A DNA stretch of 64,000 bases from Aphrocallistes beatrix (Eukaryota > Porifera > Hexactinellida > Sceptrulophora > Aphrocallistidae), in the NCBI GenBank assembly GCA_963281255.1, contig OY725503.1, forward strand, positions 3,968,001-4,032,000, given 5' to 3'. Made by a program: the position numbers and the translations under genes. Of the stretch, positions 1 through 64,000 are shown one piece after another; within the stretch, counting starts at the first letter, position 1, and each line of letters opens with the position of its first letter. The notes under the pieces were generated by a model, which was given only the letters and a program-made list of their open reading frames with translations, was not told where the DNA came from and ran no database searches.

Positions 1-1216
1 AGTGTATGGCAAGTTTTCCTACAGAGACAGTCTGGCACATCTCCTTCAGCAGTGAGTCCATTGTCCCTGGAGTACCCACTCCAATGGTGTCGCCAAGCGA
101 TACCTCGTAACATCCCATTTCAAGGAGCTTTTCCGTTACATCGATTACTGCTTTAGGGGTGATGGGACCTTCATAAGGACAACCAAGGACGCAAGACACG
201 TATCCACGAACCTTGATTTGTTCCGACAATGCTCGACTGCATACTTGACGGAATTTATCTAAAGGACAACATTACTATTATTCGTGGAGCTACCAAGTTC
301 ATTGCATTAATGAAGCATTGGAATCTGCTTATGCAGAGAACAGTTCGAGATGTGCCCGAAACGCGATGACCATCATGTTACACGTCTAATTTCAATAATA
401 ATAGAGATTTGGTTTAAAATTCTTACAAATACAAATCAATTAAAATGCCATTACATAAACAGATGTGAAGATACAAATTGCGATCATATAATTGTTTAAT
501 TTCTAAAAGTATTCTAATAATCGTTTTGTGGTGATCTGAACTTGCAAGATTTTCCCATGTATTATCTTGATTATACTTTTAAATCTAGTGTGCGGGTGGC
601 TCGAGTCATGTTTCGATGGATTTCTACCATTTATCATATGGCAATATAGAATATAGCTTTGTAAAAATTTGATTAATAATTGATTAGGAAAATTCTTACA
701 TTGCAAAGTAATTAATTAAAACATATTTTGATGCAATATCTAATTATGATCGTCCAAAAAATATTTTCGATAAATTCGGTGATTTAATACGCAAGTACCT
801 AAACTCTCAGCTATGGTTGCATTGATATTTTTCTTGGAGAAAGTTTCAGAAGCAGCAGCAAATATTGCTATTTCCTTTGCATCGCATTCCATGGCTGCTT
901 CTAGTCCTTTCAGATTGGGTGTGAGTACGGAATAGCTGACTCCTGGCCTTCGAATGAGTCCCTTCATTACTTCTTTTTGATCAGCCATTTGTGGTATCCA
1001 TTTGGGTGAAACAAAACTTGTTACTTCGATTCTGTTCAGTCCACTCTCAGCTAGCTTATCAATCAACTTCAGTTTTACAGCAGTCGGTACATTAGTTTTC
1101 TCGTTCTGCAGTCCATCTCGTGGTCCTACCTCAACGATGTGTACGAATTTCCCGTTTTGCAAGCCATTTTTGATGCTAGAAAGTGAAGACAAACATCTAA
1201 AAGCAGACTGTCTCAT
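1..1216 (-). CDS. HMGCL: Hydroxymethylglutaryl-CoA lyase, 3' end missing
   Basis: Cleaves HMG-CoA to acetyl-CoA and acetoacetate in the mitochondrial matrix (leucine breakdown and ketogenesis). Exon 1 is 799..1216, from the ATG at 1216; exon 2 is 1..258 and runs off the left edge. The intron has a GTACTT donor and a CTTTAG acceptor and keeps the frame (phase 1). Exon 1 carries the signature [10 protein letters not shown], whose Arg-Asp pair is catalytic in the family, and a short Ser/Arg-rich leader that fits a mitochondrial presequence. Exon 2 carries [12 protein letters not shown] and the [12 protein letters not shown] strand, and stops just before the expected metal-binding HCHD motif. The missing part, roughly the last third, lies outside the window. 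Family assignment is firm. Confidence 0.93.
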
Positions 1217-3145
1217 CTCAGTCTAATGGACTGTAATGTAATTAAGGAAATTCGTTATACTAAATAAGGGCCCGTGTTGTATCGATCACCTTTAAGGACA
1301 AAGCATTGAAATATCATAAATTGAGATGTGTCATTTCAACCTTGGAATGGAGCGATTGGATGTCCATAAATAGTAGATCTTAATTTCCATTATCTGGAAG
1401 CAATTAAAAGCCGTTCAACTCTTGGCCTTGAAACCTCAATAATAATTAGCATTGAGTTGCTTGGAACTCACTTATTTAATGTATAAAGTATGAATGCAAC
1501 TTTTAAGTGTCTAGTTCACTCTCCTTTGGAATAAATAAATTTCCGATGAAAGCCAGCAAAACTACGATCCGAGATCCTACATAAATTATAGGACTTTTCT
1601 AACGAACAAATTTGCATAGTGTCAGGTTTATCAGACTTAAGTTGTTTCATTCCTTGGATTATAATGCGATTGAATGTAAATTTATTAATAACATGGAGAT
1701 GGAACTTCGAACTTTTGATGTGGGAGAACAGCATAGAGGTGAACAACCGAATACAGAATTATAAAGAAATGCGATGACAAGATATCTAACGCCATCGGGA
1801 AACGGAAACATAGATGTACATATTAACCAGGTTTTATTGTCAGATAAACAATTACATTTTGTTTAAAGAAATCTTAGATGAATAATAACAACTGACCTTC
1901 TCATAATCTTATCTAGAGGTTAAGCTAGGCAAGATAAAAGCTGACAAAGCCTGCCTATCAGTGGTAGGTATGTGGAGGGTTCGGGAGTTCCTCCTTACAC
2001 TAAAATATAGGGAAAATTCGTACATCATGTTGGAACACGGGGAGTTCCTCATGAGTTTTTCTTTGTTTTTCACAGCGAGAACTAGATCTTACTTATACTA
2101 TGATACTGATGCGATTAAGTAAAACACGTCTCTAGCTTAAACCGTTAAAATATTTAACCTCTTGTTACTATTAATTGCAGCCAAGTCTACATGATGTTAT
2201 TTCTTGTGATATATTTCCTCTGTACTTGCGTATCATACTTAGTTGAGTCATCTGTTGACTCTAATTTATGCGAAAACGAGTGGTTATTACCTACAATCTG
2301 CAGAGGTTCTCGAAAAGATGATTGTATAATGACAATCTTAAGCACGATGTGATTTTATTATCCCCCAGGTATGCGGAAACAAAAAATTGATAAGCTTGAA
2401 AAAAAGAAATTGAGGAGAGCACTTTAAACTCAGAGTTTTATATCTCTGAGCCACGGGTAAAGATGAGGAATATTCAAAGATGTTTATTTTATGAAATATA
2501 TCGATGTCAGTGTACGGATAATGCATCAAAAAGTATTCTAACTTAAAATCCTAATAATATCTGTACATAAGTAGTTTTATTCCTTGCTTGCTATATTTCT
2601 TGCCAATGCGCAATTGTTTTGATTAATTAAAAAATGAAATTTACTCTATTCATACCAATTCGCATCGAATTCTTTATGAAACACAACAAAATGAGGTTTG
2701 CACTATTTTAATAGTTCTGTCAAATGCTAAATTGGAAATAGTTAGGCAGATTATGTGATTAAAATCACATTAGAACTTGATGGCTGCTCATAAGAGCTCC
2801 AAGAATGTTAGCAGAAATTCGATTTGAAATTTAAGCGGAACGGAACCCCTTCGTTAGAAATGTAAGGCATTTAACAAAGTTGACAACACTAATTTAATAG
2901 AAGAAAATATCGTATATGAAACTGAAAGAGATTTGATTGATTTCAAATAACATTTAGGTTGATACATAAACAAATTGAAAGATGCTTTGTTTGGAGGATA
3001 AAATGAATCGTCTGTGTTGCAAAATTGTCTTGCACAATAAAATTAAAGAAACTAAATTAAAAGCTGTTAATTTTGGAGCACAAGTGTGTGAGAGGAGTTG
3101 TGATTCACGTGGCTGGGAGTGCCGTTGATGGAGGCGTTAAAATCG
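1217..3145. other. AT-rich intergenic stretch without a recognisable gene
   Basis: About 1.9 kb between HMGCL and the end of DYRK1. It should hold the HMGCL promoter and the DYRK1 3' UTR. Open frames are short (under about 80 codons) and resemble no family. I see no tRNA, long repeat or transposon ends. Confidence 0.6.
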
Positions 3146-11255
<8,110 letters not shown>

Positions 11256-14200
11256 ATGCACATAAAACAGGTGATTATAGAAGGATTTCGGTCTTACAAA
11301 GACCAAACAATTATTGAACCATTCAGTCACATGCACAACGTGATTGTGGGGAGGAATGGATCTGGCAAGAGTAACTTTTTCTTTGCAATTCAATTCGTCC
11401 TCAGCGACGAGTTCACGAATATGAGTGCTGAGGAACGACAGCAGCTGTTACACGAGGGATCCGGGGCGAGAGTCGTATCTGCTTTTGTGGAGATTATGTT
11501 CGATAACAGTGACAATCGCTTGCCGATTGATAAAGATGAAGTTGGCTTGAGACGCGTCATAGGCTCGAAGAAGGATAGTTATTATCTGGACAAGAAGCAT
11601 GTACTGAAATCGGAAGTTATGAATCTGTTAGAAACCGCAGGATTCTCTCGCTCAAATCCTTACTACATCGTGAAGCAGGGCCGAATCAATCAGATTGCGA
11701 TGGCGCCTGATGTGCAACGACTTCAACTGTTGAGAGAAGTTGCAGGAACGCGTGTGTATGACGACAAAAAAATGGAGAGCGAAGGAATTCTAAAAGAGAC
11801 CGAGAGTTCTCGCGAAAAAATATCAGAACACCTGGAGAACATCGAAGAGCGCCTCACCACTTTAGAAGAAGAAACTCAAGAGTTGAAAGAGTACCAGAAA
11901 TGGGACAAGTCCCGAAGAGCGGCTGAGTACGCACTGTATGAAAAGGAACTGAGGGATGCGAACAATAAACTGATTGAGAATGATCGAGATAAAGACGAGT
12001 TCCAATCCTACACGAAGCACCGCCACCAAGATTCTAAGGAAGCAATGGACAATGTAGATCTGCTGGAGAGGAGGGTCCGTGAGTTGAAGCAACGCATGCG
12101 GAACGCCGTCTCAGAGAAAGAGCAAATTCAGGAGGAAAGAGCGGAGCAGATGAAGCTACGGGCGCAAGTTCATCTTGATAAGGTTGACTTGGAACAAAGT
12201 GTGAGTGAGGATGAGGGAATGAAGAGACAGCTAGGCTTGGAGCTGGAGGCACTGAATGGCGAGATTGGGACCAAGGATGCAGAGCTACAGCAGTTGTTGC
12301 CGGAATATAACCAGATGAAGCAACAGGAACAGAACTTCAACTTTGACATATCGCGAAATGAAATGCGTCAGCAGGAGCTGTACGCGAAACAAGGCCGCGG
12401 AAAACAGTTCAGGACGAAGCAAGAGCGTGACAAATGGTTGAAAAAGGAAGCAACCGCGATTAGAAAAACGCTCAACTCTCAAATCGAGCAGCGAGACCGC
12501 TTGCTAGGAGAAGTAGCCCAGTTACAAGCGACGATTAGCGATGATAACAGCAACGTGACAGGAAGACAGTCCGACTTGGACGTGAAGAGAGAGAGGATAG
12601 AACAGCTGTCCCGAGAGCACACGCATCTCAAACGGGAGAGAGATGAACTCAACAACAAAAGGAAGGAATACTGGCGGGAAGAATCGGCGCTTGAGCAGCA
12701 AATACACACCATACGAGAGGAGCTGAGCAAGGCAGAGCGGGCGTACAGATCTACCATGAGCAAGACTACGAACTTGGGTCTGGATGCATTGCACCGAATC
12801 GTGCACGAGAAGGGCATGAAAGGGGTATATGGGCCTCTGATCGAAAACTTCGAGTGCGTTTCATCGCAGTTCTTCACAGCTGTAGAAGTGACCGCCGGCA
12901 ATCGCCTCTTTCACGTCGTAGTAGACACAGACGACATTGCATCAGAGATCCTACGCACCATGAACAAGCGCAAACTACCTGGAGAGATCACATTCCTGCC
13001 GCTGAATCGGTTGCTAGACGAGCACATTCCCTACCCAGATTCAACTACGGAGGACAACTACCCACTTCTGGACAAACTGGAGTACCGAGATAAAGTGTAT
13101 CGAGCTGTGAAGACCGTGTTCGGCAAGGTCTTTCTCTGTCGGGATCTGGACGTTGCAGCCAATATCGCTAGGATCCATGACATGGATTGTGTAACTCTGG
13201 AAGGAGATCAGGTGAGTTCCATCTGTTTTTTTAAAAACTGCATTTATCATTGCCATGCTAACCATCGCATGGCCAAATTAGTCAATTCGAAAGCTGATCG
13301 ACGGAAGCTATTTAGTATTATGAGTATGTTTTAAATTATTTAACGATTTAGGTGAGTTCTAAGCAGTTTACACGTTCTATAAACCCTTTGTCAGAAGTGG
13401 TAGGAATTTCGAATAGAAACGTAAAAAAATTGCATGTGGTTTTGACACTAAGATAAAATATGCATGACAAACAATTGTGCCTTGATCAAATTCCCATTTC
13501 TCTACCGCTCTGTATGCTTGTGTTCCATACCACACGCTAATAGTGCAGTTAAATCTTAACGACATCCACAGGTAAGCAGGAAGGGAGCACTGACTGGCGG
13601 TTACATGGATCGCAACCGTAGCAGAATGGATCTGAAAAAGTCGGTTTGGGAGCTGAAGATGAGGCTGGAGGCAGAAGAGAGGGAAGTGATGGAAGTGCGG
13701 AAAAAGATCGAGCGGATAGACCAGGAGGTGAGTAGCGTCCTGTCACAGGTGCAGAACACAGAGACGGAACTTATCCAGTTTAAAGAAGCGTATGAGAGAC
13801 AGAAGATGGACATACGGAACCTCTCCCGAGAGCAGCAAGCTAACGCCAAAACACTTGCAACCAAGGATAACACTCTCCTCTCACTGAAGAGTGAAATCAC
13901 TCAATCTGAACAGCGCTTACAGAGCACTGAAGGAGAGGTAGGTACCGAGATGTTGTCTCAGCTCGCGCAAGGGGAACAGAACGAGTTGGAGACTCTGTCT
14001 GAAGAGATCACTCGTCTACGCAGCGAGAGCAGGAGAACTCTGAAAGAGCGCATTCGCATGGAGCAGCATAAGCTGGCTCTAGAGAACTTGCTGACGGACA
14101 ATCTGCTGAGACGCAAGCAAGAGAAGGAGCAGGAGCTGGAAGACCTCAGCATGGTGAATAAATCCGCAGATCTGGAGTCCCTCTGCTCCGATTACGCCAC

Positions 14201-15263
14201 GATAGAGGCCCGGCTGAACGATACGAACGCACGCATGACTGAGGTGGCTGGGCAGCAGCAAGAGTTGCTGGAGCAACAGAAAGAGATTGAGAGCGACCTG
14301 GAAGAGTGGAAAGCGAAGGAAAAGGAGTTGAACGACTTGATAACGGAGGACAGCAAGCAGATGGATAAGCTAGCGAATAAGAAGAGTTTGCTGCTGAAGA
14401 AGAAAGAGGAGGCGCAGAGGAAAATGAGAGAGATCGGAAGTCTTCCAGAAGGCCACCAGCAGTACCAGGGATTGCGGACTAAGGAGCTATGGAATCGAGT
14501 ACAGAAGTGTAACAGTGAACTGAAGAAGTACTCTCACGTGAATAAGAAGGCTCTGGAACAGTTCGTCCAGTTCTCAGAACTGAAGGAGAAGTTGCTCAGG
14601 AGGAAGTCTGAGGTGAACAAAAGCTACAGTGCAATCGAAGATATGATTAAAGTCCTGGAGTACAGGAAGTACGAAGCGATCCTTAACACCTTCAAACAGG
14701 TCTCGCGCTTTTTTACAGATGTTTTCCAAGAACTAGTGCCTAGCGGCACGGCTACCCTGCGCATGAGACACGCAGTGGAGAACCTGGGACAGAGCGGGGA
14801 CACTGGGGTGGATAGCACCGGACTGAGCTCACAGGCGTCAGAATCTGGCGGTGCGGCGAATAACATCGAGAAGTTGGTGGGTGTGAGTATTGAGGTCTCG
14901 TTCAGTGGGAAAGCGAATGAAACTCGCGAAATTCAACAGCTCTCTGGGGGGCAGAAGAGTTTAGTTGCACTGACGTTAATTTTCGCGATTCAGAAGTGCG
15001 ATCCTGCCCCCTTCTACCTCTTCGATGAGATCGATCAGGCATTGGATCCTCACCATAGGAAGGCGGTGGCGAGCATGATTCGGAGACTGTCCAAACACGC
15101 GCAGTTCATTACCACGACGTTCAGGCCGGAGCTGTTAGATGCCGCAGATAAATTCTACGGGGTGACCTTCCGTAACAAAGTCTCTCACATCAAAGCGGTT
15201 AGCAAAGAGATGGCGACGGATTTTGTCGAGGAAGATGTCCAGGTACCACAGGAGAACAACTGA
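11256..15263 (+). CDS. SMC3: Structural maintenance of chromosomes 3 (cohesin core)
   Basis: ATPase arm of cohesin, pairing with SMC1 and the kleisin to hold sister chromatids and shape chromatin loops. Two exons, 11256..13211 and 13572..15263, join to 1215 residues (human 1217). Visible: Walker A GRNGSGKSN near residue 32; the adjacent lysines in GSKKD that are acetylated by ESCO enzymes in other species; long coiled coils; the hinge around GMKGVYGPL; a second coiled coil; the ABC signature LSGGQKSLVAL; and Walker B with D-loop, FYLFDEIDQALD. The only coding intron (360 nt) lies just after the hinge. Exon 2 opens with GTAAGCAGG, which reads V-S-R as the family requires but also looks like a splice donor. 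Confidence 0.97.
13212..13571 (+). other. SMC3 intron
   Basis: Bounded by CAG|GTGAGT and CCACAG|GTAAGC. Around 13350 it holds a further TTTAG|GTGAGT, an acceptor consensus directly joined to a donor. No gene inside. Confidence 0.8.
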
Positions 15264-15523
15264 GGACCGAACTATCCTCCATCTCTGATTTCACCGCTTA
15301 ATTAAACGTCAATCATTTTGATTTAGCTGCTAATCCCTATGGTAATTAATATTGATACAAACTACTTGATTTTGCATTGATTTTATTAATGAACGATGGA
15401 TGAGGTTGATAACATTTCCTGTATCCATCCAATTTAAATCCTTTAAATTAAGAAAGTTCTTTGCTCTTCAGAGTTTATTAATTAATATCGGTTCCCAGCT
15501 AAGTAGACATTCCTGTGGCCAGT

Positions 15524-18199
15524 ATGGTCTCTAGCATAGCTCAGACTCAGACGCTACAACTCCAGACTCGCCCCACCCTCGCAGAGCGTCCGTATGACTT
15601 CCTCTACGATCCCATCCACACCCTCTCCAGCGAGGTGGACCACAACCGCGCCTCTTTCAAGGCCCGCGCGAACCCAACCCGCATCCAGAGGGTCCCCATC
15701 TTCAAAACCATGTTCAGCTGCCTCACGCATAGACCGAAGCAGACCTTGCGCCTGAACCAAGTGGACCCCATCCCCCCTTTCATAGCCAGGGGGTGGAGGG
15801 GGCAAGTGGAGCTGGCCAGAGAGCAGCTCTCCTACGTTACCAAGACGAATTACATGCCGGACGTCCACATCCCAGAGAAATCCCACCCAGGAGCTCAGGT
15901 AGATGGACTGGATCGCTACAAGTTCTTCAGACGCCCCATCATCCCGTTCCTCCAGAAGTTGCCCCCCTACGTGGTGCTGGCGCCTGTCTCCAGGCCGGAG
16001 GCGGGAATGGGTGCGGCTGTCCCCGCGGTGATGGACGGAGCTCCTGACACCAGGACAGTGCACACACAGACGGACTACAGAGAGAGCGAGACCCAGACAG
16101 ACCCCTGGACCCCCGAGTACACCGTACAGCCAGGTGAGACCGATACCAGTAATTCAGCTAAATCCAATTACAACCACTAATAAGCATAAGCTAACTATAC
16201 CCGTAACTCCAAAGGCACACAGCCAGAACTGCTAGCCCTCTCGAAGCTCTGCTGGAAGAAAGGACTGCCCGGGGGGCTGGCAGAGGTGGAGATGGTGGAG
16301 AGAGCGCGCGCTAAGAGGGCGTGGGAGAAGACGCTCCCTCACTTCAATGACGTCACCCATCTCCAGCAGCGCATGCGCATGATGGAGGAGCAGGAGGCGA
16401 GGGAGTGGGCGTGGCGAGAGGGGGAGATACAGAAAACACAGGATGCGAGACTCGAGGTGAGGATAGCTATCTCCATGCTACGCTACAATGGTGTTGATTG
16501 TAGCATCGCTTCCAGGTCCTCAAGAATATGCTCTTACAACGCGAATCTGATTTGTCTGCTCTGAACGACAGACGTCTAGAGCACCTCTGGAATAAGAAAC
16601 AAGCGGAGAAGGGGAGACAGGTGAAACAGCTGAGAACGAAACACGTCAAAGCGCTGAGGAAACTGAACGAGAAACGTAAGAACGTGGAAGGGAAGCTGCA
16701 GCGTCGCGAGATCATCAAGGAGTACTACAACCACGGATCCCAGGTGTACGCGCCTCAAACGCGAGTCGGACAGTTCCTGGATGTGCATTCTGAGCAGTTC
16801 AAGGTTTCTGTTATGGTTGCTCTTAGTTAATCGAACTATTCCTATCGTTTATTTACGAATTCTCACACATACATGATGTGCAGGTACGCAGCAAGCATCT
16901 GAATTCGTACTCGGGTCTGAACGAGATGGAAGTCACTCTCCCTCGCACAGTGCTACAGCCGAAACCTAAAGCTCCAATCAAAGACGCCCCTCCAGTTGGA
17001 TCTAAAGCCAGCAAGGAAGAGAGAAGAGTTAAAGTAGGCTCACAGCTCGAACAGTTGCTATTACGTATAATGTATTAGAGTTTATAACTCCCGACATCCC
17101 AGATTCTAGACAGTGTGCACAGTGATATCCAGAGAGAGAAGGAGCTAGCCTTGCACCCAGAACCGCCTAAGCCCTTGCGGCTGTTGGAGAAGGTGGAGAA
17201 GCCGATCCCGCGCCCCCCCACCCCTACGATCGACGCGCCCAGCGAGGGCTTGGAGGAGGAGGAGCTGAGTGTGATCCTCCTGCAGCAGCTGCTACGCGGG
17301 AGAGCGGTGCAGCTGAAGATGAGAGAGGGGAAGAGGCGACGCTTGGAACTGATCCGTGAGCTGCGAGCTAGCCACGCCCTCCAGACGGCGGAGCAGAAAC
17401 TGAAGCGAGAGGAAAAGAAGCAGGTTAGTGAGGAGAAATAAGAGTTGTGTGGAACGCTTTTATCCTCACTCCTCTGTTAGATCGAACTCCTTCAGAAAGC
17501 GGAAGAGTCTTCCAAGCGTAGGTCCTCCCTCCTACAAACTGGTCTGGAGACACACACCATGGATGAGCTGGGCGCGCAGCTGGACTTCCTGAGCAAGGAG
17601 CTGGTGCGTCTGCAGGAGGAGAGGAGGATCCAGGCCTTCGTGATGCTGGCCGAGAGGGAGCGGCGCATACGAGAGGCCGAGGAGAGCGGACGGAGACAGA
17701 CAGAGGAGAGGAGGAGACGGACCGAGGACGAGATGATTAAGCAGATCATGAAGGTGCACCAGGACACCGTGGATGGGTACCTGGAGCAGGCGATCCTCTC
17801 CTCCATCCAGGACACGGCGGACGAGCAAGCTCGGGAGAGGATTCAGCTCATGTCTAAGCAGGTGCGTTGTTGCCTCTCCGAAGTATGCATTGGAATGGCC
17901 GCTGTAGTGGGAACTAGAAACAAATCAGCTGCCTCCGTTCCTCTAAGGTGAATCAGGTCGCTCAAGAGTTCGAAGATGATCACACCGCCCTGGAAGGTTC
18001 AGAACTAGTGGCTGATCTCATTCACACCTTCCTCCTGCCGGAAGTTGAGAAGTCCCTGATGCGAGAGAAGGTACGGCTCTCCCAGAGGAGACATTTGGTC
18101 GCGGCACACAGCGCACTCTACGGAGACGCACAGGCGATTGTGAATGCAAGCGCCGAGGCATCAGATCATGTGGCAACCCGTGAGGACGACCAACCTTAG
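15524..18199 (+). CDS. CFAP91: Cilia- and flagella-associated protein 91 (MAATS1)
   Basis: Axonemal scaffold at the base of radial spokes in motile cilia and flagella. Seven exons: 15524..16133, 16215..16456, 16516..16803, 16884..17033, 17103..17423, 17481..17861, 17948..18199. They total 747 residues (human about 767). Recognisable blocks are RPYDFLYDP and IFKTMFS near the N-terminus; the paired QTDYRESETQTDPW; GGLAEVEMVERARAKRAWE; GKLQRREIIK; an IQ-like LQQLLRGRAVQ segment; and FLSKELVRLQEERRIQAFVM, nearly identical to the vertebrate protein. Highly charged helical coiled coils fill most of the rest. I took the ATG at 15524; an in-frame GTG nine bases upstream is not a likely eukaryotic start. 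Introns are 57 to 86 nt. SMC3 ends 260 bp upstream on the same strand. Confidence 0.93.
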
Positions 18200-18388
18200 A
18201 CACTTATTTACTGTGCTATACACACGCGCGGAATATCACACCTCCGTAGAGGTGTTTAAGAATTGCACTTAAGACTATTTATTCATTATTCCTGTTATAC
18301 ATATATTACCATTGCGAGGAGCGAATGCATTCGAACTGATTATTCTCGTTTAAGCTAACCGCGATTGTTTGACTAGTCAATTAGCTGT

Positions 18389-19598
18389 ATGGACTACGAA
18401 CGGATCATTCTAGTCAAGCCAGCCGTCTCTATCTACGCGAATATCCCGAGCACTGGCGGAGGGAGAGGGCATAGGTAAGGAAGGACCATGGATGCAGTGA
18501 GGTATGTAGAATTTACGTCACAGGGCTTTTTGTGTTCTAGAGCAGACCACTGGGACCTAGCCAACCCTACTTGGAGTGGGAGAGTGAGGGTGTGCACGTA
18601 CGGACCTAAGTGCGTGTTGAAGTTAGAAGACAAAACTACAGGTACCTTAGTTCTGAGTGAAGACTATTTCAGCAGGAAAACTTACTGTGTGGTCTTGCTA
18701 TAGGAGATCTCTTCGCTGAATGCCCAATTAACGATTATCCCTCAGTCACCTCGATTGAACCGGTCATCGACAGTAGTCGCTATTTCGTCGTAAAGATCGT
18801 CAATGGATTAGGTAAACTCAGTTGAAACACACACTGGGATTGATACGTCATACAGTGTAAGGATTTCTGTACTCTATCTAGACCATGCTTTCGTTGGAAT
18901 GGGTTTCGATGATCGATCTGACTCATTCGATTTACGAGTCACATTGCAAGAGCATTTCAGGTGAAGTTAGACACTGAGTAGGGACCAGTCTCTATGACTG
19001 TTCAATCGATTTCTATTACGACTCTGTTATAAAGGCAGTTGAAGAAGGAACGAGATATCAAAGAGGAGGAAGACAACCCAGCTCCGAGCAAAGACTACAG
19101 TCTGAAAGACGGACAGTCTATCAAGATAGATTTCAAGGTAAGCCACGAGTTGCGCTCACTAATCCAATGTGAGTAACGCTGTTTCGTAGGGCTTCAAGAA
19201 GGCGGGAGCTGAGGATACTGTTCCTAAACCAACTGGGGTAACTAAAGGTGGAACAGGTAAACTCTCAGATGCTAAGCCCTATAACAATGATAATACCACA
19301 CCATGTGTTTAGTGAAAATGAGCGGAGGGATGATACTGCCACCCCCCTCGGCCAAGAAGGCGACTGAAGCAGCTAAGACGACTCCTCAGCTCACACCCAC
19401 ACTAATGCCACCAATTATTACCGACCCATTCCAGTGAGTTTATTTGTGCTGTGCTGTGTTTCCTGTATGGGAGTGGTGTAATATACATTTGCTTGCAGGT
19501 CAACTCCTGGAGAATTGAGTGACGATCCTTTCAAAACGAACCCAACAGAAACGAGCGAATCCAACCAAGCCAGCGGAGGAGGTTGGGTGACGTTCTGA
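18389..19598 (+). CDS. NECAP: Adaptin-ear-binding coat-associated protein (NECAP)
   Basis: Clathrin-coated-vesicle accessory protein that binds the AP-2 ear and core during endocytosis. Eight very small exons: 18389..18474, 18541..18641, 18704..18811, 18882..18960, 19035..19137, 19190..19256, 19313..19433, 19499..19598. They total 254 residues. The PH-like NECAP domain is clear: [53 protein letters not shown], then DGQSIKIDF. The C-terminus is WVTF, matching the WxxF ear-binding motif that ends vertebrate NECAPs. The exons are too short to stand out as open frames; I rebuilt them from splice consensus and phase. The start lies 190 bp after CFAP91. Confidence 0.92.
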
Positions 19599-19910
19599 TG
19601 CTGCCTCTCCCTCGTTGCGCTTAAGAGCTGTCTTAATGCACTGCTATAGTCTTGTATATAATATTTTCTTGCTTAAACTTACGTAACACCTCCCTTCAGT
19701 TATGTAGTATGGTGAAGATTTGTTTTCGGAGTGATTGCCATTACCAGTGAGGTTAAATTAACTAAATTATAAGCGAAGGACACGAAGTAGCAGATTGTGG
19801 GAGAGAGAAGAGTAGGCTAGTCGGGTATTGTATACTCGACTAACCGAAGTTATAAACATACAAACAAACTGATTTCATTTTTCAAAATAACAAAATTCAA
19901 TAGTACATCC

Positions 19911-21447
19911 CTACTTTCCAGATTTTTTATGCACTCCATTCGCCTTTTTAAACTTCCCGTCGATTCCTTCTTGAGTGAAGTTGAGGAATTCCCTGCTATA
20001 AGCCTCTGTGAACAGGAACTCGTCCTCATCCTGCATGTTGCTGAGTGTGTAGACGATGTAGAGCACCACGCCTGCCAGCATGATGATGATGATGAGGGTG
20101 TAGGGGTTGGAGGCCCGCTCTTCCAGCGCTGAGATTCGCTTTAAAGCTAAGTCAGACATTTTGAATTCCGGATTGAGGCGCTGCGCATGGTCGTAGTGGA
20201 TGAGCGCTTCCTGCCTCCTGCCCATCGACTCGAGGACCTAGACAGGACAACTGTCAGAAATGTCCTATGGAATTAATGGCGTATGTTTAGTCAGAAAGTC
20301 GTCCTCACTTCTCCCAGTGTGAAGTGCTGGATCCAGGAGTTGTGCTCTGGAGACTGGACATCCAGCGACACCCTGGCTAGGTAGGCGGCGTCCTGCGGGT
20401 AGTTGAGGTTGAAGAGCACACGGGCCAAGTTCAGGAGTGCATCTGCGTTGTCTGATTTCAGTGACAGAGCTTTCCGGAAACACTCAATCGCGAGGTACGT
20501 GTTGCCGCGTATCCGCCAGTAGTTCCCGACCTGATTCAGAATTTTGCTCGTCAGCGGTTTCTATCAAAATAAAACCGTCAATAATTCACTTTATAAAATT
20601 TTAATTTTAAAAAAGTGAATCGTTACCTTCTTCATTTCCCCCTTGAGATTGCGTTCAACCTTTCTGAGCGTCTCTTCTTGGCTCTCGGTGGACTTCGCCT
20701 TCTGAAATATCATTATGACGTCAGGTTCAGGGTAGTGAGGGTGTTCTCTACGCTTCTTAACACCTTCTAAGTGGTCGTAGCTTGTTTCCTTGGTCGGACG
20801 TCCGCAATTGAGTCCGACTTCATGGGAAGGCCTGACAATGAAATAATTATAAAACTTCTAAAATAAAATTGTTTTTTGCGATTACGCGTGTATTTCACTT
20901 ACGTGTTGGGAGGTGTCCATGGTTTCTCTTCTACTTTCTTGTCATTAGACAGTTTTTCAGTCTTTTTATTCGACTTAAATTCTGAAGAAATATCGTTTCT
21001 ATTTGGAGTTTTCATCTTTTCATCTTTGGCAGGATCACTCAACGTATATTCCGTATTCAGAATTGTCTCCTTTAACACTGACTCTGGAATGATGAGATTC
21101 GGATCGTTTTTACATAGAGACCCTATACAACCGTCATCGATGCTAGGTACCGGTATTTCGATATATTTGGGTTCCTCCGTAGATGAACCGGGAACAGCCT
21201 CGAAGCTGTTGTACCGCTGAATCAGTGTCGGAATAATGGCATCGTTCTCGAGTTGAGAATCAGGATTCTCGTTTGGATTATCCTCCAAGTAGGACTCCCC
21301 AGCGGCGAGGTGCTTTGAGGATTTTTCAACTGGGACAACTTTGCTGCTTTTTGTATCCAATTTCCAGTGCGTTACACCCAGCGAGTTGCTCCCTATGAAT
21401 ATAAGGGCACTATACACCCATAAACTGAAAGAACTGCTACGAGTCAT
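19911..21447 (-). CDS. Short TTC17-like TPR protein with membrane anchor
   Basis: Four exons, 20903..21447, 20627..20831, 20309..20560 and 19911..20237, give 442 residues. The N-terminus has a hydrophobic signal-like segment followed by THW, as after the TTC17 signal sequence. An acidic, low-conservation stretch follows. Next comes a module resembling the repeated TTC17 unit: a Cys before DHLEGV, then NYWRIRGNTYLAIECFRKAL, an LLNLARVLFN helix, HFTLGEVLESMGRRQEAL and LNPEF, that is, about three TPR-like helix pairs. After it a run of Ile, Leu and Val (YTLIIIIMLAGVVLYIVYTL) should span the membrane, followed by a lysine-rich tail. Human TTC17 is about 1,140 residues with several modules and, as I recall it, no such anchor. 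It may be a TTC17 derivative or a separate small family. Function unknown; a secretory-pathway location is inferred. Confidence 0.7.
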
Positions 21448-21844
21448 TGGGTAGGATCTATACGTGTGAGATCACTTAACTTACATAAAAATATACTTGA
21501 GTATGTATTCCTACACTGGAATATTATACATATTCATATTTCTGGTCACTTCTTTTATAATCATTTGCGTGGTCATTTTGGTTATTTCAGTAAATGATTA
21601 CGTCCGTGTGGCGTAGATAATTAGTTTATAGAATTATATATTCACTAATCAATCTCGTGCATCATCAATTATGCTCATTCTATGGATCGCAGAGCAACCC
21701 TCGCTCGTACGCCATTAATCGCCTTGAGGGAGCATCAATCATTGAAACAAGTAACAAATGATGCGGGATCACAAGTCCATAAATACACAGAAGAGTTAGA
21801 TACGTTACACACAATAAGTGACCAGGTGGCATAGTTCAGTACGG
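21448..21844. other. Intergenic spacer, about 400 bp
   Basis: Lies between two minus-strand genes and should hold the CFAP69 3' UTR and the promoter of the TTC17-like gene. No other feature seen. Confidence 0.6.
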
Positions 21845-24800
21845 TTAGGCTACGCTCTCGAGGGAAGAGCTGTCGTTGGGCGGCAGTAACGGCTCCAGCC
21901 GCATGGGCCGACTGCTCTCGACCTTCACATTCCTTCCGCAGAACACGGTCGTGCTGAGGTTCTCCAGTCCGGTGCCATGGTAAGTCTCCTGCGGTAAGAA
22001 CTCTCGGTCCAGCCTGCTGGCGGAGATCTTGGCGCGCTGTCTCTCCTTCGCATCTCGCAGTGCGATGTAGTTGGACGTCCGCTCGATGTACTCACTGAAC
22101 TCCGCCTGGTTCATCTGCTGCATGAGGTGGTCGCTGTGGATCGTTTGGTAGTGGTACTGCTCCTCTTGGAGGGCGTCGTGGCTACGGAGCTCCAGCAGGT
22201 CAGTCTGCATCTTCACTATCTACAAGCGAGTCTTTAGTTGTAACTTGTATTTAAATAAGAGGAAACGGTTTGAAATCCTTTGGACCCCATTTTCTATGTT
22301 TCTATCGGCAATTCTGCACCTTATTTTCGCTTCAAAATGCATTCAGACATTCAAGTAAGACTGTATTAGGAATTCAGCTTACCTGCTTGCACTTAAGCTT
22401 GTGGATGTTGAGTATCTCCGCTATGCCCTCTCTGTCATAAGAGACAGGACGCGTCCCTTCACACTCCAGCTCCCCCAAGAGCTCCTTCCACACCTCCTCT
22501 ATCTTCAGGTCCATGTACCGCTCTACCAGGACTATAGTGGCTCTGTCCTCCACCGAGATGCTGTCCGGGACAGACCGGAAATCAAGACGGCTGCACAGCG
22601 AGTAGATCTTGGCTCGCATGTTATCTGCCACGTCCATCACAGCTATACTCGTGTGCGTGCCGAGGTTTGCCGGAATCTGGGAGCGCATTTCTCGTTGGAG
22701 ACCGGTAGTTAACGGCTCGTCGATATCAGCAATGACAATGCCGTCTTTCCTCTCCACGTTGATAGCGGCCTCTTCTCTCCGCCACAACTCAGCCAGTAGC
22801 GACCAAATGCCTGATTAGAAAGCAAGTTAAAGTTTAATATTCTCATCACATCAAAGTACGTACCTACTGCACTGTCGCCATTCCTGCCTAGACTCCTGCC
22901 GGAGAGATGGAGAGTGTCAGAGATTGACTCCATGCCAGTCTGTAGCACGTCCAACTTCTGTCTGTTCCCCTCTCTCGCTTGCCAGGCCTGCAGGTGAGGA
23001 ATGCACCTGGTATCATCGGACAGATCCACCAGCACGCCGAGTATGACACTCTTCATAGAGATGGGGTGTGTCTGCAGGCAGTCCAGCAAGATGAAGACGC
23101 CTTCTTGTATGAGGAAATGCTCCTCATTCCCACTGCACCCTACCACGCACGTCCAAATCGCGTCGAGCGCGTGTAGGAATAGCTTGTGATGGCCGAACCC
23201 GGCAGATAGGAGAGATTCTGATATCAGTAGGTAGTTGGTCAGAACTTGGATACCACCTACGAACCATTAGAGATGTAATTCTAGTGAATGAGTGGATATG
23301 TTAACTAAAGACTGGTTGGCCATTCCATCTGCATACCTATGTTTCCCAGCAGTTCCTTGGCCCTGTCCTCTTGCTCACAGAGCAGACTTATCAGCAGGAG
23401 AGTGTCACTCATCGTCTCCACGTCCAGACTGTCAGTGCCGGCGGGGTTCATAGCGTCCAGGTAGGAGACCAGCAGAGAGAGCACGCCCAGGTCCAACAGC
23501 TCCTGGTTCAGCTGCTCGTGCTGGTAGCTAGTCACGTTGAGGAGAGCTCTCAGACACAGAGACAGCTGGGCGCGCTTGCTGCCGCGACAGCCTGGCTGTG
23601 ACAGGATGGAGGTGCCTGGGAAAGTGCGGGAGTAAGAAATGTTACCTCGTCAACTTCAGTTTTATTTAATTACCTAGACTCAGGTGGTCGTCCTCGCACA
23701 GACACCAGTCCAGCAGAGCCAGTAGCCTGGCGTTGCCCTGACACGCGTGGTACTGCTCCGGCACTTTACCGGACAGGTGCGATAACACGGACAGAGACTG
23801 CAGTTGTATTTCTTCCCATTGCTCAGGGGTCCAGGGCAACCGGTGTGCCAGTCTGCCGGCAGCCGTGGAGACCGGCTGTACCGGTGTGACGTAGTAGAGG
23901 AGGGAGGGCAGGAGAGGGAGGTGGGAGAGCAGGAGAATGGCGGCTGGGGTGTCCAGGAATACGTGTAGGATGTTGAGGAGAAGTTTCTTCAACTCGAAGT
24001 CCTCGTGTGACTTGTCCGGACTGAAGATAGCAGCGCCTGTAGGCTGTAACACCGTTTGAATGACATAAATCATTTACTCTCGTTAGAAGGAATCGATCGA
24101 ACCTGATCTGGAATCTCAGGACTGCTACATAGCATGACGAGGGTCTGTAGGAGTCCACTCTCCACATAGGGGGCGTGGGGACAGTGCCGTAGGTGCAGGG
24201 AGATCAGGACTGCCAGGTCGTTGCGTAGCTCCCGTGTGCTGGTGCTGAGGCTGCGAGGGGCGGTCTGACCGTCGGAGAGGTTGTAGCTGAGTAGCTTCAA
24301 GAGGCACTGATGGAGAGCATCCACGCACTGCATCGAGGAGAACTGGGCCTATGGACCGTATTGTAGACTATTGAGGCATTCTTGTATGTATATTAGGATC
24401 AGATGTAGACAATATATAATTATACTAATTTGTTAAAATTCTACATTAGATCCCAGATTCATTTATGAACTAACTTGTATCTCCGATCTCGATCCGTTCT
24501 CCCACACATTCCACAGTATCTCCACCATGTCATTGAACTCTATAGCGGTGCCCGGCCCCTGATTACTCCGCCCCCAGTCCACTAGCTCCAGCATAAGGAC
24601 AGGCAGCCTCCAGCCTGACTTCGCAGAGAGGATGCTCTCCGCACCAGGGACGGAGCTGGAGAGAATGCGCAGTACTTCTAGCACACAGGAGAACAGCTGT
24701 GAGCTGGTGGAGAGCTCTTCTGAGAGGAGGCCGGCTATCTGCAGATAAGTTAGGATACGAGGATAGTAATGGACAGCAACTAAGAAGCTCTTTTAAAGAA

Positions 24801-25402
24801 TTGGACCAACATATTTAGTGATGTGACTTCTCTCGACTATTGTTTTCCTCACTGACCTCTTCACTCTCTTCCGATCGCTAGAATCCTCACTCTCTATAGA
24901 GTGAAGCTTCTGAACACTCTTGCACACGGCGATAGAGATCTCAAGCTGTGAGAGAGCCAATAATTTGCCCAAAGACTAAAAAGATGAAAATATTTGAAAT
25001 ACAAATCCTATTAAATTGAATTTAAACACTTACCTGCACGAATTTTGCTGCATTCTGCATGTAATTCTTCTCATCGGAGGCTTTTTCCTTCAGAAAGGGG
25101 TAGGAGGACAAGGTTATTAGTTTCAAAAGCAACTCATGCATACTAGGAAATGAATCCAATCTCTCAAAACAGATAGGCAATAGTTGGGACAGTTCCCCTA
25201 ATTCGCTTAAGAGAAAACCCCCTTCATTCATCTCTATCACACGGCTCAGTGCATCCTCATCTCGCTCTGTCTTGTCATTGCTGTCAAGGTCTGCCAAAAG
25301 CTTCAAGGCATTGCTGACTATACTCATGCTGGAGAAGTTGGGTAGTAATACGTATAAGATTAATCTAAATTCGATAACCATTTCGTGTGTTCGTACCACC
25401 AT
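21845..25402 (-). CDS. CFAP69: Cilia- and flagella-associated protein 69
   Basis: Axonemal protein needed for sperm flagella and olfactory cilia in vertebrates; largely helical armadillo-like repeats. Nine exons: 25034..25402, 24853..24975, 24475..24738, 24103..24348, 23674..24043, 23337..23615, 22864..23256, 22383..22810, 21845..22219. They sum to 948 residues (human 941). Family-like segments include ILGVLVDLSDD with a downstream HLQAW; ANLGTHTSIAVMDVADNMRAK followed by IYSLCSRLDF; ERYMDLKIEEVW; RTSNYIALRDAKERQ; and NLSTTVFCGRNVKVES near the end. All junctions are GT-AG and phase-consistent. The start is the first in-frame ATG; shorter starts at nearby methionines are possible. I assigned the name by comparison with remembered human sequence. 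Confidence 0.87.
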
Positions 25403-25528
25403 ACCTATATATACATACCCAAGTACGTGCAGTTTAAAATGGCCCGTCTGGGGTTAATTAAATTGGTTAAATGTGGACTTCTTTATTTTACCATTAATCA
25501 TTTTGGATAAGTTAGTTTAGCTACAAGA
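25403..25528. promoter_or_regulatory. Probable bidirectional promoter, CFAP69 / TatB-like
   Basis: Only 126 bp separate the ATG of CFAP69 (minus) from the ATG of the TatB-like gene (plus), so both promoters and 5' UTRs must lie here or overlap the genes. No TATA box is evident on either strand. Confidence 0.5.
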
Positions 25529-26026
25529 ATGATAGATAGTTTTGTGGTCCAACTATTCCTCGTAGTAAGTTTGGCAGCTTATGTGGTGGGGCCTGTTCGT
25601 TTCCCTAACTACTCACGTCAAGTCGGATACCTTGTCGGGGACCTTGTAAAAGTGATTCGGCAATCTTTGAATACCTACAAAGGTGTATCTAAAGATAAAG
25701 ACATATCTAAAATGTCTTCAGAAATGAAGTCTGGACTTCAAGAAATTAAAAAGATACAGCAACAGTTCGATTTCGGTTTCAACTTGATTCGATCTCCCTC
25801 CCAAGCAATTAGGCTTGCAACGGAAAAAGAAGAAAAGCCCCAAGATATAACAAAACAAGAAGATGTTACAACAAAAACTCACGAACAAAACAAAGCTCCT
25901 GTGCCTCTGCCCCCAATAATGGGTGGTGCTAGATACGTGTCGAAAACCGCGTTTCTGATCAAACAATACAAAGATAATAACCCAGGAATAGAAGACGAAA
26001 GTAAGCATTTTAAGGATGAGAGATAA
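25529..26026 (+). CDS. TatB-like twin-arginine translocase component
   Basis: Single exon, 165 residues. Residues 1-26 align without a gap to the start of bacterial TatB: Met1, Asp3, a polar residue at 8, a hydrophobic helix, then Gly21-Pro22, Arg24 and Pro26 (VVGPVRFP here, VVLGPQRLP in E. coli TatB). An amphipathic stretch RQVGYLVGDLVKVIRQSL follows, as in TatA/TatB, and then a long charged, probably unstructured tail. Tat moves folded proteins such as the Rieske protein across bacterial, plastid and some mitochondrial membranes. A mitochondrial inner-membrane role is inferred. No separate targeting presequence is visible and no TatC gene is in the window. The match is short and made by eye; a chance single-pass protein is the alternative. 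Confidence 0.6.
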   Translation: MIDSFVVQLFLVVSLAAYVVGPVRFPNYSRQVGYLVGDLVKVIRQSLNTYKGVSKDKDISKMSSEMKSGLQEIKKIQQQFDFGFNLIRSPSQAIRLATEKEEKPQDITKQEDVTTKTHEQNKAPVPLPPIMGGARYVSKTAFLIKQYKDNNPGIEDESKHFKDER

Positions 26027-26457
26027 CATTAAAATAGTGCATTTCCTCATAATTCGATTTATGCTGATAGGAATAATATGTAACGCAAAATTCTTTCTAT
26101 ACTATTTTGTAGTGAATTTTGTGAATCGTATATGCATCACTTCGTAAAATGTGTTATGGCAGAGAACACCTGTACCTCGGTCTTCTCAGCCATAACTTGG
26201 TCAGCATTTTAACAGATTCAGTCAATAAAGCAGTCGAAATGATACTCTGCAAATACAAAAAATATATATACTATATAATTTACAAAAAGGAAGAGTATAG
26301 GTGTATAGAAGAATTGATATTAGTGCTTAGAAAAAAAGTTATTTTTTTATCAAATTGCTCCCTTTTCAGTATTATCAACTGTTGTTTTCAATTACAAATT
26401 CCTAACTACTATATGTACTGGATTTTGTTTTATAAATCACATCATTTTAAAGTCGCT
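26027..26457 (+). other. AT-rich spacer before EXPERA gene 1
   Basis: Contains an in-frame upstream extension of the next gene beginning with ATG at 26149, but its composition (Lys, Tyr and Ile from AT-rich codons) and its absence from the tandem paralogue argue that it is untranslated. Confidence 0.6.
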
Positions 26458-27045
26458 ATGGCAGACCTTCAATACAATCTAATCATACTGTTGCTACTGT
26501 TAGTTAGAGGCTTTCTCTTCGTTCTTTTATTTATCAAATGGTTCCCGGTCAATGTGTTCTTCCTGCAATTCCCTCGCTGGGTGAGCATGTGGCTACTATT
26601 TTCAAGTATTTCAGTATCTTTCGATACAGTATTCATACTAGACCGCCCTGAATCTTTCAACATTTCAATCTGGACAACTCACCATATCTACACGAAGATT
26701 GATAAGGCCTATGGCGATTTGGAAGACACGTTTGTATACGCGAAATCTCTATTGAATATTGTAGAAGTCATCGCAAATATTACAGCTCTATTCTACCTTG
26801 TTATCAAACTTCAATTCAAAAAAGCAGCACTCATAGCAATAGTCGCCTCCGCTATAGCATTTTCAAAAGCTGCATTATATCTGGTGATGGAGATCGTGAG
26901 TGGATTCAAAAACACAGCTCAAAATGATGCATTCACGTTCGCTACATTCTATATTGTACCGAACGCTACATGGGTAGTGGTGCCAGCCGTGGCGATGTAC
27001 CAGCTGGGCGCGGTACTGATCCGAGAAAAGCCAAAAGAGGAATGA
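26458..27045 (+). CDS. EXPERA-family membrane protein, copy 1
   Basis: 195 residues, one exon, with about five membrane helices. It resembles the EXPERA/emopamil-binding superfamily, closest in my recollection to a fungal subfamily: PRWVSMWLLFS, a D-x-x-FIL-x-RP-x-SF stretch, YTKIDKAYGDLED, a LLNIVEV helix, a SKAALYLVMEIVSGF segment and a final VPNATWVVVPAVAMYQLG helix. Superfamily members include sterol isomerases and sterol or lipid binders; the actual ligand cannot be read here. The start at 26458 was chosen because it aligns with the start of the neighbouring paralogue. It forms a tandem pair with the gene at 27328. The C-terminus has a charged KPKEE tail that could be cytosolic. Confidence 0.65.
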   Translation: MADLQYNLIILLLLLVRGFLFVLLFIKWFPVNVFFLQFPRWVSMWLLFSSISVSFDTVFILDRPESFNISIWTTHHIYTKIDKAYGDLEDTFVYAKSLLNIVEVIANITALFYLVIKLQFKKAALIAIVASAIAFSKAALYLVMEIVSGFKNTAQNDAFTFATFYIVPNATWVVVPAVAMYQLGAVLIREKPKEE

Positions 27046-27260
27046 AAGATCTCATCCCACTGGATAGTGCACCTACTTGTATTTCCATTATGTCTTAGTG
27101 AGTGAATTATGTTAGTTAATATGGCCATTTTGATATCATCCATCTTCATAGAAATTAGGGGTGGCTTTTAGTTATCTTATTACGCCACGGGTTTAACAAA
27201 ACAGTAGGACGTACTCTACTCTTAGGTTCGGATAATATTACACCTAATTGGTATATACAG

Positions 27261-27267
27261 TATATAA
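27261..27267 (+). promoter_or_regulatory. TATA-like element before EXPERA gene 2
   Basis: TATATAA lies 61 bp upstream of the ATG at 27328. The region is AT-rich, so chance is a real possibility. Confidence 0.3.
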
Positions 27268-27327
27268 CGATTTAGGCACAGTTAAGTTGAACTGATAGAA
27301 AATATTCACGCCTCTGCAACAGCTACG

Positions 27328-27903
27328 ATGGATGGATTCATCTATACTATCCTCTTATTGGTGGGCTTATTGGGGACAGGGACTGTCTTAGCACTGCTGG
27401 TCGTCATGTTCCTACCACACAGCGTGTATTTCCCTCGTTGGGTCAGTCTATGGTTCGTCTTCAGTAACATAATTGTCTCGTACGATGCAGGATTCATTCT
27501 CTGTCGCCCTGCATCCTTCGACATGACATTGTGGTATCCATACCAGACATACATGAAGATAGATAAGAGCTACGCAGATTTAAAAGATGTGTACGTGCAC
27601 GCACAAAGCATAATGAATGTGGTAGAAATCTTTGTTAACGTCATAGCCATCTTATACCTAACGAGGCGCCATTTTAAGACAGCAGCGATTATAGCCATAA
27701 TAGCATCTACCATGACGGCTTCAAAGACAGTGCTGTATTTCCTAATGGAGATAGTGGATAACTTCAAATACACTCGACAGGATGATACTTTGACGTTTAT
27801 ATTTTTCTATATTTTCCCAAATGGTATATGGATAGTAGTGCCGGCTTTGGTAATATATTACCTTGGAGCTGTACTGGTAAGGGACAAGCCAGCTCAAGAC
27901 TGA
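27328..27903 (+). CDS. EXPERA-family membrane protein, copy 2
   Basis: 191 residues, one exon, a tandem paralogue of the gene 282 bp upstream. It shares PRWVS, the DAGFILCRPASFD stretch, the YxKIDKxYxDL motif, VVEIFVN, ASKTVLYFLMEIVDNF and the PNGIWIVVP final helix, with matching length and ends. This copy looks closer to the fungal-type consensus (SKTVLY, PNG-W), so copy 1 may be the more diverged one. About five membrane helices are expected. No sterol-isomerase activity should be assumed. Confidence 0.65.
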   Translation: MDGFIYTILLLVGLLGTGTVLALLVVMFLPHSVYFPRWVSLWFVFSNIIVSYDAGFILCRPASFDMTLWYPYQTYMKIDKSYADLKDVYVHAQSIMNVVEIFVNVIAILYLTRRHFKTAAIIAIIASTMTASKTVLYFLMEIVDNFKYTRQDDTLTFIFFYIFPNGIWIVVPALVIYYLGAVLVRDKPAQD

Positions 27904-28209
27904 TACAGACACTCTGAGATAGAACAGTTGAGTGGAGTTAGATTTATATCTTAGTGTTAGTGTGGAGGTATTTTGTAATAAGTAGATTTGTATTATGGAC
28001 CTTAGAGTTTAGACTATGGTCTCGGGATAATCAAAGACTTATTCAGTGCTTAGTTCAAACCGGATGTGTCTAATTAAATTAAATAATAAAGAAATAATAC
28101 CTAACTAAATTTACACCTAACTACACAATCTCTAATCCACTTTCATGTGAATTAATGTGCATAATATTGCACCTTTAAAACTCCATCTAAAATTTTAACT
28201 AACAACTTC
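27904..28209. other. Convergent 3' spacer
   Basis: About 300 bp of AT-rich DNA between the ends of EXPERA copy 2 (plus) and DHPS (minus), presumably both 3' UTRs. It holds AATAAA-type signals near 28083, and nothing else visible. Confidence 0.5.
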
Positions 28210-29421
28210 CTACTTCTTTCTATCTTCTTCAGGATTCTGCAGCAAAGCAGTTGGGGGGAGTTCAAAATTCTTACAAAATGTCTCGGCTACGATTAGTGGG
28301 AACACTAGAGTAGCGTCTGAATGCAATTTGACCGGCTTCGTGTCGAAGCGAATTTTCCCCCAAGAAATAGCTTCTTCGGGTGCAGCCCCAGCATCGCAGC
28401 CATCGAACTCTTGACCTGTATTTATGAACACAGAATAGTCAGCTCCGTTACGGAAGAGATTGGCGTTACAGATATGGTGCTTTATCATGCCTCCTCCCAG
28501 GATGATCATGCCAGAATTAACACAGTTCAGAGCTATCTTATTTATTTTAACTATGTCCTCGATTATATCGATCTTAAGCCCTGGGGACTTAAACGCGTGG
28601 AAAAACAACATGTCCCCCAGAGAGCCATCGGTCAGCGAAGGACAGAAGACAGGGATCTTGTTCTTAGCGCACCAGTAGTAGACCGAGGTAGGATCGTTAA
28701 TCTCATGACCTAATCTCTCGATCACTTTGCTAGGTGTCCAGTTAATATTGTCCTCATTCTGTTCCTTCAGCAGTTTGTCGTATATCGGCATTATCCAGTC
28801 CTCGAACTTACAGTAGTTGCTATTCGGCACTAGTAAGTTGCCGATCCGGTTAATTCCATTCAAACGCAGTTCTTTGCCTGGTAAGCGAAAGTCCCCTGTA
28901 AATAGAGATAAATAAAAGATAACAATTTAATCGCGAAGCAAGATATCACCACTACATAGAGATCTTAAGTTACCAATGAAATGCGGAGCTAAACACTTCA
29001 TGAAATCCTCCTCGACTCCCCCTGCTGACGTCACGATACAATCCACCATATTATTCTTAGCCAAGAAACAGAATATCTCTCTCAGTCCACAAGATATCAT
29101 ATTAGAAGTGTAGCCAAAGAAAATCGTACAATTGGACAATGGACGCGTACCCTCATTCGCTTTCTCCAGCGCTTCCCCAGTTAAAGGCTTAGCTTTACAC
29201 GCCAGCATATCATTAATCCTGTCCACTACCAGGCCGAAGTTTGTAGCCTGGAATCCGGTGCGTTTGTAGCTGGCTAGCAGGCTGGGGTAGTCGACTGGAC
29301 CCCTTTCGAACTGATACCCACAAACCTCTTCTGCTTTATCAGTCATCGTAACACTGGCCGACAGCACTGCTTCACGGGCTTGATCTATTCCTGAGCTCTC
29401 TGCCATGCTAGTTAGTTTCAT
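28210..29421 (-). CDS. DHPS: Deoxyhypusine synthase
   Basis: Transfers the aminobutyl group of spermidine to a lysine of eIF5A, the first step of hypusine formation; cytosolic. Two exons, 28974..29421 and 28210..28895, phase 1, give 377 residues (human 369). Visible: [13 protein letters not shown]; the [16 protein letters not shown] active-site loop; [31 protein letters not shown]; the glycine loop MIILGGG with KHH; and AISWGKIR holding the catalytic lysine. All elements are intact. An ATG six codons in is an alternative start. The 80 nt intron has a standard GTAACT donor and TTACAG acceptor. Confidence 0.96.
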
Positions 29422-29635
29422 TTCAAAAATATAGTCATCGACATGAAAAGGAATTTGGTCAGTATTTCGAGGTAAAGTGATTTGTTGACCGAATTCTTTT
29501 CAATTCGATTTCAGTGAATACGTATAGCAGCCTCAAATATGGGTACAAACCACAATACTACCAAAAATAATCTAACACATACGTATATCCATAAATCTAA
29601 ATATTCACACACTTATAAATATTACAAATTTAAAA

Positions 29636-30388
29636 TCAAACAAAAGCTGAAGATGCTTGATCAGGAGATTCCCCTCGAAGATACCCAAAATATTCTGCGA
29701 GATATTGGCATTCATTTCTCATCTCTTCTGTCATCTTTTGTTCAGATACAATAATAGGAACCAATTTTCCCTTTAAAATTTTAGAAATCGCCACTAGATA
29801 CACCATTTGACCTTGGTTTATTTTCAATGATGCTACAATACAAAAAGAATTAGAATTCGTTGCATTTATGTCATCATCGTAATTCGGATCCAACAATTCA
29901 CCAAAAACCATTTGTGGGTGTGAAGTGAATATAATGTATTTCTTGCCCTCGAATACTAATGAACTCCCGCTCATATAGTCGCATGTTCCTACGGCCTGTG
30001 GAAGACATGACAGCTCTTTTTCTGTGACAGCGAAGTCTTTAGAAGTAGACCATTCTGCCAATTTGGAATCATTAAAAGTTACGAATGCGAGTTTTTCGAT
30101 AAATTCCAACTTTTTAACAGATTCTAAGCACCAATTCGTCCAGGAGCTGTTAGGGAGAGAATCCCAATCCTTATCTAGCGCACTTTTGATTACGGTGTCA
30201 GTGAATCTACAGCTGAGAGAGAGAGAAGACAGCTGGTTTTTGATGCCAGTTATGCACAAGTCCGGGAGAAGGAAGAGACTCTTCTTAATTTGTTCGTAGT
30301 GCAGCCTGCGCGAGAAGAAGATGAGACAGAGTTCGGCTAGGGACTTGATTGGTTTGGGTTGAGGAACTAATAATGTTTTGGTAGCCAT
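29636..30388 (-). CDS. Unrecognised 250-residue protein
   Basis: One open exon from the ATG at 30388 to a TGA at 29636. I do not recognise it. The N-terminus is basic and hydrophobic (SLAELCLIFFSRRLHYEQIKK), then a Leu/Cys-rich helical part. From about residue 130 comes a more beta-like section with GKKYIIFTSHPQMVFG, an acidic YDDDI loop, and alternating hydrophobic segments such as MVYLVAISKILKGKLVPIIV. There is no signal peptide, no clear membrane helix and no metal-binding cysteines. It sits between DHPS and dUTPase, all on the minus strand with separate spacers. Reading-frame length and spacing support a real gene. Confidence 0.6.
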   Translation of the reverse strand: MATKTLLVPQPKPIKSLAELCLIFFSRRLHYEQIKKSLFLLPDLCITGIKNQLSSLSLSCRFTDTVIKSALDKDWDSLPNSSWTNWCLESVKKLEFIEKLAFVTFNDSKLAEWSTSKDFAVTEKELSCLPQAVGTCDYMSGSSLVFEGKKYIIFTSHPQMVFGELLDPNYDDDINATNSNSFCIVASLKINQGQMVYLVAISKILKGKLVPIIVSEQKMTEEMRNECQYLAEYFGYLRGESPDQASSAFV

Positions 30389-30589
30389 TCTACTTTTAGA
30401 ATAAGATTAGTTATTTACGTAAAAGCATTTATAAATAAATACATACTGTAAACAGTAGCAGGTGTTTAATGAATTAAATCAATAAATCTGATCATTGTGT
30501 AACAAGATGAGTTCATAAAATTATCATGGAATTCCACACTAAAATATTCTCTCCAAACTGCAAGCTAAATCTGTCCCGAATCAACCTTT

Positions 30590-31195
30590 CTATTTCTCAG
30601 ATACTTTTGAATCCTTATCACTGCTCCCCGTTGAACCAAAGCCTCCTTCTCCTCTATCAGTGCTCTCCAGTTCAGCAACCTCTTCAACTTCAGGAGTGAT
30701 AATTTTCTCGAGTAAAAGTTGTGCAATCCTGTCACCAGTTTTAACATCGTAATCTTCTTGAGAAAAGTTGAAAATCAATATCCCTAATTTTCCTCGATAA
30801 TCTGAGTCTATGACGCCCGCTCCAACATCGAGATGGTGTTTGAGAGCTAGGCCAGACCTTGGTGCGATCCTCCCGTAGAAACCAAGGGGTATCTGGATGG
30901 AAATGTCAGTGGGCACGAGAGCCTTCCCTTGCGCTAGGATTTTTATGTCAACACTTGAGTAAACGTCGTAGCCAGCCGCGTATTTAGAGCCGCGACGCGG
31001 TAGCTTAGCTGTTTCAGAATGCCTTTTTACTCGCAGAGTGTAGAGAGAATTTTCCTCGTTGACTGCTTCGTTACGCATATCTTGATCCAAACGCATTCGC
31101 TTCTTTGCTGGCTCTTCTGACGTGTCGACCACGCGCTTTGGAGATTTGCCCGTTTCTTCGGGCACTGTAGAACAAGGCTCTATTACTTCTGCCAT
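30590..31195 (-). CDS. DUT: dUTP diphosphatase
   Basis: Hydrolyses dUTP to dUMP and pyrophosphate, keeping uracil out of DNA; trimeric. One exon, 201 residues. The five family motifs are present in order: the AAGYDVYSS strand, PRSGLALKH, the catalytic loop [24 protein letters not shown], and the C-terminal [10 protein letters not shown] arm that closes on the substrate. The first 50 residues are charged, with KSPKR and KKRMR clusters that fit a nuclear localisation signal, as in nuclear forms of the vertebrate enzyme. No mitochondrial presequence is apparent. A second isoform would need another first exon, which I do not see. Confidence 0.96.
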
Positions 31196-31793
31196 TCGAG
31201 TGACTGGGTTGCTTTTAGTGGGAGCGAAAATAATTGCAAGGCCGCCTAATTTGTCAAATAATTTTTTTTGTTTCAGATTGAGTGGGTCGATAATAATTTT
31301 ACCCTACTCAAGTCGATTAATAATTAAGCCCGTTGCTAACTCATCGTTTTGCGGATAGGTCATTTTGGGTGGGAAGCCACAAAAATACGAGTATTAAATG
31401 TAATTTTATTATCACAGAGTATAATGAAATATTCTTATGAGTCTGGTATTATATGGTGTCCATGGTCATTAGTGGCATTATGGTTGTCACAAGAAGAAGG
31501 TATGCTTGTAACCAATCATAGAATGTCTAAAAAGAAGTAGAAAATATGTATTTATTAATCATTATATTCCCCTAACATTGGTTTCCCTTCCATGGGTAAC
31601 ATATGAAACTTCTCTAGTTTTGACTAAATGTCTTAAACAAATTGACTAACCAAACATCTACAAATTATTCTAACCAGAAACTAGACAATGGTTGGGCACT
31701 GTAAGAAAATTCTCGAAAGTTAAGATTTGAAAAGCGTAACAACTCTTTAGAGCACTGTTAATTAAAGTGTAGTCAGTCCATTGTTGAACAAAT
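31196..31793. other. Spacer between USP34 and dUTPase
   Basis: About 600 bp, AT-rich. Expected to contain the USP34 3' UTR and the dUTPase promoter. The short plus-strand open frames have no family resemblance. Confidence 0.6.
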
Positions 31794-34700
31794 TCAGTCG
31801 TTTAGAAGCTCTCTGAGTAATTTAAGCATGTCTATGGCTGGAGAAGAGATGGCAAGAGGCATTTCACTAGAGTGTGTCGGAGTAACAGTTACATCCGTTT
31901 CACTTTTATCTCTGCTACTTTGTGTTGGATCGGAAAGTTCCTCGACTTTGCTGCGTTTAGGTGAGGTAATCTCTCTGATTTGTGGTGTGGAGTGACGTTT
32001 ACGTTCTCTCCCTTCTCCCCCTTGCCTCTCCGGGGTCTGGGAGAGCTTTTCGAGGTCTGTAGCCTCTGTCACTTCTGTTTCATCTGGGCTTTCTGGATCT
32101 AAAGATTCTATTTCTCCACAATTCAAATACTTGGAGCAATATTGAGACAGCGTGTCTGATAACTGAGACGGGAACGTTTCGAACGAATTAGTTTTGAGGT
32201 ATATTACTAGCGTCTTCATATTTGCCATATGGGAATTAGGGTCGGAGTCCATCTGCGAAAAATCACCATTTGCTTTTGAAAAAAAAGTACTCCATTCTTC
32301 ATTTGCAATCATTTTTCTAATCTTCGGATAGCAATTCAAACAGAATTTGAACATACTCTCAGTCAGCAGCACGCTATTGTCAGTAAAGAGCATCGTCCTA
32401 ATGAGCTCAACAAAATGACTGTTTTCGTAAAAGGCGTCGATTATTCGCGTATCGCTTTGCTTTGTGTGTACTTTGATATGCAGGATGAAGTTGGGCATTA
32501 TGTCTAGCCTAAGCCTGAGCCCTTCCAACGCCATCAGTACGACCAATCGGATCATGTCCCGCGTTTCAGACTTGTGAGTCAACTCAATCTCACAGATAGA
32601 GCGCACCAGCTCGTGATAAGGCGAGTAGAATTCAATCAGGGCATTGTCGTAGATCGCATCCTCTCCAAATTCTGCCAAAATGGTAGTATCATTGATGAAC
32701 ATGTTGAACTGCTGGAATTGTCTCGTGTCTGTGCTTGCTTTAGGAGCGTCCTGGTTTGGTTTTCGCCGTGGAAAGTATGGTCCAACTGTGTATGAAAGTT
32801 TGGATTGTCTGTGAAAGTTGTTGTGATGACTAGAGAAGTGGGGTATCAAGAGACTGACGACATCCTGGGGGTATAGCTTAACGGTTAATTCGAGTATCTG
32901 AATGACGAGCAGTCTATGGCAAGGGTGAACATATGAGTTCAGACTTTGTGCGATAGTCTGTATGAATATATTCCTACTCTCTTTCCAATGGTTCAACTGG
33001 TCTTTAGGACAAGTCCCTTTGATCTTATATTCACAGACAAATTTCAGTATCAACTCGACGATACTTAGAATGTCCGTTAAATCTGATGTTAGGGAAGGCA
33101 TGTGGTGTGAAGCAGTTGAATCGTTCAGTTTGCTGATCAGACTCATGTAGGCATCAGATAGTTTGACAAGACCTCCGCTAGTGAACGCTTTCATCGCATC
33201 TTCCTCGCAGCGAATTAGATATTTCAACACTCGACGCAGTGTTGTGATATTGTTCGGGGGTACAATCTGTAAGCCTTTGGTTATGATTTTACGCCTGAAT
33301 GAGCCGGAGGAAGGGAGTTTCGCGAAAATATTCAGCATTTTGTACAATTCATCTACAGCCTAGCGAGAAACGAGATAAATACGGATAAATACGATAATGA
33401 GGAACTGCTTAATAACCGAATTCAGAATTTAAACTTACATTTTGAGTGAGGTTGTAATAGGGAAGTATGTGCTCAATGGCCCAGTGTATGTTATGCTGTG
33501 AAGAGAGTTCTCGCGCGAATATTGGACACTTATCGCATGTCAATCTCAGCAAAGTGTAATAATTATCCAAGAAGATGTTATTATACTTCACCACCTCTGT
33601 TTTCTCGGTGCTGGCCAGGATGTAGATCACGGAGATGTCCCGGGAAGCAGTGGGGTGCTCCAGTAGACATTGTATGTTAGGTGGATACCGCTTGCAAACC
33701 TATTTGGGTTTACCTTCGTGTCAGAAACAATTTACTCTATTTTTTTTGTATCTAGATAGAGGATACTTACGTGCAGCCAGTAACTGATCATCGCATTCTT
33801 GTCCTCGTGGCAGTCTACGTTAGCTGTAGCTATTCGTGGATGATATAAATTCCAAAATTCATTGAAATATTTCGCGAAAAGTCTGCATTCATTGTCTCCG
33901 ACAGAACATTTTTCCAATAATTGGAAGTACTGTACTATTCCGTCGTGTATATCACATCGTGACGTCATTTCTGCGGCTATGGGCAGCATCTGTAGCATAC
34001 TCTCCACAGCCTCGAATAGGAAGTCTCTTCCTTTCTCTGAGATCCTGGAGACTATTTCTGACTGATCTTGCCTACGGCTGTTCGCATACTCATGGAATAC
34101 CTTGGAAGACATTTTAATAACAGATGTGATACTCACAAAAAGTGAATTTGAGTTTTACTGACCGTACAAGGCACAAGATGGCACACAAGTATCACCGTCT
34201 TCTTCCTCACATTAACATCTTCCGACTCTATCAGCCAAGCAGAGAGCCACTCGCCCATCTGCTTCTTGATCCAGTCGTAGATCGGCTGATAGACCAGCAT
34301 GATCATGGACAGGAAGTCTATGGTGTACGGGAGAGCTGGGAGGGAGAATACCTTTCTGATGTTCTCGAGGTAAGAGTTGAGGATGACAGATCTGTCTTGG
34401 AAGTTGGATACCATTATGTTGAGAACCTAATGATATGACGGAGTCACTTTAACTGCGGCATTAACTTAGTTATAAATCTTGTGAACGTACTAGATAGATG
34501 TTCGCACACTTCTGTCTGCTCTCCTTCGACAGAGCAGAGAACAGCGCATCCAGCATAGGAGAGATCAGCGTCGGGTTGTGTTGCCAGATGGTGGCATACG
34601 CTTGGACCGTCATGAGACGCTCGGCTTGAGAGCAGGCTAGCTGCGTGAGCAGGGGGTAGCCTGGCTTGCAGATGAAGGAGTAGAGGTCTTCTTTGGAGAA

Positions 34701-37700
34701 CAGCTTGTCATGCAGCAGATAGTTCAGCAGGGCGTTGAGGAGGTAAGCTAGCGAGTCAGGGTGGTTGTTATGGTCGTCATAGACAAGGGAGAGAATTCCT
34801 AGATGTGACAAGCGTTTAAAAAGTATAGTGAAAATAGAGCAATAATACTTTTGCCATTTTCTACCTTCTTCAAATGCAAGCGTAGGCGCTTGCCCATGCC
34901 TTGAACCGCGAGCATAGAACATGTCAATCTTGTTCACGACTTGGTACACAGTCAGAAGTTTGCACTCTTCCTGTCCTAAGAGTGCGAAGTTTCGCAGGAA
35001 CTCGAAATAAGGACTGAAGTCATTGGATCCCGGCATCAGATCCGGTATGCACATCAGGTCGACAACATTCTTGACAAGGACAGCTACGCTGACCGAGTTA
35101 GAACACGTGGACTCACTAATCGTTACGTTGTAACTGTCTCCCTCTGAAATAACCTTTGGGAAATCTAGACATGAAATAAATAAGAACATATTCTAACTAG
35201 AAATCAGAAATATTCAAATTAATCTTTCACTTTATAAAACACCGATGTCGTGATCAAACAAACCTAGGTAGAAAGTGTAGGAGTTATGCATCCGAATCGT
35301 CTTGAGTACGGTGATGAGAAGCGATGCGAACTGTTCTCTTGTCGTCTTGATGGGGCAGAGGTAGAACATCTCCACCACCCAGTTGTGCTCTTGAGGCTGA
35401 CAGAGGTAGTCTAGAAAGGACAGAGAGAGGTCTAGGTGCTCCTTGTATTGGCTGGAGAGCCATTCAAAGCACTTGCGAATGTTTGGCTTCTCTTTCGCGT
35501 GGATAATCGTGGTTAGAAGAAGCTAACAGTTAACCAAATCAATAAGACACATCATTTTTCATTAAACTTATTTTGATGATTCAAACCTGGGTCGCTACTT
35601 TGACTGCATTGAAAAGCATCCCAGACTTGTCCGCCTTGCAATGCTTGCACATCTTCCACAGAGCCTGCAAATAGTGCGGAACGAAGGTGTACACTTCCCT
35701 CAGGAACTTGTTGTTCTCTAGGAGGACGGGGCGAGCTGCCTCGAGGGGGTTGCTTGGGGTGATCGTCTCGTAAGAGCGGAAGTCTTTCCTCTGATAGAAC
35801 AGCATGTACGCACTGTTACTGCGCTCCAGCAGGCCTGGGAATATCCTACGGGTGTGCTGGTCCAATCCTGCATTCGGAATGTCTCCGCCATAACACTCCT
35901 AATATTCAAAGATAGTATTAAAGTTCCAGAGAACATTCCATGGATATTTTCAATTACCTGTCCGATGTTGTCAGGATCGAACTCCGTCACCTGCTGGTCA
36001 TTGAACATGAACCATTTGCTCATGGGCAGTGAGGTCTGATCCCTTTCTTGAAGAATGGCGTAGTAGTGTCCCCCTTCCGACGTGCCTGTGTGCACGACCA
36101 CTCCCACTAACACGTACTTGGTGCAGTGGAGGTTGAACGCATCTAGGTCCATCTCGTGGTAGGGGGGAGGACTCGGGGCGTCACTGGTCACATTGCTTGA
36201 TTCGATGAACGAGTCCATGTCCAGCTCAAGCGGGAAGGGAAAATGTGTATTCACTTTTTCGTTTACCATCGTTGCCACGTTGAAAGTATATCTAGAATGT
36301 AGATTCAGATGTTGAGACTAGATTTTCAAAGGTCAATTCCTAGCTACCACACTCTCACCTCATCGTGTTGATGCACAGGATGGAAGGAAGTTGAGCGAAG
36401 CAAGCTCTCTTCTCGGCTCTCACGCTCACGCCGCACTGGGAGCAGGTGTACTTGTTGTCTCCGTCCAGCACGTCCGTCTGCGTCAGCTCCTGAAGGCTCG
36501 CTTGCAGGTCTGGCATGTCTGCTACCTTGGCTCTGACTGAGTAGAAGTCCTCGCAGTTCCTACTCACGTGGCTGCACTCGTTAGACATCACCACGTTAGC
36601 GATAACACCCCCGAAGAGCCCCTTCACCGTCTTCTTGAGGAGGGGAGAGATGTCTTCCAGTTTAGAAAGAAGATCTAAGAATAGGAGTGCGGGTATAAAG
36701 AAAAGAAAAATTTAAGCTGAAGAGAAGATTTCGAACAAAGTTTGACCTGTGAAGAACTCGTTCATGTCCCTCTGCTCGAGAGGATTCAGTTGCTGCTGGT
36801 CGAATATGTACTCCCTGCAGAACCTCTCTGGGTGGTAGGTGGCGCGCTTACTCAGTCCCAGATGCAGGAACAGCTTCTGCAGCTCCTTGAACATGGAGCT
36901 GTGTCTGGAGGTGACGTCACGTGCGTTCTGTGCCAGGATGGCGTTACGGAGCGGTGGAATCATGTACAGCTGCTGGAGAGTGCTGGCCATGTAGCAGGTA
37001 GCGCCGAGGTTCGAAATGCCGCAATACCCATTGGGATTGTCTCTCAGGTCGTCTTTCGGTCTGTACTCCCAAGGTGTCCCTATGAAAGCACTAAATTATA
37101 CACAAATCTTCATTCAGTTTATTTAGCTGATATCTGTGCCTACCTGACACAACGGGGTGATTCTGCTTTATCGCTACAGCGATGAGAGAGAACAGCTTCG
37201 GGTTCTGAAGCACCATTGCTTCCAGAAGGTCGACTGCATGCATTCTAGTCTCCATGTTGCAGTAGGTAGGCAGGGGGGACTGGTCCGTGTCTGAGGGGTT
37301 GTACGTCTTGAAGGGGTACAGGTTGGCGAGGAGACAGTCTACGAGTTCTTTCGCATGCTCCGAAGTTGTATAGTCAGAGGAGAGCTTCGATAGCACAGTC
37401 ATGATTTGTAGCAAACCCTAGGATCACAGGGGTAAATAAATATGTTATAAAATAAACATAATATTATAAACTACCTTCAGGAAGATGTCAGGTGCGTCCA
37501 TGGTGTCTCGGTTGTAGTGCTTGTGACAGATGAGGTCAATCACCTCGTACGGAGCTCTGGTGATGAGTCGCTCATAGCAGGAGTGTAGGTAGCAAGCGTT
37601 GTCTTTCCAATTGTTGTTACGCCGCATGTTGGTGTACACCCACTGTATCAGGTCCGAAACGCACTGGAAGCAGTCTCCCGACTGCTTTAGCAACTGCTCT

Positions 37701-40700
37701 GATTGGTCCAATGGGTGGGACGGATTCTGCAGTGTTAGAAGTTTGGTAGATTTTAAAGAAATTAAATGGAATTATTGTTATCTTTTCGCCTATCCCTCAC
37801 CTCGTATAAGATCCCTCTCCTGTCCTTTGGGGGTTCGTGCGACAGGTTCAACAGAGTCGTGTTATCAATGGAGCAGTGCAGCAGGGTTTCCAACAGGGTG
37901 AGGGAACAGGATGGGTCTTTAGACTCAGAGTAGAGTTCCTTCAGGCTCCGTCTCGCTAGCTTCCTCACTGAAGAGAGCTGGCAGTGCAGAAGCAGCTTCT
38001 CTGCCAGGCCACTGAAGTCCTTCCTCGTGAGGAGTTCCATCAGAGCGTCGGGGCTCACCTGGCACCAGCACACCAGCAGTCTCCAGGCTCTGTGGCAGAT
38101 TATGGTGGCGCAGTCTGAGTTAGCTAGGCAGCCCAGCTCCAAGGCACGCGAGAGCAGAGAGAGGAAGTCTATCTTGATTTCCTACGAGAATTTAATGTTG
38201 AAGGAAACTTAGGAGATATATCAGGGGACAAAAGGAGCTGTACGGCATTTGCCGTATCACTTTTTTCACAATTAATATCACAGGTATCACAACAAAATAT
38301 TTTTCCTTATAACTTTTTCAGAATTTGTATAACAAGCATAGAACGCCATAACTCACCGTGATCATTTGAAGGACAGTCTTAGGCATCTGGAGCTCGTATT
38401 GCGGAGTTGAAACATTCCTCGTTTGAGCCCCAACTACCTGCATAACACTTTCCTGAGATAGATCGACAATTAAGTCCTCGACGTCACTGCCGGAGCTAGC
38501 CTCTTCCAGAACTCGATGCAGACACAGCAGGCATAAGATCTCCATCCAGTAGCACAGCACTGCCTGGTACCAACAGTTCCAACCCTCCACCCCTCCTTCA
38601 GCACTCGGGGGGCACATGTTCTCCTTGTCCACACTCTCGCAGCTGGAGAACTGACTGGAGGCTTCGCTCAGGTTGTGACCGACCAAGCAGAACTCCATGT
38701 GAGTGCTGAGCCTCGCCACGGAGATGGTGAGTCCTGCTCTCCGCGTTGACAGAGAGAGGGAGCCGTCTTGGGAGGTCAGGAGGTTCTGGATGGCTTGCAG
38801 GGAGTAGAGCTGCTCGAACAGATCTTGCTCGCTCGGCTGCAGACCTAGAGTTCAGTGTGCATATTCAAACCGTCTTTTCTGATCTACGCACGGGGATAGA
38901 ATTTCTATTTAACTAACCGAGAAAGCATTCCCATTCGCTGGCCCCGCCGGCTAGCGCTCGCTTAGCCTTGCGCACCTCTTCGGGGTAAGTTGGCAACAGC
39001 GCCAGCAGCCGCCACACCTTCGTACTCAACACCTCTCCAGGGTCATACACCACCGTGGCGACGCGTAGCAGCAATGGAATGGCTTCCAGCTCTACGAGGA
39101 GGTTGTGAGGGATCGCCTTTCTGTTGGGAGGGGGCAGTAGGGAGGGGGAGATTGACGCATCTGAGATGGAAGAAGGGACAGAGGTGTGAGTGATCTGTAG
39201 AATGGAGTTCTCCTTCATCTCTAGCTCCTTCAGCGTCTTGGAGTCAGAGTCGTGGTGCAGCTGCTGTCCCTCTGAGGAGATCTTGAGTGGAGGGAACGGT
39301 TGGTCTGAAATGCTGCAAGAACTCGTCTTGACCTTCCCTACAAAATTTGGACTTTTACATCTCAGTTCTCCTTTTGGAGTTAACATAAAAGCTAAGAACT
39401 TCCATAGAATGACAGAGTACACTCACCGGCATGTATGAGACAATAGACCACTTCTGCTCTCAGTTCAGCCAGCAGAGAACCACTTGACACCTCGAGGATG
39501 GTCTTATAACTCTCCGGGTAGCCATTGTACACGACATGGAGCTTTATGGTGTCCCCTTTCACATAAGCAACAGGGGGGTACAGCCCGATACGGTCCGACA
39601 GTCCTGGGAACTTCTCTTCGCAGTGCCTCTGCAAAGGGTTAGCCTGTAAGCGCCAGATACGGAGGTGGAAAGAGAATCGCTCCTGAAATAAGCTCAAATG
39701 CGACAGCATCAGCTCTAACGTTCTCCGTATCAACACGAGAGCGGCAGTCTTGTCGCTGTCCTGCTTCTCTCCGGCATCGGAGGAGCTGGGTTGTAGGGCG
39801 TTAGTGCTGATGCGATTGGTGTCTAGCACCCTTAGACCCTCAGCCAGGAATTTGATGGATCGCCGGATGAACTGCTCCTCGTAACTGAGCGAGCAGTCGA
39901 CGCGAGAGAAGTAGCTCGCGTTGAGGAACTGAATGGCGGAGAGGCTAATCTGGTTGTCTATGTGGTGCATCGCGATTTTCCACACCTGCTCCAGACAGGG
40001 GTTGACGGAAGAGGACAGCGGGAGGGAGGAGTACTGGAAGAGACGCCGGAGCAGACTGAACCCAGCTAGAGGGATGGTGCTAGGCTCCAGATCGGAGATT
40101 TTGTTCTGGATAAGATAAACGATCACCTTCTGGGGCATATAGTTGACCTGAAGAGTGAAAAACAGACCGCAGTTGATTATATTATAAAATATTGAAATAT
40201 TTCTCTCCAATACACGAAGCCTACCTGTAAATCGAACCAACTGAATCCTTTATTCCGTAGCATAAGCGGCAGGTTTGAGTTTAACACCAAACTCTTCCAA
40301 ATCTCGTCCACACACTCACGTGTGAGAGTGAATGCTTTCGCGGGGAAAGATTGAGAAGCAAGCGTGGACAGGAAGTCCAACCTAGCGTCCAGCTGTTTGG
40401 GAATTGAATAAATCGAGTCTATCTGCTTCCCTTCTTCCACCTTGCTGATGAACCGCTTCCAGTCCTCGAAGAAAGTGGCCATCATGTTCAGCTCACTCTG
40501 AGCCCAGGAGAATGCGCAGTATCCGCCTGAGAAACCGGAAGGGGGAGAGGAGAGGAGGGAGAGGAGTAGGTTGAGCGAGAATATCACGCTCTTGTCTTGG
40601 GATAAGTTCAAGAGAGATGCCCTTATGAAGTGTTGAATCACCTAGAATGAGTCAAACAGCAGTCATGACGCATACATAAATTCAAATTCAATTATCTATG

Positions 40701-43224
40701 CAAATCACTCAATGCTTCACGTAAGGAATTTCGGCTAGGGGGACACCGCAGGATAGCCCCTCCCTCTGAATGAAATACAAATATCTGAACTTATTAGTTC
40801 GTGTAATCCTCACTTCCAACACACCTCACTGAATCTTATCTGCCTAATTAAGTCAGCTAGGTACCTCTGCGCGACATCTCTCAGCTCAGCTGGCAGTTTA
40901 GCAATGTTAGCGTCCTGCACCAGCTCCCACAGGATGGAGTTACCCTGTGTGGTGAGGTGCTGGATCAGGCACTTGGCCGGCTTGGAGACGGACTCAATGG
41001 CAGGACTGCCTTCCTGGAGAACCTTACTGAAGATGGTAGAATATTCTGTGGAGTCTTCATGGTCCCAGCTAGCGGGGTTAGCCTCTGCTTCCAAGCTGTA
41101 GGATTGTGTCGTGTCACTAGACTGACGTTCCATCGGATCAGCCTTGTCGTCAAGGTGTTGTGGACCGAATTTCGATTGCGGTAATGGAATGAGTGGAGGG
41201 AGTTCTTCGGTGAGTGGGGGCGTGTTCTGTTCTGTGCTGAAGTTAACCACTGCGATCTGCTCGTCCATCCCAGTCTCCATGCTGTAGATGTACAGTGGAA
41301 TTGATTACGGGAAAAAGTTAAGAGTAATAGCTGTAGAAGTGTATTATTCCTCATTCAATTGCATTATAATTGAAGACACGAATCTAAGAATCCATGTACT
41401 TAGCTATAAAATTCATGCTCGACTCGTTAAACGGAACTCACGCCACTCCCTCTATATCGATCTCGTTATTCACATCCTCTGCTTGCGCTTCGGTGCTGAC
41501 TAAACTGCTGGTGGAAGAGTTGTACATGTTGTCCTCGTACTTCCCACAGGCCCCATCCAGGTGTCGCTGTGCCTCTCCTCCTAATTCTGTGCCGCCCTCC
41601 CCCCTCTGTATGCACGTCCAGTGGGCGCGTGTGAGGCAGTAGCAGAGGTTGATGGAGCCGATGCTGTGCTCTTCAACTGGGAGCTGAGTGAGCTTATCCA
41701 GAAGATACTCTACCTGAGTTAAACACATCCCTCATAACAACATTGTAGAGATAGAAGTAATCTCTCCTTCTGAGAGAGCTTACCAGATCCTCTTCCAGGT
41801 ACTTGGACAGCTCGGAGAGGTTGGAGAATACATGCCTAGAGCAATGCTTGTCTTTGGTATCCTCCCAAAGGGCATCTACGTTCTCGGTGGTGAGGGAGAA
41901 GTTGGTAGCGAGGAACTGGAGCAGTCCGAAACTCATCTTCAACACTTCTGGATGGAAAGAGCCCTGGCCCGATCTCCCCAGCACTCTCTCCACGATCTCA
42001 TTCTCCACGATCCAGTTCGTGTACTGCTTAGCCAGCATGTGCTCGTTCTCAGCGAGGAATCCCTACGAGATGATAGTGCAATTATATAAACATGCGAGAG
42101 CATCTCTACGAGACAATTCGAGAGCTTTGGTACCTTTGCTTTCCACTCTAGAAACAAGAACAACTGCTGGTTGAGAGAGGTGAGACCTTCTAACTTGAGG
42201 ACGAGGACGGAAGAGCAAATATATTTCAAGGCTAGACTCAGCACGTCCAGGTCAAACGAGGGTCCTTTTTCTAACGGATCCGAGACGCTACTGATGATCT
42301 GCGCTACGTTGTGCTTGTTATCACGGATCATGTTGTCCGAGAGCTGCCTGAGGTACTTGTACACGAGTGGACGTACGCAGGTGACGCACTCGATAACGTA
42401 GTACTTGAGGATGTAAGTGCGGACGCAGAGTAGGAGCGTGCAGACCTCCTTGGCCATTATTATCGGGATTCTGGCAAAGGTATCACTATCGCGAAAAAAT
42501 GATGCGATCATGTCGAGACCCTTTCCCTTCTGACAGAAGGTGTAGACATTCCGCAAGAGGAGTGTGTGCACGCCGGGCTCTACCTTGAGGAAGCGTTGCT
42601 CCTCCTCTACCAGCTCGAGATTGCGAAGCTTTTTGACTTGGAAAAGTGTGAAGTTCTGAATGAAGCATTTGATGGCGGCAAAAGCGACTAGTTGGAACCG
42701 TTTTAACAGCTGGGAACGAGTATTGATTATCTAAATAGGATAGTACCATATCGTAATTTTAAATTGAAAATTCTTCTTTACGTAATCTAATCAACTTCAA
42801 AAACAATTTTTAAAACGTTTTATACAAAATAGAAAGGATAGAGCTGAATGATATATACCTCTTGGCTTTGACTTGTCTCATCCAGCTTCAGCATCTGATT
42901 CCAGATGGAAGTGAGTACGGAGGGGGTGTATTGCACGTAGACTTGAATCAAGATAGGGAGTTTGTCACAGAATAACTTGATGAGACATTCACACTTTCTG
43001 CTACACCACGATATTATAAAGTCAGCCAGCACTAGTATGTCAGACTCCTCAAGCTCAGGGAGGTTATAGTCTGTCTCTGTCGAGGCAATAGATTGTGAGG
43101 ATTCGTCTAATTCTTCATTTTTTAGCAGATATTCATCCGTAAATTTTGATTCTAAGATAAGTGTTACATCTTTACAGAAATCTTTGCTGGTCTTTTCTTG
43201 TTCTATTGTGTAGTAATCAACCAT
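31794..43224 (-). CDS. USP34: Ubiquitin carboxyl-terminal hydrolase 34
   Basis: Giant deubiquitinase linked in vertebrates to Wnt/axin and DNA-damage signalling. 23 exons read as 42859..43224, 42134..42730, 41784..42062, 41442..41713, 40825..41281, 40225..40641, 39427..40147, 38918..39337, 38357..38844, 37801..38181, 37475..37726, 37144..37417, 36747..37079, 36359..36674, 35958..36291, 35587..35898, 35264..35522, 34865..35164, 34491..34798, 34163..34426, 33771..34100, 33439..33699 and 31794..33359. The total is 3168 residues (human about 3546). The USP core is intact: Cys box [14 protein letters not shown], zinc knuckle CSQCG, His box [13 protein letters not shown] and WFMFND. Long helical flanks follow the human order ([25 protein letters not shown]). 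A KRKR-type basic cluster lies near the C-terminus. Most introns are 57-180 nt. The exon 21 acceptor is the least certain. Confidence 0.92.
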
Positions 43225-44063
43225 TGAAAGGAATTACTACGTATGAAAGACCAAATTATAGTATATATGTAAAGAGTGGTTCTCAAGTGTTTTCAGAAAA
43301 TACCTAACTTTTATCTGTGAAGAAGTATAACAGAAACATATAGCCTCGAAATAGCCTTACCTAATAATATAAAATGAAACTGGCATAATCAGTAGAATCA
43401 TATTATTTAAGGTACTTTTTTGTGGTCTTATGCAATCGATTGTGCCAATATGCTAGCTATCATTGATAATTATTAATACGAAATTATCCCAATACACACA
43501 TGCATTGGTTGTCCTAATCATGTTCAAGCTTCCACTGTGAAATTATCAATATCTAAAAATAGATATTGTATAAATTTGAATATAGCAATCGTGTTTTTCA
43601 GTGCTTTTTATCAGGAAGACACCTTTCCAGGAAATTTTCAGACCACTCTAACTTGAAATCAGAGCAACCTCATAAAGCGTTAAATGATCTGTTTACTCCT
43701 TTCAATTAGAATTTGTATCCAAGTATCATAAACCTAAATTATCAAATAAGGACGATATGCGATGGAAAATTGACAGATTTTAAGCCGATGTATTACAAAC
43801 AAATGGTCGTCATCTGAAAATGAGAGCTTATGCATGCTCGTATCACATTATACACCTTCTGAAATACAATATTTTGTTAGTTCCAGATTATGAGTCATAT
43901 CAGTAGCAATTAATAATGGTTTTAAATTCAGTCCACTTGGATATGCTTTAGAAGATCGTATCCGTAGGTTTGCTGAGTAGAATAGAAAATGAATGAATGC
44001 ATTTGCTATAAATAATTAAATTCGGAGTAGACTTTAAAGTTAAACCATTCATTTCCTATAGAA
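43225..44063. other. Divergent promoter region, USP34 / PKC
   Basis: About 840 bp, AT-rich, between two divergent genes. It holds a TATAAATA at 44007 serving the plus-strand PKC. No gene or repeat recognised. Confidence 0.6.
44007..44014 (+). promoter_or_regulatory. TATA box of calcium-type PKC gene
   Basis: TATAAATA begins 57 bp before the ATG at 44064. The same octamer lies 69 bp before the ATG of the second PKC gene (53767), which supports function. Confidence 0.5.
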
Positions 44064-46097
44064 ATGGCCTCAAAATTAGTCAGCAGCAGTTCGATTGATG
44101 AATCCGAATTTGAGGAGATGCGACGGAAGCGAGTAGCCATCCGCGAAAAGAAACGCCTCCAGATAAAGAATCATATTTTCGAATGCCATTTCTTCAAACA
44201 GCCGACTTACTGCGCTCACTGCCACCAGTTCATTTATGGAATGGGCAAACAAGGCTTCCAATGTCTACGCTGTTCCTACGCAATGCACAGGCGATGCGTC
44301 GATCTAATAGCTTTCAAATGTCCAAAGTTTGAGACGGTTTCAGAACGCCCAGATGTGAAGCAACATGAGTTTAAGATGACCAACTACTCCAAATTCACTT
44401 TTTGTGATCACTGTGGACAAATGTTGTACGGTCTGTATAAACAGGGTTACCAATGCCAGGCTAAAGTATGTGGCATGAATGTTCACTCATATTGTCGTGA
44501 GCATGTAGCGAATCTATGCGGGACTACAAGTAATGAGAAGTACGGACAACTTATGTTGAATATCCTCTGCCATGTTGAGTCGGAGAAAAAGGGAAGCATT
44601 TACGTAGATGTAAAAAGTGGCAAGAATCTGATGGCCGCTGATCCCGATGGGTTTTCAGATCCGTATTGCAAATTAAAGCTCCAAGATAGCAAAGGAAAAA
44701 CCGTGGTCAAACACCAAACAAAAATCCATAAGAAAACGCTAAACCCAACATTTGATGAGAGTTTTGAAATTTCTTTCGATCCTTCAATGGATGGGAGACT
44801 GCAACTCTGGATGATGGATTGGGATAACTCTCTACAAAGTGACAACATTGGCGGAATGTCGTTTACGGTCGAGGAGTTAAAAACTTTCACTAAAGGAGAA
44901 GATGTTTGGTTTGCCTTATTCAACCCAGCCGCTGCAACCTTCATGAATCAGAGGAGTGTATCAGAGGCTGATGAGAATGAACGAGACAGGATTATTCAAG
45001 AATATGAATCGATTCGCCAGAAAAACAGAACTCGATTCGAGAAGGCAAAGCAGAAGAACAGGGAATCTGCTTCTAGCTTACCAATACTCTCAATTGACGA
45101 TTTCGAGAAGATAGAACTATTAGGTCGCGGCGCATTCGGAAAGGTTATCATGGTTGAGTACAAAAGGAACCCCGAAAAGATCTATGCACTCAAAGTAATG
45201 CATAAAGATTTGATATTCGAGTATGATGCTATTGACTGTACAATGATAGAGCAGCGGATCTTGGCACTTGAGAGCAAGCCAAGCTTTATGACCGCACTGC
45301 GCGCTTCATTTCAAGACGAAGAGAATCTCTACATGGTGATGGAGTTCTTGTGCGGAGGAGATCTGTTATTTCACCTAATCAAGTGCAACAATTTCTCTGA
45401 GACAAGGAGCAGACTCTACATTGCTGAGATTTCATTCGGAATATACTTCCTACACCAGAAAGGAATTGTGTTCCGAGACCTCAAACCGGACAACGTTCTC
45501 CTGGACATTGAAGGGCATGTGAAACTCGCTGATTTTGGCCTTTGTAAAGAAGGAATTTACCACGCAAAGTCTCACACCTCTTCATTCTGCGGCACTCTCG
45601 AGTATATGGCGCCCGAGATAGTGGCTCGGAAACCGTATGATACGGCTGTCGACATCTGGAGTATGGGCGCACTGCTGTACGAGATGTTGGTGGGTCGGCC
45701 ACCATTTATTGGACGGACAGATGACGCGATTATGGAAAGTATCCTCTCAAAAAGTCCAATGTTTCCCACATTCCTGAATACGAATGCAATACAGCTCATC
45801 TCTCAAATGGTGAAGAAGAACCCCAATGAAAGAATCGGGGTAGATGCTCAGAAGGGAGAGACTGATTTCAGAATGCATCCCTATTTCTCGAATTTCGATT
45901 GGGGCAAAGCAGAGAAAAGAGAAATACAACCACAATTTGTACCGAAATTGCTTAGCAAAAGGTCTGATGCATACTTTGATGCAGAGTACACAAGATGCTC
46001 GACAAAAATAACCAAGTTAAATCCTGCCAACATTTTGGTCATTGATCAAGAGATGTTCACTGGATTCGAGTTCACCTCTCCTGAAATAGTACAATAA
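44064..46097 (+). CDS. PKC: Classical protein kinase C (Ca2+ and DAG dependent)
   Basis: 677 residues in one exon. Order: a pseudosubstrate-like basic stretch RRKRVAIREKKR; C1A (about 38-86) and C1B (about 102-152), each with the HX12CX2C pattern; C2 (about 160-285); then the kinase domain from about 345. The five calcium-binding Asp of the C2 loops are present: Asp193 and Asp199 (ADPDGFSDPY), then Asp252, Asp254 and Asp260 (MDWDNSLQSD). Kinase motifs: GRGAFGKV, ALKVMHKD, FRDLKPDN, DFGLCKEG, and activation loop SSFCGTLEYMAPE. The hydrophobic motif is FTGFEF. Expected to respond to calcium, diacylglycerol and phosphatidylserine at membranes. Having no coding intron is unusual for this family. 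A paralogue lies 7.7 kb downstream. Confidence 0.95.
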   Translation: MASKLVSSSSIDESEFEEMRRKRVAIREKKRLQIKNHIFECHFFKQPTYCAHCHQFIYGMGKQGFQCLRCSYAMHRRCVDLIAFKCPKFETVSERPDVKQHEFKMTNYSKFTFCDHCGQMLYGLYKQGYQCQAKVCGMNVHSYCREHVANLCGTTSNEKYGQLMLNILCHVESEKKGSIYVDVKSGKNLMAADPDGFSDPYCKLKLQDSKGKTVVKHQTKIHKKTLNPTFDESFEISFDPSMDGRLQLWMMDWDNSLQSDNIGGMSFTVEELKTFTKGEDVWFALFNPAAATFMNQRSVSEADENERDRIIQEYESIRQKNRTRFEKAKQKNRESASSLPILSIDDFEKIELLGRGAFGKVIMVEYKRNPEKIYALKVMHKDLIFEYDAIDCTMIEQRILALESKPSFMTALRASFQDEENLYMVMEFLCGGDLLFHLIKCNNFSETRSRLYIAEISFGIYFLHQKGIVFRDLKPDNVLLDIEGHVKLADFGLCKEGIYHAKSHTSSFCGTLEYMAPEIVARKPYDTAVDIWSMGALLYEMLVGRPPFIGRTDDAIMESILSKSPMFPTFLNTNAIQLISQMVKKNPNERIGVDAQKGETDFRMHPYFSNFDWGKAEKREIQPQFVPKLLSKRSDAYFDAEYTRCSTKITKLNPANILVIDQEMFTGFEFTSPEIVQ

Positions 46098-46252
46098 CAT
46101 AACTGTACTATGTATGTATATACTTCTCCAATCCCCTAATAGAGTATTACTACTGATTGTGTTGCTTGTTTGACAATTTTGCTGTTTAGTATTGTTGATG
46201 TATATGAGATTTTGATTTACTCTTCACATAACAAAATTAAATACATTTACAT

Positions 46253-47209
46253 TTATCGCTTTGCTTTTGCAATAACATTCTGCGCCTGGAGAAACAGAGG
46301 TTTGTCAATCATCTTTCCCTGATAAGTGAATGCACCCGTCCCTGAACTGTGATGCTCTTCAAAAGCCACAAGTAACCCGTTAGCCCATTCCACTTCCTGT
46401 GGAGAAGGTGTGAAAATCTGATGCACAACTTCAATTTGGGTGGGGTGGATAATCTGTTTCCCAGTGTAGCCCATTTCTACCCCTTCCCTCCCCTCCACAC
46501 GTAGGGAGTCCAGGTCTTTGAAATTAATATGCACTATGTCAATGGCTTGGAGTCCGAAAGCTGCTGCATGTGTCACTATATGTTGCCGCGCGTACACTAA
46601 CTCTCCGCGAGATTCTGTTCTCACAGCACCAAGACGCGCCAAATAATCATCAGAGCCAAATATCACACCTGTCATTTGAACACCTGATTTCAACTTGACT
46701 GCTGTCTCTAATATTTCTCGAAGATTGATCAATCCCAGTGGACTTTCTACCAGAAACATTATTGGAATGCGAAAATTAGCACCTTTTATTCGAGTAACCA
46801 GTTCAGAGAATCTTTGGATTTCATCTTTTGATTCTATCTTGGGCAGCACAATTGAATCTGGGAGAACTGATCCGTTCAGAATAGCTACCGTGTCTTCTTC
46901 AGTTAGAGAAGATTCGAACGAGTTCACTCGGACAGCGAGTTCGTTCTTAACAGATCGTTTGTATTTTTCAAGGAATTGAGGGATTAATTTCCTAGCTTGC
47001 GCTTTCTGTGACACTGCCACGCCATCTTCTATATCCAAACAGACACAGTCTGCGTTTAGAGTGAGAACATTCGCGAGTTTACGCTCGCTATCCCCCGGTA
47101 CATAGAGTAGAGACCTACGCGGCCTTAATTGTGCAGCAGCTTGGGAAGTGTGGACTGATCTTAGTTGACGTGTGAAAATGTGCGTAAACTTGGGGACTAC
47201 CGATATCAT
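46253..47209 (-). CDS. CLYBL: Citramalyl-CoA lyase, mitochondrial (CLYBL)
   Basis: 318 residues, one exon. Splits citramalyl-CoA into acetyl-CoA and pyruvate in itaconate breakdown, protecting the B12 pathway in mitochondria; also has malate-synthase-like activity. The N-terminus (Arg- and Ser-rich with HTSQAAAQLRPRRS) looks like a mitochondrial presequence. The TIM-barrel signature is clear: RSLLYVPGDSERKL, DCVCLDIEDGVA, LPKIES, MFLVESPLGLI with the metal-ligand Glu, IFGSDDYLA with the metal-ligand Asp, and GYTGKQIIHPTQI. Human CLYBL is 340 residues. It converges with the PKC gene, 155 bp apart. Confidence 0.95.
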   Translation of the reverse strand: MISVVPKFTHIFTRQLRSVHTSQAAAQLRPRRSLLYVPGDSERKLANVLTLNADCVCLDIEDGVAVSQKAQARKLIPQFLEKYKRSVKNELAVRVNSFESSLTEEDTVAILNGSVLPDSIVLPKIESKDEIQRFSELVTRIKGANFRIPIMFLVESPLGLINLREILETAVKLKSGVQMTGVIFGSDDYLARLGAVRTESRGELVYARQHIVTHAAAFGLQAIDIVHINFKDLDSLRVEGREGVEMGYTGKQIIHPTQIEVVHQIFTPSPQEVEWANGLLVAFEEHHSSGTGAFTYQGKMIDKPLFLQAQNVIAKAKR

Positions 47210-47763
47210 GACTTATACAAGTATGAATATGAAATAGATAATTTTTTAATAAGATTGTGTTCAGTGGCCATTTTAAAGCATTAACATCTGAGTACAAAAT
47301 TTAGTCAGATTCTAATATCTCAATGTAAAAAAATTTAAAGTTAGATAGGTCCCTCTGGCCTTCCCTGTAAGTGTAAATTTTATATTATTCTATAATTAAG
47401 TAATGTTATAATATACGGACCTAGTTGTAGAGGTATATGTGAAGATGTTAAGATAATATCTCTTATCGATAGAGAAATTATCAAAAGGCAAACATTAATA
47501 AGTTACAATTCTAAATACACAAGCAAACACCAGACAAGTCAATATATTTGTCAAGCTTAAAGTACTAGTCAGTTCAGTTAAAAGCTTAATTCCAAGGGAG
47601 ATAGAGAGAAAGATCTGCTTCGTTAGTAACAAGTGAGGAGAGAGAGAAATACATCAAAGCTAAATTCTGTCTAATTGGCTAATCTCATGCATAATCGCAA
47701 AACTGTATATGAATGTAGTGAATTAAAGAAGAAATGTTTAGATAACTGAATCCTGAGAAATTA
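47210..47763. other. Spacer between CLYBL and PAIP1-like genes
   Basis: About 550 bp, AT-rich, both flanking genes on the minus strand. No other feature recognised. Confidence 0.6.
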
Positions 47764-48807
47764 TTAACTTTCTAAAGAATGAGAATTCGCCGCTACCGCC
47801 GTATCTCCAAGGTTGGAGAGCTCTGGGGGGTCACAGACTGGGTCACCGAATTGGTCTAAGAAGTCGTCCCATTCCTCATCACAGCACACAGGTTCGTCCT
47901 TCTCAACGTCACTACAATCTCTCGCCTCATTGGGTAGCAACAAACAATCCGTATTGGCATGTGCTGCGTTCTGATTGAAGTCGATGGTTATAATCATGTC
48001 AAGAATCTTCGAGAGCATTTTATGCTTTTCATTTTCAGGATCTTCGTCTCTCATTCTCGATTCGAGAAGTGATTTCAAACGGTAGAGATGTTCCTTGTTA
48101 TATTCTTCTGATAACAGCAGGGTGTTGAACGAAAACTCGAATCTTTCGAGGACAAACATAACTCGGTCTATCGAGTCACTCGAGTTCAGATACTCGTACA
48201 ACAGCCGTACTAATGCCTGTCCCAAGAAAGGGTACGGTTGATTGTTCCGATTTTTCGCAGTTACAAAGTAATCACTGATCACACAACAGAAGTTCAGGAA
48301 TCCTTGGGTAGCTAAGGATTCTTCAAAGCACAGCTCGGTTATCAAGTTTATGAAATATTTGTACATATGAACAATAGAGACTTCTTCAAGTAGTAAATTG
48401 ATTTTGGTCAATGTTGGATTCTCGAATAACAACGCATCGATGTGACAGCAAAATTTGGAGCTCAGTTCAGAAAAACTTTTATGCAATATCGCTTTTTCTA
48501 TGTTAATTTTTGCCATCTCTTCTAAAACAGCTTTCGTTAGACACACATTGTTAGTTATACAATGTTTGAATGCAATCTCGATGGCTTGAAAGTGTTTTGA
48601 AAAATCTTTTGGGAACAGACAGATGAGACCAAGACTGAGTGTGTAGCTTTCTAAGAACTTTTTCAGACACTCAGATGCCTGATTCAGCTCATTCATTGCT
48701 TCATACTGCTGGGTAGCTTGAGTCGGATGAGAGAGTGGAACGAACTCCATAGCCTGTGGGTTGAGTTGTTTCTTGTAAATCCCGCTGTGTTGGGAAATGG
48801 GGAGCAT
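47764..48807 (-). CDS. PABP-interacting protein, PAIP1-like
   Basis: 347 residues, one exon. Residues 14-24 read QLNPQAMEFVP, a good PAM2 motif, which binds the MLLE domain of poly(A)-binding protein. A helical domain of about 220 residues follows that could be MIF4G-like: helices around CLKKFLESYTLSL, NFCCVISDYFV and LGQALVRLLYEYL. The C-terminus is acidic and aromatic (CCDEEWDDFLDQFGDP), like the second PABP-binding site of PAIP1. This order (PAM2, MIF4G, acidic tail) is that of PAIP1, which links PABP to eIF4A/eIF3 and stimulates translation. The helical part is too diverged for me to be sure. Another PAM2 protein is the alternative. Confidence 0.6.
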   Translation of the reverse strand: MLPISQHSGIYKKQLNPQAMEFVPLSHPTQATQQYEAMNELNQASECLKKFLESYTLSLGLICLFPKDFSKHFQAIEIAFKHCITNNVCLTKAVLEEMAKINIEKAILHKSFSELSSKFCCHIDALLFENPTLTKINLLLEEVSIVHMYKYFINLITELCFEESLATQGFLNFCCVISDYFVTAKNRNNQPYPFLGQALVRLLYEYLNSSDSIDRVMFVLERFEFSFNTLLLSEEYNKEHLYRLKSLLESRMRDEDPENEKHKMLSKILDMIITIDFNQNAAHANTDCLLLPNEARDCSDVEKDEPVCCDEEWDDFLDQFGDPVCDPPELSNLGDTAVAANSHSLES

Positions 48808-49295
48808 CCTTATGGATAATACGTGTACTTTGGCAGGCTTGGATAGCTAAATTGTACAAAATAAATAACAAAGATTATTGGAGTAATAGAGAGACATTTA
48901 AAATTAGAATTAATGTAACTACATATACCATTTTTGCATGACTGTTATAAAACCATATAGTACAATAGAACTTGCATAATCCGACACTTTATGCTGTTAA
49001 AAAATGTAGTTTCTAGGACATTTGGATTGCATTTAGGATATATATGATCTCTGTTTGAGTATATTCACGGCATTTAGTTATTCTACGTCACAAAAATAGC
49101 AATTAACTCAGATAAAACATAAATCAATATGTATAAAACAAACAAGGTATACAGAAGAAAGTAAAATATAGGACCGAAAAGCAGCATACAAAATAGGGCC
49201 TAAATTGAATAAAATAATAGAGCTTTGTAAGAACGATGGCTCATCTAGTGAATTCCAAACACAGTTGTATCAAAAGAGTCTGAATCGATCTTATC
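48808..49295. other. Spacer, about 490 bp
   Basis: AT-rich, between two minus-strand genes. Nothing recognised beyond the expected promoter and 3' UTR. Confidence 0.6.
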
Positions 49296-51254
49296 TTATA
49301 CTGGAGGGTTTCCCAGCAGTGGTTGTGCCAAAGTAGCTGCATTTTCATATAGATCTCTTTCGAATTTCCGGCCGGCTCTCTGATACTTGTAATGGCGATA
49401 GTGCACAATGAATGAGTACAATAACATCACGACAGAAAGTCCGATTAGAGCGATAACCCATAGAACCCAAGTGTATTGTAAATTCTCTTCCTTACAATGA
49501 TAATGGTGTATTAAACAGAAGGAACAGCCCAATTTACTTCGACACAATCTGCCTAAGAGATAATATACTCCAGAAGAAAGGAATGTTCCTAAGCCTTGAT
49601 ATCCATAGTACAGTCCAAAGAAAAATCCTTTCATCGAACTTTTGAAAAAGTTACTGCATTGGGAATATACGAATTGTTGTAATCCGACAATTGTGATGCA
49701 TTCGAAAAGACCGTAGAGAAAGTATTGTGGGATTTGTGCGTACTGCGTTAGTTCACTAATACGGTAAGCTCCTATGGGTGGACAGTGAATGGTATAACTT
49801 CCAAGGTTCATTTGGAGAACTTCAACAGTTAATCCTGCAACTACACATGCGAAAGCTATGATTAGTCCCCAAAAATATCGCTTCATTGTCGTGTCGATAT
49901 AAAATAAATAATTGTGCAAAGAGTCGCGGGATTGGATGATCAAACTTCTGAGCACTCGTAAGCACTTCAATTTGCTCGGTATTAGTTTAATAAACCAAGG
50001 GAGCACATCTCTCTTGTAACCGAATGTGATATCGAAAAGGATCATTTCAATTAGAGGCAGGAAGAAAATAATGGTGAATGGGTCGAAGAATCCAACTGTA
50101 TTTATGTAGGTGTGCTCATTGTGGTCTACTGGGCAATGGTTGGATACGTTGTGGTTGAGCGGCTGGTGCCCAATGAATGTTAAAATCCTCGCTTGCTGAG
50201 GGAACAAAACATTCAATACTTGGAAGAGCCCGAAAACTGGCAGCAGTAGGAATAGATTCAGATTGAGCCAGATCATCGAGTCCACCATGCGGATCATCTT
50301 TACGTCGTAAGATCCCCCATTTTCTCTGCAAGCTAAGTAGAGAAACGACTTGCGTTTACGATCCTTTGGTGCACGACATAGTCGACTGAGTGATTGGCAG
50401 ATAATACCAATACTTTTTCTAAAGGAGTAGTCAGTGGGAATCAAGATGGAATCATGAAACCATTGCAAATAACGACCACACCGGAATAAGAAACATGCGA
50501 GAAAAGATATTACGCAAACGACAATCGAATGGAAGAGAAACGTTTCAGCTTCAAACTTAACAAAATTAAGGTATGACGCTAAAGCACCGATGTTAAAAGC
50601 AAAATAGAAGAGAGGAAATAGAAGTATGCTAGAAATCTGAGACGTTTCGTACAGAAGATCGAGGCCATAGACTATGGACATCGGGAAGAAAATGCTAGAC
50701 GAGATAAGGAACAACGCGTAACTAATAACTAAGAAAATACGGATGGAAATTCTGGAACTATCGTTAAATTTCTCCATTTTCATATAACCTCCGTTATGAT
50801 CGAATTCAAGATAGAACAAAAGGGACCCTCCCACTAAAAATAAACTCGAAAACAGAACTATAACCAAACTGATCTCCACGAGACGAACCCTCCGCACAGA
50901 AAACATATCAGAGAATAGACCGACAAAAATTGAAAACAAGAATGGAACCTGTGTAAGTAGAGATAAGGAGTATTCATTGGTGAAGCAATGCATTGCTTGT
51001 GGCAGTAAATGGAAGAGGATGCTTCTCCCGTTGAAGTAGACAAGCCGTTGGAGGGAGACGATAGCGAGTAGAAGGTAGATCCCTCTTCTGTGTATTAGTG
51101 GGATCTTAGGCCCGAAGAAAATGCACAGACGAACATGATCAGTCTGTGTTCCCATTATTGATGTAAATCGATTTGTGATTAATGTTTTATGACTGTTCTC
51201 TATATTACTTGTAGAAGAGTATTTATGTGGATTGATTTGTCTATCATGATTCAT
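49296..51254 (-). CDS. POT/PTR-family transporter, SLC15-like
   Basis: 652 residues from the ATG at 51254, one exon. A multi-pass membrane protein with about twelve helices, belonging by pattern to the proton-coupled oligopeptide transporters of the MFS. The best block is IPQYFLYGLFECITIVGLQQF followed by YSQCSNFFKSSMKG and a GLG glycine pair, matching the POT helix 10-11 region (family form IPQY..-G-E..-GLEF..SQAP). A soluble loop with Cys and His (about 350-390) and an N-terminal tail of about 50 polar residues are extra. The usual N-terminal ExxER proton motif is not obvious, so transport of peptides or histidine is uncertain. The C-terminus ends in a Tyr/Leu-containing tail that could be a lysosomal signal, as in SLC15A4 (inference). 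Confidence 0.65.
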   Translation of the reverse strand: MNHDRQINPHKYSSTSNIENSHKTLITNRFTSIMGTQTDHVRLCIFFGPKIPLIHRRGIYLLLAIVSLQRLVYFNGRSILFHLLPQAMHCFTNEYSLSLLTQVPFLFSIFVGLFSDMFSVRRVRLVEISLVIVLFSSLFLVGGSLLFYLEFDHNGGYMKMEKFNDSSRISIRIFLVISYALFLISSSIFFPMSIVYGLDLLYETSQISSILLFPLFYFAFNIGALASYLNFVKFEAETFLFHSIVVCVISFLACFLFRCGRYLQWFHDSILIPTDYSFRKSIGIICQSLSRLCRAPKDRKRKSFLYLACRENGGSYDVKMIRMVDSMIWLNLNLFLLLPVFGLFQVLNVLFPQQARILTFIGHQPLNHNVSNHCPVDHNEHTYINTVGFFDPFTIIFFLPLIEMILFDITFGYKRDVLPWFIKLIPSKLKCLRVLRSLIIQSRDSLHNYLFYIDTTMKRYFWGLIIAFACVVAGLTVEVLQMNLGSYTIHCPPIGAYRISELTQYAQIPQYFLYGLFECITIVGLQQFVYSQCSNFFKSSMKGFFFGLYYGYQGLGTFLSSGVYYLLGRLCRSKLGCSFCLIHHYHCKEENLQYTWVLWVIALIGLSVVMLLYSFIVHYRHYKYQRAGRKFERDLYENAATLAQPLLGNPPV

Positions 51255-51732
51255 ATCACGCAAGTATTAATAAAGCATGACATAAGCCCTGATTTCATTA
51301 TTAGAACAGGATAAATTCCAAGTATTGTCTTTGCAATTATTTCCATTATTACTAAATTAAATCCACGCATAATGATATTCTGTATGCAAAACACAGAAGT
51401 GAAGTAAATAAAATGAGGGGTTTTAAATCATCCTAGTTAAAATCGTGATGATATTTATCTCTATTTTAGCATATGAAATGTCTGTATTCAAAATTTAGAA
51501 AGGATATCCTTATATGCTGTGCAATCTGAAAAGGGAGAATCTCAATGATAGAGATTCATTTTAATCTAAAGAATCCAAGAAATCTAATTGAATTTCAAAA
51601 AATGTCAAATTGACCACCAAACTAAATTCATGAAAAAAACTGATAAGAGTTCGGAGAAACTTAAATTTCAATTAAGTGAGTCTATACTAATAGTAATGGG
51701 ACAGAGGAGAGCAGGCTAACAGGGGAATCGCT
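51255..51732. other. Spacer, about 480 bp
   Basis: AT-rich, between the SLC15-like and RBBP4 genes, both on minus. Nothing recognised. Confidence 0.6.
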
Positions 51733-53835
<2,103 letters not shown>

Positions 53836-55932
53836 ATGGCGGACGTATCTACAGATGAGCCGGGAGAAACTTATCAACACCATATCGCTCGGAGACGGGC
53901 AATTCGGGAAAAAAGACGCGTCGTTATGAAAGATCATACATTCGAACAGCACTTCTTCAAACAGCCGACATACTGTTCACATTGTCGCACTTTCATCTAT
54001 GGGATTGGAAAGCAAGGCTACCAATGCATCCAATGCGGCTATGTACTGCATCGACATTGTGTCGATTTAGTAGCATTCAATTGTCCAAAAAGTTCTAAAG
54101 GTATGGAAACTCTAAAAAGGGTTGGAGCAAAATCGCACAGTTTCCATGTCCAGTCATACGGGAGGCTAACATTTTGCGATCACTGCGGGCAGCTTCTCTA
54201 CGGTTTGTACAGACAAGGCCATCAGTGCTCGGATCCCCAATGCGGGATTAACGTGCATTCCTACTGCAAACCATACGTTGCTAACCTCTGCGGGACGCAT
54301 TCCAATGAGAAGTACGGACGACTCCAGCTAAATATAAAATTCAATGAGATGAACGATAGGAATCCCGTGATAGTTATCGATATCAAACAAGCAAAGAACA
54401 TATTGCCAAGTGATGCGGATGGAATGTCGAGTCCATACTGCATAGTGTCAATGATTGATAAGAAGGGAAAAGAGATCGTATCGTACAAAACTGAAATGAT
54501 TGAAAACTCTTTGACACCTGTGTTCAACGAAAGCTTTGTGATCCCTTTCAACCCAACAAAATGCGAGAGGATGAACATTGATGTCATGGATATTAGCGCG
54601 CGCTACCTCGGCGGAATGTCATTTGGTTTACGTGAGTTGACGAATTTCACAAAGCCTGAAGATATCTGGTTTACGCTCTACAATGAACAAATTGCAAAAC
54701 ACCTCAACAATAGGACCATACTGGAATCGGATCAGGAAGAAATAAAACAACTGTTTGCTCATATAGCTACGGCCAAGGTATCTGATTCCCCTACAAAAGT
54801 GCAGGACTTGGCACAGAGCCTGGGAATCTCTCTTTTGCCTGGAATGACTAGTGAAGACGCGATGGTGCTGGAACAGTTCGCCCTCCTAGGGGTGCTAGGA
54901 AAGGGAGCATTCGGTAAGGTATTCATGGCAGAATCTGCAGAATATTCAGAAGAAGTTTTCGCGCTCAAAGTCATGCACAAAGAACTGGTGTTCGAATATG
55001 ATGCAGTGGACTGTACTATGATGGAAAAACTTGTCCTTGCTTTAGAAGATAAAAATAAACCTCCATTCCTGACCGAGCTGAAAGCATCATTTCAAGACGA
55101 AGAGAATCTCTATATGGTGATGGAGTTTCTCTCCGGGGGTGATCTCTTGTTCCATTTACTGAAAAACACTCGTTTCAATGACGATCGATCTAAATTCTAC
55201 ATCGCTGAAATATCACTGGCAATATTCTTCTTGCATTCAAAAAAAATTATTTACCGAGACCTTAAGCCTGATAACGTGCTGCTAAATGCAGAGGGACACG
55301 TCAAACTCGCGGATTTCGGCCTTTGCAAAGAGGGGATCTGCAATGGAAAATCGACTACGAAAACTTATTGTGGAACACTGGACTACATGGCTCCAGAGAT
55401 CTTACAGCGAAAGGAGTACGACAATTCTGTGGATATGTGGAGCTTGGGTGCTATGCTGTTTGAAATGTTATCTGGACGCACGCCATTTGACGCTCGTACT
55501 GAGGAGTTGGTCATATCGAATATAAAGAACAAGTCACCCGTTTATCCAAATAACTTTACGAGAGATGCTATAAAACTGATAGGTGCACTTCTGAAGAAGA
55601 ATCCAAAAGATCGACTAGGGTACGATCCAAGCGAGGGAAAGAAGAATTTCCAGGAACACAAATATTTTGCAGATATAAACTGGGAGAAGTTGGAAAAACA
55701 AGAAATAGAGCCTCAATTCAAACCTTCAGTTAAAAACAAAAAATCCACCGCTAATTTTGATAAGGAATTTACTCAATCTCCAAATAAAATAACGAGAACC
55801 GGTTCAGGCAGTATGTTACTGGTACAGCAAGAAGCTTTCACTGGATTTGAGTATACCGCCCCAGAACTTAGGGTAGCACTGAAAAAGAAGTCTGGAAAAA
55901 CTGAGGATCCAAAGACCCCACAAGAAAGCTAA
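53836..55932 (+). CDS. PKC paralogue with degenerate C2 calcium sites
   Basis: 698 residues, one exon, same architecture as the PKC at 44064: pseudosubstrate-like RRRAIREKRR, two C1 fingers, C2, kinase. Numbering matches the paralogue up to the C2 loops. Asp193 and Asp252 remain, but Asp199 is Ser (SDADGMSSPY), Asp254 is Ser (VMDISARYLGG), and the loop holding Asp260 has lost four residues. Calcium binding by C2 is therefore unlikely, whereas the C1 zinc ligands look complete, so diacylglycerol control should persist. The kinase is intact: GKGAFGKV, ALKVMHKE, YRDLKPDN, DFGLCKEG, TYCGTLDYMAPE, hydrophobic motif FTGFEY. An insert of about 20 residues lies between C2 and kinase, and the tail is basic (ALKKKSGKTED). 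AATAAA is at 56102. Confidence 0.93.
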   Translation: MADVSTDEPGETYQHHIARRRAIREKRRVVMKDHTFEQHFFKQPTYCSHCRTFIYGIGKQGYQCIQCGYVLHRHCVDLVAFNCPKSSKGMETLKRVGAKSHSFHVQSYGRLTFCDHCGQLLYGLYRQGHQCSDPQCGINVHSYCKPYVANLCGTHSNEKYGRLQLNIKFNEMNDRNPVIVIDIKQAKNILPSDADGMSSPYCIVSMIDKKGKEIVSYKTEMIENSLTPVFNESFVIPFNPTKCERMNIDVMDISARYLGGMSFGLRELTNFTKPEDIWFTLYNEQIAKHLNNRTILESDQEEIKQLFAHIATAKVSDSPTKVQDLAQSLGISLLPGMTSEDAMVLEQFALLGVLGKGAFGKVFMAESAEYSEEVFALKVMHKELVFEYDAVDCTMMEKLVLALEDKNKPPFLTELKASFQDEENLYMVMEFLSGGDLLFHLLKNTRFNDDRSKFYIAEISLAIFFLHSKKIIYRDLKPDNVLLNAEGHVKLADFGLCKEGICNGKSTTKTYCGTLDYMAPEILQRKEYDNSVDMWSLGAMLFEMLSGRTPFDARTEELVISNIKNKSPVYPNNFTRDAIKLIGALLKKNPKDRLGYDPSEGKKNFQEHKYFADINWEKLEKQEIEPQFKPSVKNKKSTANFDKEFTQSPNKITRTGSGSMLLVQQEAFTGFEYTAPELRVALKKKSGKTEDPKTPQES

Positions 55933-56146
55933 GCAGTACTAAGATTTGAGTTTAGGAGTACAATTATCTTGCTTTTTTTGCTATTTATGTCCGCTATCTA
56001 TTTTTTATGTGTTTAGGGTGTTTACAATTGCTAGGTTTGTAATTATTCTTGTACTGTTGTCTACCTATAACTTGCTTACAACTGACTTCTTGTCACCTCC
56101 TAATAAAAGCTTTAGTACAGTTTTAGAGTTATGAATAAATACAAAA

Positions 56147-56914
56147 TTAGACATTTTGCAAAGGCAAAAATCCCCGACAGTTAACTGAACCACATAGACA
56201 AGGTGTAAGTTTCTTCTCAGCGACAACGAGGTCATTTCCACCTGAATAATCATAAGTAAGTTCTTCTCCAATCTCTATGTCCCTCTGGCTAAATAAACAG
56301 AGATGGGGAATAATAGAATTCACGCGTACCGGAAGTAACATCAAGTTAGGCTGACATGAGTGATTGATAAAACGTGATGTATTTCCTTTTAAAGTAGCAT
56401 CAATACAAGTAATAAAAGTCTTGAGATCCCCAGCGTGCTCCTTCAGTAACATAATGTAACAAGAGTCTTTTTCGGTCAAATTTCCTAACCTCTTCCTACC
56501 CTCCGTCACTCTGATAACTTCTCCCACAAACTCAATGACAAACTGACCAGATTTGATAGGATTACTCGTTCTTACGCCCATTCCTTTAGTTTGCGTATTA
56601 AACACCTCAACACAGTTCAACCCTCCCCTCTGAATAACTCGGTTAGCACAATTTAAGTCACAGACACAGTTAGAATTGCATTCGTAAATTGGTGTCATGA
56701 AGTTAGTAGGGACCTTGCTAACGTCTAGCGCTCCGTCTGCGTAAAAATGCTTTGCAGGAGTTACCTGTGATTTACACATGCAGATACACGAAGCATGGCA
56801 ACAGCAAGATGTGCATTCACAGCCTGGGTAATAACTGGTGCAATCTGGCAATTCAGCAAGAGGATATTTACACGCAAGAATATGCTCGTAATGGGGCGTT
56901 GAACTGGAAGCCAT
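56147..56914 (-). CDS. SET-domain methyltransferase, SETMAR-like
   Basis: 255 residues, one exon. A Cys-rich pre-SET (YYPGCECTSCCCHASC ... YECNSNCVCDLNCANRV) binds a zinc cluster. The SET domain follows (KGMGVRTSNPIKSGQFVIEF, SRFINHSCQPN, GEELTYDYSG), then a post-SET CLCGSVNCRGFLP. Pre-SET/SET/post-SET order and size match the SET half of SETMAR and the short SUV39-type enzymes; no mariner transposase part is present, as expected outside primates. The SAM-binding NHSCxPN and catalytic Tyr (YDY) are intact. Expected to methylate histone H3 lysine (K9 or K36 class; cannot be told here). It converges with the second PKC gene. Confidence 0.88.
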   Translation of the reverse strand: MASSSTPHYEHILACKYPLAELPDCTSYYPGCECTSCCCHASCICMCKSQVTPAKHFYADGALDVSKVPTNFMTPIYECNSNCVCDLNCANRVIQRGGLNCVEVFNTQTKGMGVRTSNPIKSGQFVIEFVGEVIRVTEGRKRLGNLTEKDSCYIMLLKEHAGDLKTFITCIDATLKGNTSRFINHSCQPNLMLLPVRVNSIIPHLCLFSQRDIEIGEELTYDYSGGNDLVVAEKKLTPCLCGSVNCRGFLPLQNV

Positions 56915-57507
56915 TTGAGAGCAAGAATAGTTTATAATTCAAAGGAATCTAATTTCAAGGTAGATTCGGCTCTAATGAGAAACAAGCTAATATTGGAATG
57001 ATAGGGTGTGATTGATATACAAATCCATATAAGAAGATACAAAATGATGAATGAGACGGTATTATTAGAAATGGTCATGAGGCATTGTAAAGGTTTGTAA
57101 CATAAAACTCTTCATTTATTGACCATCTCATTATCATCCGAATTCGAACCTGATTAATTATACCTTATGAAAGATGAGATGTCTCAAATTCAGCCCCTGG
57201 TCACACGGGGTGTAAAATTTCAGTAAGAGAACCTTGATTTTATAAAATTAGAAGTAGTATAGTCGGCAAACTAAAAATATATTCGTAGTTATAGCTTCAA
57301 ACGAGAAAAATACATTCATTGAACTAATCCCTTGATTTGGCCATTAGGAATTAAATACGAAGATCACCATCCTATCACTAATATTAATGCATTGCAACCT
57401 CTAGAAAGAATGAAAAGTAATTTTCTACAATATAGGATAATGTAATATAGCAAAGAGTACACCAAACACCTAACTTGAAATAATATTAGAGCAAAAAGCC
57501 TTTCTCC
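56915..57507. other. Spacer, about 590 bp
   Basis: AT-rich, between two minus-strand genes. No ORF, repeat or RNA recognised. Confidence 0.6.
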
Positions 57508-58593
57508 CTAATTTTCTTTTTTGGAATCGACTGGCGTCTCTTCCGTTTTTTCTTCATCTTTTGTTTCTACGTAATCTTCATACTTCAGTAACGTGTCTAG
57601 GTCACCACGCAGAAAAGCCGTGATGAAAGGAATGCCTAGGCAGGCCGGCACGAGGTAGAGAAGAGCTGGCTGGGCAGCTTTAAACGTTTGCAGAATAACG
57701 ACAGTCACAACCATTCCGAATATGTATGCGATGATGCTGGTTACGAAGTAGAACTTAGATCCCACGCGTTGTGAGTTGTCATATCTACACAGCATAGCGA
57801 TCAATAGGCCCGGCACTACGATATCGCCTAAACCCAGCATTGTGTGAGATGCGCCTGAAAACCCGTGTTCCAAAAAATCGAGAGGAAACATAAGTTTAAT
57901 AGGCGCGTCGAATGATTTAGCCACAGACACCATGACATCTGTACCGAACACCCAGAAAATATCGTAAATAAAGAGTCCACCCATCATGATCGATGCGATT
58001 GAGAAACTTTGAATGGGTATGGTCTCGATGGCGGAGGTAGCCAGTGTCAGCCCAAATACGTTGTTAGCCACCCAGTGCTTGCCCATGAAATACCAGCCGC
58101 CGAGTAAGCTAGAGAAGACGAAGCATAGGATGGTCAGACCCGTGATGGAAGTGCCGAATATCCTGAATAATTCCGCTTGATGGAATCCTAAGTTGACAAT
58201 CGATTTTTCAATAAAAAATGCCATACTGACCACGCCCAACCAAGTGAACACGCAAGAGATGATGAGGTTTACGATGTCAGGAGGGAGGTATTTGAAAATT
58301 ATGTAGAAGCTAAGAAGAAATGCACTTGCGATGAAAGGAAAAAGGATAGCCTTCTTTTTCGTAATAATATCTGTGTTCTCTGGATTTTTCTTCCAGGACT
58401 CTTGCTGTAGAATGTGGAATGCGACTGAGCGTATGGACCCTATTACAATCGGTATGACAGCCATAATAAGCATGCCAGAATAGGCTACCACCATCGCTTC
58501 TTTAGTGGCGTTGAAGCGTGTTACATTAGTCGAGGCGTTAACAACAGCGTCGATTGCTGGGGACTCTGCAATTGGTGCTTGTGTGTCTGCCAT
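57508..58593 (-). CDS. HM13: Signal peptide peptidase (HM13-type aspartyl protease)
   Basis: 361 residues, one exon (human 377). Intramembrane aspartyl protease of the ER that cuts leftover signal peptides. The N-terminal part has NxT/S sites (NAST, NVT, NAT) expected on the luminal side. Active-site motifs are intact: YDIFWVFGTDVM in one helix and GLGDIVVPG in the next, with the PALLYLVP substrate-binding loop after them. About nine membrane helices. The tail is charged (KYEDYVETKDEEK) but lacks an obvious KKxx ER-retrieval signal at the very end (KKEN is close). Confidence 0.96.
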   Translation of the reverse strand: MADTQAPIAESPAIDAVVNASTNVTRFNATKEAMVVAYSGMLIMAVIPIVIGSIRSVAFHILQQESWKKNPENTDIITKKKAILFPFIASAFLLSFYIIFKYLPPDIVNLIISCVFTWLGVVSMAFFIEKSIVNLGFHQAELFRIFGTSITGLTILCFVFSSLLGGWYFMGKHWVANNVFGLTLATSAIETIPIQSFSIASIMMGGLFIYDIFWVFGTDVMVSVAKSFDAPIKLMFPLDFLEHGFSGASHTMLGLGDIVVPGLLIAMLCRYDNSQRVGSKFYFVTSIIAYIFGMVVTVVILQTFKAAQPALLYLVPACLGIPFITAFLRGDLDTLLKYEDYVETKDEEKTEETPVDSKKEN

Positions 58594-59045
58594 CGAGAGT
58601 CTGAAACTGATTGTGAGTGTGCGTAGAATCTAGGAGGCAGTATGGGTTTTTAGTTAAGTTTGTAAATACAACATATCTAGCAATGTTATCTCAGCTTCCT
58701 CAGTCTGGGAAGAGTAGGACAGTTAGTACAATGTAAGGGATTGGATTTAAGGACATAGGTATAAAGCATGGAACTTTCGCAGATGAGGACAACCATGGTG
58801 TGTACGAGTGATTATTTAAATCAACAAAACAGACATGCTTCGAATTATGAATGAAATTTGTCAGCGCGAACTGGGATGGGAGAGTTGATTTGAGCAAAAA
58901 TGGGATTTGTGAGCACATAAGCGACATATTTAGTCAATGTGATATTAAAATGCATTATAGGGATAGAATTACTATTAAGACGTACTAGGCATAAGAACCT
59001 ATAAGAAACAATAAAGGATGATATGGATGAGTGAGAATTGTTTAG
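58594..59045. other. Divergent spacer, HM13 / NHL gene
   Basis: About 450 bp between divergent starts; should contain both promoters. No clear TATA or repeats. Confidence 0.55.
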
Positions 59046-60320
59046 ATGGCGAGCAAACAAGTGGAAGATGAATCGAAAGTTAATCCTGTCGACTATCAGG
59101 AAAGCATCGAACAAAATGGAATAAAATTAAAAGAAGAATTTGGAAAGTCTATTCAAGATATAATTGACAAATTAGTGGAAAAGAGGGAAGCGGTTTATGA
59201 TAGAATCGATGAGATAGTCAGGCAAGGATGCGAAGACATGAAAAGAAAAGAGAACGAGGCAGAACAGATACACAGGGTTAGGAGGAGCATATCTAGCGAA
59301 ATGGAAGGAAGGACTTCTATCTACAATAAACTAATGGAAAGTTTGAATGAAGAGATAAGCATAGTTGAGCTAAAAGTTCCTTCAATCAAAATTAAATGGA
59401 ATTATCCGGTCGAGAAATTCATTCAAACTATTTCCAAACTTGCGGATGTAGAGAAATGCTACAAAAGTCCGTATAAGCTGAAAAACAATCCTATTTGGAC
59501 AGGAATTACTCAGGGGAAGGGAGAATCAGAACTAGTCAAGCCCGGGGGTGTAGCGGTCGATCCAGAAACTAACGACATATACATAGGGGATCGAGGTTCT
59601 CCGAAGATCCTCGTTTTCGCCAAGAACGGCGAGTACAAACGATTGGTTCCGGTCCAGAATAAGCACAACATGATTAGCAGAATTTGTATTTTCAAAACCT
59701 TCATATTCTTTATTTCTGAGGTGTTGCAAACGCCTCTATACAAGGTTCGAAAGGACAATGGAGTGAGAATAGTCAAGCAAGTGTACCCGGGGAAAATGAA
59801 CAGGATAACCATGGATAACAGCGGGAATGTGTTTATGTGCAATGATTCGGAACTAACCTTGTACAGCTGTAATGTCGAGCTCGGGAGCAGCAATCAAAAA
59901 AAGCTCACCTCTCCTTATTTTAAGCGGAATATACTGAGCGTGACGCGACTACTCGATATTAAGGCATTAGCTAAGGAGATTTACTGCCTTTTCAACAATA
60001 CTGAAATGCCCATCCACGTCTTCAGCAGTAAAGGTGAATTGATCCGACCAATTCAGTTCAGTCCCACGCCCCTAAGCATCAACACTAACCTCGCGAGTAT
60101 GCACATCGACAAAAGTGGGAAGATTTTGATGAATTATGGAGTGAAAAATGAAGGGGGGATCATGATCTACCATCCTGAGGGAGAACTGTTGAAAGAAATA
60201 GGGAAGCAAGGGAAAGGGAAGGGAGAGGTGATTGACACGAGAGAAGTGGTGGTAGTAGAGGATACTAAAACTGTGATAATCTGTAATGCAAACCCACTCA
60301 ATATGCTAGTAGCGTATTAG
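59046..60320 (+). CDS. Coiled-coil NHL-repeat protein (TRIM-like, no RING)
   Basis: 424 residues, one exon. Residues 1-125 are charged and helical (coiled coil, for example IQDIIDKLVEKREAVYDRID). From about 150 to the end come beta-propeller NHL-type repeats: GGVAVDPETNDIYIGDRGSP, GNVFMCNDSELTLYS, and GGIMIYHPEGELLKEIGKQG. This is the C-terminal architecture of TRIM-NHL proteins without RING or B-box. No cysteine clusters precede it, so it is unlikely to be an E3 by itself. Ligand unknown. Its middle part (59625-60039) was copied to 61219-61633 by a tandem duplication. Confidence 0.75.
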   Translation: MASKQVEDESKVNPVDYQESIEQNGIKLKEEFGKSIQDIIDKLVEKREAVYDRIDEIVRQGCEDMKRKENEAEQIHRVRRSISSEMEGRTSIYNKLMESLNEEISIVELKVPSIKIKWNYPVEKFIQTISKLADVEKCYKSPYKLKNNPIWTGITQGKGESELVKPGGVAVDPETNDIYIGDRGSPKILVFAKNGEYKRLVPVQNKHNMISRICIFKTFIFFISEVLQTPLYKVRKDNGVRIVKQVYPGKMNRITMDNSGNVFMCNDSELTLYSCNVELGSSNQKKLTSPYFKRNILSVTRLLDIKALAKEIYCLFNNTEMPIHVFSSKGELIRPIQFSPTPLSINTNLASMHIDKSGKILMNYGVKNEGGIMIYHPEGELLKEIGKQGKGKGEVIDTREVVVVEDTKTVIICNANPLNMLVAY

Positions 60321-60425
60321 TTGTATCTGGATTTTATACTTTAGATCTAGTCAGTAATAAGTATGTATAGTCAGGCGTTTAAAAATAAATCAAAGAAAAT
60401 ATTCATAGTTAAAAGTTTAACCAAA

Positions 60426-60471
60426 ATCAGTGACTAATACCCAGATGATTGGTTTATATTATTCACATCAT
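60426..60471 (-). promoter_or_regulatory. SECIS element of selenoprotein L copy 1 (type II)
   Basis: Read on the minus strand: ATGA (60471-60468), then a stem GTGAATAATAT pairing with GTATTAGTCAC (10 of 11 positions, one A-G mismatch, one G-U), with AAA at the apical bulge, a mini-stem CCA/TGG closing ATCATC, and TGAT (60429-60426) opposite the ATGA to form the non-Watson-Crick quartet. It begins 21 nt after the stop codon. Element order and spacing fit a eukaryotic form-2 SECIS. Confidence 0.85.
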
Positions 60472-60491
60472 AACGGATTCAATTCGATTAA

Positions 60492-61088
60492 CTACATTCT
60501 GCTCTTGAATTTCGGAGGTTTTCCCAGTGCATCAGCTAATGCATCCATGCTTGGTCTATCATCAGATCTCTCACTGCGATAGAGATACAAAATGCTGCCT
60601 TCCCTGTCCACTAGCAGGTCTCCGCCTAACTGAGACGACTCCTCCTCACTCTTAGGCATACGTATCGTGTGACCTTGAAATGCTTTCTTCGCATGCCACC
60701 AAAGAGACCACGGATGCCAGCTCTTGTAAACTGATAGCTCGAGACCTAGCTGCCTATACACAGTGAGTGCGGGGTCGAGGTAGAATGGAAAGTTCGTGTT
60801 ATTATGTTCGACCCAGGTTCTAGCTGTTTCTGCCTCAAAGTTTGCTAGTAGCACAATGTTGCATCGGGATAGTATAGACGGAGAGTTTGATAATTCCTGT
60901 ACGTGTAATCGTCAAGGAAGTCAGCGGGAGTGCTTGAGAAGTATAATAAACGTTCTATCCAATTTCCCTTCTGATGCGATGCGGGATAAGGAGACGGTGT
61001 CTCCATTTTGCACATCTGTTACGTGTAGAGATGTAGGCAGAATATCACCAACGTTTAGAACAGAATCGTCTGCCCCTCGTTCTGCCAT
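60492..61088 (-). CDS. SELENOL: Selenoprotein L, copy 1 (UxxU)
   Basis: 198 residues in one exon from the ATG at 61088 if two in-frame TGA codons are read as selenocysteine: Sec56 (60923-60921) and Sec59 (60914-60912), giving HSR-U-L-P-U-RLHVQEL. The frame stays open before, between and after them to the TAG at 60492. The thioredoxin-fold, peroxiredoxin-like (AhpC/TSA, PRXL2-type) context is right: DRTFIILLKHSR before the motif as in 'RHxxC-x-x-C', then IVLLANFEAE, FYLDPALTVYRQLG and GGDLLVDREGSILYLYRSE. Selenoprotein L is a known family of aquatic animals with a UxxU diselenide. A type II SECIS lies just downstream. Redox activity is inferred from the family. Standard translation would stop after 55 residues. 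Confidence 0.88.
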
Positions 61089-61218
61089 GAGAGGCGAGGA
61101 ATTTAAAAGAATAAATTTAAATCTACGCAACATAGAACTGACAGTAATATGCATGCACGAACCATGTAATTTCAACTCTTACACAGTATGTGGCAAATCG
61201 TACAGTTTCAATTGTGAA

Positions 61219-61633
61219 AACGGCGAGTACAAACGATTGGTTCCGGTCCAGAATAAGCACAACATGATCAGCAGAATTTGTATTTTCAAAACCTTCATAT
61301 TCTTTATTTCTGAGGTGTTGCAAACGCCTCTATACAAGGTTCGAAAGGACAATGGAGTGAGAATAGTCAAGCAAGTGTACCCGGGGAAAATGAACAGGAT
61401 AACCATGGATAACAGCGGGAATGTGTTTATGTGCAATGATTCAGAACTAACCTTGTACAGCTGTAATGTCGAGCTCGGGAGCAGCAATCAAAAAAAGCTC
61501 ACCTCTCCTTATTTTAAGCGGAATATACTGAGCGTGACGCGACTACTCGATATTAAGGCACTAGCTAAGGAGATTTACTGCCTTTTCAACAATACTGAAA
61601 TGCCCATCCACGTCTTCAGCAGTAAAGGTGAAT
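61219..61633 (+). pseudogene. Broken duplicate of the NHL gene middle
   Basis: A 415 bp near-identical copy of 59625-60039, lacking the coiled coil and the last propeller part. It sits between the two selenoprotein L genes as a remnant of the tandem duplication. A frame runs through it into DNA antisense to SelL copy 1, but no promoter or start belonging to the NHL gene came along. A stop follows shortly after the 3' break. Confidence 0.85.
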
Positions 61634-61696
61634 GTATATAGTCAGGCGTTTAAAAATAAATCAAAGAAAATATTCATAGTTAAAAGTTTAACCAAA

Positions 61697-61742
61697 ATCA
61701 GTGACTAATACCCAGATGATTGGTTTATATTATTCACATCAT
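61697..61742 (-). promoter_or_regulatory. SECIS element of selenoprotein L copy 2 (type II)
   Basis: Identical to the element at 60426-60471, with the same distance from the stop codon of copy 2. Confidence 0.85.
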
Positions 61743-61762
61743 AACGGATTCAATTCGATTAA

Positions 61763-62359
61763 CTACATTCTGCTCTTGAATTTCGGAGGTTTTCCCAGTG
61801 CATCAGCTAATGCATCCATGCTTGGTCTATCATCAGATCTCTCACTGCGATAGAGATACAAAATGCTGCCTTCCCTGTCCACTAGCAGGTCTCCGCCTAA
61901 CTGAGACGACTCCTCCTCACTCTTAGGCATACGTATCGTGTGACCTTGAAATGCTTTCTTCGCATACCACCAAAGAGACCACGGATGCCAGCTCTTGTAA
62001 GCTGATAGCTCGAGACCTAGCTGCCTATACACAGTGAGTGCGGGGTCGAGGTAGAATGGAAAGTTCGTGTTATTATGTTCGACCCAGGTTCTAGCTGTTT
62101 CTGCCTCAAAGTTTGCTAGCAGCACAATGTTGCATCGGGATAGTATAGACGGAGAGTTTGATAATTCCTGTACGTGTAATTGTCAAGGAAGTCAGCGGGA
62201 GTGCCTGAGAAGTATGATAAACGTTCTATCCAATTTCCCTTCTGCTGCGATGCGGGATAAGGAGACGGTGTCTCCATTTTGCACATCTGTTACGTGTAGA
62301 GATGTAGGCAGAATATCACCAACGTTTAGAACAGAATCGTCTGCCCCTCGTTCTGCCAT
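61763..62359 (-). CDS. SELENOL: Selenoprotein L, copy 2 (UxxU)
   Basis: 198 residues, same length as copy 1, with in-frame TGA at 62194-62192 (Sec56) and 62185-62183 (Sec59). By eye it differs from copy 1 at five residues: Ser39Ala, Lys52Arg, Arg60Gln (directly after the second Sec), Val120Ala and His132Tyr. The rest of the thioredoxin-like fold is the same and the SECIS is identical. Both TGA codons and the frame are kept, so it looks functional rather than decayed. It has its own upstream region, copied with it except for a 6 bp deletion close to the start. Confidence 0.87.
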
Positions 62360-62796
62360 GAGAGGCGAGGAAAGAATAAATTTAAATCTACGCAACATAG
62401 AATTGACAGTAATATGCATGCACGAGCCATGTAATTTCAACTCTTACACAGTATGTGGCAAATCGTACAGTTTCAAGCTACAAAAAGGTCCTGCAGGGTT
62501 TCATACAGTTCTAAGAATTAAAATAAACGAGAAATTGTATAGGGAGGTCTGGGATGCAATCTGGTATCAATATTATATTGAAAAATAATTTTCTTGGGAG
62601 GCGAGAGAAGGGGGTATTCCTGAGGGATAACACTGTATGAAACCTTGCTCCAAATTAGAAAACTTGTATATATTTCAACTCAATATCAACACTAATGGAG
62701 TAACTAAGAACAGACAATATGAATCCTAAATATGAACCTAGCTGGGACAGCACAAGGAAAATAGAAGCAATCAAATAATCACTTCAAATGGCCTAA
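62360..62796. other. Spacer with end of duplication unit B
   Basis: The duplicated sequence ends at 62476. Beyond it is unique AT-rich DNA containing a 12 bp inverted repeat (62497 and 62633) and the presumed 3' UTR of TCTP. Confidence 0.6.
62497..62644. repeat. 148 bp segment bounded by 12 bp inverted repeats
   Basis: GGTTTCATACAG at 62497-62508 is mirrored by CTGTATGAAACC at 62633-62644. It could be a short MITE-like element. No target-site duplication is clear and the interior is not recognised. It begins 20 bp after the duplication breakpoint. Confidence 0.35.
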
Positions 62797-63315
62797 CTAT
62801 TGCTTTTCAACATTGTAGCCGTCTCTGAAGAAGACCATATAAGGCGTTACTTGGTCTTCTCGATAGTTCAGAAATCCAACACCGCCTGCAGGGTTGCTGC
62901 TCTCACCAATGTAGAACTGCCAATCTTTGAAGGAGGCCATCAGCTTAGTCACGAAGGGCTGAACTGCGGCCTTGAAAATGGGGAGACGATCAGGATTGGT
63001 CTTCTTGATATGCTCACTTATTTCCGCAATATATCCTTTGATATATATTTTGAAGTCAGCTTTGGCGAATTTGGTTTCAATGAGCTTACATCCGATTATG
63101 AGGTCCATCCCCGTGGTGGAGCCGTCCGCTAACGCTTCAGCTCCGCCTTCAGCGACTTCAGTACTGGCATTGCCTCCGATCAAATTGTCCGAAATTCCAG
63201 ACTTTTCTGTCAACGATTTCCCCTCGACTTCAAAAATGGCATCGTCAATCAGCTTCAGCGGGTAGGCGTCTGTGAACATCTCATCACCAGTAATGATGTC
63301 CTTGTAAATTAGCAT
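62797..63315 (-). CDS. TPT1: Translationally controlled tumour protein
   Basis: 172 residues, one exon (family length). Starts MLIYKDIITGDEMFTDAYP, as TCTPs do. Contains the NLIGGNASTEVAEGG loop (TCTP signature 1, usually IGGNAS.E), the helical hairpin with FKIYIKGYIAEI and KTNPDRLPIFKAAVQPFV, and the second signature near YIGESSNPAGGVGFLNYRED. Abundant cytosolic protein involved in growth, calcium binding and anti-apoptosis in animals. A pyrimidine-rich stretch ending in CAG before the ATG could be the acceptor of a 5' UTR intron. Confidence 0.95.
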   Translation of the reverse strand: MLIYKDIITGDEMFTDAYPLKLIDDAIFEVEGKSLTEKSGISDNLIGGNASTEVAEGGAEALADGSTTGMDLIIGCKLIETKFAKADFKIYIKGYIAEISEHIKKTNPDRLPIFKAAVQPFVTKLMASFKDWQFYIGESSNPAGGVGFLNYREDQVTPYMVFFRDGYNVEKQ

Positions 63316-63944
63316 ACTTGATACCTAGGATACGTGACCTGAAAAGCTGAATCAAAATCAAAATCAAATCAGATGTCGGATCAAAAGGTGTAATTATATG
63401 GGATGGACCCAGTTACTTGAGATATGTCGAATAGCCCTTACGCGAGAATTGGAGTTTTAAAAAATGCATTTATTCTATGCATAGACGAACTATTTTGATT
63501 TTTTCATGGTTAGCAGGGGTGGCGAGATTTGTAATCATATATCAAACTAATGTGGCATTCCACCCCAAGTCAACATAACATTTAGGTCTGGGGTGGCACG
63601 CTACCCCTGCCACCCCTGGAGTTACGCCTATGATTCTAGGCATAAAACAGACGAAAACTTTGGTCTTGACTTCCCAGGACAACTTAATCACACGCCCCGG
63701 ACTCTGATAAGCATACTAAGAGTAATCCTATTTAATTTGTCAAAAAATATTGCAAGATCATACAAAACTATAGGCCTATGTACTCCACCGCCTGAATGCA
63801 GGCAGTATTATGTTTACTGCAGACACACACACTTACGTGCATATATAGGTAGCTCGCCTACAGCACTATTCAGTTAGTACGAATTTCACTATACTTATTT
63901 GTGCAATCCCTCTTCCTTTTTACTACTCCAGTCTGACAGTGCAA
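63316..63944. other. Divergent spacer with a small inverted-repeat element
   Basis: About 630 bp between the starts of TCTP (minus) and a partial gene (plus). It holds the MITE-like element at 63514. Short open frames here are not convincing. Confidence 0.55.
63514..63618. mobile_element. hAT-like MITE candidate, 105 bp
   Basis: CAGGGGTGGC at 63514 is matched by GCCACCCCTG at 63609-63618, perfect 10 bp terminal inverted repeats of the CAGGG...CCCTG kind seen in hAT elements. Further GGGGTGG/CCACCCC pairs inside could fold. An exact 8 bp target duplication is not visible. Confidence 0.4.
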
Positions 63945-64000
63945 ATGGCTGCAGGAGGCGCTGGTCCTAAGGCCGGGCTCGTAAAGGCAGGAGACTCGCT
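63945..64000 (+). CDS. Start of an unidentified gene, cut by the window edge
   Basis: From the ATG at 63945 the frame is open for 18 codons: MAAGGAGPKAGLVKAGDS. The Gly/Ala-rich start and the rise in GC relative to the upstream DNA fit a coding start. Too short to identify. Confidence 0.4.
   Translation, partial: MAAGGAGPKAGLVKAGDS

Follow-up and report, generated by a model that had tools for sequence, protein, structure and literature searches.

A nuclear TatB-like gene in a glass sponge and its possible part in mitochondrial export of the Rieske protein

The bacterial receptor for the signal peptide is built from TatB and TatC, and TatA is recruited to the system (PMC6251230). Nuclear genes for mitochondrial TatB have been described in plants, oomycetes, cryptists and jakobids (PMC6251230, PMC5855863, PMC7050145), and the survey in PMC6251230 reports TatC as encoded in the mitochondrial DNA (mtDNA) of every TatB-positive eukaryote. 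In plants, TatB and TatC, with no known TatA, appear to insert the Rieske protein, and knockout of TatB in Arabidopsis is lethal (PMC5855863). In yeast and mammals, the folded Rieske protein leaves the matrix via the AAA protein Bcs1, and the nearest plant relative of Bcs1 is an outer-membrane protein (PMC5855863). The jakobid Andalucia godoyi has a nuclear TatB and mtDNA-encoded TatA and TatC, and its description reports that no BCS1 was found (PMC7050145). Naegleria is described as TatC-only (PMC6251230) and has BCS1_N proteins (PMC7050145), and Chlamydomonas seems to be without both Tat and Bcs1 (PMC5855863). In the literature consulted, Tat in animals amounts to a solitary tatC in the mtDNA of oscarellid sponges. 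By the description in PMC6251230 Oscarella, a homoscleromorph, has a standard tatC, is TatC-only and has no reported TatB.

The gene considered here lies at 25529..26026 on the plus strand of the window, which is the whole stretch of 64,000 nucleotides that was analysed (3,968,001-4,032,000 of contig C17, in a genome of 100.5 Mb and 28 contigs). In the open reading frame list of the window it starts with ATG and runs for 165 codons plus stop as a single exon without intron, encoding 165 amino acids. Head to head with it and 200 bp away, on the minus strand at 25044..25330, is an exon from near the N-terminus of CFAP69 (PF21049, E 6.6e-17, profile positions 5-92 of 719). This flank shows that the surroundings of the tatB-like gene are eukaryotic, and the gene is located in the nucleus beside CFAP69. 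Possible poly(A) signals, both by consensus match only, are AATAAA at 26224..26229 (+), approximately 200 bp 3' of the stop codon, and ATTAAA at 26028. GC content of the gene is 0.40, compared with 0.41, 0.42 and 0.43 in three adjoining coding stretches. Directly 3' of it are two EXPERA-domain (TMEM97/EBP-like) membrane protein genes in tandem, at 26467-27045 and 27328-27903; the first, on the plus strand, matches PF05241 with E 0.0012, below the cut-off. The GC3 of the tatB-like gene, 0.36, is below the 0.45 and 0.50 of these two genes. Neither tatA nor tatC was found beside the gene among the open reading frames of the window.

TatB is common in bacteria, being present by the NCBIfam model TIGR01410 in 145 of 150 genomes from the phylum of an Escherichia locus, and the gene could be a recent bacterial acquisition or a contaminant. 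However, contamination is unlikely because the gene sits in a nuclear contig of more than 4 Mb (C17 continues past 4.03 Mb), 200 bp from CFAP69. The initial annotation had asked for GC content and flanks to be compared on this point, and sponge-like GC, the adjoining CFAP69 and the size of the contig, together with a possible poly(A) signal, led us to reject contamination as the source. A recent bacterial origin of any kind is extremely improbable on the same evidence, as the best identity to bacterial TatB is just ~27% and no tatA or tatC adjoins the gene.

The identity of the protein was assessed with family profiles. A scan of 18,950 NCBIfam models gave TIGR01410 (tatB) as the sole family match (E 8.8e-4, 19.8 bits). 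This score is far under the curated cut-off of 56.5 bits, which serves to assign bacterial equivalogs and is passed by 106 of 150 bacterial genomes. Across the 100.5-Mb genome, the tatB-like frame was the only match to TIGR01410 with E ≤ 10, at a genome-wide E of 0.07. A Pfam scan of the protein, which had also been proposed, returned no family at E ≤ 10. This miss says little, because Pfam at E ≤ 0.001 also gave no family for E. coli TatB; for TatB from a relative of E. coli, the Pfam TatA/B/E model gave E 0.0024, under the cut-off. A profile was also built from 71 bacterial tatB-tatC loci (30, a further 40 from further collections, and L017), all 71 of which have both TatB and TatC matches; after iteration it held 77 rows. 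Among the 679 window frames of at least 40 codons, the tatB-like frame ranked first with 25.2 bits (E 8.5e-7), and the next scored 5.1 bits. Against the real frame at 25.4 bits, the maxima were 7.2 bits for 2000 full shuffles and 8.4 bits for 2000 segment-wise shuffles. Residues 1-60 alone scored 14.2 bits with a candidate-free model, compared with 9.4 bits for the best of 5000 shuffles, and the tail alone scored 7.8 bits. A second N-terminal model gave 19.9 bits, a value slightly favoured since the candidate was removed from it only after alignment. With a TatA profile of 40 sequences, residues 1-60 scored 2.9 bits and shuffles up to 12.5 bits; a TatA-type identity was rejected, as the score falls within the shuffle range. 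In a genome-wide search for TatA, PF02416 matched just a 21-residue stretch holding a stop (E 0.41). A sequence search of solved structures with the TatB-like protein gave seven chance-level matches (best E 0.22).

The architecture of the protein resembles that of bacterial TatB. The initial annotation had described a gapless alignment over residues 1-26, and this holds even over residues 1-75, which align with a bacterial TatB (L142) Met1 on Met1 at 26.7% identity. A single N-terminal transmembrane helix is predicted at codons 5-21 (25541..25591, +), followed in the MAFFT alignment by the TatB hinge G-P-x-R-x-P, here GPVRFP, at codons 21-26 (25589..25606, +), an amphipathic helix at codons 27-50 (25607..25678, +) and a charged helical and disordered tail at codons 51-165 (25679..26023, +). 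The amphipathic helix and charged tail had been anticipated, and were recovered: residues 27-50 as a helix have a muH of 0.54, reached by 0.16% of 5000 shuffles, and the last 115 residues carry 21 K/R and 18 D/E. The particular residues singled out (Asp3, a polar residue at position 8, Gly21-Pro22, Arg24 and Pro26) are all present when the protein is aligned by MAFFT with 71 bacterial TatB. G21, P22 and P26 are each found in 71/71 of these sequences and are the sole three invariant columns within the first 48 positions; D3 is the same in 47/71 and R24 in 32/71, and V19 (64/71) and, within the amphipathic helix, R30 (60/71) and G33 (54/71) are also kept. The sponge protein differs from bacterial TatB in its score below the family cut-off, its nuclear and animal setting, and position 8 in the transmembrane helix, which is Gln in the sponge and Glu in 70/71 of the bacterial proteins. 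Glu8 sits at the TatB-TatC contact. It is described as essential, and as conserved in eukaryotic TatB (PMC6251230).

A chance resemblance, with the gene encoding an unrelated single-pass membrane protein, would suit a short protein that scores 19.8 bits with TIGR01410, under the cut-off, and has a genome-wide E of 0.07. It is nonetheless highly improbable, given the independent profile match in the window at E 8.5e-7, the absence of any score above 8.4 bits among 4000 shuffles, the margin of residues 1-60 over their own shuffles and the retention of all three invariant TatB columns. The protein is very probably a TatB homologue, judging from its sequence, and the proposal of a nuclear TatB-type gene in an animal is borne out by significant TatB profile scores and by the position of the gene in C17 beside CFAP69.

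The nature of the host was read from contig C28, which is the mtDNA (17,996 bp). In the 12 frames counted, TGA specifies Trp (61 TGA vs 1 TGG), and by eye AGA and AGG occur at serine positions of cox1. The gene block atp6-cox3-nad2-nad5-nad1-cob is present, plus atp9 (seven genes by Pfam, cox1 separately, others by eye). The cox3 gene (L004:8806-9571) has two apparent +1 frameshifts, at 9223 (codon 140) and 9263. In each case the codon is TGG and the +1 frame has GG; at codon 140 the frame breaks at TGG, and the +1 frame reads GGA. The mtDNA of A. vastus is described with the same code change, gene block and atp9, and with one cox3 +1 shift at amino acid 140, at UGG (PMC2267718). These matches in code, gene block, atp9 and cox3 shift identify the host as a glass sponge (Hexactinellida). 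The animal setting suggested at the outset stands, but the parallel with homoscleromorphs does not, as the mtDNA is of glass-sponge type.

A TatB acting in a mitochondrial translocase would be expected to have a TatC partner, and the initial annotation had pointed to the mtDNA as the place to look. Nothing recognisable as tatC was found in the genome, mtDNA included: the TatC model PF00902, which was positive in 11/14 control genomes, gave no candidate in nucleus or mtDNA, and neither did a bacterial TatC protein by tblastn. Between trnR and nad3 of the mtDNA lies a 193-codon gene for a membrane protein (L004:1807-2388), which is a weak candidate. Its codon usage scores 0.225 bits per codon in frame, compared with -1.40 and -0.86 for the two alternative frames, -0.213 for the best of 2000 shuffles and 0.245-0.709 for 12 known mitochondrial genes, and the frame codes for protein. 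The product is very hydrophobic, with lysine clusters at residues 60-66, 133-136 and 171-183 whose spacing, by eye, may suit a TatC with six helices, where they would fall in the inner loops and the tail. No family was found for it in Pfam (under three codes) or NCBIfam. Frames without a named family occur in other glass-sponge mtDNAs too (PMC2267718).

Direct comparisons of this product with TatC gave faint signals. The TatC HMM scored it at -4.3 bits, outside the top ten of 89 mitochondrial frames, and the best of 1000 plain shuffles reached 6.2 bits; hydropathy-preserving shuffles equalled its TatC score in 159 or 275 of 2000. With profile alignment under six settings, 57-86 of 1000 shuffles scored as high as the gene. 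Against a TatC alignment of 37 rows, hhalign matched residues 153-182 to the final 30 columns, with P 0.031 and a probability of 1.6%. On repetition, the E of 0.038 was the lowest among 13 mitochondrial proteins, and 4/200 hydropathy-preserving shuffles were as good; nad4 came next with E 0.076, yet had a slightly higher raw score (19.63 vs 19.41). MAFFT aligned PIIALLEIKLFFSK of the product with PMYCLFEIGVFFSR of TatC. By eye, and against the consensus of 37 TatC, the product is without the N-terminal motif HLxELRxRL, the PPD motif and most TatC-invariant residues. AlphaFold models built without and with TatC rows were of low confidence (pLDDT 64.6 and 68.6, pTM 0.30 and 0.35), and the TatC-aided model, having TatC rows in its alignment, is not independent evidence. 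A fold search with the single-sequence model gave two matches to an ion channel (E 9.4), taken as chance, and with the TatC-aided model no match. In viral contigs, no relatives of the TatB-like or 193-codon proteins were confirmed, and the TatC alignment gave one locus there. The 193-codon gene may thus be regarded, weakly, as a TatC candidate and not as a member of the family.

The faintness of this signal bears on who the partner of TatB might be. The TatB could be genuine and mitochondrial with a TatC other than the 193-codon gene, whether nuclear, split by introns, too diverged or absent from the assembly, and a six-frame search, which scores each exon separately, leaves some room for this. 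It is improbable, however, in view of the zero candidates from PF00902 and the TatC protein, and since mitochondrial TatC is mtDNA-encoded in every case found by PMC6251230. Alternatively, the protein could be a TatB relic without any TatC that now works by itself, perhaps as a chaperone or anchor at the inner membrane facing the matrix, with Rieske taking another route. The lack of a TatC from family or protein searches and the replacement of Glu8, at the TatB-TatC contact, by Gln are in keeping with such a relic, and Chlamydomonas, seemingly without Tat and Bcs1 (PMC5855863), offers a precedent. We consider it unlikely, though worth serious attention: the retention of G21, P22, P26, R30 and G33 is what a working hinge would predict, the mtDNA does contain a coding membrane-protein gene of a suitable kind, and all TatB-positive eukaryotes in PMC6251230 have an mtDNA TatC.

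The preferred reading, in which TatB works with a mitochondrial TatC, gains from searches for BCS1. Across the whole genome, the BCS1_N and AAA_lid_BCS1 models each gave 0 candidates. They match yeast Bcs1 at 6e-45 and 2.7e-19, which is the useful control here, as the 14 control genomes (none positive with the BCS1 models) contain no eukaryotes. The yeast Bcs1 protein had 25 matches in the genome, the best with 52.7 bits and 29% identity in the AAA part; another Bcs1 chain from the PDB scores 450 bits against the yeast protein. The best ten are 26-36% identical, and two short matches (44 and 47 residues) are 43 and 45% identical. Of the 25, 24 begin no earlier than residue 230 of yeast Bcs1; the exception (26% identical) begins at residue 112. 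The ten best presumably represent p97, proteasome ATPases, NSF, NVL and similar proteins. In the same genome, control searches recovered Rieske (E 5.5e-19; PF00355 E 2.4e-9) and genes of the OXA1 family (E 1.4e-24 and 7e-9). Subject to the exon-by-exon scoring of the BCS1 searches and to a possible gap in the assembly, a yeast-type BCS1 may be taken as lost from this sponge. The Bcs1 translocase of yeast and mammals has the same proposed job, moving folded Rieske across the inner membrane, but is a protein unrelated to TatB.

The Rieske protein of the sponge is encoded in one unbroken frame of 319 amino acids (L006:1114-2073, minus strand), with a long N-terminal region preceding the sequence SRKAFTYL. 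This RR-like motif stands before a helix, and such motifs also occur in Tat-negative eukaryotes (PMC6251230). According to the same source, the RR-like motif does not track the presence of Tat, and Rieske as a mitochondrial Tat cargo is not demonstrated (PMC6251230).

Taken together, these data suggest the following scheme. The nuclear gene product would be a mitochondrial TatB that is imported, after which its N-terminal helix would lie in the inner membrane with the amphipathic helix and charged tail in the matrix. Its partner would be a highly derived, mtDNA-encoded TatC, for which the 193-codon gene is the candidate, and the two may move the Rieske protein of complex III, folded and with its Fe-S cluster in place, out of the matrix to the intermembrane side. 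BCS1, which does this job in yeast and mammals, would have been lost. That a TatBC-type Rieske exporter replaces BCS1 in the mitochondria of this animal is a reading to which we lean slightly. For glass sponges in general, insertion of folded Rieske by a nuclear TatB and a strongly diverged mtDNA TatC, with BCS1 lost, appears evenly poised. Several features count against the exporter, namely Gln8 for Glu8, a TIGR01410 score under the cut-off, no recognised TatC and no TatA found. The working TatBC translocase foreseen by the initial annotation is upheld by profile scores in its TatB part; as to TatC, neither Pfam nor tblastn recognised one, and the weak 193-codon candidate remains. We infer such a translocase, with good motivation, rather than report it as a shown fact. 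The inference is strengthened by BCS1 not being found, although the absence of BCS1 does not prove Tat, since Chlamydomonas seems to be without both (PMC5855863).

Judged by published descriptions, the sponge shares with plants, oomycetes, cryptists and jakobids a nuclear TatB, and among these no yeast-type BCS1 was found in Andalucia and plants have TatBC instead (PMC6251230, PMC5855863, PMC7050145); in those lineages the mtDNA tatC is recognisable, whereas no TatC is recognisable in the sponge. The glass sponge fits the pattern of TatB present and BCS1 not found that is reported for Andalucia. With Oscarella it shares being a sponge that keeps a Tat subunit in the mitochondrial system (PMC6251230).

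No report of TatB in a sponge or of Tat in a glass sponge was found by title or opening of the abstract in the open-access literature, a search that covers neither subscription papers nor preprints. If true, this would be the first TatB of an animal and the first animal Tat system beyond TatC. A TatB in a glass sponge where searches find no BCS1 would demonstrate that BCS1 is dispensable to an animal. It would also extend the long-standing question of the mitochondrial Tat cargo to an animal, for which Rieske is the obvious answer, and would suggest an identity for the family-less reading frames of glass-sponge mtDNA.
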